This document shows positions 1 to 50,075 of a DNA stretch of 50,075 bases, piece by piece. Made by a program: the position numbers and the translations under genes. The notes under the pieces were generated by a model. It saw only the letters and a program-made list of their open reading frames with translations, searched no databases and was not told the DNA's origin. Numbering within the stretch: position 1 is the stretch's first letter; the number at the start of each line of letters is the position of its first letter. The DNA comes from Bacteroidales bacterium. GTDB lineage: Bacteria > Bacteroidota > Bacteroidia > Bacteroidales > UBA932. Location: NCBI GenBank assembly GCA_017465225.1, contig JAFTWQ010000023.1, forward strand, positions 1-50,075. The letters run 5' to 3'.

Positions 1-302
1 AATTAATAACACTAAAACTAATAACCAATAAGTTGTGAGAGTTTCAGAATAACTCTCTGATCAACTCGAATGCAAAGGTACTGCTTTTTCAGACATTATC
101 AATAACCGTTCCATACAACTCCGACGAACGGTTAAAAATCGCATATGAACAAAATACCTAATATTTACAATTTTCAACAAATCAGGTATATAAATATCGA
201 ATCTGTAAATTTAGGGTGGCCCAAATTTACGGATTCAATATTTTTACATACATCAAATTTCAAACAATAAGTTTATCCCAAATCCGACGAATTGAAATCA
301 AT
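1..302. other. AT-rich intergenic region downstream of glsA
   Basis: No convincing coding sequence is visible in these 302 bases, which lie beyond the 3' end of the minus-strand glutaminase gene. Two hairpins can be seen. A weak one has arms GAGAGTT (37-43) and AACTCTC (51-57). A stronger near-palindrome is listed separately at 205-230. The stretch is AT-rich, as is usual for Bacteroidales intergenic DNA. Confidence 0.5.
205..230. terminator. Near-perfect palindromic hairpin beyond glsA
   Basis: Arms GTAAATTT (205-212) and AAATTTAC (223-230) are perfect complements, and inside them GGG (214-216) pairs with CCC (220-222) around a three-base loop, with one bulged A. It lies about 70 bases downstream of the glsA stop codon. 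It may end glsA transcription, although no long T tract follows on that strand. It could instead be an operator for a gene beyond the left edge. Confidence 0.4.
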
Positions 303-1214
303 CTAGAAGATAGATTCCTGCGTTGCTGTCGTAAGCAGTTCAAGAGCTTTCATTCCCATGACCGAATTGCCTTTCGAATTCAATCTGGGACTCCATACTG
401 CAACAGCGTAACGCATTGGATATATGGCAACTATGCCACCGCCGACGCCGCTCTTTCCAGGCAGTCCGACCAGATACGAGAACTCTCCTGCCTCATCGTA
501 AAAGCCGCAAGTCTGCATCACGGCATTCATTCTCTTGATCTGCGATGGACTCAACTTATACCCTGCAAAATCGAAAGGACAGGCATTCGTGAACGCAATG
601 AACGCAGATGCGAGTTCCCTGCACGTCATTTCCACCGAGCACATCTTGAAATAGAACATCAGCACATCTTCGATATCATTATCTATCGTGCCATGATATT
701 TCAGCATATTGGCGATCGCAGCATTCAGATATCCTTTCTCACGCTCCGACAATGCCACCTCCATATTATAATCTATGGTATCGTTCCCGGCAAGCGCACG
801 GATGAAATCAAGGAATTCCTTTTCCGGATCATCAAGTTCCGTCATCAATATGTCCGCAATCACGATGGCTCCGGCATTGATGAACGGATTACGGGGAATG
901 CCCTTCTCGACTTCAAGCTGGACGAGCGAATTGAAGGAAGTTCCAGACGGTTCCTTTCCAACACGCTTCCATAAAGCCTCGCCCTTGAGCGACAGCGACA
1001 TGGCCAGGGCAAATACCTTCGTGATACTCTGAATAGAGAAACGCGTATCAGCCTGACGGAAAGGATAGACCTCTCCGGAGACTGTCTCAAGGCACATTCC
1101 GAACTGGTCGGGATTCACTTTTGCCAAAGCCGGTATATAATCCGCCTGCTTTCCCTTGGATGCGAAAGGAAGAATCTCCTGATAGATATCTTCCATTATT
1201 CTTTTATAGTCCAT
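303..1214 (-). CDS. glsA: Glutaminase A
   Basis: This 303-residue protein has the normal length of bacterial serine-dependent glutaminases, which hydrolyse L-glutamine to L-glutamate and ammonia in the cytoplasm. The Ser-x-x-Lys catalytic motif of the beta-lactamase-like fold is seen at Ser63-Lys66 within FSIQSITKV. The family blocks NPFINAGAI and GLPGKSGVGGGI are also present. There is no signal peptide. The gene is transcribed away from a gad decarboxylase/antiporter pair 1.1 kb away. In such a setting the ammonia released consumes protons and the glutamate feeds the decarboxylase, so a role in acid resistance is likely (inference from context). A TAnnTTTG promoter element lies at 1238-1245. 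Confidence 0.95.
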   Translation of the reverse strand: MDYKRIMEDIYQEILPFASKGKQADYIPALAKVNPDQFGMCLETVSGEVYPFRQADTRFSIQSITKVFALAMSLSLKGEALWKRVGKEPSGTSFNSLVQLEVEKGIPRNPFINAGAIVIADILMTELDDPEKEFLDFIRALAGNDTIDYNMEVALSEREKGYLNAAIANMLKYHGTIDNDIEDVLMFYFKMCSVEMTCRELASAFIAFTNACPFDFAGYKLSPSQIKRMNAVMQTCGFYDEAGEFSYLVGLPGKSGVGGGIVAIYPMRYAVAVWSPRLNSKGNSVMGMKALELLTTATQESIF

Positions 1215-1228
1215 CTGATTGTGATACT

Positions 1229-1239
1229 AAACGATTACA
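1229..1239 (+). promoter_or_regulatory. Shared 11-mer AAACGATTACA, copy 1
   Basis: This 11-mer sits between the glsA -7 element and its start codon. The identical sequence in the same orientation is found at 2251-2261, upstream of gadB. It may be a binding site common to both parts of the acid-resistance module. This is an inference from exact sequence recurrence only. Confidence 0.3.
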
Positions 1240-1245
1240 AAAATA
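1238..1245 (-). promoter_or_regulatory. -7 promoter element of glsA
   Basis: The minus strand reads TATTTTTG, an exact match to the Bacteroidetes -7 consensus TAnnTTTG, 24 bases upstream of the glsA start codon. The 11-mer AAACGATTACA (plus strand 1229-1239) overlaps its edge and recurs upstream of gadB. Confidence 0.6.
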
Positions 1246-1333
1246 CAATTAAATCGGAAGAAACATCAAGGACAACAAATGTTTTTCGAAAGCATTTGCT
1301 TCAATATTGCTATGAAGACATAATTAATTAGGA

Positions 1334-1341
1334 TATATTTG
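1334..1341 (+). promoter_or_regulatory. -7 promoter element of the DUF4380-like gene
   Basis: TATATTTG matches the Bacteroidetes consensus TAnnTTTG exactly and ends 21 bases before the ATG at 1363. A clear -33 TTG at the usual spacing is not seen; the nearest TTG is about 24 bases upstream. Confidence 0.6.
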
Positions 1342-1362
1342 TAATCATAACACAGAATTGTC

Positions 1363-2247
1363 ATGAAAAGAATCATTACAGTCATCGCAGTCAGCCTTTC
1401 ATTGGCTGGATTGAACCTTTATGCCCAGACTCCGGTAAAGACGGAAGAAGGCAGATACACCCTCACAAACGGCGAGGTGACAATGACGGTCGACGCACAG
1501 CGCGGAGGCAAGATCATTTCATTCAGGCATGCCGACACAGAGATCCTGTCACAGACACGGTTCCCGAATTCGTTCGGAAGCACATTCTGGACAAGCCCGC
1601 AGTCGGAATGGAACTGGCCTCCGGTTCCGGAATACGACAGGAATCCGTTTGAAGCGGAGATTGTTTCCGGCACTCTCGTCCTGAACGGTCAGAAGTCCGA
1701 ACGCTTCGGCTACAGGATAAGAAAGGTATTTGCTGTAGATCCTAAAGACAATGCCTTCGTCATCACATATACCATCATCAACGGATCAGACCAGACACGT
1801 AAGGTTGCACCTTGGGAGATTTCACGCGTACCTAACGGTGGCATACTATTCTTCGATGCAAAGGAAGCTGTGCCGGCGAACAACATGGAAGGCCTTCCGT
1901 TCGAGTTTACAAAGAAAGCTGCATGGTATACATTAGATGAGGCACGTGTCAACCGCAAGATCAATGCAGACGGCAAAGGATGGCTTGCATTCAGCGACAA
2001 GGGACTTCTCTTTGTAAAGACTTTCCCTGACCTCAAGGCATCTGAACCAGCTCCGGCTGAAGCAGAGATCCAGATCTTTGCAAATCCAGGCAAGACATTC
2101 GTAGAGATCGAGGAGCAGGGAGCATATACCACCTTGCAGCCTGGTGAAGAGGTCAGCTGGACAGTACGCTGGTATCTCGTTCCAAATGACCTTCCGGCAG
2201 TTCCTTCAAAGGCACTTCTGAAAAAAGCTATCAAGATTGCCAGGTAA
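1363..2247 (+). CDS. Secreted DUF4380-like protein (galactose mutarotase-like fold)
   Basis: The 294-residue product starts with a clear signal peptide (MKRIITVIAVSLSLAGLNLYA, cleaved near AQT) and should be periplasmic or exported. The body starts with a beta-rich segment (TLTNGEVTMTVDAQRGGKII) typical of the galactose mutarotase-like sandwich found in DUF4380 and aldose-epimerase-related proteins. Such proteins bind sugars or act as hydrolase accessory domains, but no reaction is established for this one. The gene lies between glsA and gadB, 88 bases before gadB, so it could be cotranscribed with the gad genes or belong to the sugar-use genes downstream. Domain assignment comes from sequence resemblance only. 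Confidence 0.7.
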   Translation: MKRIITVIAVSLSLAGLNLYAQTPVKTEEGRYTLTNGEVTMTVDAQRGGKIISFRHADTEILSQTRFPNSFGSTFWTSPQSEWNWPPVPEYDRNPFEAEIVSGTLVLNGQKSERFGYRIRKVFAVDPKDNAFVITYTIINGSDQTRKVAPWEISRVPNGGILFFDAKEAVPANNMEGLPFEFTKKAAWYTLDEARVNRKINADGKGWLAFSDKGLLFVKTFPDLKASEPAPAEAEIQIFANPGKTFVEIEEQGAYTTLQPGEEVSWTVRWYLVPNDLPAVPSKALLKKAIKIAR

Positions 2248-2250
2248 CTG

Positions 2251-2261
2251 AAACGATTACA
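2251..2261 (+). promoter_or_regulatory. Shared 11-mer AAACGATTACA, copy 2
   Basis: It is identical to the sequence next to the glsA promoter at 1229-1239 and lies just past the stop codon of the DUF4380-like gene, 75 bases before gadB. It may mark a regulator binding site for gadB, but no promoter element is obvious beside it. Confidence 0.3.
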
Positions 2262-2297
2262 TGCAGTCTACGGGCTTGCATGGCACATTTTGTGAGA

Positions 2298-2345
2298 TTC
2301 CGTCCATAGTTGTTAATTTTTAATTATTATAAGCTATGGACGGAA
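2298..2345 (+). promoter_or_regulatory. Long hairpin covering the gadB start codon
   Basis: TTCCGTCCATAG (2298-2309) and CTATGGACGGAA (2334-2345) form a perfect 12-base-pair inverted repeat around a 24-base AT-rich loop. The right arm contains the gadB initiation codon (ATG 2336-2338) and its next two codons. A transcript starting upstream would therefore fold the start codon into a stable stem. This suggests translational control, for example by pH, temperature, or a protein or RNA that opens the stem. The pairing is seen directly; the control is inferred. Confidence 0.55.
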
Positions 2346-3712
2346 AACTTTATAATCTTCAGGAGCCGGCTCCGACGGAATTCATTCCGGAACATGGAAC
2401 ATCGGCTGAAAAGGCATATCAGACAGTCAAGGACGAAACATTCCCCCAGACACAGCCTAGGCTGAATCTGGCAACTTTCGTCACAACATATATGGACGAC
2501 TACGGCACAAGACTGATGAACGAGGCCGTAGGAATAAACTACATCGACGAGACGGAATATCCACGTGTCGCAGTCATGTGCGGGAGATGCATCAACATGG
2601 TCGCAAACATGTGGAATTCACCAGAACAGAACGAATGGAAGACCGGTGCGGTCGGCATCGGATCTTCAGAGGCATGCATGCTTGGCGGAGTCGCGGCATG
2701 GATACGATGGCGCGAACGAAGGAAAGCAGCAGGCAAGCCATATGACAAACCGAATCTGATCATGAGTTCGGCATATCAGGTAGTATGGGAGAAGTTCTGC
2801 CAGCTGTGGCAGATTGAATTACGTACTGTACCTGTCTCACGGAAACACCCGACACTCGACATTGAGACTGCCATAGAGATGTGCGATGAGAACACTATCT
2901 GCATCGTACCTATCGAAGGCGTGACATGGACAGGTATGAACGATGATGTAGAAGCTCTCAATGACGCCCTCGAACAGTACAACAGGATCACCGGCTATGA
3001 TATACCGATACATGTGGATGCCGCATCGGGAGGCTTTATTCTGCCATTCCTGAATCCGGACAAGAAATGGGACTTCAGGCTGAAATGGGTTCTCTCGATA
3101 TCGACATCAGGTCATAAATACGGGCTCGTATATCCCGGCCTGGGATGGGTGGTATGGAAAGACAAGCAGTATCTGCCGAAAGAGATGTCATTCAGCGTCA
3201 ATTATTTAGGGGCTAGCATCACCCAGGTCGGCCTGAATTTCTCACGCCCGGCAGCACAGATTCTGGCACAATACTACAATTTCATCCACCTCGGAATGGA
3301 AGGATACAGGGAAGTACATTCCGAATCCATGGCCATAGCGGAATATTGCCATGAAAAGATCGGTGAGATGGACTGCTTCATGAATTATGCAGACAAGCTC
3401 GACAATCCCCTCTTCATATGGATGATGAAGCCGGAATACGAAAAGAAGGCAAAATGGACTCTCTTTGACCTTCAGGACAAGCTGATGCAGAGCGGATGGA
3501 TGGTTCCGGCATATACGATGCCGAAGGACATCGAAGATATGGTCGTAATGAGGATTGTTGTGCGGCAGGGAATGTCGCGCGATATGGCGGACATGCTCAT
3601 CGGAGACATCAGGAATGCTGTCGCAGAACTTGAGAAACTGGAATATCCTACTGCGTCAAGAATTGAGGTCAACGACGGAAAGAAGCATAAGGGGCACGTA
3701 TTCACACATTAA
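2336..3712 (+). CDS. gadB: Glutamate decarboxylase
   Basis: This 458-residue enzyme is a pyridoxal-phosphate-dependent decarboxylase that turns L-glutamate into GABA and CO2, consuming a proton. Length and sequence match the bacterial GadA/GadB family, including GSSEACMLGG, IPIHVDAASGGF and the cofactor-binding SGHKYG motif with Lys261. The start at 2336 is forced, because the next in-frame ATG is about 50 residues inside the conserved region. It is followed after 11 bases by the antiporter gene, giving the usual gadB-gadC pair. The start codon is buried in a 12-base-pair hairpin, which is unusual. Confidence 0.96.
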   Translation: MDGKLYNLQEPAPTEFIPEHGTSAEKAYQTVKDETFPQTQPRLNLATFVTTYMDDYGTRLMNEAVGINYIDETEYPRVAVMCGRCINMVANMWNSPEQNEWKTGAVGIGSSEACMLGGVAAWIRWRERRKAAGKPYDKPNLIMSSAYQVVWEKFCQLWQIELRTVPVSRKHPTLDIETAIEMCDENTICIVPIEGVTWTGMNDDVEALNDALEQYNRITGYDIPIHVDAASGGFILPFLNPDKKWDFRLKWVLSISTSGHKYGLVYPGLGWVVWKDKQYLPKEMSFSVNYLGASITQVGLNFSRPAAQILAQYYNFIHLGMEGYREVHSESMAIAEYCHEKIGEMDCFMNYADKLDNPLFIWMMKPEYEKKAKWTLFDLQDKLMQSGWMVPAYTMPKDIEDMVVMRIVVRQGMSRDMADMLIGDIRNAVAELEKLEYPTASRIEVNDGKKHKGHVFTH

Positions 3713-3723
3713 ATCCGCTAGCT

Positions 3724-5184
3724 ATGAAGACACAGAAAGGAAACGCGGGTACAGCGGTCAAATTAAGTGTGGCTACGCTCGCAATCATGAATATAACAGC
3801 AGTAGTGAGCCTCCGAGGACTGCCATCGGAGGCCATATACGGACTGTCATCTGCATTCTATTACCTGTTCGCGGCGATAGTGTTTCTCATTCCGACGGCT
3901 ATGGTGGCAGCCGAGCTGGCAGCCATGTTCTCCGACAAGCAAGGCGGAGTCTTCCGCTGGGTCGGAGAGGCTTTCGGTCCACGGGCCGGATTTCTGGCCA
4001 TATGGCTGCAATGGATAGAGTCGACAATATGGTATCCTACTGTCCTGACCTTCGGAGCGGTCTCATTCGCATACATCGGTCTGAACGGAGCTTCTGATGC
4101 CGTGCTTGCCTCGAACAAGATATTCACTCTCGTCACAGTTCTTGCCATTTACTGGGCAGCGACCTTCATTGCGATGAAAGGAATTGGATGGGTCGGAAAG
4201 ATAAGCAAATGGGGCGGTCTCATCGGAACGATCATCCCGGCAGGACTACTTATAGTACTGGGTATCATATACATAGCTACGGGAGGACACAATTATATGG
4301 ACATGAGCCAGAGCTTCATTCCGGACCTCACCAAACTTGACAATCTTGTACTGGCAAGCAGCATCTTCCTGTTCTATGCGGGTATGGAAATGATGGGCGT
4401 TCACGTGATGGATGTAAACAATCCGTCGCGAAACTATCCCAAGGCCATAATCATAGGATCGCTCGCGACGGTATGCATATTCGTATTGGGAACATTCGCC
4501 CTTGGAGTCATAATTCCGGCAAAGGACATCAACCTGACCCAGTCTCTGCTCATCGGTTTCGACAACTTCTTCAGGTACTTCCATATCCCATGGGCAGGTC
4601 CTGTGATAGCTGTAGCCCTCATGCTCGGAGTACTGGCAAGCGTGCTCACATGGGTTGCAGGCCCTTCAAAGGGTATCTTCACTGTCGGAAAGGCAGGCTA
4701 CCTGCCTCCTTTCTTCCAGAAAAGCAACAGTCACGGAGTGCAGCGGAACATCCTGCTGGTACAGGGAGGAATAGTGACCCTGCTCTCGCTTCTGTTCGTG
4801 GTAATGCCTTCCGTGCAGTCCTTCTACCAGATCCTGTCGCAGCTCACCATCCTGCTTTACCTTATAATGTACATGCTGATGTTTGCTGCTGCGATAACAT
4901 TGCGGTACAAGATGAAAACGGCTCAACGCCCGTTCCGTCTTGGCAAAGGCAATGCTCTGATGTGGATTCTTGGCGTTACAGGCTTTTGCGGTTCGCTCCT
5001 GGCATTCGTGCTGAGCTTCATTCCACCGGGACAGATCAACACAGGCAGCAGCACGGTCTGGTATGCGGTCCTGATAGCAGGATGCGTGATAATGGTCATC
5101 ATACCATTCATCATCTACTCGCTGCGCAAACCGTCATGGCGTGATCCGTCATCAGAATTCGCCCCATTCCACTGGGAGTCCTGA
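3724..5184 (+). CDS. gadC: Glutamate/GABA antiporter
   Basis: The 486-residue product is an inner-membrane APC-superfamily transporter with about twelve hydrophobic segments. It contains the early LRGLPSEAIYGLSSAFYYL region and FRWVGEAFGPRAGFLAIWLQ typical of GadC-like proteins. It should exchange external glutamate for internal GABA, completing the proton-consuming cycle with the decarboxylase encoded 11 bases upstream. The gene converges on the GH97 gene with only three bases between the two stop codons, so no separate terminator fits there. Substrate assignment rests on pairing with gadB as well as family resemblance. Confidence 0.92.
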   Translation: MKTQKGNAGTAVKLSVATLAIMNITAVVSLRGLPSEAIYGLSSAFYYLFAAIVFLIPTAMVAAELAAMFSDKQGGVFRWVGEAFGPRAGFLAIWLQWIESTIWYPTVLTFGAVSFAYIGLNGASDAVLASNKIFTLVTVLAIYWAATFIAMKGIGWVGKISKWGGLIGTIIPAGLLIVLGIIYIATGGHNYMDMSQSFIPDLTKLDNLVLASSIFLFYAGMEMMGVHVMDVNNPSRNYPKAIIIGSLATVCIFVLGTFALGVIIPAKDINLTQSLLIGFDNFFRYFHIPWAGPVIAVALMLGVLASVLTWVAGPSKGIFTVGKAGYLPPFFQKSNSHGVQRNILLVQGGIVTLLSLLFVVMPSVQSFYQILSQLTILLYLIMYMLMFAAAITLRYKMKTAQRPFRLGKGNALMWILGVTGFCGSLLAFVLSFIPPGQINTGSSTVWYAVLIAGCVIMVIIPFIIYSLRKPSWRDPSSEFAPFHWES

Positions 5185-5187
5185 CAA

Positions 5188-7137
5188 TCAGAGAGTTTCG
5201 ATCACGACTCCGCCGTTGCAAGGGATTTCAAGATCGAAGCGACGCTTCTTATTGACCTTGATTTCAGATGCCGAACCATTGAGTCCGGCATCATCTGTAT
5301 ACAGACGTACCCTATCGCCGGCATTGAACATAGGAAGCTCGAGCTTCACCTTTACAGTCTCCTTCTGCGCATTGATTCCGACAACAAACCACTTGTCTGC
5401 ATGACGGCGCGCCATGATGACGTATTTTCCAGGGTATCCGTCGATGAAGCGGACCTCATCCCAAAGAGTAGGAACATTCTTCATGAAATCGATGGCCCAT
5501 GCGGGAGCATCAGTCAGGTTGTTCGGAGCGAGCGCGAAATGCTGTACCGGACTCTGGAACATGACCGCAGTCGCAAGGGCAAAAACATCAGATGTGCGTC
5601 GTACGCTTCCTCTCGGAGCATTGTCAGCGTTGTAATACTTGTTCAGGGCACTGCCGCCGAAGTCCATGCTTCCGACAGTATTGCGGATGAACGGATGGAT
5701 ACATGCGTTGAAGGCCTCGTTATCGCAGGCTCCCTGCGAGAAATGCAGGTTTTCACTGGCAAGCACAGCCTCGCTTGAAGCATAGTTAGGATACATCCTT
5801 TCCCAGCCACGTGGCAATGTACATCCATGGAAGACGCAGAGAATGCCATAATCGTTGGCATCTGCGAGGATGTCCTCATAGAGCTTCATGGTCTCCTGCT
5901 TGTCACCGCCGAAGAAATCGACCTTGATTCCCCTGATGCCGATGCTCTGCATCCATTTCATCTCGCGGCGGCGGGCGATAGTATTATCCATGATACCCTT
6001 CGGGCCCTGAGGGGCATGATTCCAGTAACCGTTAGAGTTATACCACAGATAAAGGGCTACGCCTTTGCCTGCAGCGTATTCAGCAAGCTCTGCAATCCTG
6101 TCTCTGCCGATCTGGGTGTCCCAAAGTGCATCGACGAGAACAGTCCTGTATCCCATTTCTGCTGTGAAATCGATATATCTCTTCTGCTCGTCATAATTAG
6201 TGCTCGGATCCATTCCGATGATCCAGCTCCATGATCCCGGTCCATAGACATACTCCTTGGATGCCTCATACAAAGGCTCCACAAGGTCGAACGGAACGGT
6301 AGTCTCCATGATCGGAGCGAGTGAATTTCCAAGAGTGATGGTACGCCAAGGAGTCATGCCAGGCAATGGTATTCCCGGCGCAGCAGAACCGTTACCGTTA
6401 TTCTCGCCTTCCTGCGGGTATCCGATGGTATAGAGTCCGTCTGGCTCTCCCATAAGGCGGCTTGCGCAATATGCGCTGCTTACACCGGTCTCAGATATAA
6501 GGATCCACCCCTTGTCCTCGTTCCTGAAAAGGCATGGGAATGTATAGCCTTCTCCCCAGCCGTTCTTTCCGACAGGTTCGTCAAGGCTGTAGCCTGTCTC
6601 ATAGCTAGGATATGTACCGGCAAATCCGCCGCCCGGCTTTACCTGCGGGCAGAGGAATGCAGTTGCCGTCTGCGGAAGCTGGAATCCGGTAGCTTCGCTG
6701 AAGATCACACATGAAAGTGTGTTTCTGCGCGGGTACAACCTGTATCTGAAAGCGACGTCACGGTCTGAAACACGGAAGATCACATCATAGACAGGTCTCT
6801 CATCCTTTGCGAATGTGAATACGGCCTCGACTGCCTTGTAGTCGACCTGGCTCTGCTTGATGGTCTTCAGGCTGTATTGTTCCTCAATAAGTCTTGGAGC
6901 CTCTTTTTCCGGAAGCATGGTCATGCCTGACATATACTCACCCATGCTTGTATTGAGTCCGAGAGGAGACGGAAGAATGAATACGTTTCCGTCATATGTC
7001 ACGCTATAGTCTGGAGTCCCGTCCGAATCAGAAACGGTCACCTCTATCCTACCGTCCGGGCTGGAGAATTTCCTGTCTTCCGCCACAGCATTAAAAGCGA
7101 TCATCAGGCCGATCAAGCCAAAGAATACCTTTTTCAT
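5188..7137 (-). CDS. Glycoside hydrolase family 97 (likely retaining alpha-galactosidase type)
   Basis: The secreted 649-residue protein has the GH97 layout: a signal peptide (MKKVFFGLIGLMIAFNAVA), an N-terminal beta-sandwich, a TIM barrel from about residue 290, and a C-terminal beta domain ending in CNGGVVIETL. An Asp in the barrel motif IKVDFFGG (Asp407) fits the nucleophile of retaining GH97 enzymes such as alpha-galactosidases and beta-L-arabinopyranosidases. Inverting SusB-like alpha-glucosidases use glutamates instead. That mechanistic reading comes from memory of the family. An upstream in-frame ATG at 7146 adds three residues, but MKKV at 7137 gives a standard signal peptide. Context among xylan enzymes favours a side-chain-trimming role. 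Confidence 0.88.
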   Translation of the reverse strand: MKKVFFGLIGLMIAFNAVAEDRKFSSPDGRIEVTVSDSDGTPDYSVTYDGNVFILPSPLGLNTSMGEYMSGMTMLPEKEAPRLIEEQYSLKTIKQSQVDYKAVEAVFTFAKDERPVYDVIFRVSDRDVAFRYRLYPRRNTLSCVIFSEATGFQLPQTATAFLCPQVKPGGGFAGTYPSYETGYSLDEPVGKNGWGEGYTFPCLFRNEDKGWILISETGVSSAYCASRLMGEPDGLYTIGYPQEGENNGNGSAAPGIPLPGMTPWRTITLGNSLAPIMETTVPFDLVEPLYEASKEYVYGPGSWSWIIGMDPSTNYDEQKRYIDFTAEMGYRTVLVDALWDTQIGRDRIAELAEYAAGKGVALYLWYNSNGYWNHAPQGPKGIMDNTIARRREMKWMQSIGIRGIKVDFFGGDKQETMKLYEDILADANDYGILCVFHGCTLPRGWERMYPNYASSEAVLASENLHFSQGACDNEAFNACIHPFIRNTVGSMDFGGSALNKYYNADNAPRGSVRRTSDVFALATAVMFQSPVQHFALAPNNLTDAPAWAIDFMKNVPTLWDEVRFIDGYPGKYVIMARRHADKWFVVGINAQKETVKVKLELPMFNAGDRVRLYTDDAGLNGSASEIKVNKKRRFDLEIPCNGGVVIETL

Positions 7138-7161
7138 AGCAAACAATATTATCTTGTATTA

Positions 7162-7169
7162 CAAAGATA
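7162..7169 (-). promoter_or_regulatory. -7 promoter element of the GH97 gene
   Basis: The minus strand reads TATCTTTG, matching TAnnTTTG, 24 bases upstream of the chosen GH97 start. It gives GH97 its own promoter, separate from the cupin gene that ends at 7257. Confidence 0.55.
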
Positions 7170-7256
7170 AATATTTATTTCACCATGAAAAGTCATGAAT
7201 GGGCCAATCCCATACGATGTTCAATTATTGCAAGATTATGATTGAAATCTACAAGT

Positions 7257-7592
7257 TCAGCATTGGCAGACTGTAGCAAGGAAGATGAGATCCTCTGCAG
7301 AATCAGCAGGATTCATGAGACTGTGCGAGCAGCCTTTCGGACAATAGAGGCAATCCCCCGGAATGACCTTGTTCTCCTTGCCATCCTCAAGGAGAAAACC
7401 TTCTCCGCTCACGACATGAATGACCTCGCAGCTGTCTTCATGGGTATGGAAGCCGATAGATGCGCCCGGAACCAGGCAGCCACGGAAAATACGGTTGGTG
7501 CCGTCGAAGAACATATTGGCGGCCAGTTCCTTCTCCCCTCCCTTGAATTCAGGAAGATGGACCATAGGGATCTCGTCAAATTTAAGTATCAT
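7257..7592 (-). CDS. Small cupin-domain protein
   Basis: This 111-residue protein is a single-domain cupin. The first cupin motif is GASIGFHTHEDSCEVIHVVSGEG, with the histidines and glutamate that would hold a metal. The second is IPGDCLYCPKGCSHSLMNPAD. There is no signal peptide, so it is probably cytoplasmic. Such proteins bind small ligands or act as isomerases or dioxygenases; the substrate cannot be told. It follows the FKBP gene by five bases and is likely cotranscribed with it from the promoter at 8022-8029. Confidence 0.85.
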   Translation of the reverse strand: MILKFDEIPMVHLPEFKGGEKELAANMFFDGTNRIFRGCLVPGASIGFHTHEDSCEVIHVVSGEGFLLEDGKENKVIPGDCLYCPKGCSHSLMNPADSAEDLIFLATVCQC

Positions 7593-7597
7593 GTTTG

Positions 7598-8002
7598 TCA
7601 GCGTATATCAAGAAGGGTTATATCGAATATGAGTGTAGAGAATGCCTTGATGGCACCGGCAGGACGTGAGCCATATCCCAGATTGTACGGAATCACGATC
7701 TCCCATCTTGAACCGCACGGCATCTCCCTCAAGGCTGTGATCCAGCCGGTTATGAGTTCATTGAGACGGAAAGTCGCCGGCCTGCCTTTCTGGGTCTGGT
7801 CGAAGACCTTGCCGTTGATCAGCTTGCCGACATAATGTACTGTCACGAAGCTTTTCGGAGAGGGCTTGGGACCGTTTCCCTTGGATAGTTCGCGGTACAT
7901 GACTCCGTTGAACATTATCTTCACGCCAGGCTTCTGGGCATATTCCTGAAGGAACTCCTGATTCCTTAACTTATAGGCATTATCTACAGATGGCATATTC
8001 AA
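7598..8002 (-). CDS. FKBP-type peptidyl-prolyl cis-trans isomerase
   Basis: The 134-residue product carries one FKBP domain at about residues 45-134. Typical segments are VTVHYVGKLINGKVFDQT, the substrate-pocket stretch ITGWITALREMPCGSRWEIVIP and NLGYGSRPAGAI. It catalyses proline cis-trans isomerisation in protein folding. No signal peptide or lipobox is seen, so it is probably cytoplasmic, unlike the many exported FKBPs of this phylum. The start could be Met1 or Met3, six bases apart. It heads a two-gene operon with the cupin gene. Confidence 0.92.
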   Translation of the reverse strand: MNMPSVDNAYKLRNQEFLQEYAQKPGVKIMFNGVMYRELSKGNGPKPSPKSFVTVHYVGKLINGKVFDQTQKGRPATFRLNELITGWITALREMPCGSRWEIVIPYNLGYGSRPAGAIKAFSTLIFDITLLDIR

Positions 8003-8021
8003 ATGGTTTCAATAAAGTACG

Positions 8022-8029
8022 CAAATATA
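8022..8029 (-). promoter_or_regulatory. -7 promoter element of the FKBP-cupin operon
   Basis: The minus strand reads TATATTTG, an exact TAnnTTTG match, 19 bases upstream of the FKBP start. A TTG lies about 22 bases further upstream, close to the -33 spacing. The divergent dipeptidase gene has a weaker TAACTTTC at 8042-8049. Confidence 0.55.
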
Positions 8030-8067
8030 GCCAATAATTGCTAACTTTCGGCAAAAACAGATAAAGC

Positions 8068-9612
8068 ATGAAAAAGACATTATTTCTTCTTACTCTGCTC
8101 GTCAGCTTTACCCTGACGGCACAGGAAACGGAATTCAACGGACAGAGCTGCACCAGCATCATGGTCGGCCGTCTGGCATCAGCTGACGGTTCGGTCATCA
8201 CGTCACACACCTGCGACGGCAGATACCGCACATGGTCATATATGGAGCCTGCCGCCGACCACGAACCGGGAAGCATGCATCAGGTACTTCGCGGAACGAT
8301 GCATACCGCATTCCGAGGTGACACGACAGGGGTCAAGGTCATGGGTGAGATTCCCCAGGCCGCACATACATATGCGTACCTTAACACCGCCTACCCATGC
8401 ATGAACGAAAAGCAGCTGGCAATCGGCGAGACCACCTTCACCGGACCGGAAGACCTCATCAATCCGGAAGGATGGTTCACCATCGAGGAGCTCCAGAGAG
8501 TCGCTCTTCAAAGATGCGACAATGCAAGGGATGCGATCCGTCTGATGGGTTCACTTGCCGAACAGTATGGATATGGAGACGGCGGAGAATGTCTTACCAT
8601 AGCTGACAAGAACGAGGTCTGGCAGTTCGAGATCGTTGGAATTGGAAAGGACAGGATCGGTGCGGCATGGGTAGCCCAGCGTGTTCCCGATGACGAGATT
8701 GCCGTTTCCGCCAACATCCCCCGCATCGGAAAGATGAAGCGTCGCGACAAGGACAATTTCATGGCATCGGACAATGTGGAGCAGGTCGCAAAGGACAACG
8801 GGCTATGGGACGGAAAAGGCACATTCATTTTCTGGAAGGCCTTCAACACCGACTATGCGAAAGGAAAGAACTTCAATGACCGTGAGTACTTCATTCTCAA
8901 TCATTTCGCTCCGTCTCTCGGTCTTACATATGAGATGGATGAACTACCTTTCTCGGTAAAACCGGAGAAAAAGGTGGATGTGCGCGATGTTATGGCAATG
9001 CTTCGCGAAACATACGAGGGAACGGATTTCGACATGACAAAGAACATCCTGACATGGCGCCCTGAAGCTGAGGACCATCCTGCCGACACCGTGAAGAGCC
9101 CGATCGCAAATCCATGGCTGACAACTACCGAGCTGCGGACGCTCAATACGATCGCTCCGGAAAGCGTGGAATTCAGAAGGACAGTCGCAGTCGCATGGTG
9201 CGCTTATTCCCATGTCACCCAGCTCAGGAACTGGCTTCCTGACGAAGTCGGAGGCATATGCTGGTTCTCTGTGGACAACCCAGGCCAGAGCCCGCGAATC
9301 CCGATATTCTGCGGCACGACCGAGCTTCCTGAATCATTCAGCATCTGCGGACAGAAGACCTACTATCCGGACTGTATCCTCTGGCAGTTCAGAAGAGCCA
9401 ACAGACTGGCGACCATCCAGTGGCAGAGCACAAAGGACGGTTTTAACGAGAAGATTCTCAAGCATGAAGAAAACGCAGTGAACGGTATACCACAGGCCGC
9501 AGTCTCCCCTGCCGTCCTCAATGCATATACGGAATATGTATATGATCAGGCTGTAGAGACCTGGAAAGAGATGGAAGGAGAATACTGGGTCAAGTTCTGG
9601 GCTGGATTCTGA
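8068..9612 (+). CDS. C69-family dipeptidase
   Basis: This 514-residue protein belongs to peptidase family C69 (PepD-like), whose members are Ntn hydrolases that use an N-terminal cysteine exposed by processing. A signal peptide (MKKTLFLLTLLVSFTLTAQ) is followed closely by the family hallmark CTSIMVGRLASADGSVITSHTCD, with Cys28 as the likely nucleophile. It should cleave dipeptides in the periplasm or outside the cell. Length fits the family. It converges with the acetylesterase gene: the stop codons are directly adjacent with no space between them. Confidence 0.9.
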   Translation: MKKTLFLLTLLVSFTLTAQETEFNGQSCTSIMVGRLASADGSVITSHTCDGRYRTWSYMEPAADHEPGSMHQVLRGTMHTAFRGDTTGVKVMGEIPQAAHTYAYLNTAYPCMNEKQLAIGETTFTGPEDLINPEGWFTIEELQRVALQRCDNARDAIRLMGSLAEQYGYGDGGECLTIADKNEVWQFEIVGIGKDRIGAAWVAQRVPDDEIAVSANIPRIGKMKRRDKDNFMASDNVEQVAKDNGLWDGKGTFIFWKAFNTDYAKGKNFNDREYFILNHFAPSLGLTYEMDELPFSVKPEKKVDVRDVMAMLRETYEGTDFDMTKNILTWRPEAEDHPADTVKSPIANPWLTTTELRTLNTIAPESVEFRRTVAVAWCAYSHVTQLRNWLPDEVGGICWFSVDNPGQSPRIPIFCGTTELPESFSICGQKTYYPDCILWQFRRANRLATIQWQSTKDGFNEKILKHEENAVNGIPQAAVSPAVLNAYTEYVYDQAVETWKEMEGEYWVKFWAGF

Positions 9613-11484
9613 TTACCAGCTGTCAGTTCTGAATGGCGAGGCCAGAAGCCCGTCCTTATTGCAGAGATTGGCGCCTTCAGGGTTGTCACACCATGCATAG
9701 CGGACAGCGACCGGCTTCGCCACTTCTTTGCTGCTGACTACCACGGTCTTTCCTTTGATCACGGCATCAGCCCATACGAAACGGCCGTCTTCGCCGGCAA
9801 TGGCAAAACCCTTAAGTTCACCGCCCTTGGCCATGAGGCCGCGTCCGGTTTCAGTAAATGAAAGGATGATCTTGTCCCCGCTCACAGTCATATCCTTGTA
9901 GACAGGACCGGAAGCGGTAATCTTTTCGCCATATACGAGCTTGCGTGCGGCAAGGAAAAGTCTTTGAGCGACAGCCTTCTTGTTCAATGGATGGATATCA
10001 TTCCATTCACCTACGTCATAAGTCACGGCGAGAGCTGTATTAGGCACGGTCTTGAAAGTCTGAAGCTGTGCCTCACGGATCCTGGCCCATCCGCTGTCAG
10101 TCGGCTGGTCATGCTTCTGCATGAAATTAGGAAGCTGTACAAGAAGGAACGGCATGTCAGGCATCTCCCATAACTCACGCCATCCGTCAATCAGAGATGA
10201 CATCATAGCGCCATATTCATGCGCTCTTCCGGCATTGCTTTCACCCTGATACCAGATCGCGCCCCTCACCTTGTAATTCCTTATCGGCCAGATCATTCCG
10301 TTATATAGGCCAGAACCTGCATCATTACGGTTCCTGAGGCGTTCGCGGTATGGGGCAGCATCGCTAATATCAGTTCCGACCTTATATTTCCATGTACCTG
10401 TAAGGTCGATTTCAGCTGCATCACCGATCACCTTGTACGGCTTGTCCTTGACGAACTCACCATTGCCGCCAGGCGCATTGAGCCTTACGGCAATCGTATT
10501 CTTACCCGCCTTGAGCACACCTGCAGGAATATGATAACGGCGCGGAGGATACTCGTAGCCTGTGCTTCCCACAAAGACTCCGTTCACATATACCTGATCA
10601 TTGTGGACAAGAGTACCCATGCTCAATCTCGCATGTCTTCCAGCCATTTCCTCCGGAACCTCGAAATCCTTGCGCATCCATACTGTTCCACGCACATTCA
10701 GTCCGTTCTCACGCCATGTGCCAGGCATCTCCATGGTATCCCATTGAGAATCATCCCAATCAGCAAGATTCCATTTTCCCTGACCCTTGTCGGCCATAGC
10801 CTCATCCATCAGCCTTACAGCCTCCTTATCAAGCAGCAGTCTAGGGAAATCCTTGAGATGTTCCTGACTTACCCAGCTTTCGATAGCAGAGCCGCCAAGG
10901 CTGGAAACAAGCATTCCCTGCGGAACTCCGGTCTTTGCATAAGCTTCCTGTGCATAGAAATATGCCAATGCAGTCCAGTTCATCACCTCAGATGCGACTC
11001 CCGACTGCCACTTCGCATTACCCGCGATCTCTTCCTGAAGAGACTCCTTCGAATCCTGTGTAGGAACCTTGTAATGACGGATCATATTATTGTTGGAAAG
11101 ATCGATCTCGGGGAACATTTCCACAAGCCTGTGGATAGGAGTCTCCTGATTTGACTGGCCCGAACAGAGCCAGACATCCCCGACAAGAATATCACGGATC
11201 GAAATCTCGTTCACTTCCATGATATATGGACCACCGGCCGGCTGTGGCGGAAGAGTGACCGTCCATCTGCCGTCATCCCCCGTCATGGTCTCATAATAGC
11301 TGCCGTTGAATCGTACGGTAACCCATGTGCCGGGATCTGCCCATCCCCAGATATCAAGTTCGACATCGCGCTGAAGGACCATCTTGTCGCTGATAAGCTT
11401 CGGGAGACGGATCTTTCCGGGCTGGGCATCAGCAGAAGATGCCATAAGGAGCAATGAAATCAGAATGAAGAGAATTCTTTTCAT
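9613..11484 (-). CDS. SGNH-hydrolase acetylesterase (sialate O-acetylesterase / CE20-like)
   Basis: The 623-residue secreted esterase shows a signal peptide, a beta-rich N-terminal domain and a split SGNH hydrolase domain. The nucleophile motif is CSGQSN (Ser111), the later block is WYQGESN, and the C-terminal DIHPLN supplies Asp496 and His498. Between them, roughly residues 245-370, is a galactose-binding-like jelly-roll insertion. This split layout is known in sialate O-acetylesterases and in CE20 xyloglucan acetylesterases. Given the surrounding xylan enzymes, removal of acetyl groups from a plant polysaccharide is more likely than action on sialic acid (inference). Confidence 0.85.
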   Translation of the reverse strand: MKRILFILISLLLMASSADAQPGKIRLPKLISDKMVLQRDVELDIWGWADPGTWVTVRFNGSYYETMTGDDGRWTVTLPPQPAGGPYIMEVNEISIRDILVGDVWLCSGQSNQETPIHRLVEMFPEIDLSNNNMIRHYKVPTQDSKESLQEEIAGNAKWQSGVASEVMNWTALAYFYAQEAYAKTGVPQGMLVSSLGGSAIESWVSQEHLKDFPRLLLDKEAVRLMDEAMADKGQGKWNLADWDDSQWDTMEMPGTWRENGLNVRGTVWMRKDFEVPEEMAGRHARLSMGTLVHNDQVYVNGVFVGSTGYEYPPRRYHIPAGVLKAGKNTIAVRLNAPGGNGEFVKDKPYKVIGDAAEIDLTGTWKYKVGTDISDAAPYRERLRNRNDAGSGLYNGMIWPIRNYKVRGAIWYQGESNAGRAHEYGAMMSSLIDGWRELWEMPDMPFLLVQLPNFMQKHDQPTDSGWARIREAQLQTFKTVPNTALAVTYDVGEWNDIHPLNKKAVAQRLFLAARKLVYGEKITASGPVYKDMTVSGDKIILSFTETGRGLMAKGGELKGFAIAGEDGRFVWADAVIKGKTVVVSSKEVAKPVAVRYAWCDNPEGANLCNKDGLLASPFRTDSW

Positions 11485-11524
11485 GATTACGGATGATTAT
11501 GATTTATTCAGTAAAAATATTAAA

Positions 11525-11566
11525 TTTCGTCGATATGGCCATGGATTTACGGTCATATCGACGAAA
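11525..11566 (-). terminator. Hairpin terminator after the GH10-CE1 gene
   Basis: TTTCGTCGATATG (11525-11537) and CATATCGACGAAA (11554-11566) form a perfect 13-base-pair stem with a 16-base loop. On the minus strand it is followed by a T-rich run. It lies just downstream of the GH10-CE1 stop codon and upstream of the acetylesterase, so it should separate the two transcripts. Confidence 0.65.
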
Positions 11567-11588
11567 ACGCAGTTGTTTCATAGGATGT

Positions 11589-13766
<2,178 letters not shown>

Positions 13767-13789
13767 TTAGTGTTAAAAATCTCGATATA

Positions 13790-13797
13790 CAAAATTA
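13790..13797 (-). promoter_or_regulatory. -7 promoter element of the GH10-CE1 gene
   Basis: The minus strand reads TAATTTTG, matching TAnnTTTG, 32 bases upstream of the GH10-CE1 start codon. It faces away from the porin promoter in the same intergenic space. Confidence 0.5.
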
Positions 13798-13847
13798 AAC
13801 CTGAAACGTATTTATACCTATCACAAATGATTTTTTTACTTATAAAA

Positions 13848-13879
13848 TTGTATCATAAAAAGGATTTTTCATACATTTG
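13848..13879 (+). promoter_or_regulatory. Promoter of the barrel-protein operon
   Basis: TTG at 13848-13850 and TACATTTG at 13872-13879 are separated by 21 bases, a good match to the Bacteroidetes -33/-7 promoter. The start codon follows at 13901. Confidence 0.65.
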
Positions 13880-13900
13880 CGCAAATCGAATGCTTGACCC

Positions 13901-14935
13901 ATGAAAAAGACACTGATTACAGTACTGCTCCTTTTCGCCTCTGCATGCATCTTCGCACAGGAAGACAACGGACTTGTCAACCTTAGGATCGAGGCAAGAC
14001 TTGACTACACCCAGGAATATCTCCAGGGCACAAAGAACAACAGCAACAGCGGATTCAAAGGAAAGTTCCTGAACATAAGAATGGACGGAGATCTCGGCCA
14101 GGGATTCACATATTCATACCGACAGAGACTCAACAAACCAAACAAGGTCATCTCATTCTTTGATGCAACAGACTGGATAAACGTCACTTACACCCATAAG
14201 AACTGGAGCTTTTCAGCAGGAAAGCTGGTAGTAGGAATCGGAGGATACGAATATGACGTAGCTCCTATCGACCTATATATATATTCAGAATTCTGGGGCA
14301 ACATCCCTTGCTTCAAGATCGGAGCCAGCTCGTCATACACCACTGACGACAAGAAGGACAAGTTCATGCTGCAGTTCACGGAAAGTCCGTTCAAAGGCAA
14401 CGAGCACAACATCAACGATGAGGAAATGTTCGCCTACAACGCCGTATGGTACGGAAACCACGGATTCTTCAGCACTATCTGGTCTGTCAACATGATGGAA
14501 TATGTTCCTGACAGATACATCAACTACATCGCTCTCGGCAACCGCTTCACATTCGGAGACTGCTTCGCGGAAATCGACATCATGAACAAGGCTCTCAATG
14601 TCAAGGACTTCTTCGGAAAGGACATGTCCTTCATGTGCAAGTTCCAGTGGACTCCTGTCGAAAGCCTCAATGTGTTTGCCAACTTAACATATGACTTCAA
14701 CAAATGCAAGGAGGAAGGCGACTGGACCGTTCTTCCGGGCACAGAAGTCATGCGCGTCGGCGGCGGTCTCGAGTACTTCCCGATGAAGAATTCCAAAGAT
14801 CTTCGTCTCCACCTCGCATACTGCTGGTCAGACGGAGTGAACACTTCGCCTGCAGGAGCGCTCCAGCCGAAGCAGAGCATCATCGACGCGGGAGTCACCT
14901 GGAGAATGAACCTATTGAAAATCAAGCATAAATAA
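13901..14935 (+). CDS. Outer-membrane beta-barrel protein (porin-like)
   Basis: The 344-residue protein has a signal peptide (MKKTLITVLLLFASACIFAQ) followed by alternating aromatic and polar residues, as in an outer-membrane beta-barrel. It resembles phosphate-selective porin (OprO/OprP)-like proteins of Bacteroidetes, with short strands such as FTYSYRQRLN and WSFSAGKLVVGIGGYEY. The C-terminus MNLLKIKHK does not end in the classical aromatic residue. The next gene starts five bases after its stop codon, so the two are probably cotranscribed and may form a route for the same solute across both membranes (inference). Confidence 0.75.
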   Translation: MKKTLITVLLLFASACIFAQEDNGLVNLRIEARLDYTQEYLQGTKNNSNSGFKGKFLNIRMDGDLGQGFTYSYRQRLNKPNKVISFFDATDWINVTYTHKNWSFSAGKLVVGIGGYEYDVAPIDLYIYSEFWGNIPCFKIGASSSYTTDDKKDKFMLQFTESPFKGNEHNINDEEMFAYNAVWYGNHGFFSTIWSVNMMEYVPDRYINYIALGNRFTFGDCFAEIDIMNKALNVKDFFGKDMSFMCKFQWTPVESLNVFANLTYDFNKCKEEGDWTVLPGTEVMRVGGGLEYFPMKNSKDLRLHLAYCWSDGVNTSPAGALQPKQSIIDAGVTWRMNLLKIKHK

Positions 14936-14940
14936 CACAC

Positions 14941-16074
14941 ATGAAAAAGCTTTTCAGCCGCATTCCATCAGGAATCTGGTGTCTTCTCATCGTATTCGGA
15001 CTGTTCACCTACCTCGGTTCGCAGATGGGAACAGCAAACATGCTCAACACTCTCATGAACACAGCGCACGACCTGCTGCTGAACACGGTATTCTACATCA
15101 TGGCTATCTGCGTGATAACCGGTGCCATCGGCCGTATATTCGTGGAATTCGGAGTCGTCAGCCTGCTTGAAAAGCTTCTCAGGCCTCTTATGAAGCCTTT
15201 GTTCAATCTGCCCGGAGTATCAGCCCTGGGAGCCATCCTGACCTTCCTTTCAGACAATCCTGCCATCATTTCGCTTGCACAGGACAAGCAGTTCAGCAGA
15301 TATTTCAAGAAGTATCAGTTCATTTCGCTCACAAACTTCGGTACGGCATTCGGAATGGGCCTGCTCGTGATCGTGTTCATGATCGGCCAGGGCTTCTATG
15401 CAGAGCCTTTCATCGGCCTGTTCGGAGCGGTATGCGGATGTATCGTATCGACAAGAATCATGCAGCGCTTCATCCTCAAGGCCTATCCGGAATATAAGGA
15501 AGAAGATGCCTGCATAGCCGAAGTCAAAGAAGAGGTGACTGTAGAGGAAGAAAAGAAACCTATGTTCCAGAGGATCCTTGACTCTCTGCTTGACGGAGGC
15601 CGCACAGGTGTGGACGTAGGTATCGCGATCATTCCGGGAGTGCTCATAATTTCCACTCTCGTCATGCTGCTGACGTTCGGCCCGGGAGCAAACGGAGAAT
15701 ATACCGGAGGTGCATATGAAGGAACAAGCCTTCTTCCTTGGATAGGAGGAAAGCTTGAATTCCTTTTCAAATGGCTCTTCGGATTCACCGACCCTCACCT
15801 CATCGCCTTCCCTATCACAGCTCTCGGAGCTGTAGGAGCGGCTCTCGGACTAATTCCGAACTTCATGTCGGCCGGATGGATAGACGGAAACGCCATCGCA
15901 GTATTTACAGCAATCGGAATGTGCTGGAGCGGATACCTCAGCACCCATACGGCAATGCTTGATGCACTCGGCTATCGCAAGCTTACTTCAAAAGCCATCA
16001 TTGCCCACACCATCGGTGGCATTGTCGCAGCTATAGTCGCTCACTGGGGATACGTGCTCTACTCATTGTTATAG
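14941..16074 (+). CDS. Nucleoside-recognition (Gate) domain membrane protein
   Basis: The 377-residue integral membrane protein has around nine hydrophobic segments arranged as two Gate-like halves, separated by a charged cytoplasmic linker (about residues 180-210, rich in Glu and Lys). Proteins of this group resemble the spore-maturation/nucleoside-transport Gate fold, but their substrates are mostly unknown. It lies five bases after the barrel gene in one operon. Its 3' end overlaps the convergent esterase gene by 16 bases, a compact arrangement with no terminator between them. Confidence 0.75.
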   Translation: MKKLFSRIPSGIWCLLIVFGLFTYLGSQMGTANMLNTLMNTAHDLLLNTVFYIMAICVITGAIGRIFVEFGVVSLLEKLLRPLMKPLFNLPGVSALGAILTFLSDNPAIISLAQDKQFSRYFKKYQFISLTNFGTAFGMGLLVIVFMIGQGFYAEPFIGLFGAVCGCIVSTRIMQRFILKAYPEYKEEDACIAEVKEEVTVEEEKKPMFQRILDSLLDGGRTGVDVGIAIIPGVLIISTLVMLLTFGPGANGEYTGGAYEGTSLLPWIGGKLEFLFKWLFGFTDPHLIAFPITALGAVGAALGLIPNFMSAGWIDGNAIAVFTAIGMCWSGYLSTHTAMLDALGYRKLTSKAIIAHTIGGIVAAIVAHWGYVLYSLL

Positions 16075-16871
16075 AGCAGAAACTTCTTTATCTGTTCCAG
16101 CGACTCATCAAATTCGTCCGGTTTGAAACCATGCCCAGCTCCTTCAATGATATGAAGGGATGCATTGTCATACAGACCTATCGCACGCTTTGAATCATCA
16201 ATGGACACAACAGGATCCTGATCACCCTGGATTATGATCACCGGCTTGCCGAATCTTTCCATACGGGTAAAGACATCAAGATCGCGTATTTCGGTAAAGA
16301 ATCTGCGTCCCATCGGTACGTCCCAAAGTCTGGTAGTATCTGGGATATCCTCCACAGTCTGGTATCTCTTGTTCCAGTTGTCAGGGATACACAACGCTGG
16401 GAATATCAGGATAAGTCTGCTGATCTCTTCAGACATCTCATCAGCGACCAATGCCGACACCAGACCTCCCTGACTCTCGCCTAAAAGCACGATCCTGTCC
16501 GGATCGACATCCGGCTGCGTCCTGAAATGTTCTACAACTGCCTTAAGATCAGAACATTCATCAAGGATGGACATCTCCATCGTATTGTTGTCACTCCTGC
16601 TGTTTACAGAGCCGCAGGCAAAATCAAAGGCAAAGCACTGATACCCCAATTCATTAAGAAGAGGGAAATAATTCATTCCGAAATGATGTGTACCGTTAAA
16701 GCCATGCGATACAATAAGCACAGGCTGCTTCTTCGCTCCATCAGCCGGACGGCTCAATACGCCATAAAGCGTTCTCTCGCCATTCTTTATCCACAATTCT
16801 TCAACCTGATCCTTTTTCTGACAGGATACAGAAAGAATCAGTGCAACTGACAATAATAAAAGATTCTTCAT
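16059..16871 (-). CDS. Alpha/beta hydrolase lipoprotein, feruloyl-esterase-like
   Basis: This 270-residue protein starts with a lipoprotein signal ending in a lipobox, LSVSC, with Cys17 as the lipidated residue. The hydrolase fold shows the nucleophile elbow GESQGG (Ser133), Asp219 in IIQGDQDPVV and His247 in GAGHGF, a complete triad. The overall shape resembles the small cinnamoyl/feruloyl esterases of gut bacteria. It is the last gene of the GH115-GH43-esterase operon, 10 bases after GH43, which supports a role in freeing ferulate from arabinoxylan fragments. Substrate is inferred from context and resemblance. Confidence 0.8.
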   Translation of the reverse strand: MKNLLLLSVALILSVSCQKKDQVEELWIKNGERTLYGVLSRPADGAKKQPVLIVSHGFNGTHHFGMNYFPLLNELGYQCFAFDFACGSVNSRSDNNTMEMSILDECSDLKAVVEHFRTQPDVDPDRIVLLGESQGGLVSALVADEMSEEISRLILIFPALCIPDNWNKRYQTVEDIPDTTRLWDVPMGRRFFTEIRDLDVFTRMERFGKPVIIIQGDQDPVVSIDDSKRAIGLYDNASLHIIEGAGHGFKPDEFDESLEQIKKFLLYNNE

Positions 16872-16881
16872 GATAATCAGG

Positions 16882-18240
16882 TTAATTTACTTTCCACCAA
16901 TCGAAATCGAACATCTGTCCGTCTCCACCTCTGAAAAGGATATACACGTCGTGCCTGCCGGTTACCGGGCGAAGCAGCTCCATCGTAATCACCTGATCTG
17001 CAGTCACATTGAACGAAGCAAAAGGATTGCCGCCTAGAGAATCAAGATAGAATTCCACAAGTCCGGAAGCCTTGTAATTAAGGACCTCGATGGTCATATG
17101 TTCAGGTGAAGCAGCACCGAATTCCACTTCACGCACCTTGATCCAGTCACCGTTATCGATCTTTGTTACATAATGGTCCTTTCCGGCAAGCCTGTCGGTC
17201 TTCACGCCCCATGACGATGCCATAGTCTCCGCTTCTACCCTTTCATATGGATTGAGTGTTCCCACCGGCTCCGGACCGCTCTTTGTGAAAGGGATGAACG
17301 GAATGGTTCCGTCTTCATTGTATGTAAATTCCTCCACACATGCAGAGCGATGGAATCCGCCTCCGTTCGGAAGGGCACCGTTATGATAGAACATATAGTT
17401 CCTTCCCTTGTACTCGACCTCGCCGCCATGAATCGTGAAAGCATTCTCAGCCTCATCCATGATACGGCCTCGATATGTCCACGGGCCATCTACCGAAGGA
17501 GCAGTCGAATATGCCATATGCTCAGGGACACCGCCAGCAGGATAGGTCATGTAATAGATGTCTCCCCTTTTGCTCACCCATGGACCTTCCTCATATCCGA
17601 CCATCATCTCTTCCTTTCCCTTTGCCCAGTTCATCTTCATGGATTCAGGTCCGAAGCATGCAGGATCGTGGAAACCAGGCACTTCCTGATAACCGTTCTC
17701 GAAAGAGACCATGTCCTTTCCAAGCTTTCCGTACCAGCATCCCTTGTTGCCCCAGAAGAGATATGCGCTGCCGTCGTCATCAATGAATACTGTAGGATCG
17801 ATGAACGACCATCCGGTAGCCAGAGGGCCGCCGATCGCATCGACATATGGCCCCTGCGGATCATCAGCGACCGCTACAGCCAGAGCGTCAGCCCTTGTCG
17901 CAGCTTCGGTAAGGCATACGTACCAGTACCATTTTCCGTCATGTTCCACAGCCTGCGAAGCCCATGCACGGTCGCCCTGGAAAGCCCACTTGAAGGTAGC
18001 GGTAGAAATCGGAGTACCGAGATAAGTCCAGTTCGCCATATCCTCGGTAGAATAAAGCATCCAGTCCTTCATCTTGAAATATGTGGCGTCATCCTCATCA
18101 TGACCGGTAAACATATAGAGTGTACCGTCATGAGCGAATGGAGCCGGATCCGGAGTATAGGCTGTCGTGACGATCGGATTCTGCGCCAGGCAGAGAACCG
18201 ACAGCATAAGCAATGTAATGGTTGAAATTACAGATTTCAT
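16882..18240 (-). CDS. Glycoside hydrolase family 43 with C-terminal CBM6
   Basis: The 452-residue secreted protein contains a five-bladed GH43 domain at about residues 25-320. Catalytic candidates are the Asp in YTPDPAPF, the Asp in FIDPTVFID and the Glu in YEEGPW. A C-terminal CBM6-like module begins near YERVEAETMA and runs to the end. GH43 enzymes release arabinose or xylose from arabinoxylan, and CBM6 binds xylan. An upstream ATG at 18264 would overlap the GH115 gene and place a charged segment before the signal peptide, so MKSVIST at 18240 is preferred. It then follows GH115 by four bases. Confidence 0.92.
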   Translation of the reverse strand: MKSVISTITLLMLSVLCLAQNPIVTTAYTPDPAPFAHDGTLYMFTGHDEDDATYFKMKDWMLYSTEDMANWTYLGTPISTATFKWAFQGDRAWASQAVEHDGKWYWYVCLTEAATRADALAVAVADDPQGPYVDAIGGPLATGWSFIDPTVFIDDDGSAYLFWGNKGCWYGKLGKDMVSFENGYQEVPGFHDPACFGPESMKMNWAKGKEEMMVGYEEGPWVSKRGDIYYMTYPAGGVPEHMAYSTAPSVDGPWTYRGRIMDEAENAFTIHGGEVEYKGRNYMFYHNGALPNGGGFHRSACVEEFTYNEDGTIPFIPFTKSGPEPVGTLNPYERVEAETMASSWGVKTDRLAGKDHYVTKIDNGDWIKVREVEFGAASPEHMTIEVLNYKASGLVEFYLDSLGGNPFASFNVTADQVITMELLRPVTGRHDVYILFRGGDGQMFDFDWWKVN

Positions 18241-18244
18241 AGTA

Positions 18245-20839
18245 TCAGTTTCTGATTGAATCATTTACAAGCGGAGACTCATTGCCCATGAGATAGCTTT
18301 CCCTGTAACCGCCGAAATCAACGACAATCTTCTCGAACACGATGCCCGGATCGAGAGGTTCGATCACAAGTTCCTTGACAGAAGCCCCGGACGGTACCTC
18401 AAGCTCGATCTTCTCGATGGCAACTCGCTTTGCAACTGTAGGATAATAGATGCTGTAGATATTCTCCGGAGCCTCATTGAGCTTGTCGTTGAAGCATCTT
18501 TCCACAGCTGGAGCACCCTTGAAGCCTATCCTGTAGCTGTGTCCCTCTGCATCGTGGAAAGCAAGTGTAGACTTTGTAGCCACATGAACGGTCACCTTCG
18601 AAACATCCTGCGGAAGATTCATGCGGTATGAAAGGGATGCACCGTCAACAGGGACATCATAAGGGAAGAGAGCGACGCCGCCCAATGTCCTTCCCATATC
18701 CTCAATCAGAGCCCATTTACCTTCTGCCGAATCATTTACAGCATATGCGTGTGGAGCCTCGATCGCGACATATCCCTCAGACGGAGAGAACACGAAACCG
18801 CCAGGAAGAGGATCGGTCTCACCGAAACGGAAGATGAAAGGAAGGGTGTCCTCCGGGAATGAATCATTCCACATTGTATATCCGATATGCTTCTGGATCA
18901 TCATGTTCTTCCATTTTCCGTCAGCCATTTCATTGTTGTACTGATCTGCAAGGAACTTGTCACGCGCAAAGCATGCCTCCACCTTGTCAGCCCAGTCATT
19001 GGCAGCAGGATCTCCAGCCTTGTAAAGGGCATGGTTCATAGCCTGTGCATAATACATCTCATATACATTTGCCAATGCCTGAATCGGGAAGAGGATGATC
19101 TGGAAATATGCGTCTCTTGTCTGTTCAGGAAGAGTCAGATACTGACGCAAAGCCTCCGCTTCAAGCTTGATGAACTCGTCGGAAACCTGTTTCCACTCCC
19201 CTGTTGCGAGATTATATGTATTCCTGTCAAGCATCTCAGCGGTGATTCTTCCGGCATATTTGCTATAAAGGTTCAGGATTCTGGCAGCTTCAGCAGCATG
19301 GTCTTCACCGAATTGCTGTCTGCAGAATTCTACAGTGTGTTCCTTTATGTTGGATGCAGTATAGCGTGTAGGATTCCATGCAAGGTCAAGGAAAAGAGTG
19401 ATAGGATATTCCATTGGCTTGAGGTCACCAACATTCAGCACCCAAAGCTTGTCGACGCCATATTCATAAGTAAGCTGCATCTGCTCCCAGAGATTCTGTA
19501 CCGGGGTGATATTCAGCCACTTTGAGTTACGCGGAGCGCCCACATAGTCTACATGATAATACATGCCCCAGCCACCCTTATGAAGACGCTCGGTCTCGTT
19601 CGGAAGCTTTCTCACATCGCCCCAGTTGTCATCGGAAAGAAGAATGATTACATCTTCCGGAACCCTGAGTCCCTTCTCGTACAAAGTCTGGACTTCCTTA
19701 TAGAGTGCCCACACCTGCGGACGCTCGCTTGCAGGCCTGCCAGTCACTTTCTTAATGATTCTGCGCTGATTGTCGAATATCTTCTGCATCAGGCCGATCA
19801 TATATGCATAGTCGGGAACGAACTCATCATCATGTCCTTCCTTGCCTCCCATGGCCGCATCACCGTCTCCACGCATACCGATAGTGATGAGGTCTTCTGT
19901 GTCCTTTGCACGCTCAATGCCCTCACGGAAGAACTTGTCGAGCACCTTCTTGTTGGATGCATAATCCCAGACGCCATACTCCTTGCGTCTGCGGGCCCAT
20001 TCCTGATGGTTGCGGGCCATAGGCTCATGATGAGATGTACCCATGATCACGCCCATCTCGTCAGCTACCTTGCTGTTCAACGGATCATCCTCATAGAAAG
20101 CCCAGCTCCACATTGCAGGCCAGAGGAAATTACCCCTAAGACGAAGGATTAGCTCGAATACCCTCTCATAGAAGCGATGATCGCCGTAGTCGGTTCCATA
20201 TGTATGTTTCACCCAGCCGGTAAGGCATGGAGCCTCGTCATTAAGGAAGATACCGCGATAACGCACTGCCGGCTCTCCTGCGGTGTATGTGCCTCTTGCA
20301 ATAGAGAGATTCTGCTGTCTTGCCACAGGCACATCGGCCCAGTCATACCATGGAGAGATTCCGATCTGCTCCGAAAGCTCATAAATGCCGTAGACAGCAC
20401 CTCTGCGGTCACTTCCGGCGATGACGAGAGCCTCACCGACGCCTTCGACCGGATTCTTGACCGTCGTGATGATATATTTCTCGACGCGGCCTTCAAGCTC
20501 TGTCTTATCGAACTTTCCGTTTGCTATCATTCCCTTGATGATCGGAGATTCAAGCGAACCGACGATGATGGCGCGGTCAGCGGCAAGGGTCTCTGCCGTC
20601 ACCGGCCTGTTACCTGTAACCCTCTCGAAGTCTTCGACAAGATCGGCCGCCGCATGCAGCACTGCCTTATCATCGGCCTGCGACACGATGACCGGAACCG
20701 GCTGTCCGTCGGCTACAAGAGTGAACCTGTCAGCAGAAATGAACGGACGGGTCGCAGAAGGATGGTCTATCGCAAATGCATCAGTAATCACGAACAATGC
20801 AAATACGCAGAATAGAAGTCTGGAAAAATTAATCTTCAT
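18245..20839 (-). CDS. Glycoside hydrolase family 115 alpha-glucuronidase
   Basis: The 864-residue secreted enzyme has the length and sequence of GH115 xylan alpha-1,2-(4-O-methyl)glucuronidases, which remove glucuronic acid branches from polymeric xylan. Visible family blocks are GTSHHEPM (His270-His271), MRGDGDAAM and ILLSDDNWGDVRKLP. A signal peptide is at the N-terminus (MKINFSRLLFCVFALFVITDAFA), and a beta-rich domain follows the barrel near the C-terminus. It is the first gene of the minus-strand operon with GH43-CBM6 and a feruloyl-esterase-like lipoprotein, behind a -7 element at 20863-20870. Confidence 0.95.
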   Translation of the reverse strand: MKINFSRLLFCVFALFVITDAFAIDHPSATRPFISADRFTLVADGQPVPVIVSQADDKAVLHAAADLVEDFERVTGNRPVTAETLAADRAIIVGSLESPIIKGMIANGKFDKTELEGRVEKYIITTVKNPVEGVGEALVIAGSDRRGAVYGIYELSEQIGISPWYDWADVPVARQQNLSIARGTYTAGEPAVRYRGIFLNDEAPCLTGWVKHTYGTDYGDHRFYERVFELILRLRGNFLWPAMWSWAFYEDDPLNSKVADEMGVIMGTSHHEPMARNHQEWARRRKEYGVWDYASNKKVLDKFFREGIERAKDTEDLITIGMRGDGDAAMGGKEGHDDEFVPDYAYMIGLMQKIFDNQRRIIKKVTGRPASERPQVWALYKEVQTLYEKGLRVPEDVIILLSDDNWGDVRKLPNETERLHKGGWGMYYHVDYVGAPRNSKWLNITPVQNLWEQMQLTYEYGVDKLWVLNVGDLKPMEYPITLFLDLAWNPTRYTASNIKEHTVEFCRQQFGEDHAAEAARILNLYSKYAGRITAEMLDRNTYNLATGEWKQVSDEFIKLEAEALRQYLTLPEQTRDAYFQIILFPIQALANVYEMYYAQAMNHALYKAGDPAANDWADKVEACFARDKFLADQYNNEMADGKWKNMMIQKHIGYTMWNDSFPEDTLPFIFRFGETDPLPGGFVFSPSEGYVAIEAPHAYAVNDSAEGKWALIEDMGRTLGGVALFPYDVPVDGASLSYRMNLPQDVSKVTVHVATKSTLAFHDAEGHSYRIGFKGAPAVERCFNDKLNEAPENIYSIYYPTVAKRVAIEKIELEVPSGASVKELVIEPLDPGIVFEKIVVDFGGYRESYLMGNESPLVNDSIRN

Positions 20840-20862
20840 AGCAATTTCTTATTATATGACTA

Positions 20863-20870
20863 CAAATTTA
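20863..20870 (-). promoter_or_regulatory. -7 promoter element of the GH115-GH43-esterase operon
   Basis: The minus strand reads TAAATTTG, matching TAnnTTTG, 24 bases upstream of the GH115 start. No clear -33 partner is seen. Confidence 0.5.
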
Positions 20871-20965
20871 CCAAATATCGGTGGATTTCACTTTCCCCAC
20901 GTTGCAAATCCTATCACTATTGATACTACTTTGTAACTATTGTTCACAAATATGGAAAGAAATGG

Positions 20966-20973
20966 TATTTTTG
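20966..20973 (+). promoter_or_regulatory. -7 promoter element of the GH127 gene
   Basis: TATTTTTG matches TAnnTTTG and lies 29 bases before the ATG at 21003. A TTG is found about 23 bases upstream. Its position supports the 21003 start and argues against the upstream ATG at 20940. Confidence 0.55.
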
Positions 20974-21002
20974 CCGGAAGAAATTCTCAATTAACACATA
21001 CC

Positions 21003-23354
21003 ATGAAAATCAAGCATCTTCTGATCTGCATTCTGCTTCTTGCGGGTTCATATCCGGCCCTAGCGCAGATTCCGGCAAAAGTGGAAAGCTTCAGCGTCAA
21101 CGACGTCAAACTTACACCGAGCCCATTCAAGCACGCCGAAGATATGGACCTCCAGTACCTTCTCGGCATAGATCCCGACAGGCTTCTTGCTCCATACCTG
21201 AAAGAAGCAGGCCTGCAGCCAAAGGCTGAAAACTATACCAACTGGGAGAACACAGGTCTTGACGGTCACATCGGAGGCCACTATCTTTCCGCGCTGTCCT
21301 ACATGTATGCAGCGACAGGAAACCATGAGATAAAGGGCAGGCTTGACTATTACATCGCAGAGCTCAAGCGCTGTGCCGACGCAAACGGCGACGGATATCT
21401 CAGCGGCGTACCGGACGGAAAGCAGATTTGGAAAGAAATATCGGAAGGAAACATCCGCGCAGCCTCTTTCGGCCTGAACGACAGATGGGTACCTTTATAT
21501 AATATACATAAGATATATGCAGGTCTTCGTGACGCATACCTCATAACGGGCAGCAAGGACGCGAAGAATATGTTCATCGGGCTTACAGAGTGGATGTACA
21601 ATCTCACTTCCGGACTTACATACGAGCAGATGCAGGATATGCTCCGAAGCGAGCATGGCGGACTGAACGAGGTGTTTGCGGATGCAGCTGCAATCAGCGG
21701 CGACAGGAGATATCTTGAGCTTGCGAAGAAATTCTCGCACACAGCAGTTCTCGAACCGCTTCTCCGTGGTGAGGACAAGCTCACAGGAATGCATGCCAAC
21801 ACACAGATTCCGAAAGTGATCGGATACAAGAGGATCGCCGACATCGAAGGCAACAAGGAATGGGACAAGGCTGCAGACTTCTTCTGGAAGACCGTGGTCG
21901 AGAACCGAAGCATCACCATCGGAGGAAACAGCGTGAGAGAGCATTTCCACCCTGCTGATGATTTCTCAAGCATGCTTGAAAGCGAACAGGGTCCGGAGAC
22001 ATGCAACACATACAACATGCTCAGGCTCACCAGGATGCTCTTCGAGACCAGCGGAGACTCACACTACATGGACTACTATGAAAGAGCCCTCTACAACCAT
22101 ATTCTTTCTACAGTCAACCCGATCCAGGGCGGCTTCGTTTACTTCACTCCGATGCGCTCCGGCCACTACCGCGTCTACTCACAGCCGCAGACAAGCTTCT
22201 GGTGCTGCGTTGGTTCAGGAATGGAGAATCATGCGAGATATGGAGAAATGATATATTCCCATGTCGGAGACAATGAGCTGTATGTCAACCTCTTCATACC
22301 GTCTGTACTCCAGTGGGGCAAGACTGCCATCGAGCAGGTGAACAACTTCCCTGTGGAAGAAGGGACAACGATTATTGTAAATCCAAAGAAGGCTGCGGAA
22401 TTCACTGTCGCCGTACGAATCCCTGAATGGACTTCAGGCAAGGCCTCAGTCACGGTAAACGGAGAAAAGGTTGAAACTGCTATGGAAAACGGCTACTGCA
22501 GGGTCACACGCCGATGGACCAAAGGCGACAGGATCAACGTATCGCTGCCGATGTCATTGAGAGCCGTATCTCTTCCTGACCATTCTGACAACTATTCATT
22601 CATGTACGGCCCTGTCGTACTGGCTGCGGAACTCGGAAGGCAGGACCAGCTCGGAATGTATGCCGATGACAGCCGTGGAGGCCATATCGCCTACGGAAAG
22701 CAGCTTCCTCTTCAGGAAATGCCGATTATAGTCGGAGACAAGGATAATATCCTCTCATATATCAGCAAGGTCGAAGGCAAGCCTATGACCTTCCATCTCG
22801 GAAGCCTTGCGCCGCTGAAATACCAGAAGGGCCTGACACTCGTGCCGTTCAGCTCTCTCCACGAATGCCGCTACATGGTCTATTGGCCGGTTGTTTCGGA
22901 TGACGAATGGAAGTTGAGACTGGCAAAGCAGGAGATGGACGAAAAGGCAAGGATAGCACTTGAGATGGTGACATCCGACAAGGTCATCTGCGGAGAGCAG
23001 CAGCCAGAAAGCGACCATTTCGTTGAAATGGAGAAGACATTCACAGGAGACCATAACGGCCGTCATTGGAGAGCTGCCGACAAAGACGGATGGTTCAGCT
23101 ATGTCCTCAAGACATCAGGCACAGAAGAGCCTTACGTCAGATTCACATGCACGGGCAGAGAAGGATCCGAGGCGATTGTGGAGATAAACGGCAAGGAAGC
23201 CGGACGCATCAGGATTGCGGGCATCGCTCCGGAAGAGATCCATGGAGTCTTGATTCCAGAAGAGTTCAAGCCTGAAAGCCGCATAACCGTGAAAGTGAAA
23301 TCGGCTGACGGGAAAAGGACTCCGATGTTCTACGAAGTGAGACTCATCAAGTAA
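21003..23354 (+). CDS. Glycoside hydrolase family 127 beta-L-arabinofuranosidase
   Basis: This 783-residue secreted enzyme matches GH127 (formerly DUF1680), which uses a zinc-bound cysteine nucleophile. The expected residues are present: Glu332-x-Cys334 in PETCNTYNML and the Cys401-Cys402 pair in FWCCVGSGMENHARYGE. The fold is an (alpha/alpha)6 barrel followed by beta domains. The start at 21003 gives a normal signal peptide (MKIKHLLICILLLAGSYPALA); the longer reading from 20940 would begin upstream of the promoter. GH127 enzymes release beta-linked L-arabinofuranose, fitting the arabinoxylan or arabinan setting. Confidence 0.93.
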   Translation: MKIKHLLICILLLAGSYPALAQIPAKVESFSVNDVKLTPSPFKHAEDMDLQYLLGIDPDRLLAPYLKEAGLQPKAENYTNWENTGLDGHIGGHYLSALSYMYAATGNHEIKGRLDYYIAELKRCADANGDGYLSGVPDGKQIWKEISEGNIRAASFGLNDRWVPLYNIHKIYAGLRDAYLITGSKDAKNMFIGLTEWMYNLTSGLTYEQMQDMLRSEHGGLNEVFADAAAISGDRRYLELAKKFSHTAVLEPLLRGEDKLTGMHANTQIPKVIGYKRIADIEGNKEWDKAADFFWKTVVENRSITIGGNSVREHFHPADDFSSMLESEQGPETCNTYNMLRLTRMLFETSGDSHYMDYYERALYNHILSTVNPIQGGFVYFTPMRSGHYRVYSQPQTSFWCCVGSGMENHARYGEMIYSHVGDNELYVNLFIPSVLQWGKTAIEQVNNFPVEEGTTIIVNPKKAAEFTVAVRIPEWTSGKASVTVNGEKVETAMENGYCRVTRRWTKGDRINVSLPMSLRAVSLPDHSDNYSFMYGPVVLAAELGRQDQLGMYADDSRGGHIAYGKQLPLQEMPIIVGDKDNILSYISKVEGKPMTFHLGSLAPLKYQKGLTLVPFSSLHECRYMVYWPVVSDDEWKLRLAKQEMDEKARIALEMVTSDKVICGEQQPESDHFVEMEKTFTGDHNGRHWRAADKDGWFSYVLKTSGTEEPYVRFTCTGREGSEAIVEINGKEAGRIRIAGIAPEEIHGVLIPEEFKPESRITVKVKSADGKRTPMFYEVRLIK

Positions 23355-23377
23355 AACAGATTACATATGACAAAGTT

Positions 23378-23406
23378 AAGAGGCGCCCCCTGCATGGGCG
23401 CCTCTT
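23378..23406 (+). terminator. Strong hairpin terminator after GH127
   Basis: AAGAGGCGCCC (23378-23388) pairs perfectly with GGGCGCCTCTT (23396-23406) around a seven-base loop. It begins 23 bases after the GH127 stop codon and should end that transcript. A long T run does not follow. Confidence 0.7.
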
Positions 23407-23695
23407 ACACACTAACCAACATAACAACCATTACTGATAATGATTCGTCTGTACGACAGTACTACTGTACAATGCAAAATTAGCAAATGACATGCATGGA
23501 AAATATCTGAAATGAAACAATACATTTAAGATATCTTTCAAGGCATATCAAAATTGAGACAAAAAATATTAATGCCGATACCTGTTATTTTCCTGTACAA
23601 TCCATGCAGTTCAAAAATCGGTTCTGAAAATATCAAAATAAAGCATATTTTAAGTTAATCACGGATATGCATTATGATAATCAGATATATAAAAG

Positions 23696-23703
23696 TAACT
23701 TTG
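23696..23703 (+). promoter_or_regulatory. -7 promoter element of the GH3/L-galactose operon
   Basis: TAACTTTG matches TAnnTTTG and lies 18 bases before the GH3 start codon at 23722. Confidence 0.55.
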
Positions 23704-23721
23704 TAGAAACCACATAAAGAC

Positions 23722-26655
23722 ATGAAACGTATATTGTTCACATTGATCTTCCTTGTATCTGTCCTGTCGATTCAGGCAGAAGATCGGAAGAGTCCGGTTT
23801 CATTCGACAGATATGAATGGAACTTCGGCACCATCGATCCGGCCGACGGAACGGTCTGCCACACTTTCACATTCACAAACAAGTCAAAGTCAGCAGTAAG
23901 GATCGCAAAGGATATCCCAAGCTGCGACTGCATCATGGCCTTCTACGACGACGAGACCGTAGAGCCGGGCGGAAAGGCAGAAGTCATGATCGCCTATTCA
24001 CCTAAGAAGGACAAGGGCAGAAGCCACAGGAGAGTAGAGCTTCTTGACGCCGACGGCAACACGCTGGCATCGCTTTCTGTAGAAGCAGAGATTCTGGACG
24101 AAGGCGCAAATGCGGAGAGGAAATACCCGTACCTCGACGTGAATCTTTCATTCCAGGAGCGTACCGAAAACCTCATCTCCCTCCTCACTCCGGAAGAGAA
24201 GGTCGGACTTATGATGAACAAATCCATCTCGGTCGACAGACTCGGCATACCGTCATACAACTGGTGGAGCGAGGCATGCCACGGTATCCGTCAGGACGGC
24301 TATACGGTATATCCGCAGCCTATCGGACTTGCCGCAGCATTCAACGAACAGATGATGTATGACATCTTCTCTACTGTTTCAGATGAGGCACGTGCGAACT
24401 GGAACCGTTCTGACCATGACATCTTCAATGTCCCTATGGGAGTGATCTACTATCCGGGCAATCCTGAGCTTACTTTCTGGTGTCCTAACGTGAACATCTT
24501 CCGTGACCCACGCTGGGGACGCGGACAGGAGACATGCGGAGAAGACCCTTACATGAATGCTGTCCTCGGATTGCAGACCGTGCTCGGAATGCAGGGCAAT
24601 GACGACAGATATTTCAAGACACATGCATGTGCAAAGCACTATGCGGTTCACAGCGGTCCGGAGCCATTGCGCCACACATATGACGCATCGGTTTCGATGA
24701 GAGACCTCTGGGAGACCTACCTTCCTGCGTTCAAGACGCTTGTGAAGAAAGGTAACGTCCGCGAGGTGATGTGTGCATACAACAGATATGAAGGCGTTCC
24801 ATGCTGCACAAGCGACAGGCTTCTCGTGGACATCCTCCGCCGCAAATGGGATTTCGACGGTATCGTCCTCACAGACTGTGACGCAATCAACAATTTCTAC
24901 AACAAGGGACAGCATGAGACCCATCCGGATCCGCTTTCAGCATCGGTAGACGCAGTCCTTAACGGAACAGACCTTGAGTGCGGAAAGGTATTCATGGTCC
25001 TTACAGAAGCGCTTGAGAAAGGTCTCATCGACGAGACTGTCCTCGACGGCCACCTCAGAAGGACATTGTACGGCCGTTTCGAGCTCGGAATGTTCGACCC
25101 TGCCGACATGATTCCATGGGCCAACATGAGTGAGGACGTGATCAGCAGCGAGGCTAACAACCGCCTTGCGACTGAAGCTGCGCGCGAATCGATGGTTCTC
25201 CTCAAGAACACAGGCATCCTTCCTCTCGCAAAGAATCTCAAGAAGATCGCGGTAGTGGGTCCGAACGCTGACGACGCAGGAATGCTCAACGGAAACTACG
25301 GCGGTACTCCTACTGCAGAACACACTCACAGCCTCCTTGAGGGCATCAGGGCAGCGGTACCTGGCACAGAAGTGTTCTACAGCAAGGCCTGCGAGCTTGA
25401 TGACGACTATGAGACAGTACGCCATCTCCATGAATTCAACGGCGGAAAGGGTGCATATGTAGAGTTCTACAACAACAGGAACCTTGAAGGCACACCTGAC
25501 AGGACCGGCTTCTACAACGAGCTCAACTTCTCTACTTTCGGAGCATGGGGATTCGCTGAGGGCATCAGCACAGACAATGTATCCGTAAGAGTATCAGGAG
25601 AATACGTAGCTGATTTCACAGGTGAGATGAAGTACAGCATCAACAGCGACAACGGCTATGTGCTCAAGATCAACGGTGAAGTGTTCGAGGATGCAAAGCC
25701 AGGCGGAATGCGACGTGGATTCGGCTTCAGAAGACAGGTTGAATACAAGTCATTCAACGTAGAGGCAGGCAAGACATATGACATCGAGATCGAGTACAGA
25801 CGCGGAAACGGCAACTTCGCGATGTTCCGCACCGAGATCTGCGAAAGAAGACTCATCGAATTCGACGCTCTTGCAGCTGAAGTGGCTGATGCAGACGCAA
25901 TCATCATCATCGGCGGTATCTCCGCACAGATGGAAGGTGAAGGCGGCGACAAGGCAACAATCGAGCTTCCATCAGTTCAGCAGCGTCTCGTGAGAGCAAT
26001 GCACGCCACAGGAAAGCCTGTAGTGTTCGTGAACTGCTCAGGATCTGCAATCGCATTCGGATGTCTCGAAGACCAGTATGACGCTCTCCTTCAGGCATGG
26101 TATCCTGGCCAGGGAGGTGCACAGGCACTTGCTGACGTGATCTTCGGCGACTACAACCCTGGCGGAAAGCTTCCTGTAACATTCTATGCATCAAATGACG
26201 ATCTTCCTGACTTCCTTGACTACAGCATGGAAAACCGCACATACCGTTATTTCCGTGGTACCCCTCTCTATGCATTCGGTTACGGACTTTCATATACCGA
26301 CTTCGAGGTAGGCAAAGGAAAGGTATCTAAGAAGTCAATGAAGGCTGACGGTTCAGTGAAGGTTACCGTTCCTGTAACAAATACAGGTGACAGAGAAGGA
26401 ACAGAGACTGTCCAGGTCTACATCAAGGCTCTTGACTATCCTGAAGCACCGATCAAGTCGCTCAAGGGCTTCAAGAAACTTTATCTTGCACCTGGCGAGA
26501 CTGCAAAGGCTGAAATCATCCTTGACGGAGAGTCATTCGAGTATTATGACCCTTCTATCGACGAGCTCTCGACACGTCCGGGAAGATATCAGATTCTCTA
26601 CGGAACTTCTTCTCTCGAGAAGGACCTCAAGTCTATCGACTTTGTAGTCAAGTAA
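23722..26655 (+). CDS. GH3 beta-xylosidase/glucosidase with N-terminal DUF1573 domain
   Basis: The 977-residue secreted enzyme has an unusual order of domains. A signal peptide is followed by a DUF1573-like immunoglobulin domain (about residues 28-125) with the marker SCDC at 67-70 and VEPGGKAEVMIAYSP. The GH3 N-terminal barrel spans about 140-460, with nucleophile Asp385 in VLTDCDAI. The GH3 C-terminal domain starts near 490 and is interrupted by a PA14-like insertion at about 565-710. A fibronectin-III-like domain follows at the end. The barrel resembles gut Bacteroidales beta-xylosidases. It heads an operon with four L-galactose catabolism genes, the next starting 21 bases later. Confidence 0.93.
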   Translation: MKRILFTLIFLVSVLSIQAEDRKSPVSFDRYEWNFGTIDPADGTVCHTFTFTNKSKSAVRIAKDIPSCDCIMAFYDDETVEPGGKAEVMIAYSPKKDKGRSHRRVELLDADGNTLASLSVEAEILDEGANAERKYPYLDVNLSFQERTENLISLLTPEEKVGLMMNKSISVDRLGIPSYNWWSEACHGIRQDGYTVYPQPIGLAAAFNEQMMYDIFSTVSDEARANWNRSDHDIFNVPMGVIYYPGNPELTFWCPNVNIFRDPRWGRGQETCGEDPYMNAVLGLQTVLGMQGNDDRYFKTHACAKHYAVHSGPEPLRHTYDASVSMRDLWETYLPAFKTLVKKGNVREVMCAYNRYEGVPCCTSDRLLVDILRRKWDFDGIVLTDCDAINNFYNKGQHETHPDPLSASVDAVLNGTDLECGKVFMVLTEALEKGLIDETVLDGHLRRTLYGRFELGMFDPADMIPWANMSEDVISSEANNRLATEAARESMVLLKNTGILPLAKNLKKIAVVGPNADDAGMLNGNYGGTPTAEHTHSLLEGIRAAVPGTEVFYSKACELDDDYETVRHLHEFNGGKGAYVEFYNNRNLEGTPDRTGFYNELNFSTFGAWGFAEGISTDNVSVRVSGEYVADFTGEMKYSINSDNGYVLKINGEVFEDAKPGGMRRGFGFRRQVEYKSFNVEAGKTYDIEIEYRRGNGNFAMFRTEICERRLIEFDALAAEVADADAIIIIGGISAQMEGEGGDKATIELPSVQQRLVRAMHATGKPVVFVNCSGSAIAFGCLEDQYDALLQAWYPGQGGAQALADVIFGDYNPGGKLPVTFYASNDDLPDFLDYSMENRTYRYFRGTPLYAFGYGLSYTDFEVGKGKVSKKSMKADGSVKVTVPVTNTGDREGTETVQVYIKALDYPEAPIKSLKGFKKLYLAPGETAKAEIILDGESFEYYDPSIDELSTRPGRYQILYGTSSLEKDLKSIDFVVK

Positions 26656-26676
26656 AGACGAACCAGACAAAACACT

Positions 26677-27612
26677 ATGATATACAACTATTTAGGCAAG
26701 ACCGGACTCAAGGTATCGAACCTTGGGTTCGGTGCCTCTTCTCTAGGAGGCGTATTCAGAAACATTGATGAAGGAGAAGCTATAAATGCCGTATTCACCG
26801 CTGTCGAGAACGGTATCAACTTCATTGATGTTTCGCCGTATTATGGCCATTACAAGGCTGAGACAGTACTCGGAAAAGCTCTTAAGGAAATTCCACGGGA
26901 CAGATTCATCCTTTCCACAAAGGTGGGACGTTACGGCAAGGACGGAGTGAATACATGGGACTACTCCGGCAAGAGAGCCGTAGAAAGCGTCTACGAAAGC
27001 ATGGAAAGACTCAACGTTGATCATATCGATCTGATCAATGTCCATGATGTGGAATTTGCAGACCTTAAGCAGGTTGCTGAAGAGACTCTGCCTGCGCTTA
27101 CCGAACTGAGGACAAAGGGAATCGCTGGACATGTCGGCATCACCGACCTTCAGCCCGAGAATCTCAAATGGCTGGTGGAGAATACTCCGGAAGGCACGAT
27201 AGAGACGATATTGAACTTCTGCCATTACTGCCTCAATGATGACCTTCTGACCGAATACATCGGCTTCTTCGAATCCAGAGGAATCGGTATCATCAACGCT
27301 TCCCCACTCTCGATGGGTCTGCTCTCTGAAAGAGGCACTCCTGACTGGCATCCCGCAGTACAGCCGCTCAAGGATGCATGTGCCCGTGCAGCGGAATACT
27401 GCAGACAGCAGGGCTATCCGATCGAGAAGCTTGCCGTCCAGTATGCTACAGGAAACAATCCTCATATCGCCACTACCCTGTTCAGCAGCGCCAACCCTGC
27501 AAACGTCCTGAAGAACATCTCATATGTGGACGAACCTATCGACATGGAGCTTGTCGCCAAGGTAAGGGAAATCATAGGCGACCAGATGAGGGTAAGATGG
27601 AAGAACAGCTGA
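26677..27612 (+). CDS. Aldo-keto reductase, likely L-galactose 1-dehydrogenase
   Basis: This 311-residue aldo-keto reductase has the catalytic set Asp51, Tyr56 (FIDVSPYYG), Lys82 (STKVGRYG) and His123 (NVHDVEF). The N-terminal run LGKTGLKVSNLGFGASSLGGVF closely resembles plant L-galactose dehydrogenase and bacterial L-fucose/L-galactose dehydrogenases. It should oxidise the sugar to its lactone using NAD(P) in the cytoplasm. The gene order with lactonase, permease and zinc dehydrogenase matches the L-galactose locus described in Bacteroides vulgatus. L-fucose or D-arabinose remain alternative substrates. Confidence 0.85.
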   Translation: MIYNYLGKTGLKVSNLGFGASSLGGVFRNIDEGEAINAVFTAVENGINFIDVSPYYGHYKAETVLGKALKEIPRDRFILSTKVGRYGKDGVNTWDYSGKRAVESVYESMERLNVDHIDLINVHDVEFADLKQVAEETLPALTELRTKGIAGHVGITDLQPENLKWLVENTPEGTIETILNFCHYCLNDDLLTEYIGFFESRGIGIINASPLSMGLLSERGTPDWHPAVQPLKDACARAAEYCRQQGYPIEKLAVQYATGNNPHIATTLFSSANPANVLKNISYVDEPIDMELVAKVREIIGDQMRVRWKNS

Positions 27613-27616
27613 TGTC

Positions 27617-28534
27617 ATGAAGATAATCGACACTCACAGCCACCTGTGGCTCAAGCAGGACACATCATGGAACGGCCTGCCTATCAGGACATTGAAGAAC
27701 GGAAGATCAATATTTCTCGGAGAAGAAGTCCAGATGATTCCTCCTTTCATCATCAACGGCGAGAACTCGGCCGAAGTCTTCATTTCTAACATGGACTACG
27801 CCCAGGTATCTGCAGCCGTTGTCGTGCAGGAACTCATTGACGGCTTCCAGAACGACTATCTCCTGGAGGTCGGAAAGAAATATCCCGACAGATTCATCAC
27901 ATGCGGAATGTGCGACTGCTTCTGTGAAGACGTTGCCGGGCAGGGAGCCTCGCTCATCGGCAAAGGATTCAAGGGCATCGCAATCCCGGGACATCGCCTC
28001 ATCACCGACAACGGCCGCGTGATGCTGAATTCCCCGAAGATGATGGACCTTTTCAAGCTTATGGAGAAGGAGGATGCATTCCTTTCGCTTACCCTCGCTG
28101 ACGGAGATGTACAGGTGCCGGAGATGAAGGAAGTGATACAGGAATGTCCGGGCCTCCGCATTGCCATCGGCCATTTCGGAATGCCGACACGCGAAAGATG
28201 GCTGGAGCAGATCAGGCTTGCGGAAAACAGGAACGTATATGTGGAATCCGGCGGAATCACATGGCTCTACAACAGCGAATTCTATCCTTTCGACGGTGCT
28301 GTCCGTGCCATCAGGGAAGCGGCTGACCTCGTGGGAATGGAAAAGCTCATGTGGGGCAGCGACTATCCGCGTACGATCACAGCCATCACCTACCGCATGT
28401 CATATGACTTCATCCTCAAAAGCAAGGAAATGACTGACGAGGAGAAGGCCATGTTCCTTGGCGGAAACGCCATAGGATTCTACAGGATCGAAGATCCTAT
28501 CGAACTGCCATACATTAAAAATATGTCTGAATGA
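27617..28534 (+). CDS. Amidohydrolase-family sugar lactonase (L-galactono/L-fucono-lactonase)
   Basis: The 305-residue protein is an amidohydrolase of the COG3618 type, with the metal-binding DTHSHLW (His7, His9), an IGHFGMP histidine and the late catalytic Asp249 in GSDYPRT. Members of this group hydrolyse aldonolactones such as L-fucono-1,5-lactone and L-galactono-1,5-lactone. It starts four bases after the aldo-keto reductase gene, whose predicted product is its substrate. Its last four bases overlap the permease gene, so translation of the two is probably coupled. No signal peptide is seen, consistent with a cytoplasmic step. Confidence 0.85.
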   Translation: MKIIDTHSHLWLKQDTSWNGLPIRTLKNGRSIFLGEEVQMIPPFIINGENSAEVFISNMDYAQVSAAVVVQELIDGFQNDYLLEVGKKYPDRFITCGMCDCFCEDVAGQGASLIGKGFKGIAIPGHRLITDNGRVMLNSPKMMDLFKLMEKEDAFLSLTLADGDVQVPEMKEVIQECPGLRIAIGHFGMPTRERWLEQIRLAENRNVYVESGGITWLYNSEFYPFDGAVRAIREAADLVGMEKLMWGSDYPRTITAITYRMSYDFILKSKEMTDEEKAMFLGGNAIGFYRIEDPIELPYIKNMSE

Positions 28535-29781
28535 TGAAGAAAAAGCAAATTCTGCCTCTGGCACTTGTATTCTGTCTGTTCTTCCTGTGGGCAATAAGCA
28601 GCAACCTGCTTCCTACAATGATCCGGCAGCTGATGAAGACATGCGAGCTGAATGCATTCGAAGCCTCTTTTACAGAGACCGCGTACTGGCTTGCATATTT
28701 CATCTGCCCTATCCCTATAGCGATGTTCATGAAAAGATACAGCTATAAGGCCGGAATCATCTTCGGCCTTGCTCTGGCCGCAATGGGAGGACTCCTCTTC
28801 TTCCCTGCCGCCATGATCAAGGAATACTGGGCATATCTGGGCATCTTCTTCATCATCGCTGCCGGAATGTGCTTCCTTGAGACAGCGGCAAATCCTTATG
28901 TGACTGCTCTCGGAGACGCTTCATCGGCTCCTCGAAGGCTCAATCTTGCACAGTCATTCAACGGCCTGGGAGCATTCGTAGCCGCAATGTTCCTCAGCAA
29001 GCTTGTCCTCAGCGGAAACAGCTACACACGTGAGACACTACCGGCCGGATTCGAAGGCGGATGGGAAGGATATATCCAGATGGAGACCGATGCGATGAAG
29101 CTGCCATATCTGATTCTGGCAGGCATCCTTATCGTCATCGCTATCATGTTCATCATTGTAAAGCTTCCGAAGATAAAGGAAGAGGAGGACACGGATGATG
29201 ATCAGCCGCTCATAGATTTCAGCGTACTCAAACGCCGTCATCTGCGCTGGGGTGTGATCGCACAGTTCTTCTACAACGGAGGCCAGACTGCATTGAACAG
29301 CCTATTCCTTGTATACTGCTGCAATTATGCCGGACTTCCTGAAAGCACTGCAACAACCTTCTTCGGACTTTATATGCTCGCCTTCCTTCTCGGAAGATGG
29401 ATCGGAACAGCACTTATGATACGCTTCAAGCCGCAGAACATGCTTACAGTATATGCCATAGTCAACGTTGCGCTGTGCGGCGTAATCATCGTATTCGGCG
29501 GAATGACAGGACTTTACGCCATGCTCGGAGTATCATTCTTCATGTCGATCATGTATCCTACGCAGTTCTCTCTCGCCATCGACGGTCTCGGGAACCAGAC
29601 AAAGAGCGGCTCGGCCTTCCTCGTCATGGCGATTGTCGGAAACGCATGCCTCCCTCAGCTGACTGCGTATATAATGCATCACAATCCACAGATCTACCAG
29701 ATCGCGTATCTGGTACCGCTGGTATGTTTCATATTCTGTGCATACTACGGATGGAAAGGTTATAAAGTAGAAACAAAATGA
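28531..29781 (+). CDS. FucP-like sugar:proton symporter (MFS)
   Basis: The 416-residue protein is a twelve-helix major-facilitator permease of the FucP type, with early LALVFCLFFLWAISSNLLPT and the family-typical FLETAANPYVTALGD and RLNLAQSFNGLGAF segments. It should bring L-galactose or L-fucose across the inner membrane with protons. It overlaps the lactonase gene by four bases and the next dehydrogenase gene by four bases (ATGA-type overlaps), so the three are a coupled unit. L-fucose and L-galactose differ only at C6, which makes a FucP relative a reasonable L-galactose carrier. Confidence 0.9.
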   Translation: MMKKKQILPLALVFCLFFLWAISSNLLPTMIRQLMKTCELNAFEASFTETAYWLAYFICPIPIAMFMKRYSYKAGIIFGLALAAMGGLLFFPAAMIKEYWAYLGIFFIIAAGMCFLETAANPYVTALGDASSAPRRLNLAQSFNGLGAFVAAMFLSKLVLSGNSYTRETLPAGFEGGWEGYIQMETDAMKLPYLILAGILIVIAIMFIIVKLPKIKEEEDTDDDQPLIDFSVLKRRHLRWGVIAQFFYNGGQTALNSLFLVYCCNYAGLPESTATTFFGLYMLAFLLGRWIGTALMIRFKPQNMLTVYAIVNVALCGVIIVFGGMTGLYAMLGVSFFMSIMYPTQFSLAIDGLGNQTKSGSAFLVMAIVGNACLPQLTAYIMHHNPQIYQIAYLVPLVCFIFCAYYGWKGYKVETK

Positions 29782-30794
29782 AAGCGATAAGCATTGACGG
29801 ACTTCAGCACATGGAAGTCATCGATCTCCCGCAGCAGGAACCCGGATGCGGTGAGGTGCAGATAAGAATGGAATATGTCGGATTCTGCGGATCAGACCTT
29901 AACACCTACATGGGCAGGAATCCGATGGTCAGGATGCCAGTGATTCCGGGACATGAGATAGGAGCGGTAATCGAGAAGACCGGTCCTGATGTCCCTGATT
30001 TCCTCAAGCCGGGAATGACGGTGACCGTGAATCCATATACAAACTGCGGGAAATGTGCATCATGCCGCAACGGAAGGGTCAACGCCTGCCAGTACAACGA
30101 GACGCTCGGAGTGCAGAGAAACGGCGCCATGAGGGAAAATATGGTCCTTCCATGGACAAAGATAATACCCGCCGAAGGCCTTACGTCCCGCACATGTGCC
30201 ATTGCAGAGCCTATGAGCGTAGGATTCCATGCGGTTTCACGTGCAGAAGTCACAGACATCGACACTGTCATGGTCATCGGATGCGGAATGGTGGGACTTG
30301 GCGCTGTCGTGCGTTCGGCGATGCGTGGAGCGACAGTCATAGCAGCAGACATTGATGATGACAAGCTTGCATTGGCAAAGGAGCTCGGAGCCGCCCATGT
30401 GATAAACACATTGAGCGAAGATGTCCATGAGAGGCTGGCAGAGATTACAGCCGGTCTGATGCCGGACGTGATCATCGAGGCGGTAGGCAGCCCGGCCACA
30501 TACCGCATGGCAGTCGAAGAGGTAGCCTTCACAGGAAGGGTCATCTGCATAGGATATGCAAAATCGGAGATTTCCTTCCAGACCAAACTCTTCGTGCAGA
30601 AGGAGCTGGATATAAGGGGATCAAGGAATGCACTGCCGGCAGATTTCCGCGCTGTGATACATTATCTCCAGCAGGGTACATGCCCGGTCGACAGGCTGAT
30701 AAGCATGGAGGTGAAGCCGGAAGAAGCGGGAAACGCCCTGAAACAGTGGGCTGAAGCTCCGGGAAAGGTATTCAGGATACTTGTAAAGTTCTGA
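29778..30794 (+). CDS. Zinc alcohol dehydrogenase, likely L-galactonate 5-dehydrogenase
   Basis: This 338-residue medium-chain dehydrogenase has the catalytic zinc ligands Cys37 (GFCGSD) and His59-Glu60 (PGHEIG), a four-cysteine structural zinc loop (Cys90, 93, 96, 104) and the dinucleotide motif GCGMVGLG. It belongs with LgoD/RspB-like polyol and aldonate dehydrogenases. In the B. vulgatus pathway the corresponding enzyme oxidises L-galactonate to D-tagaturonate, which enters hexuronate metabolism. No tagaturonate reductase, altronate dehydratase or aldolase gene is in this window, so those steps must be encoded elsewhere. It is the last gene of the operon. Confidence 0.85.
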   Translation: MKAISIDGLQHMEVIDLPQQEPGCGEVQIRMEYVGFCGSDLNTYMGRNPMVRMPVIPGHEIGAVIEKTGPDVPDFLKPGMTVTVNPYTNCGKCASCRNGRVNACQYNETLGVQRNGAMRENMVLPWTKIIPAEGLTSRTCAIAEPMSVGFHAVSRAEVTDIDTVMVIGCGMVGLGAVVRSAMRGATVIAADIDDDKLALAKELGAAHVINTLSEDVHERLAEITAGLMPDVIIEAVGSPATYRMAVEEVAFTGRVICIGYAKSEISFQTKLFVQKELDIRGSRNALPADFRAVIHYLQQGTCPVDRLISMEVKPEEAGNALKQWAEAPGKVFRILVKF

Positions 30795-30820
30795 AATGGA
30801 AATTAATCTGGAATTTTTGA

Positions 30821-30828
30821 TAACTTTG
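30821..30828 (+). promoter_or_regulatory. -7 promoter element overlapping the operon terminator
   Basis: TAACTTTG matches TAnnTTTG. It overlaps the left arm of the terminator hairpin at 30822-30851 and would drive the 38-residue peptide gene, whose ATG is at 30857, and the M64 gene behind it. Confidence 0.4.
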
Positions 30829-30856
30829 CACTCGATTTACAGTGCAAAGTTTTTTT
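30822..30856 (+). terminator. Intrinsic terminator of the L-galactose operon
   Basis: AACTTTGCACT (30822-30832) and AGTGCAAAGTT (30841-30851) form a perfect 11-base-pair stem with an eight-base loop and a T run ending at 30856. It starts 27 bases after the dehydrogenase stop codon. The T run directly abuts the ATG of the next small gene. Confidence 0.75.
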
Positions 30857-30973
30857 ATGGAAAATACATACGAAACCCCGTCTGTCGAGATTCTTGAAAT
30901 GCATCTCGAGCAATCAATCCTAGTTACAAGCGACCCTAACGGCCCTTTCCTCGAACCTGGTGAAGACCTCTAA
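30857..30973 (+). CDS. 38-residue peptide with acidic C-terminus
   Basis: A short reading frame encodes 38 residues, beginning MENTYETPSVEILEMHLE and ending DPNGPFLEPGEDL. There is no signal peptide, and the tail is acidic and rich in Pro and Gly. It starts right after the terminator T run with no visible ribosome-binding site and is followed 12 bases later by the M64 lipoprotein gene. Short peptides of this style (a Pro-Ser-Val-Glu-Ile/Val start and a small acidic tail) recur in Bacteroidales genomes near surface-protein genes, in my recollection. The function is unknown; precursor of a modified peptide is one possibility. Confidence 0.55.
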   Translation: MENTYETPSVEILEMHLEQSILVTSDPNGPFLEPGEDL

Positions 30974-30985
30974 AGCTCTGAAGAC

Positions 30986-33148
30986 ATGAAAAGGCACAAC
31001 AAGATCATAGGTATCATCGCTGCTTTGATTGCAACGGGCTGTACCGGAATAACCGAACCTGAAACACCGGCAGGAAACATAGATTCCGAAGAAGATACAG
31101 GAATGACAATCACCGTCGGACTTCCGGGAGGAGAGACTGACACCCGTCTCGACTTCGCTGAAGTGGACTTTGAGGGACGTAGAGCCATCAGGACATATTG
31201 GGAAAAAGGCGATATCATAATCGCGAATGCCAATCCAAGTTCCAACAGCTACGCCTACAGTTTCAATCTGGCAGAAGGCGACGGTACTTCGACCGGAACA
31301 TTCAAATGTAATGACGGGACTCCGCAGAGCCTGTCATCAAACGCATGGACAATCTATCTCCCGGGATCATCAGTCAAGTGTGAAGCGGATTATCTCAACC
31401 ATACATATACAGGTCAGGTCCAGAAAGGCAACGGCAATATGGATCACCTGAAGGATTTCCATACACTTCGCATGAGATGCACGGACCTGGCCACATCAAT
31501 CAGATTCAACGACAGCTACATCGAGCTTTCCGGAGAAAACCTTGACGAGTCATCATGTCTTAAGCTCAACCTCAGCGGCCTTCCGGAAACCACTCCGGTA
31601 GAGATAACCGTATCATACACAGCACCAAACGGTTACAGTTCCTCTTGCTTCAGCACTCATAACAGACTTACCGAATGGTTCGGGGGAAGATCTCCAGTCA
31701 ATACAACATCAAGCAAAATGACACTCGGGCTTGAGGATTTCGGTACTTGTTCAGACATTGAAGCCTACATGATGATGTCAAACTATCCGGTCTACCTTCA
31801 TAACGGAGGCAAGCTGAAAGTGACCGTGACTTCAGATCAGGGCGTTCGATACAATTGCATTAAAAGCATGACCAGAGATGTCACCCTTCAGGGAGGACGT
31901 TTCCATACCATAACATGCAAGGAATGGGGAAAAGAGGCCATCTCGAATTTCGATGGTTTCGATCATCCGGAAGACGGAATCATAGTCCTTCAGGAAGCTT
32001 CAGCCGGTAGCGGAGCGGACATCGTCATTATGGGAGACGGCTTTGCCGAAGACAAGTTTGAAGACGGGACATACGCGGAAATCATGACCAAGGCATATGA
32101 TGATTTCTTCAGCGTAGAGCCTTACCGGTCTCTCAAGGACTATTTCAATGTATATTACATCAATGCCGTTTCAAAAGACAATCACGATGCAGAGCCGTAT
32201 TTCGGCGTGGGAGGAGCCCAGAACGGAGCTGTAAACGGCTCAGCTACAACAGTTTTCAATACCACGTTTACTCCAGGGACAACATCAATCACAGGCGATG
32301 ACTCGATGGCTTTGGAATATGCGATGCAGGCCATCAGGACAAAGGGCGGCAAAAACGGCACGGCATGTACTGATGAAAATGAAGTGAGCTACAGGGCAAA
32401 CAGGGCATTGATGATTGTAATGGTCAATGTACAGTGCCATGCAGGTACATGCTCGCTGGTATGGACGACAGGCAGCGACTATGGAAACGCGTACTCAGTA
32501 GCATATACGGCATTGGGCAACAATAGCGAGGAACAGCGCAGATGGACTACAATCCATGAAGCGGGAGGCCACGGATTCGGCAAGCTCGGCGACGAATACG
32601 GTGGACTGAAAATCACTGGATTCAATACCGGAGCTTGGCACAACCTCGACATTTACCATCAGCTAGGTATCCATAGAAACATAAACGAATACTGGGGACC
32701 GGAAGAAAGAGCTGACGGATGGTCTTTGTCATGGGAAGACACGACCGAGGACAATGTATACTGGAACGAGCTTCTTGGCGGCTACGGCTACGAAGAAAGC
32801 GAGGGACTGGGAGTCTATCGTGGAGGATACACATATGAAAACTTCTTCTGCAGACCTACCCCGAACAGCGTAATGAGAAGCCAGTTCAGCAATGACGGCA
32901 AGTTCTTCAATGCGATTTCAAGATGGGCGATCTGGTATCGTCTGATGAAGCTTACCGGCTGCACCAACGCTTCAGACTTCAAATCATCGCTCAACGAGTT
33001 CATAGCGTTTGACAGCACTATTTCAATTGAGACAGAGCCTCTTACAAGAAGCGCCGTCTATGACAACGGCATGCTTCCGCTTGCACCACCGGTAATGATT
33101 CAGGCTGAATGGACTGATGGGGGCACGAGTCTCAGGACAATACGGTAA
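30986..33148 (+). CDS. M64-family metallopeptidase lipoprotein with fimbrillin-like N-terminus
   Basis: The 720-residue lipoprotein has a lipobox at IATGC (Cys19). Residues about 45-320 are beta-rich with TYWEKGDIIIANA, a pattern seen in fimbrillin-like/Mfa-type surface domains. From about residue 330 comes the peptidase M64 (IgA peptidase) domain, with DIVIMGDGFAEDKF and the zinc motif HEAGGH (from residue 524) followed by GFGKLGDEYG. It should be a surface or periplasmic zinc protease. The true substrate is not known; the IgA name comes from a distant family member. It lies 12 bases after the small peptide gene. Confidence 0.88.
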   Translation: MKRHNKIIGIIAALIATGCTGITEPETPAGNIDSEEDTGMTITVGLPGGETDTRLDFAEVDFEGRRAIRTYWEKGDIIIANANPSSNSYAYSFNLAEGDGTSTGTFKCNDGTPQSLSSNAWTIYLPGSSVKCEADYLNHTYTGQVQKGNGNMDHLKDFHTLRMRCTDLATSIRFNDSYIELSGENLDESSCLKLNLSGLPETTPVEITVSYTAPNGYSSSCFSTHNRLTEWFGGRSPVNTTSSKMTLGLEDFGTCSDIEAYMMMSNYPVYLHNGGKLKVTVTSDQGVRYNCIKSMTRDVTLQGGRFHTITCKEWGKEAISNFDGFDHPEDGIIVLQEASAGSGADIVIMGDGFAEDKFEDGTYAEIMTKAYDDFFSVEPYRSLKDYFNVYYINAVSKDNHDAEPYFGVGGAQNGAVNGSATTVFNTTFTPGTTSITGDDSMALEYAMQAIRTKGGKNGTACTDENEVSYRANRALMIVMVNVQCHAGTCSLVWTTGSDYGNAYSVAYTALGNNSEEQRRWTTIHEAGGHGFGKLGDEYGGLKITGFNTGAWHNLDIYHQLGIHRNINEYWGPEERADGWSLSWEDTTEDNVYWNELLGGYGYEESEGLGVYRGGYTYENFFCRPTPNSVMRSQFSNDGKFFNAISRWAIWYRLMKLTGCTNASDFKSSLNEFIAFDSTISIETEPLTRSAVYDNGMLPLAPPVMIQAEWTDGGTSLRTIR

Positions 33149-33155
33149 CTGAATT

Positions 33156-34535
33156 CTATATTGCCTGGGTCATCACATCCAGCATCCATAATGCGCAGCT
33201 GATTTCATGTTCGAAGGACAAGCCTTTGACCAGGGTCACATGCCCATCACCAAAGGCATCCCGGACTGCCATGGAGTTCTCAAAAGGAACCACAGAATCA
33301 GTCTCGCTGTAATAAAGCTTGACTGGATGTGATGGAGTCCAGCCTGTCGTCAGGTCGTTCATTTCAAGACATCTGTAGAATGCCTTGAATATTTCCGAGT
33401 TTCTGTCCATGATTTCCTCGCTCAGAATATCATTGACAGATATCTCGTCATATGCCAGACCTGAAGAATGCATGTCTGTTCTGAAGTAATCAATGCACAT
33501 GCGATTGAGTTTTGCGACGGACAACTCCTTCTTGCTTATGGTATCATCAATTTCCTGTTTCCGGTTCAGGTAATTGTCACAAAAGAAATCCTCTTCTTCA
33601 AAACCACCGAGAATTTCAGGATACGAATCATACATAGACTTGATGGTCAAAGGGAAAAGCACAGGAAAATCAGTCTTGCCATACTCCAGATACATATCTA
33701 CAGTCAAAGCAGGGTCATATGGCCCTGCGGCACAATATGAAGAAGCGAAATGCCATTTTTCCGCAAGTCCGGGATCTTCATCCATCATTCTATGGACAGC
33801 AAGCGCATTACCTCCTCCCTGTGATGCACCCATGACTGTCATTTCCCAATCTTCCGGCATATCGGACATGGAGAGGTCGTCAAAAGCGGCAAAGCCGGCA
33901 GCTAATGCATCGACAGAATTCAATGCACAGACTTCATGATTCATATACGGATGAATCATGTCAGCCGAAACGCCATAACCGATATAATCCGGCATTATGA
34001 CAAGAGAATTGCCATTTACGAATGCCTCGAAAGGAAAACCTTCGCTAGGGCACTCCTCATTGCTGGTAACAGTAAAATGCTCCACAAGAGCAACGGCATC
34101 AGGAGAGAGATCATGCCATTCATCTTTTTCAAAATATCCAAGCCACAAGGCCATTGCGGAGAGCTCTGCCGGCTCCCCATGCTGGTCAATGCTGTCATAG
34201 GCGTACGCAACCTTGCGGAATCCAAGGGTCTGGTCTTCAAGTCCGCAGCTGCTCCTGATTGACTGCAGATACTTGTCAAAGCTGCCTTTAAGCAAAGTCT
34301 GGAGCAGAGGATTAAGTCCTGATGCATCAGCAAAACGATCAATAAGGCCGGAGACGAAGTCCTGATAGTCATAAGTCGTGTCTGACAAGACTTCAAATCT
34401 GACCTCTTCTTCTACCGGAATATCCGTTCCAGGAATTTCATCTTCCGGGATGTCTACGTCAAGCCTGTCTTCAGATGAACATGACACGACAAATAAGACC
34501 ATAAGCATCAAAGCGACATATCTTGACATACTCAA
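33156..34535 (-). CDS. Secretory-lipase-like alpha/beta hydrolase lipoprotein
   Basis: This 459-residue protein has a lipobox at VVSC (Cys19), followed by an acidic linker. The hydrolase domain carries VIMPDYIGYG and the nucleophile elbow GASQGG (Ser238), with a late His in EHEISC as a possible triad member. The shape resembles the secretory lipase (LIP)/prolyl-oligopeptidase-like esterases. It should be anchored in the outer membrane or periplasm. Its start overlaps the end of the DUF454 gene by four bases, so it is the last gene of a four-gene coupled operon. Confidence 0.75.
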   Translation of the reverse strand: MSMSRYVALMLMVLFVVSCSSEDRLDVDIPEDEIPGTDIPVEEEVRFEVLSDTTYDYQDFVSGLIDRFADASGLNPLLQTLLKGSFDKYLQSIRSSCGLEDQTLGFRKVAYAYDSIDQHGEPAELSAMALWLGYFEKDEWHDLSPDAVALVEHFTVTSNEECPSEGFPFEAFVNGNSLVIMPDYIGYGVSADMIHPYMNHEVCALNSVDALAAGFAAFDDLSMSDMPEDWEMTVMGASQGGGNALAVHRMMDEDPGLAEKWHFASSYCAAGPYDPALTVDMYLEYGKTDFPVLFPLTIKSMYDSYPEILGGFEEEDFFCDNYLNRKQEIDDTISKKELSVAKLNRMCIDYFRTDMHSSGLAYDEISVNDILSEEIMDRNSEIFKAFYRCLEMNDLTTGWTPSHPVKLYYSETDSVVPFENSMAVRDAFGDGHVTLVKGLSFEHEISCALWMLDVMTQAI

Positions 34536-34891
34536 AGAGTTTTATATGAAAGGATATGAATGGTGATTGCTGCTGCCAGAATGATGAAAAAGGCTCTGAA
34601 GGCCCAATGATCAGCCACAAAGATCGCACAGTTAAGAAGCGTGATCCATACAAGACTTACGGAAACCACCTTGACCTTCAACGGAATGGCCTTATATTCC
34701 ATGAAATTGCGGATATATGGTCCAAGTTTCGGATGGTTCAGAAGCCAATCATACAGTTTCATGTTGCCGCGCAGAAAAAGGGCGGCAGCCAGAAGCAGCA
34801 GCGGAGTGGTCGGCAGCACGGGAAGAAATATTCCCAGCACTCCCAGCCCAAGGGCGATTATTCCAAGTATGGTAAGCAGGATCTTCATCAT
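34532..34891 (-). CDS. DUF454 (YbaN-like) small membrane protein
   Basis: The 119-residue protein has three or four hydrophobic segments and the family marker LPVLPTTPLLLLAAALF near the N-terminus, followed by LRGNMKLYDWLLNHPKLGPYIRNF. This fits the YbaN/DUF454 family of inner-membrane proteins, whose function is unknown. It overlaps both neighbours by four bases, upstream at 34888-34891 and downstream at 34532-34535, showing tight translational coupling in the operon. Confidence 0.9.
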   Translation of the reverse strand: MMKILLTILGIIALGLGVLGIFLPVLPTTPLLLLAAALFLRGNMKLYDWLLNHPKLGPYIRNFMEYKAIPLKVKVVSVSLVWITLLNCAIFVADHWAFRAFFIILAAAITIHILSYKTL

Positions 34892-35784
34892 CTGTTAAAG
34901 AAAGAAGCCAGTTCCTTCTCGTCAATTGTAGTATAATCATATTCCTTCACGACTTCCCCATCCTGCATGAGTACAACTATCGGCATGGCTCCGTCTGTAA
35001 GAGGTATGAATTCATATGGATGCAGATACGAATATGCAAGTTCCAGGCCTTCGCCATGTTCGGAATAGAATGCGACGGATACGGAATCCTGATTGACGTG
35101 TGTCTGCATGAAAAGGACATACACGGAATCTGACGGTATATCATGTCTTCTGATGATGCCTGCCATCTTGGAAGCACAATGCCTGCAATGTTCGCATGTA
35201 GCGCTGTAGAAACATACCGCACGTCTGCCGTTGCTCAGGCCGAGACTGTCAGCCACCGGACGGAAAGCATCAGCGGAAAGGTCATGCGAATCTGTTCTGG
35301 TTCTATGATAAAAATCCGGAGGAGACATCATGAAGACTGCAGCTGCCGTCAGAGTGATGGAAACCAAAGTGACAAGAGGCTGACGGCTCATGGTCTTGCC
35401 ATGATCTTTCCATATAAAGGCAAGCAGCAGAAAAAGTACAGCATTCTTTATAAGAGACTGAACCGGGTTCATATCGGCAATATCTCCCATGCAATGGCAT
35501 GACTCCGTATCTCCGAGAAATGCCCGCCATATCAGGAAGGCAGAAAAACCGGCCAGGGAAAGGGCTGTGAGGCATTTTATCAGACGTGGATAAACGTTCA
35601 GAGCAAGAAGAAGGCCAAGTATGAATTCAGCAATGACTATAGCTCTGGCTGCTAAAGAGCATTCATCGAAACCGGCAAAACCGAAGGAGAATATATATAA
35701 CTCGAAGCCCTCCATAGAGGAGAGCTTCGCAACTGCAGAGAGCATAAAGAATGCTCCCAATAAAATTCGTGAAATGCCTTTCAA
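34888..35784 (-). CDS. MauE/DoxX-like membrane protein with thioredoxin-like C-terminus
   Basis: The 298-residue protein has four N-terminal membrane helices resembling MauE/DoxX domains, with a Cys-His-Cys pair (Cys96, Cys98) after the third helix, then one further helix at about 135-153. A periplasmic thioredoxin-like domain covers about residues 185-298, with CEHCRHC (Cys197, Cys200, Cys203) at the active-site position. MauE-type proteins pass reducing power across the membrane or aid disulphide handling, so a periplasmic redox role is likely. It follows the small Cys-rich lipoprotein gene by three bases. Confidence 0.8.
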   Translation of the reverse strand: MKGISRILLGAFFMLSAVAKLSSMEGFELYIFSFGFAGFDECSLAARAIVIAEFILGLLLALNVYPRLIKCLTALSLAGFSAFLIWRAFLGDTESCHCMGDIADMNPVQSLIKNAVLFLLLAFIWKDHGKTMSRQPLVTLVSITLTAAAVFMMSPPDFYHRTRTDSHDLSADAFRPVADSLGLSNGRRAVCFYSATCEHCRHCASKMAGIIRRHDIPSDSVYVLFMQTHVNQDSVSVAFYSEHGEGLELAYSYLHPYEFIPLTDGAMPIVVLMQDGEVVKEYDYTTIDEKELASFFNR

Positions 35785-35787
35785 GAT

Positions 35788-36033
35788 TTATTCCTGATAA
35801 TTCACACAATCAATCGAGCCGATCTTTGAAAGATCAATCGATACGATCTCACCCTTGATGTCCTCAATCTTGATCTGAGAACATTTCTTGTCTTCAGGAC
35901 GCTCGATGATCTGATCCTTGAGAGAAAGATCAAGCGCACCGGCATTCAACTCGAACTTGCATTTGCATTTATCCGGCTTTGCACATGAAGAAAGTGCCAT
36001 TACAGCCAGAACGATAAACAATACTTTTTTCAT
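35788..36033 (-). CDS. Small cysteine-containing lipoprotein
   Basis: The 81-residue product has a lipoprotein signal with lipobox LSSC (Cys17). Behind it come a CKCKF cluster and two more cysteines near the C-terminus (DKKCSQ and IDCVNYQE). No known domain is recognised. It is the first gene of the operon with the MauE/thioredoxin-like protein three bases downstream, which makes a redox partner or substrate role plausible (inference). Its promoter is at 36076-36106. Confidence 0.75.
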   Translation of the reverse strand: MKKVLFIVLAVMALSSCAKPDKCKCKFELNAGALDLSLKDQIIERPEDKKCSQIKIEDIKGEIVSIDLSKIGSIDCVNYQE

Positions 36034-36075
36034 CTTAATCTGTATTTGGTTAACCTAAACCTTTGATAAGGTCTG

Positions 36076-36106
36076 CAAATTTAGATAGATTAAGCATCAA
36101 AAGCAA
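36076..36106 (-). promoter_or_regulatory. Promoter of the small-lipoprotein operon
   Basis: On the minus strand a TTG is followed after 20 bases by TAAATTTG (36076-36083), a good match to the -33/-7 Bacteroidetes promoter. The start codon is 42 bases further on. Confidence 0.65.
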
Positions 36107-36128
36107 GACGCGTTTCAGCAAAAGAAGC

Positions 36129-36136
36129 TATATTTG
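36129..36136 (+). promoter_or_regulatory. -7 promoter element of the TauE/SafE-ABC operon
   Basis: TATATTTG matches TAnnTTTG. Its last base is only 12 bases before the ATG at 36149, so the mRNA leader would be just a few bases long. Confidence 0.55.
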
Positions 36137-36148
36137 CATAGGATTGCG

Positions 36149-36874
36149 ATGGAAAACATAGTGGAAATATTTCTTCTGACAGTCGGTGCAAGTTTCGTCC
36201 AGAGGACCACCGGCTTCGGTTTCGGCATCTTCATAATGACCATGCTGCCTTTCCTCATGCCTTCCTATGGAGAAGCCACTACCTTGTCAGGTCTGCTCGC
36301 TCTAACCACATCCGCCTTCATAACTTTCAGGATGCGCAAATATATATGCTGGAAAAGACTCGTGCCGATTCTGATCACATTCATCATCACCTCTGCGATC
36401 GCAATCTGCGTGCTGACAAGGATCCATGACAACACATTAAGGAAGATATTGGGTATAATACTGATAATCACCGCGTTCTATTTCGCGTTCTTCAGTACCC
36501 GCATCAAGCTCAAGACAACTCTGCCCTATCAGATCGGCGCAGGTTCCATAAGCGGAATCATGGGAGGATTCTTCGGAATGCAAGGGCCTCCTGCCGTCCT
36601 CTATTTCATATCTTCAGAGCCTGACAAGAACCATTACATGGCCATGGTGCAGACTTATTTCCTTATCGGGAACTCCATGATGACCATAGTCAGGGCCTCG
36701 AACGGTTTTCTGACCGCTACGGTCGGCCGCAATTATCTGTTCTGCATAGCGGCTGTCGCCATCGGCACATTGCTCGGCTCATGGGCATTCAAGCATATAC
36801 CAGGAAAGATTTTCCCATACGTGGTTTACTCATATATAGGAATCAGCGGATTGATAATATTACTGACATCATAA
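36149..36874 (+). CDS. TauE/SafE (TSUP) family membrane exporter
   Basis: The 241-residue membrane protein has about eight helices and the TSUP-family features GFGFGIFIMTML near the start and GGFFGMQGPPAVLYF in the middle. Such proteins move sulfite, organosulfonates or similar anions; this substrate is unknown. A reading from TTG at 36134 would place the start inside the promoter, so ATG 36149 is chosen. That gives a nearly leaderless mRNA. The ABC exporter gene starts nine bases after its stop codon. Confidence 0.88.
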   Translation: MENIVEIFLLTVGASFVQRTTGFGFGIFIMTMLPFLMPSYGEATTLSGLLALTTSAFITFRMRKYICWKRLVPILITFIITSAIAICVLTRIHDNTLRKILGIILIITAFYFAFFSTRIKLKTTLPYQIGAGSISGIMGGFFGMQGPPAVLYFISSEPDKNHYMAMVQTYFLIGNSMMTIVRASNGFLTATVGRNYLFCIAAVAIGTLLGSWAFKHIPGKIFPYVVYSYIGISGLIILLTS

Positions 36875-36883
36875 ACAGCGACT

Positions 36884-38677
36884 ATGAATCTCATCGAATT
36901 GTTTAAAAAGATCAAGCCATACGTATATCCATACAGATGGCTCGTCCTCATCACACTCATCCTTACTCTTATCGGCTCTCTGATTGCCCAGGTCAATGCC
37001 ATCGTCCTGGACCGAACTGTAGATGCAATCAATGCACTGATAAATCCGGACGGTTTCGCATGGTCCAAGGCAGCACGGATACTTACCATCATAACAGTCG
37101 TACTCCTGGGAAAGGAGGTTCTCTCGGCAGGTATAACCTTCGCACAGAACTTCTTTGGCGAAAAGATGAGGATAAACGTATCCAAAGATCTTTCGCAGGC
37201 AGTCATCGACAGGATGCTTACCTATAGAATGGGTTTCTTCTCAGCAAAAGACAATGAAACCGGAAAGCTGCAGACAAGAATCGACCAGGGAGTCAGCAGT
37301 CTCTCATCCACAGTGCAGAATTTCTTCATCGACCTTCTGCCACTGTTCATGAGCGCCATTCTTGCCCTGATCCTCATGTTCGCAGCAAACGTTTATGTAG
37401 GACTTACCGCCCTGATGATCGTGCCTATCTACATTTTCATCACCATCCGACAGGCGCGGAGGCTCCAGGGATGGCGCAGGAACATGCGTACATACAGGGA
37501 GCAGAAAAGCCATGGTGTCAAGAACATCATCGACAGCATGAACGTTATCAAGTCCTTCAACAGAGAAGGTATCGAGAGCGAAAAGCAGTGGAATATCCAG
37601 ACAGAATACTCTGACAATCAGATGCTTGTACGCAAGACCTCGTTCTACTATGACGGACTCAAAAGCTTCGTCAGACAAATCGGAACCGTGCTGATCATCA
37701 TCCTTACCGCATATCTGGTTCTCATAGAATATCCTGGCATGACCATCGGTAAGATCATGTACCATATCATGCTCTTCTCGAATGTCACCGCCCCTATCAC
37801 CCAGCTCCACCGCATCTTCGACCAGATGAACGATGCGCTTATCTATGCTGAAGGATTCTTCGACATCCTCGATGCAGACGACCAGAAGGAGCCATCCGGA
37901 AAATACCGTCCTGAAAAGGTGGAAGGCCGTTTCGAGATCTCGAATGTCGATTTCACATATCCTAACGGAACCAAGGCTCTCCACGACATAGACATGACCA
38001 TCGACAGCGGAAAGATCACAGCATTCGTCGGACTGTCAGGAGCCGGAAAGTCCACGATCCTGAATCTCCTAGTACGTTTCTATGATCCTGATTGCGGCTC
38101 GATCAAACTGGACGGCGTGGACATACGTGATTACGACATACATTTCCTCCGCGAAAACATCGGAATGGTCCTCCAGAAGAACCATATCTTCGACGGTACG
38201 ATAGAAGAGAACATACGTTACGGCCGTCCGGGAGCGACAATCGAAGAAGTACATGAGGCTGCCCGCAAAGCCTACATATATGATCAGGTCATGAAGCTTC
38301 CTATGGGCTTCCAGTCAAAGGCACAGCTTCTCTCCGGAGGACAGCAGCAGCGAATCGCAATCGCCCGCCTCTTCCTCAAGAATCCGCCGATCATCTTCCT
38401 CGACGAGCCGACCGCCAGTCTTGACGCCATAGCTACCGAGCAGATCAAGGCCAGCATCGATGCAATCAAGCGCGACAGGACAGTAGTGGTCATCTCACAC
38501 AGCATCTCCCAGATCATCGACAGCGACATCATCTATGCCCTTCGCGACGGCCGCGTCGAACAATCCGGAGATCCTGACGGTCTCTACAAGAAAGGCGGCA
38601 TCTACAAGGACATCGTCGATGCATCTGCCCGCTCCCTCAATATCGAGAAGCTGGCTGATACGCTGGATATCGACTAG
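36884..38677 (+). CDS. ABC exporter, fused permease and ATPase
   Basis: The 597-residue half-transporter has a six-helix membrane domain (about residues 1-320) and a C-terminal nucleotide-binding domain with Walker A GLSGAGKST, signature LLSGGQQQR and Walker B IIFLDEPTAS. It would work as a homodimer in the inner membrane, exporting a lipid, peptide or drug; the substrate is not evident. It follows the TSUP gene by nine bases and is ended by the hairpin at 38725-38752. Confidence 0.93.
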   Translation: MNLIELFKKIKPYVYPYRWLVLITLILTLIGSLIAQVNAIVLDRTVDAINALINPDGFAWSKAARILTIITVVLLGKEVLSAGITFAQNFFGEKMRINVSKDLSQAVIDRMLTYRMGFFSAKDNETGKLQTRIDQGVSSLSSTVQNFFIDLLPLFMSAILALILMFAANVYVGLTALMIVPIYIFITIRQARRLQGWRRNMRTYREQKSHGVKNIIDSMNVIKSFNREGIESEKQWNIQTEYSDNQMLVRKTSFYYDGLKSFVRQIGTVLIIILTAYLVLIEYPGMTIGKIMYHIMLFSNVTAPITQLHRIFDQMNDALIYAEGFFDILDADDQKEPSGKYRPEKVEGRFEISNVDFTYPNGTKALHDIDMTIDSGKITAFVGLSGAGKSTILNLLVRFYDPDCGSIKLDGVDIRDYDIHFLRENIGMVLQKNHIFDGTIEENIRYGRPGATIEEVHEAARKAYIYDQVMKLPMGFQSKAQLLSGGQQQRIAIARLFLKNPPIIFLDEPTASLDAIATEQIKASIDAIKRDRTVVVISHSISQIIDSDIIYALRDGRVEQSGDPDGLYKKGGIYKDIVDASARSLNIEKLADTLDID

Positions 38678-38724
38678 GCAGCGCCGCACCCAGCAACCGC
38701 CTGACAATCAACATATTAGAAAAG

Positions 38725-38752
38725 CCTCCTGCTCCCTTTGGACGGCAGGAGG
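38725..38752 (+). terminator. Hairpin terminator after the ABC exporter
   Basis: CCTCCTGC (38725-38732) pairs with GCAGGAGG (38745-38752) around a 12-base loop. A short T stretch follows (GGTTTC). It lies 47 bases after the ABC stop codon and before the fusion gene at 38798. Confidence 0.65.
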
Positions 38753-38797
38753 TTTCAATAAAAGATTAGTAATCAACAACTTACAAGATACGGTTAT

Positions 38798-40132
38798 ATG
38801 GCAAAGATATATGTAGCAAGCAGCTGGAGGAATCAGTATTACCCGGAAGTGGTAAATAAGCTCCGTGAAGCAGGGCATGAAGTATATGATTTCCGAAATC
38901 CGCCTCATGGACAGGGCGGGTTCAAATGGCAGAATCTGGATCCGGATTTTACCAGATGGGACGTGAATGAATACAAGCAGGGTCTGAAGCATCCGTCTTC
39001 AGAACTGCAGTTCAATACAGATCTCGACGCATTGAATTGGGCAGACACATGCCTGCTGGTGCTCCCATGCGGCCGAAGCGCACATACCGAAGCCGGCTGG
39101 ATGAAAGGTTCCGGCAAACGCACGATCGTCTATATCCCCGAAATGCAGGAACCGGAGCTAATGTACAAGCTCTTTGACCTCGTCAGCGGAGATATGGAGG
39201 AAGTTTTATGGTATTTGAAATATGGTGAGCCATACTCGGGTGATTCGAGATTTGTTGCAAAGTGCAGATTGCTGCAATCCATATATAGAGAAGAGTCCGG
39301 CCTGGCAATAAAGCCATACAAAGGTCGCGATGGAGTCCATTATTATGGAAATTATATTGAAAACGGAGAAATCACCGGAGCGAACTTTCTTGAAGAGTAT
39401 ATATTTGACTATGCAAATAAACGTGTCAGAAACAAGAAGAATTATGAAACCATCGAATCTGACAGACTCTTCAACAATCTCCTTTCAAGTCAGCCTATGG
39501 CTTTCAACCTTTTCTATCCATTGATGAAAATGCTGAAAGAATCACCGGCTGAAGCAACAATGGCAATCAGAAAAGCACTGCCTATGTTCCCGATTCATAA
39601 AGTGACTGAAATAGACCTGGAATTCATACCTGAAAATTACATGGACCTTACAGGTGACAAGAGCGCCATGGATGCCATCATCAGATTTGAATCAGCAGGT
39701 GGTAAGAGGGCGTTCATAGCTATTGAAACCAAGTATTCAGAAAATCTTGGCAGCAATGAAGCTTCAGACAAGAGCAAGACGATTGAAAAAATAAAGCAGT
39801 TGAAATGCTTCAGGCCTGACATCGAGGAAAGGATCAACGACATAAAACTCACCCAGATCTATAGGAATTTCCTTTTGAGCGAATGTTACGGGAAAAAGAT
39901 TGACGCTGAATCATATTCGATAGTTCTTGCGCCAATGGATCATACTTCTACGGATAAAGAAGTCAAATCTCTTACTGATGAACTGCGCGAAGAATATCGC
40001 GGAAGAATTCAACCTGTCGCACTGGAGGATTTCGTAAACGCCCTTATATCGAATTCTGATGGAGAATATAAAGCAGTATTCCAGAAGTTCTACGACAGGT
40101 ATCTGAATTTTGCCAAAAACTATAGCAGATAG
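38798..40132 (+). CDS. Deoxyribosyltransferase-like domain fused to PD-(D/E)XK nuclease domain
   Basis: The 444-residue protein joins two domains. Residues 1-140 resemble nucleoside 2-deoxyribosyltransferase-like proteins: IYVASSWRN at the start, WADTCLLVLPCGRSAHTEAGW in the middle, with Glu98 at the nucleophile position. Residues about 150-444 look like the PGN_0703-type restriction-endonuclease fold, with Asp292 (MDAIIRF), Glu310-x-Lys312 (IAIETKYSE) and a following Gln353. The second half is visibly more AT-rich than the first and than neighbouring genes, suggesting it was acquired separately. It stands alone between two terminators. A nucleotide-sensing nuclease for phage defence is one idea; base salvage plus an unrelated domain is another. 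Confidence 0.75.
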   Translation: MAKIYVASSWRNQYYPEVVNKLREAGHEVYDFRNPPHGQGGFKWQNLDPDFTRWDVNEYKQGLKHPSSELQFNTDLDALNWADTCLLVLPCGRSAHTEAGWMKGSGKRTIVYIPEMQEPELMYKLFDLVSGDMEEVLWYLKYGEPYSGDSRFVAKCRLLQSIYREESGLAIKPYKGRDGVHYYGNYIENGEITGANFLEEYIFDYANKRVRNKKNYETIESDRLFNNLLSSQPMAFNLFYPLMKMLKESPAEATMAIRKALPMFPIHKVTEIDLEFIPENYMDLTGDKSAMDAIIRFESAGGKRAFIAIETKYSENLGSNEASDKSKTIEKIKQLKCFRPDIEERINDIKLTQIYRNFLLSECYGKKIDAESYSIVLAPMDHTSTDKEVKSLTDELREEYRGRIQPVALEDFVNALISNSDGEYKAVFQKFYDRYLNFAKNYSR

Positions 40133-40189
40133 TATTTGACGGCATAATGCCGTGGAGCACAAAACCCTGACCACCAAGCAATTAAAGAT

Positions 40190-40221
40190 ACCCACGTGCT
40201 GTCCAAGGGGAGCACGTGGGT
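40190..40221. terminator. Strong bidirectional hairpin terminator
   Basis: ACCCACGTGCT (40190-40200) and AGCACGTGGGT (40211-40221) form a perfect 11-base-pair stem with a ten-base loop. It lies between two convergent genes, the fusion protein (plus) and the nucleoside kinase (minus), and probably ends both transcripts. Confidence 0.75.
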
Positions 40222-40268
40222 AATAGTATATTGCTGATAGTCAATCTATTAAGCTCCACAGCCGAACA

Positions 40269-41936
40269 TTACAGGCTGCTGCCGCCGATGAAGCTGCGAA
40301 GCAGTGAGGTCGAAGGAACGTCCTTGTCGGAAACAGGGGTGAAATAGCTGAGGAATTTCTTGAGGCGGTGGACCTCGCTGTATTCAGGACAGTTCTTCGG
40401 GACAGTCATGAGGATGCGCTCCGCATGGGCACGTATCACGGCAAATTCGACGAGGTATGCAGAGTTGAAAAGGACATCCGCATTTTCCTGATATGGGTAT
40501 ATCCATTTCACTTCAGAACGACGGACGTTAGGCCAGTGCATTATCGACTCGCGGGCCGTGAATGCTCCCTTATTGAAATCACGTACTATACGACGCAGAA
40601 GACGGTTGTCGCTGGTCGGGATGCAGTTGTGGTCATCAAGCGAAATGCTGGTGATCGTATTGATGAATATCCTGTATTTCGATGATTCGGCAACCTGATC
40701 GGTAAGACGCGGATTAAGGGCATGGATACCTTCAATGATGAGTATTGATCCCGGCTCCAGGCGGAGCTTTCTTCCATTGAATTCACGCAGACCCGTAACA
40801 AAGTTATATTCAGGCACATCCACAGTCTCACCTGCCAATAGTTTCAGGACATCGCTCTGCAGATATCTATGATCGACAGTCTCGAAATTGTCAAAGTCAA
40901 ATTCTCCGTTCGGAAGCCTTGGAGTATCTAGACGATTAACGAAATAATCATCGGTCGAGAATGATATCGGACGGATTCCGCACGCCTTGAGCTGAATGCT
41001 GAGACGTTTGCAGAATGTGGACTTTCCGCTGGAGCTCGGACCGGTGATCAGAACCAGACGGACAGGATTTTCCGGATCATTCACCCTTCTTTCTATCTCT
41101 TCCGCTATCTGTACTATCTTCTTTTCCTGAAGAGCCTCGGCAATCTTGATGAGGTCGCTCGCCTCTCCCCTCTGGCATGCCAGATTGACGTCTCCTACAT
41201 TCTCCAGGCCCATGATCCTGTTCCATTTGAGGTTCTCGGAAAATACGTCAAAGGTCTTCGGCTGTTCTACGAATGGAGCAAGTTCTTCAGGCTTATGCCT
41301 GCTCGGAACCCTAAGCAACATGCCTCCCCGGTACATTTCGAGACTCCATACCTTCAGATAGCCTGTACTTGACAACAGGGCCTCATAATAATAATCCGGA
41401 GTATCTTCCAATGTATAATAATTGACATACACATCTCCCGAAGTCTCAAGAAGCTTGACCTTGTCTTCATATCCGAGGCTGCGGAAAAGGCCGATGGCCT
41501 CTTCAAGAAGGACCTCATGACGACGGAACGGGATGTCAGCCTCCACAAGTTCATTCATACGAGCCTTGATCAGCTCAAGATCTGCAGAAGTCATCTCACC
41601 GCCGTCACCTTTGGAAATGGAACAGAAATAACCCTTTGAAATAGGCCTTCTCAAGACGACACGGCAGTTCGGGAACACATCCTTTGCAGCCTTGCAGAGA
41701 AGGAAGCAAAGCGAATTGCAGTACACGCTCCTGCCTATGTATGAGGTATAGTCAAGAAACTCGACCTTCCTGCTGTTGAAAGCACGGTACTTGAGTCCCT
41801 GGCTTACATTGTTCACCTTAGCACAAAGAATCGGGTATGGCTTTTCAAATTCAAAAGCCGGGAGCATATCCATTAATGCAGTACCTTCAGGGAAGGTCAT
41901 GCTTGTCTGCGTGTTGACACAAAAAATCTTCACCAT
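40269..41936 (-). CDS. Nucleoside (uridine kinase-like) kinase with TGS-like N-terminus
   Basis: The 555-residue protein starts with a TGS-like domain (MVKIFCVNTQTSMTFPEGTALMD) and a region resembling the threonyl-tRNA synthetase second additional domain. The kinase domain begins near residue 297 with P-loop GPSSSGKST (Lys305) and continues with ISFSTDDYFVNR and SILIIEGIHALNP, as in uridine kinase/phosphoribulokinase proteins. Such TGS-kinase fusions are common in Bacteroidetes and are annotated as nucleoside kinases. It should phosphorylate a nucleoside in salvage; the exact base is not known. The gene ends at the shared terminator. Confidence 0.9.
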   Translation of the reverse strand: MVKIFCVNTQTSMTFPEGTALMDMLPAFEFEKPYPILCAKVNNVSQGLKYRAFNSRKVEFLDYTSYIGRSVYCNSLCFLLCKAAKDVFPNCRVVLRRPISKGYFCSISKGDGGEMTSADLELIKARMNELVEADIPFRRHEVLLEEAIGLFRSLGYEDKVKLLETSGDVYVNYYTLEDTPDYYYEALLSSTGYLKVWSLEMYRGGMLLRVPSRHKPEELAPFVEQPKTFDVFSENLKWNRIMGLENVGDVNLACQRGEASDLIKIAEALQEKKIVQIAEEIERRVNDPENPVRLVLITGPSSSGKSTFCKRLSIQLKACGIRPISFSTDDYFVNRLDTPRLPNGEFDFDNFETVDHRYLQSDVLKLLAGETVDVPEYNFVTGLREFNGRKLRLEPGSILIIEGIHALNPRLTDQVAESSKYRIFINTITSISLDDHNCIPTSDNRLLRRIVRDFNKGAFTARESIMHWPNVRRSEVKWIYPYQENADVLFNSAYLVEFAVIRAHAERILMTVPKNCPEYSEVHRLKKFLSYFTPVSDKDVPSTSLLRSFIGGSSL

Positions 41937-41991
41937 TGGAAATCAGTTTTGGTTCCGGATGGTGAAGATACGAATATTTTTTGATATGATA

Positions 41992-43434
41992 TTACTCTTT
42001 GACCTTAATGTCGAGTTTGACAGGCTTGATCATGTTCTCCGGAGAGAGGATCGTGTCAAGGTCTTCCTTTGAAAGGATGTCATGCTCAAGGACGAGGTCA
42101 TAGATGCTCTTTCCTGTCGCCATCGCTTCTTTTGCGATTCTTGTAGAATACTTGTATCCGATCACAGGATTGAGTGCGGTAACCACGCCGAAGCTTGAGT
42201 GGATGTACTTGTCACACTGCTCCTCGTTTGCAACGATTCCGTCCACGCAGTTGACACGGAGAGTATCGAAACCGTTCATCATGATGGAAGCAGACTCGAA
42301 GCAGCACTGCGCCATCACTGGCTCCATCGCATTGAGCTCCATCTGCGCTGCCTCGGAAGACATTGCAACGCAAAGGTCGTTACCGATAACCTTGTAGCAG
42401 ATCTGGTTCATGACCTCCGGAATCACCGGATTCACCTTACCCGGCATGATTGAAGAACCCGGCTGACGTGCAGGAAGATCGAACTCATGGAATCCGCAGC
42501 GAGGGCCCGAAGAAAGAAGACGGAGGTCGTTGCAGATCTTGTTCATCTTGGTTGCCACACGGCGGAGTGCAGATGAATAACCTACCATACACGAAGTGTC
42601 AGAAGTAGCTGCGACGAGATTATCAGCAAGCTTGATGTCCCAACCTGTTATCTCACGGAGTGCTGCAATACACTTGTCGGAATATCCTGGCTCTGAACAG
42701 ATTCCGGTACCGATGGCGGTCGCGCCCATATTGACTGTAAGGAATTCCTCCGCAGCGAAATTCAGGTTGCGTATCTCATCGCGGAGAATCGAAGCGAATG
42801 CTCCGAAAGTCTGACCGAGAGTCATAGGAACAGCATCTTCAAGCTGCGTACGTCCCATCTTGAGAATGCCTGCAAACTCCTTTGCCTTAGCCTCGAACGA
42901 ATCGATAAGCGGAATGAAATGCTTCATGAACTCAAGGTGAGTCGCATAAAGACCAAGATGGATTGCCGTAGGATATGCATCATTTGTAGACTGCGAGCAG
43001 TTCACATGGTCATTAGGAGAGCAATGCTTGTATTTGCCGAGAGGATAACCCATTATCTGGAGAGCACGGTTTGCGATGACCTCATTGGCATTCATATTGG
43101 TGGTAGTTCCGGCTCCTCCCTGAATCATATCGACAGGGAAATGCTCATGATGCTTTCCTTCAAGGATCTCGCGGCATGCCTGTGTGATGCCGTTATATTG
43201 TGAGTCAGAAAGAAGGCCAAGCTGATAGTTAGCCTCGGCAGCGGCCAGCTTTGTCATCGCAAGGCCGTTGATGAAAAGAGGATAATCATTGAGATGGAAA
43301 CAGCTGATAGGGAAATTCTCAATACCTCTCAACGTCTGGACACCATAAAGGGCATCGGCAGGAACCTCAAGCGATCCTATCAAATCGCTTTCAACTCGAA
43401 CGTTTTTCAAACAATCTTCCATAATTTTTGACAT
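41992..43434 (-). CDS. aspA: Aspartate ammonia-lyase
   Basis: The 480-residue cytoplasmic enzyme belongs to the aspartase/fumarase family and converts L-aspartate to fumarate and ammonia. The family signature GSSIMPGKVNP is present (catalytic serine near residue 328), along with AGTTTNMNANEVIANRA and GRTQLEDAVPMTLGQ. Length matches AspA. Fumarase C has a similar fold, but the N-terminal EVPADALYGVQTLRGIENF run fits aspartase better. In gut Bacteroidales it supplies fumarate for anaerobic respiration. A promoter element lies at 43459-43466. Confidence 0.93.
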   Translation of the reverse strand: MSKIMEDCLKNVRVESDLIGSLEVPADALYGVQTLRGIENFPISCFHLNDYPLFINGLAMTKLAAAEANYQLGLLSDSQYNGITQACREILEGKHHEHFPVDMIQGGAGTTTNMNANEVIANRALQIMGYPLGKYKHCSPNDHVNCSQSTNDAYPTAIHLGLYATHLEFMKHFIPLIDSFEAKAKEFAGILKMGRTQLEDAVPMTLGQTFGAFASILRDEIRNLNFAAEEFLTVNMGATAIGTGICSEPGYSDKCIAALREITGWDIKLADNLVAATSDTSCMVGYSSALRRVATKMNKICNDLRLLSSGPRCGFHEFDLPARQPGSSIMPGKVNPVIPEVMNQICYKVIGNDLCVAMSSEAAQMELNAMEPVMAQCCFESASIMMNGFDTLRVNCVDGIVANEEQCDKYIHSSFGVVTALNPVIGYKYSTRIAKEAMATGKSIYDLVLEHDILSKEDLDTILSPENMIKPVKLDIKVKE

Positions 43435-43458
43435 ATTGATTACAAATTATCAGAAAAA

Positions 43459-43466
43459 CAAAGGTA
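43459..43466 (-). promoter_or_regulatory. -7 promoter element of aspA
   Basis: The minus strand reads TACCTTTG, matching TAnnTTTG, 25 bases upstream of the aspA start codon. Confidence 0.55.
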
Positions 43467-43529
43467 GCAATCAAAATCGAGAAAACAATCAAAAGCAGGA
43501 AAATAAGACATTCACAACGTATTTTTAAT

Positions 43530-43537
43530 TATATTTG
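43530..43537 (+). promoter_or_regulatory. -7 promoter element of the aldo-keto reductase/LOG operon
   Basis: TATATTTG matches TAnnTTTG and ends 20 bases before the ATG at 43558. Confidence 0.6.
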
Positions 43538-43557
43538 CATGAGATAAGAACATCGAT

Positions 43558-44400
43558 ATGGAATACATAAGCTTAAACAACGGAATAAAGATACCGGCTC
43601 TCGGCTATGGAGTGTTCAAGGTCGATCCTTCAGAGTGCGAAAGATGTGTGACCGATGCCATCAATGTGGGATACAGAATGATAGACACAGCACAATTCTA
43701 TGCCAATGAAGAGGCTGTCGGAAATGCTGTCAGAAAAAGCGGAATAAGCCGTGAAGAATTCTTCATCGTCACAAAGATATGGATATGTAATTCCGGTGAA
43801 GCTAAAGCAGAAGAATCATTAAAGGAAAGCCTCCGGAAGCTTCAGACCGACTATGTGGACCTTCTGCTTGTCCATCAGCCGTTCGGCGATTATTACGGCA
43901 CATACAGGACTTTGGAAAAGGCATTGGCTGACGGCAGGGCCAGAGCGATCGGAGTGAGCAATTTCTATGCAGACCGATTCCATGACCTTGCTTGCCATGT
44001 GAAAGTCATGCCTGCCATCAACCAGCTTGAAACAAATGTATTCAGCCAACAGACCGAAATGAGGGAACTGCTAAGCCAGACCGGAACGAAGGCGATGGCA
44101 TGGGGACCGATGGCTCAGGGAAAAGAGAATTTCTTTGACCATGAAGTTCTCAAGGCCATAGGCGCAAAATACGGAAAGACAGCATCACAGGTAGGATTGA
44201 GATTCCTCGTGCAGCAAGGTATTCCGGCAATCCCGAAAACAACAGACGTCAAGCGAATGAAGGAGAATATCGACATCTTCGACTTCGTTCTTGACGAAGA
44301 AGACATGACTATCCTTATGACCTTGAACCTCCACGATAAAGGGACAAGAGATTATACGGACCTCACATATGCAAGCAGGATAATAGCTCAGAAATTCTAG
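43558..44400 (+). CDS. Aldo-keto reductase (2,5-diketogluconate reductase-like)
   Basis: This 280-residue cytoplasmic enzyme has the complete aldo-keto reductase tetrad: Asp43 and Tyr48 (MIDTAQFYANE), Lys73 (VTKIW) and His106 (LVHQPFG). Closest in style are 2,5-diketo-D-gluconate reductase and general aldehyde reductases using NADPH. The substrate cannot be told. It is a different subtype from the L-galactose dehydrogenase-like enzyme earlier in the window. The next gene begins 14 bases after its stop codon. Confidence 0.9.
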   Translation: MEYISLNNGIKIPALGYGVFKVDPSECERCVTDAINVGYRMIDTAQFYANEEAVGNAVRKSGISREEFFIVTKIWICNSGEAKAEESLKESLRKLQTDYVDLLLVHQPFGDYYGTYRTLEKALADGRARAIGVSNFYADRFHDLACHVKVMPAINQLETNVFSQQTEMRELLSQTGTKAMAWGPMAQGKENFFDHEVLKAIGAKYGKTASQVGLRFLVQQGIPAIPKTTDVKRMKENIDIFDFVLDEEDMTILMTLNLHDKGTRDYTDLTYASRIIAQKF

Positions 44401-44414
44401 GGATAAAGCAAAAT

Positions 44415-45527
44415 ATGAAATACACTGAAATCGAAAACTGCGAGGCCTTGAGAATCGCCCTCGAAGCAGGAGGAACATTGAGACATTATGCCTTCCAGGG
44501 CATTGACTTCAACAAGTGCATGGACATGGCAATGCAATGCCGTTTCTCGGACTGCCTTTTCCTTGGCGGTTTCGGAGTCGACAATCTGAGGGACAGGATG
44601 GACGATTCGTGCTCGATCTTCCCCCGTTTCCAGGGACTGCCTTTCAGGGCGTTCCGAAGCGGTCTCTACAGCGCTAAATCGTTGTATGAAGGTTACCGTC
44701 CAGGAGATCCCGATTCATACAAGGACTGCTACGACAGCAAGGTCTATGAGCATTATCTGAAGGCCGGAAAGCAGACCGGAGACATCAAGGAGACCCTTGC
44801 CCGCATTCTTCATGACCATTCGATGAATGACGGCCTTGACGATTTCCTCCGCTCATTCGATGAAAAGAGCATCGTCGGCATAATGGGAGGCCACGGTCTT
44901 TCGCGTTGCGACGAAAGCTACAGGAAGGTCGTGCTGGTGAGCAAGAAGCTGACCGAAGGAGGAAGCCTGATGGTCAGCGGCGGAGGTCCCGGAGCCATGG
45001 AGGCCACACACCTCGGCGCATGGATGGCAGGACGCACGGAAGCCGAAGTGGACGAGGCTCTGGCCATACTCTCTGCTGCTCCGTCATACAAGGACAGGCT
45101 CTGGCTCGACACAGCATTCCAGGTTCTGGAAAAGTTCCCGACTTCGGAATATGTCAGCCTCGGAGTGCCGACATGGCTTTACGGCCATGAGCCGGCAACC
45201 CCATTCGCGACCCATATCGCAAAATACTTCGACAACAGCACACGCGAGGACACGATCCTCACAATCGCCAAAGGAGGCGTGGTCTACTCTCCGGGCAGCG
45301 CCGGCACAATGCAGGAGATATTCCAGGATGCTGTCCAGAACCATTACTTGAGCTTCGGCTATGCCAGTCCTATGGTCTTCCTTGACACAGAATACTGGAC
45401 AGAAGAGATGCCGGTCTACAAGCTCATGCAGTACCTTGTCGACAAAGGCAAATACAACAACCTCCTGCTGTCCATAACCGATTCCATCGACGACATCGTC
45501 AGAACTCTCGAAGATTTCCGCAGATAG
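44415..45527 (+). CDS. LOG-family nucleotide phosphoribohydrolase-like protein
   Basis: The 370-residue protein has a Rossmann-like domain with IMGGHGLSR, SGGGPGAMEATHLGAWMAG and SPGSAGTMQEIFQD. These correspond to the lysine-decarboxylase-like/LOG motifs (the usual GGGxGTxxE is here PGSAGTMQE). Related proteins such as PpnN cleave nucleoside monophosphates to base and ribose phosphate. An N-terminal extension of about 140 residues is of unknown role. It is cotranscribed with the aldo-keto reductase and probably ends at the hairpin starting at 45546. Confidence 0.8.
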   Translation: MKYTEIENCEALRIALEAGGTLRHYAFQGIDFNKCMDMAMQCRFSDCLFLGGFGVDNLRDRMDDSCSIFPRFQGLPFRAFRSGLYSAKSLYEGYRPGDPDSYKDCYDSKVYEHYLKAGKQTGDIKETLARILHDHSMNDGLDDFLRSFDEKSIVGIMGGHGLSRCDESYRKVVLVSKKLTEGGSLMVSGGGPGAMEATHLGAWMAGRTEAEVDEALAILSAAPSYKDRLWLDTAFQVLEKFPTSEYVSLGVPTWLYGHEPATPFATHIAKYFDNSTREDTILTIAKGGVVYSPGSAGTMQEIFQDAVQNHYLSFGYASPMVFLDTEYWTEEMPVYKLMQYLVDKGKYNNLLLSITDSIDDIVRTLEDFRR

Positions 45528-45545
45528 CATATATCTCATATCGGT

Positions 45546-45604
45546 TTCTTTGCCCGGTCCTGAAGCAAAATGGCACAAGCATTGCTTTGAGACCGGGCAA
45601 AGAA
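45546..45604 (+). promoter_or_regulatory. Long hairpin between the LOG gene and the flavodiiron gene
   Basis: TTCTTTGCCCGGTC (45546-45559) and GACCGGGCAAAGAA (45591-45604) form a perfect 14-base-pair stem. Inner AAGCAA and TTGCTT segments can extend the pairing. CTTTTATT follows directly, so it may be the LOG-gene terminator. Yet it ends only eight bases before the flavodiiron ATG at 45613, which leaves almost no leader outside the hairpin. It may therefore act as an attenuator or translational switch. Confidence 0.6.
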
Positions 45605-45612
45605 CTTTTATT

Positions 45613-46908
45613 ATGAGCAAGATCAGCGAAAGGATCCGGTACATCGGTGTCAATGATGGCGAGAAGTCTCTTTTCGAAGGGATATGGCCTTTACCTTTTG
45701 GTATAAGTTACAACTCCTATATCATTGTAGATAAGAAAATTGCACTGATTGATACGATAGATGAAGGCTTTGAAAGGGAATACCTCGAAAAGATCAAGGA
45801 GGAAATCGGCTCGAGAGCTATAGACTATCTTGTCGTCAACCATATGGAGCCGGATCACTCTTCGCTGATTTCGCTCATTCTAGATATATACCCAGGCATT
45901 CTGGTCGTAGCCGACGCAAAGGCCTTGCCGATGCTCAAAGGATATTACGGACTCGGAGAAGACGACGTGCTCGTTGTAAGAGACGGGGACAAGCTGAACC
46001 TCGGTTCATGCGAACTCACATTCCATATGACGCCGATGGTCCATTGGCCGGAAACGATGATGACATGGCTGGGAGCTGAAAAGACATTGTTTTCAGGTGA
46101 TGCATTCGGCACGTTCGGTTCATTGAAAGACGGAATCACCGATTCGGAATACAGATGCGGATGCGGCGATGACTGCGACTGCGATGATGGCCATGGCTGC
46201 GACTGTCAGGAATTCAACGAAAAAGGAGAATGCATGCATTATTGTTCGGAGGGATTCAGGAACGGCGAAGCCGATGCATTCGGGATGTACCGCAACGAAA
46301 TGATCCGTTATTATTCCAATATCGTCGGAAAATACGGCGGAGCTGTGCAGACTGCCCTCAAGAAGATTTCCGGCCTTCAGATAGAAAGGATATGCAGCAC
46401 ACATGGTCCCATATGGGAAAAGCAGGTTCCAGAAGTCATAGGACTCTACGACCGCATGAGCCGCTATGAAGCCGAACCGGGCGTATGCATCGTATATGGC
46501 TCCATGTACGGAAATACAGCGGAAGCAGCGAGAAACCTCGAACGCGAACTCATGGCCCTGGGCATCCCCGTCGCATTGCACAACCTCAATGTTGAGAATT
46601 GCTCGGCCGCCCTGCGTGACGTATTCAGATACAGCACTTTAGCCGTCGGCTCCCCCACCTACAACGGAGCCATATTCCCGCCCGTCGAAGCCTTCATGCA
46701 TGCACTATCCTCCCGCATGATCAAAGGGCGCGGCTTCTTCGCATTCGGTTCATACACATGGGCTGCGGCAAGCGTCCGTCTACTCAACGACTATGCCTCG
46801 ACCCACGGATTCAGCCTCATCCATCCGGGCATATCCTTCCCGCAGGCATACTCCCCCGACAAATGCGACATGAAGGAAATCGCACGCATCATATCAGGAA
46901 ACATATAA
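45613..46908 (+). CDS. Flavodiiron protein (FprA type) with Cys-rich insertion
   Basis: This 431-residue A-type flavoprotein has a metallo-beta-lactamase-like diiron domain and a C-terminal flavodoxin domain starting near VCIVYGSMYGNT (residue 291). The diiron ligands are complete: His77-x-Glu79-x-Asp81-His82, His144, Asp163 and His264. It should reduce oxygen (or nitric oxide) to protect this anaerobe. Unusually, residues 182-211 carry eight cysteines in a Gly/Asp-rich loop (RCGCGDDCDC...GEC..HYC) where standard FprA proteins have a short turn. An upstream in-frame ATG at 45550 lies inside the hairpin and is rejected. Rubredoxin follows 12 bases later. Confidence 0.92.
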   Translation: MSKISERIRYIGVNDGEKSLFEGIWPLPFGISYNSYIIVDKKIALIDTIDEGFEREYLEKIKEEIGSRAIDYLVVNHMEPDHSSLISLILDIYPGILVVADAKALPMLKGYYGLGEDDVLVVRDGDKLNLGSCELTFHMTPMVHWPETMMTWLGAEKTLFSGDAFGTFGSLKDGITDSEYRCGCGDDCDCDDGHGCDCQEFNEKGECMHYCSEGFRNGEADAFGMYRNEMIRYYSNIVGKYGGAVQTALKKISGLQIERICSTHGPIWEKQVPEVIGLYDRMSRYEAEPGVCIVYGSMYGNTAEAARNLERELMALGIPVALHNLNVENCSAALRDVFRYSTLAVGSPTYNGAIFPPVEAFMHALSSRMIKGRGFFAFGSYTWAAASVRLLNDYASTHGFSLIHPGISFPQAYSPDKCDMKEIARIISGNI

Positions 46909-46920
46909 AACTACAGACAA

Positions 46921-47094
46921 ATGGACACAAAGACACAGAAGTACAAATGCGCCAAATGCGGCTGGATCTACGACCCCGCCATCGGCGACCCCAAAGGAGG
47001 CATTCCTCCAGGCACACCTTTCAAAGACCTTCCTAAAGATTGGAAATGCCCTGTCTGCGGTCAGCCGAAGAGCATGTTTTTCCCGACGGATTAA
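46921..47094 (+). CDS. Rubredoxin
   Basis: The 57-residue protein is a typical rubredoxin: [10 protein letters not shown] and CPVCGQPK provide four cysteines for one iron, and the [15 protein letters not shown] block is conserved. It transfers single electrons in the cytoplasm. The gene lies 12 bases after the flavodiiron gene and is almost certainly its direct electron donor in an oxygen-reducing chain. Confidence 0.95.
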
Positions 47095-47115
47095 GGAAGA
47101 CACAGCAAAAAGCGT

Positions 47116-47123
47116 TATATTTG
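47116..47123 (+). promoter_or_regulatory. -7 promoter element of the ATPase gene
   Basis: TATATTTG matches TAnnTTTG and ends 19 bases before the ATG at 47143, giving this gene its own promoter. Confidence 0.6.
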
Positions 47124-47142
47124 TCTCATTATCAGACAGGCT

Positions 47143-47883
47143 ATGCTATACATCGAAAAGATCTATATTGATGATAGTCCGGAAAAAAAGGGACAATACT
47201 GGAATGACATTCCAGTAATCAAAGCTGTCACCAAACATGGAAGTCTCCGGTTTCATAAGCCTGTAACCTTTATCGTGGGTGAAAACGGAATGGGTAAATC
47301 CACCCTGCTGGAGGCAATTGCCGTATGTTGGGGATTCAATCCGGAAGGAGGTACAAAGAATATGAGGTTCGCGACACGGGAATCTCACTCTACCCTGTGT
47401 GATTATCTCAGACTGGCCCGCGGACCTCATTATGCGCGTGACGGTTTTTTCCTCAGGGCTGAAAGCACATACAACGTAGCCAGCGAGATAGACAGGCTCA
47501 AGTCTTCCGGTGGAAATGGAGAGCTGTTCATGAAATCTTACGGTGGAGTATCCCTTCACAATCAATCCCACGGAGAGAGTTTCATGGCCATAATGAAGAA
47601 CCGGTTCAGCGGACACGGTCTCTACATCCTGGATGAGCCTGAAGCTGCACTTTCTCCAAGCCGACAGATGGCAATGCTTGCTCTGATGAAAAGACTTGTA
47701 GATCAGGATTCACAATTCATAATATCAACCCATTCCCCTATACTTATGGCCTACCCCGAAGCCGAAATCATCGAGCTTGATGAAACCGGCTTCAGATCGA
47801 CGCCATACAAGGAAACTGCTCATTATCGACTTACCAATTATTTCCTGAACAATACAGAAATGATGCTGAAGGAGTTGATGTAA
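47143..47883 (+). CDS. COG3910-like AAA/ABC-type ATPase
   Basis: The 246-residue cytoplasmic ATPase has Walker A GENGMGKST (residues 46-54), an SHGES segment that may serve as the ABC signature, Walker B YILDEPEAAL (Asp164-Glu165) and a switch histidine in STHSP (His197). It resembles the predicted ATPases of COG3910, small SMC/RecF-like proteins of unknown role that lack membrane segments. It stands alone with its own promoter, next to the decayed phage genes. A link with phage biology or defence is possible but not shown. Confidence 0.8.
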   Translation: MLYIEKIYIDDSPEKKGQYWNDIPVIKAVTKHGSLRFHKPVTFIVGENGMGKSTLLEAIAVCWGFNPEGGTKNMRFATRESHSTLCDYLRLARGPHYARDGFFLRAESTYNVASEIDRLKSSGGNGELFMKSYGGVSLHNQSHGESFMAIMKNRFSGHGLYILDEPEAALSPSRQMAMLALMKRLVDQDSQFIISTHSPILMAYPEAEIIELDETGFRSTPYKETAHYRLTNYFLNNTEMMLKELM

Positions 47884-47897
47884 TTCTGACAGGCTTT

Positions 47898-48038
47898 ATG
47901 GTCTTTCGGTGCAGGACGCTCACTGAGGTAACATTTGGCGTGGTGCCTAATCACTTGACGATTAAGCAGATAGCTGCACAATGGCAGGCAAAAACTCCCA
48001 CCATCGCACATCTAAGCTATTGCCATACAGCACTTTAA
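47898..48038 (+). CDS. Possible small ORF in the prophage remnant
   Basis: An ATG-started frame encodes 46 residues (MVFRCRTLTEVTFGVVPNHL at the start) just after the ATPase gene. No domain or homologue is recognised, no promoter is seen, and it could be a fragment of a decayed phage gene or chance. It is listed because it fills the space between the ATPase gene and the first phage-gene fragment. Confidence 0.25.
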   Translation: MVFRCRTLTEVTFGVVPNHLTIKQIAAQWQAKTPTIAHLSYCHTAL

Positions 48039-48080
48039 GCGCCACGCAAAGCCATCAGTATTGCGTAGTCAGTTCCTGCA

Positions 48081-48263
48081 ATGCGCGCGGAGAGGGATCA
48101 GACACGGTTCCTCGTCACAGCAATTCTTCAGCCGTACAGTAAGAAGACTCTTAAGGCTACGGATATCGTGCGTTTCCCGTGGGATGAGAAAAAAGAAGAG
48201 GTGCCTAAGGGCACCAGCAGCAGGAAGAGGATGGAGGAAGTGCGGAAAAGACTCAGAAGATGA
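48081..48263 (+). pseudogene. Truncated copy of a small phage gene (copy 1)
   Basis: This 60-residue frame matches the C-terminal two thirds of the protein at 49665-49932, sharing LQPYSKKTLKATDIVRFPWD and the KGTSS.RMEEVRKRL tail. At the DNA level 48095-48263 and 49764-49932 are about 90% identical by eye. The N-terminal part (FNEVMLQWRENQ in copy 2) is missing here, and the frame is closed by a stop just upstream, so this copy is a 5'-truncated remnant. The protein style recalls small proteins from the tail-gene region of Bacteroidales prophages; that attribution is tentative. Confidence 0.6.
48095..48263 (+). repeat. Direct repeat, copy 1
   Basis: About 169 bases starting GGATCAGACACGG and ending at the TGA stop are repeated at 49764-49932 with roughly 17 differences counted by eye. 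Most changes are single bases, and reading frame and length are kept. Confidence 0.75.
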
Positions 48264-48422
48264 TTATTGATCTGTTTTCTTAGGATTTGCATCCGCATTA
48301 GGAAGATCCCACAAAAACCAAAGGAATAGAATCCAAAGGAATGTATTGAATAAGCAAAGTCCAGGCATAGTAAGGAGGAACTCCCACCAAGCAGAAAAGA
48401 AATCTTTGAAAAACTCAATCAT
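48264..48422 (-). CDS. Small membrane protein, 52 residues
   Basis: A minus-strand frame encodes 52 residues, beginning MIEFFKDFFSAWWEFLLTM, with one long hydrophobic stretch rich in Trp, Phe and Leu (about residues 15-38) and a polar C-terminal tail. It ends directly against the stop codon of phage copy 1 (48261-48263). A comparable small membrane frame ends just beyond copy 2 at 49936, so the convergent pair appears to be a repeated arrangement. Function unknown; holin-like or another small phage or host membrane protein is possible. Confidence 0.5.
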   Translation of the reverse strand: MIEFFKDFFSAWWEFLLTMPGLCLFNTFLWILFLWFLWDLPNADANPKKTDQ

Positions 48423-48447
48423 ACGGCAAATATATAATTAATTTCTT

Positions 48448-48695
48448 ATGTCTGAAACAGTTTCGATAAAAAACAGGATTGATGGCAAGGATGGATTCAA
48501 AAGTGTGAAGGTTGATATTGCTGACTTGAATAAAGCAACAAACTTAGCAGCTCTAGATTCGATGATAATCCTCCGGCCATCACTCACACCAAGGATGATG
48601 AGCTCATTCTGGAATGGAACGGAGCGGAAATGCCGATCGAGATAGCAATTGAATATATGGAGGAATATGGGTACATCACTCCGTATGACTTTTAA
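48448..48695 (+). pseudogene. Frameshifted small gene in the prophage remnant
   Basis: From ATG 48448 the first frame reads MSETVSIKNRIDGKDGFKSV and on to about residue 35, after which it loses protein character. A second frame, shifted by two bases, continues with sensible sequence (DDNPPAITHTKDDELILEWN and EIAIEYMEEYGYITPYDF) to TAA at 48693-48695. The two parts make one protein of about 82 residues broken by a frameshift near 48535-48575. No family is recognised. Confidence 0.5.
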
Positions 48696-48813
48696 AGTAA
48701 AGCAGTCATCTTTCACAAGGTGACGGCTTCTTCAATACGAAAATACAGAATATGAAAAATGTTTTCAGTATATATCTTTTATGATCATAGGCATTGGATT
48801 TGAAAAAAGTTTG

Positions 48814-48909
48814 TATATTTGCCAAGTCAAGATGTCGCCGAGGGTGGCGCGATAAATTCAAGCCGGGCCTTCTTGATAAAATTAGCAGGGTTTACTCTGC
48901 TATTTTTTT
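48814..48909 (+). ncRNA. Candidate small RNA of about 80 nt
   Basis: A perfect -7 element TATATTTG (48814-48821) is followed by about 80 bases with strong structure and no long ORF. CGCC and GGCG form a hairpin around GAGGGT, TCAAGA and TCTTGA can close a longer stem, and TAGCAG/CTGCTA (48883-48902) with seven T residues forms a clear intrinsic terminator. A seven-codon frame (MSPRVAR) lies inside. The RNA would run towards, and its end overlaps, the 3' end of the convergent toxin-like pseudogene. Function unknown; an antisense or antitoxin RNA is possible. Confidence 0.45.
48883..48909 (+). terminator. Intrinsic terminator of the candidate small RNA
   Basis: TAGCAG (48883-48888) and CTGCTA (48897-48902) form a six-base-pair stem directly followed by a run of T (48903-48909). 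The T run and stem also encode the last codons of the convergent minus-strand pseudogene. Confidence 0.6.
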
Positions 48910-49690
48910 AGTTCATTACGTATTAGTTCTTGATTCCCCCATCGGTCCTTGGCGCTGAAATGCGATTTGTCAATAAGAACTGATTTTCCGTGATATATAA
49001 CATATCATCCAACGATTGTATCGTTCTTGAAATCAGCATATCTGAAACTGAGATTCTTGGCAAGACTATTATATCTCATAGACTTGTCTGACATATTGGC
49101 ATCTAAATCCAAGACTATTATTCGACAGGTTTGCTTTATACCTTTACTAAAACCGCTTGACACTCCGTCTTCTCCTTTTAATGCCCTTTCGATCTGCAGT
49201 AAGTCCGTTAATTTCATATTCTGGATTCTTTTTATAATCTTTCAAGATATGAGGTGCAATCTTCATCTTCATATCCGGGAAGGAATCAAGCAGTACCTTT
49301 GCAGCCCTCGTATTTGCTTCTATCTCTGACTTGTCAGCGCAAACACTGACAAGGAGTCTGTCGCCATATTCTTTGTCAGGAGTGAACCTTTCAACAATAG
49401 CACAGTTGCGCACCATCTGGCACGCCGCACAGAGTTCGTTGTCGGTGACTCCGGATGCGAGGTTGAGCTTTGCAAGGTCACAGGTTGTACATCTGCTGAT
49501 AGTGTACGGGTTGTGAGCCGGGAAGGATGAGCCGGTCTTTCCTGGATTGAAGCGGAACATCTTCTGCTTGTCGGTCTGGAGGACCTGCTGCCCTCTCTCC
49601 ATAGCTTCGTTGTGAGGAGTCTGCTCATAGCGTGACTTGAGAACCTGAACTGGGGTGTGTGGGGATGAGTCTTGAGGACTTTGAACGATG
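48900..49690 (-). pseudogene. Broken phage MuF-like protein with toxin-like C-terminal tail
   Basis: A minus-strand protein can be followed for about 260 residues in three pieces. The first (to about 49180) includes TPHNEAMERGQQVLQTDK, a Cys-x-x-Cys pair (CTTCDLA, CAACQMVRNC) and NPEYEINGLTADRKGIK. A one-base frameshift at AAAA near 49180 joins it to GEDGVSSGFSKGIKQ...DFKNDTIVG. A TGA at 49005-49007 interrupts, then the same frame goes on with YVIYHGKSVLIDKSHFSAKD to TAG at 48900. The tail recalls the nuclease-toxin domains at the end of phage head-morphogenesis (MuF) proteins. Family naming is tentative; the breakage is directly visible. Confidence 0.55.
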
Positions 49691-49932
49691 CCCCCCCTTT
49701 TGAGTTCAACGAAGTGATGCTTCAGTGGAGGGAGAACCAGAAGAGAATTGTCAGGACGACGTGGGATCAGACACGGTTCCTAGCCACAGCAATGCTCCAA
49801 CCGTACAGCAAGAAGACTCTTAAGGCTACGGATATTGTGCGATTCCCGTGGGATGACAAAAAAGAAGAGGAGCCTAAGGGCACCAGTAGCAGGGAGAGGA
49901 TGGAGGAAGTGAGGAAGAGACTCGGGAAATGA
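49665..49932 (+). pseudogene. Small phage gene (copy 2), frameshifted in a seven-C run
   Basis: ATG at 49665 opens MSLEDFERCPPF, then the frame closes. One base out of frame, FEFNEVMLQWRENQ and LQPYSKKTLKATDIVRFPWD follow to TGA at 49930-49932. Six instead of seven C at 49691-49697 would give one continuous 88-residue protein, so this looks like an insertion in the C run (or a sequencing error). A TTG at 49672 could start the second frame alone. The family recalls small proteins in Bacteroidales phage tail-gene regions. Copy 1 is the truncated relative at 48081. Confidence 0.6.
49764..49932 (+). repeat. Direct repeat, copy 2
   Basis: This is the partner of 48095-48263, same orientation, start-to-start distance 1669 bases. 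The unit between the copies includes the small membrane ORF, the frameshifted gene, the candidate small RNA and the MuF-like pseudogene. Confidence 0.75.
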
Positions 49933-49935
49933 GCA

Positions 49936-50075
49936 TCAATGAGAGTGCTTCTCATCTAGTCCCTTGCATATTGCACGGGTAATAACCAGTAAAATGAAAC
50001 CGCATATCACAAGTGATATACAGGTGGCTGGGGCTGAAATAAACAACTCCCTACACTTACTTGAGAAATCTGTAA
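49936..50075 (-). CDS. Small membrane protein, 5' part beyond window edge
   Basis: A minus-strand frame enters from the right edge and reads DFSSKCRELFISAPATCISL followed by VICGFILLVITRAICKG and a polar tail, ending at TGA 49936-49938, just three bases past phage copy 2. It has one hydrophobic segment. Its place relative to copy 2 mirrors that of the 52-residue membrane protein next to copy 1, though the two sequences are not clearly alike. Confidence 0.4.
   Translation of the reverse strand, partial: TDFSSKCRELFISAPATCISLVICGFILLVITRAICKGLDEKHSH

Follow-up and report, generated by a model that had tools for sequence, protein, structure and literature searches.

Joining of a deoxyribosyltransferase-like domain to a PD-(D/E)XK nuclease in a rare Bacteroidales protein, a candidate single-gene conflict effector

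What might be the role of a protein that joins, in a single open frame, a domain resembling enzymes of nucleotide metabolism and a domain resembling restriction nucleases? The question is raised by a gene in the window, by which we mean the whole stretch of 50,075 nucleotides analysed here (contig JAFTWQ010000023.1 of the Bacteroidales assembly GCA_017465225.1). The gene occupies positions 38798..40132 of the plus strand, starts with ATG, is intact, encodes 444 amino acids, and has a full-length relative (L002/L075). An initial annotation, made from the sequence alone, had given these coordinates and this length, both of which we confirmed, and had suggested that the gene may be a single-gene defence system.

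The N domain (residues 1–140; 38798..39217, plus strand) has a predicted N-glycosidase fold of the NDT/MilB/DNPH1 type. It matches the phage family PHROG 12607, named ‘nucleoside deoxyribosyltransferase’, with an E-value of 1.7e-57 over positions 1–140 of a 145-position profile; we found no literature report of the substrate of this family. The N half falls outside the Pfam families of nucleoside 2-deoxyribosyltransferases because its scores are under the curated cut-offs, with 16.0 bits for PF05014 (cut-off 28.8) and 17.1 bits for PF15891 (cut-off 30). Its AlphaFold model, made from 32 alignment rows, has a pLDDT of 93.3 and a pTM of 0.87. Foldseek retrieves 18 PDB matches with E ≤ 0.001: deoxyribosyltransferases (including the best match, NDT 6evs, E = 1.7e-6, and 7o62), CMP N-glycosidases (BcmB, E = 4.1e-5, and MilB, E = 1.5e-4), YtoQ, and one conserved protein (7m5h). 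DNPH1 with hmdUMP is a weaker match (E = 4.5e-3). The deoxyribosyltransferase-type fold proposed initially is thus borne out by the structure prediction and the matches in the PDB.

The predicted catalytic nucleophile of this domain is Glu98 (codon at 39089..39091, plus strand), located in GRSAHTEAG exactly where the initial annotation had placed it. In the profile search, SAHTE98AGW aligns with the GTHVEIGW stretch of MilB and BcmB, so that Glu98 corresponds to Glu103 of MilB; the E-values of the MilB/BcmB-type profile matches are only 0.01–0.25, and the best profile match is 6evs (0.00067). Excerpts of the study of MilB (PMC4081090) describe the E103A mutant as catalytically inactive, Asp78 as binding the ribose and the base, and a cage formed by Phe22-Arg23. 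In our alignment, all 32 N-half rows have W10, R11, D75, G92, S94, and E98, and H96 of the active-site stretch is kept in just 24. Following our own reading of the residue numbering, D75 would be the equivalent of MilB Asp78. Trp10-Arg11, just past strand 1, could be the counterpart of the Phe22-Arg23 cage. With D75 read in this way, the N half has both the predicted fold and the catalytic Glu and sugar-binding Asp of the NDT/DrHyd-type superfamily. We predict that it cleaves or binds the N-glycosidic bond of a small nucleotide, either a nucleoside monophosphate or NAD/ADP-ribose. It shares its fold and the stretch around Glu98 with MilB and BcmB (CMP and hydroxymethyl-CMP N-glycosidases) and with DNPH1, but it is about 15% identical to these enzymes, for which no nuclease domain is reported in the literature examined.

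The C domain (residues 148–436; 39239..40105, plus strand) can be assigned to the PDDEXK_13/REase-ARP nucleases, with scores far above both Pfam cut-offs: 226.3 bits for PF20796 (PDDEXK_13; cut-off 27, E = 6.6e-67, profile positions 2–289 of 290) and, over residues 158–436, 139.2 bits for PF22558 (REase-ARP; cut-off 27, E = 2.5e-40). Its D ... E-x-K motif is intact and made of Asp292 (codon at 39671..39673, plus strand) and Glu310-Thr311-Lys312 (39725..39733, plus strand). D292, E310, and K312 are kept in all 16 aligned sequences (the window's own included), and so are E275, D287 (39656-39658, plus strand), Q353, and R356. The initial annotation had picked the right motif residues, and its PD-(D/E)XK domain now has a family. 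The AlphaFold model of this half, made from six rows, has a pLDDT of 75 and matches no PDB entry at E ≤ 0.001; SduA, Avs3, BstEII, EcoO109I, and MspJI are among its highest, though weak, structural matches, mixed with unrelated folds. The family assignment is therefore based on Pfam and the motif. The two halves were folded separately, as one alignment (A3) had misplaced C-only rows onto the N half. A sequence search of the PDB with the single protein gave no match, and the one match of a profile search with the C half was judged to be due to chance. We predict that the C domain cuts nucleic acid. Its aligned relatives are lone proteins of about 300–360 residues, whereas the nuclease of the fusion carries an N-terminal nucleotide-enzyme domain.

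Several features of the site give the gene the look of a transferred cassette, as the initial annotation had supposed. Its N half has a GC content of 0.495 (GC3 0.557) and its C half of 0.402 (GC3 0.428). Compared with 28 other ORFs of the window that we picked (mean GC 0.495, sd 0.023, minimum 0.453), the C half is an AT-rich outlier, as had been noticed from the sequence, and the N half is not. The stretch 38683..40268 has no counterpart at the matching site of a close relative (G416), where the genes of the ABC transporter and the PRK-family protein are directly adjacent, separated by about 160 bp, and encode proteins 92% and 95% identical to those flanking the fusion. G416 carries a lone N gene on another contig. 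Since its site is empty, the fusion gene was either gained in the lineage of the window or lost in that of G416.

The intergenic gaps around the fusion gene, of 120 bp (left) and 136 bp (right), each contain a strong hairpin. One lies 3' of the ABC transporter gene (38722..38755, plus strand; minimum free energy of −20.5 kcal/mol for 38715-38775, z = −3.05, equally good in 3 of 200 shuffles), and the other between the fusion gene and the convergent PRK/uridine-kinase-family gene (40189..40222; −31.5 kcal/mol for 40175-40240, z = −7.0, equally good in none of 200 shuffles). We call them only terminator-like because they lack clear U-tracts, and a scan for consensus terminators with loops of 3–8 found none in either gap. 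Of the initial claim that the gene is isolated between two terminators, the hairpins thus stand and the status of terminators is unproven. At the empty site of G416 (L185, 1340-1497), the two neighbouring genes share one hairpin; in the window, as judged by eye, each has its own, with similar loops. Recombination between such similar hairpins might have been the route of entry of the fusion gene.

We found the full fusion in just two genomes, which belong to different genera of one family and encode proteins 73–74% identical over residues 1–440. The second genome is represented by a single record (L002, L075, and G600 are taken to be the same; G600 and L002 share contig coordinates). Searches with the whole protein gave matches in 24 of 393 genomes of the order, 62 of 200 of the genus, and 94 of 398 of the family (these sets overlap). 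Only in the window genome and in G600 does the match extend over residues 1–440; elsewhere it is confined to one half or to part of one. Of the 62 genomes of the genus with a match, 58 have only the N half, whole or in part, 3 have only the C half, whole or in part, and 1 is that of the window, with its fusion. A profile of the C half has matches in 7 of 295 genomes of the class. Profile scans of viral contigs identified 278 relatives of the N family, of which 80 were kept, and 3 of the C family; scanning them with the whole protein gave nothing, a search that was insensitive given the 278 relatives later revealed by the N-family profile. The fusion is absent from the 80 viral loci kept, and among the matching records of phages (22) and plasmids (14), no single place spans 80% of the protein.

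We examined 138 loci encoding the N domain: 119 lack a C-terminal extension of more than 40 residues and 19 have one. Among the latter, the nuclease is present only in the window (L001) and in L002/L075, the others being judged by eye, and in this the fusion differs from nearly all of these loci with a domain of the PHROG 12607 type. The comparison of the full-length fusion with each half, proposed in the initial annotation, thus recovers the fusion in a second genus and finds each half mostly alone. In the match tables of the order, the genus, and the family, no genome has the two halves as separate genes, so that the fusion is not the condensed form of a common operon.

The phylogenies bear on how the fusion arose. 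The N-domain tree places the two fusions (window and L002) with six lone N genes in a supported group of eight members (100/97). In the C-domain tree, the window and L002 are linked to each other by the shortest path, which is not strongly supported. The two fusions are each other's nearest rows in both trees, the pairing itself not being well supported. These topologies would fit an origin by one fusion, in which a lone N gene of this family was joined to a lone nuclease. Between the window and L002, dN is 0.11 in the N half and 0.22 in the C half, and dS was not computable, which we read as saturation. The two genes are 71% identical in DNA, keep the frame open and both predicted active sites, and have linkers differing in length by 8 residues. 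Both halves appear to be constrained across the two genera. The neighbours of the L002 fusion are, by eye, other than those in the window.

If the fusion is part of a defence repertoire, is this visible in its neighbourhood? The neighbours in the window are of housekeeping type: an ABC transporter, the PRK/uridine-kinase-family gene, a fumarase-type lyase, and TauE. None of the ten window proteins scanned is an ARG, a phosphatase, an ARPP, or a reverse transcriptase, and no mobile-element gene was found beside the fusion, either among these ten proteins or, by eye, in L002. The fusion protein matches no family of PADLOC 2.0.0 (5027 models) at E ≤ 1 and has no match in NCBIfam. Two other window proteins lack Pfam matches. 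One, of 370 residues (44415-45527), has none at 1e-5 and contains glycine-rich stretches that we take to be LOG/SLOG-like. The other is an ORF of 151 residues with a basic tail (49147-49602, minus strand).

We therefore turn to the contexts in which each half occurs alone. Profile-confirmed R-M or defence genes are neighbours of the lone nuclease in 5 of 21 loci, and the other 16 have no confirmed defence neighbour, as judged by eye; this uncontrolled count leaves out three loci on short contigs (L042, L049, L051), weak matches (L031-L038, L267, L268), a locus at a contig end (L003/L057), and fragments. In L271, a lone PDDEXK_13-type nuclease (7034-7879) is encoded within a type I R-M operon, with R on one side and M and S on the other. 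The locus L048 is DISARM-like (DrmMI, 6.8e-226), and the helicase adjoining its nuclease matches DpdE (2.6e-152) better than DrmD (6.6e-83). Other lone nucleases neighbour GmrSD_N, PLD, and Macro (L269), GmrSD (L055), or a D12 methylase (L279). The PDDEXK_13-type nuclease of L048 (8262-9230) lies between the helicase gene and a Schlafen-type gene (AlbA_2, by eye) and has no PADLOC match of its own; it is perhaps an unlisted accessory nuclease of this DISARM-like locus.

Six plasmid records carry a relative of the nuclease, of which we opened five, the sixth looking like a near copy of one of them. On the Roseomonas plasmid (L216), an ADP-ribosylglycohydrolase and a phosphatase are two to three genes away from the nuclease, and there is also a UDG-family gene. 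The Pimelobacter plasmid (L219) has an ADP-ribosylglycohydrolase and ARPP-1 at about 3–5 kb, on the other strand, and the Nocardioides plasmid (L220) has TY-Chap2 directly upstream of the nuclease and, at a distance of about 4 kb, a gene annotated as drmC. The nucleases on the plasmids of Polaromonas (L218) and B. uniformis (L215) have no neighbours of the ARG, ARPP, or TY-Chap type. According to excerpts of Iyer et al. 2022 (PMC9503650), the components of ARG-centred systems include ARPP, TY-Chap proteins, and an REase that evolves rapidly. The plasmid contexts would fit these systems, and the Pfam name REase-ARP presumably derives from the association with ARG/ARPP. Relatives of the C domain are thus found in ARG/ARPP, DISARM-like, and R-M loci; ARG, phosphatase, or ARPP neighbours occur in L216 and L219, but not at the fusion.

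Lone N genes are mostly among genes without a recognised defence role. In 5 of the 32 loci listed, R-M or defence-type genes lie no more than three genes away: L006 (Dcm, by eye), L013 (TIR and Dcm), L046 (AAA_21), L221, and L225 (Mrr_cat). The listing gathers 12 of the 15 loci of one set (L005, L008, and L010 were left out) and all 20 of another, and holds duplicates (L014 and L226 are the same place, and so are L007 and L235). With PADLOC at E ≤ 1e-6, we found 34 families among 117 neighbours of 20 lone-N loci and 4 among 115 control neighbours about 30 kb away on the same contigs, counts of families rather than of distinct neighbours. Scanned singly, three of ten neighbours match PADLOC: one of PD-T4-1 type (L221) and two ATPases of PDC-S01 models (L229). 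The comparison points towards defence; because several models match one protein and only 3 of 10 neighbours matched singly, we do not claim an enrichment. Taken together, 5 of 21 lone nucleases and 5 of 32 lone N genes are near R-M or defence-type genes; most loci and the fusion have no recognised defence neighbour. When the 588 genes lying within four positions on either side of the N gene in the 80 viral loci were clustered, no partner was present in more than 7 loci, and no thymidylate synthase or hydroxymethylase was seen by eye in the 20 clusters shown.

Some lone N genes lie close to genes of DNA modification or restriction. On the Bacteroides fragilis plasmid pBFO17_1 (L214, 6001-7195), only 10 bp separate the N gene from the dcm cytosine methyltransferase gene that follows it, and the N genes of L006 (by eye) and L013 likewise adjoin Dcm-type genes. 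In L225 (5989-7286), an Mrr_cat restriction-endonuclease gene immediately precedes the N gene in the same orientation, and this is a two-gene version of a similar pairing.

Both parts of the fusion have precedents in published conflict systems. In excerpts of PMC12887533, an NDT-like anti-phage effector acts in Retron-Eco1. The fusion has a similar fold, but it lacks a PADLOC match and a reverse transcriptase among the ten scanned neighbours, and its domain is joined to a nuclease. For the AbiJ-NTD1 conflict module, a flavodoxin-fold NDT and an REase are partner domains given in the same row of Table 2 of PMC3710099; as presented there, they are joined to AbiJ-NTD1 in separate proteins and not to each other. 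In the excerpts of Iyer et al. (PMC9503650), the fast-evolving REase belongs to ARG/ARPP systems, and DrHyd, TIR, and SLOG domains are grouped together as nucleotide enzymes of conflict systems. DrHyd domains are described as signal-making or NAD-cleaving parts of such systems (excerpts of PMC9503650, PMC7159879, PMC8195603). We found no fusion of an NDT-like domain and a nuclease in print among open-licence PMC papers, which is weak evidence of absence. What seems new is thus the joining of known parts in one protein; the initial view that this coupling is undescribed as a defence type agrees with that search, but NDT-like anti-phage effectors were already known.

A conflict effector coupling nucleotide chemistry to nucleic-acid cleavage would be the most economical reading of these data. 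We give about even chances to the fusion being a rare single-gene effector of this kind, made of two known parts and moving as a one-gene cassette; we infer its defence role and mobility, both enzyme activities, the substrate, and the order of events. The N domain would cleave or bind the N-glycosidic bond of its small nucleotide, the fusion would couple a nucleotide cue of infection, or the depletion of that nucleotide, to cleavage, and the C domain would act on phage or plasmid DNA or shut the cell down. The domains and their motifs, the maintenance of the fusion in two genera, and the lone nucleases in conflict loci argue for a conflict effector. The absence of a PADLOC family, the housekeeping neighbours, the 16 lone-nuclease loci without confirmed defence neighbour, the lack of recognised defence genes at most lone-N loci, and the modest C-half model without PDB match argue against it. 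The single-gene defence system of the initial annotation finds support in the neighbours of some lone nucleases and none in those of the fusion. Since no defence gene lies beside the fusion and it is known from two genomes only, we propose its defence role as an inference; nor need the N family be a host defence domain, because it is abundant in phages. A narrower version, which we regard as improbable, is a restriction device consisting of this one protein and gated by the pool of nucleotides. Its MilB/DNPH1-like domain would recognise or hydrolyse modified pyrimidine nucleotides (e.g., hydroxymethylated dNMPs) or an ADP-ribose-type nucleotide met during infection, switching on the fused nuclease.

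The same observations can be read in other ways. The fusion could serve housekeeping sanitation, with a DNPH1-like N domain removing damaged or modified nucleotides and the nuclease trimming damaged DNA. The fold relatives (MilB and, more weakly, DNPH1 with hmdUMP), the housekeeping neighbours, and the often solitary chromosomal position of lone N genes (by eye) are in line with it; we find it unlikely in view of the patchy presence within the genus, the empty site between very similar flanking genes in G416, and the lone nucleases of R-M, DISARM-like, and ARG loci. We are similarly doubtful that the fusion is cargo serving a mobile element, in which a nuclease and an N domain of phage origin would together degrade host DNA and salvage the released nucleotides, or act in counter-defence. 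The N family is indeed abundant in viral contigs and occurs on phages and plasmids, the lone nuclease is on plasmids and in three viral contigs, and the site in the window looks like a one-gene insertion, but the phage, plasmid, and viral loci searched lack the fusion, and no element gene was recognised beside it in either genome. Finally, a nuclease may have come to lie behind a lone N gene by accident, without joint function. The fusion is rare, its linker varies in length, and its halves are common alone without being listed as separate genes in one genome; yet an open frame and two predicted active sites kept in two genera at such DNA divergence make this reading very unlikely.

If the protein were merely a rare fusion without joint role, the gain would be small. 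If the gated device were true, phage DNA precursors would be sensed instead of finished DNA. The joined protein makes the link between the N domain and the nuclease directly testable with two point mutants, and PHROG 12607, a family of phage-encoded enzymes, is now pointed to as a possible sensor.
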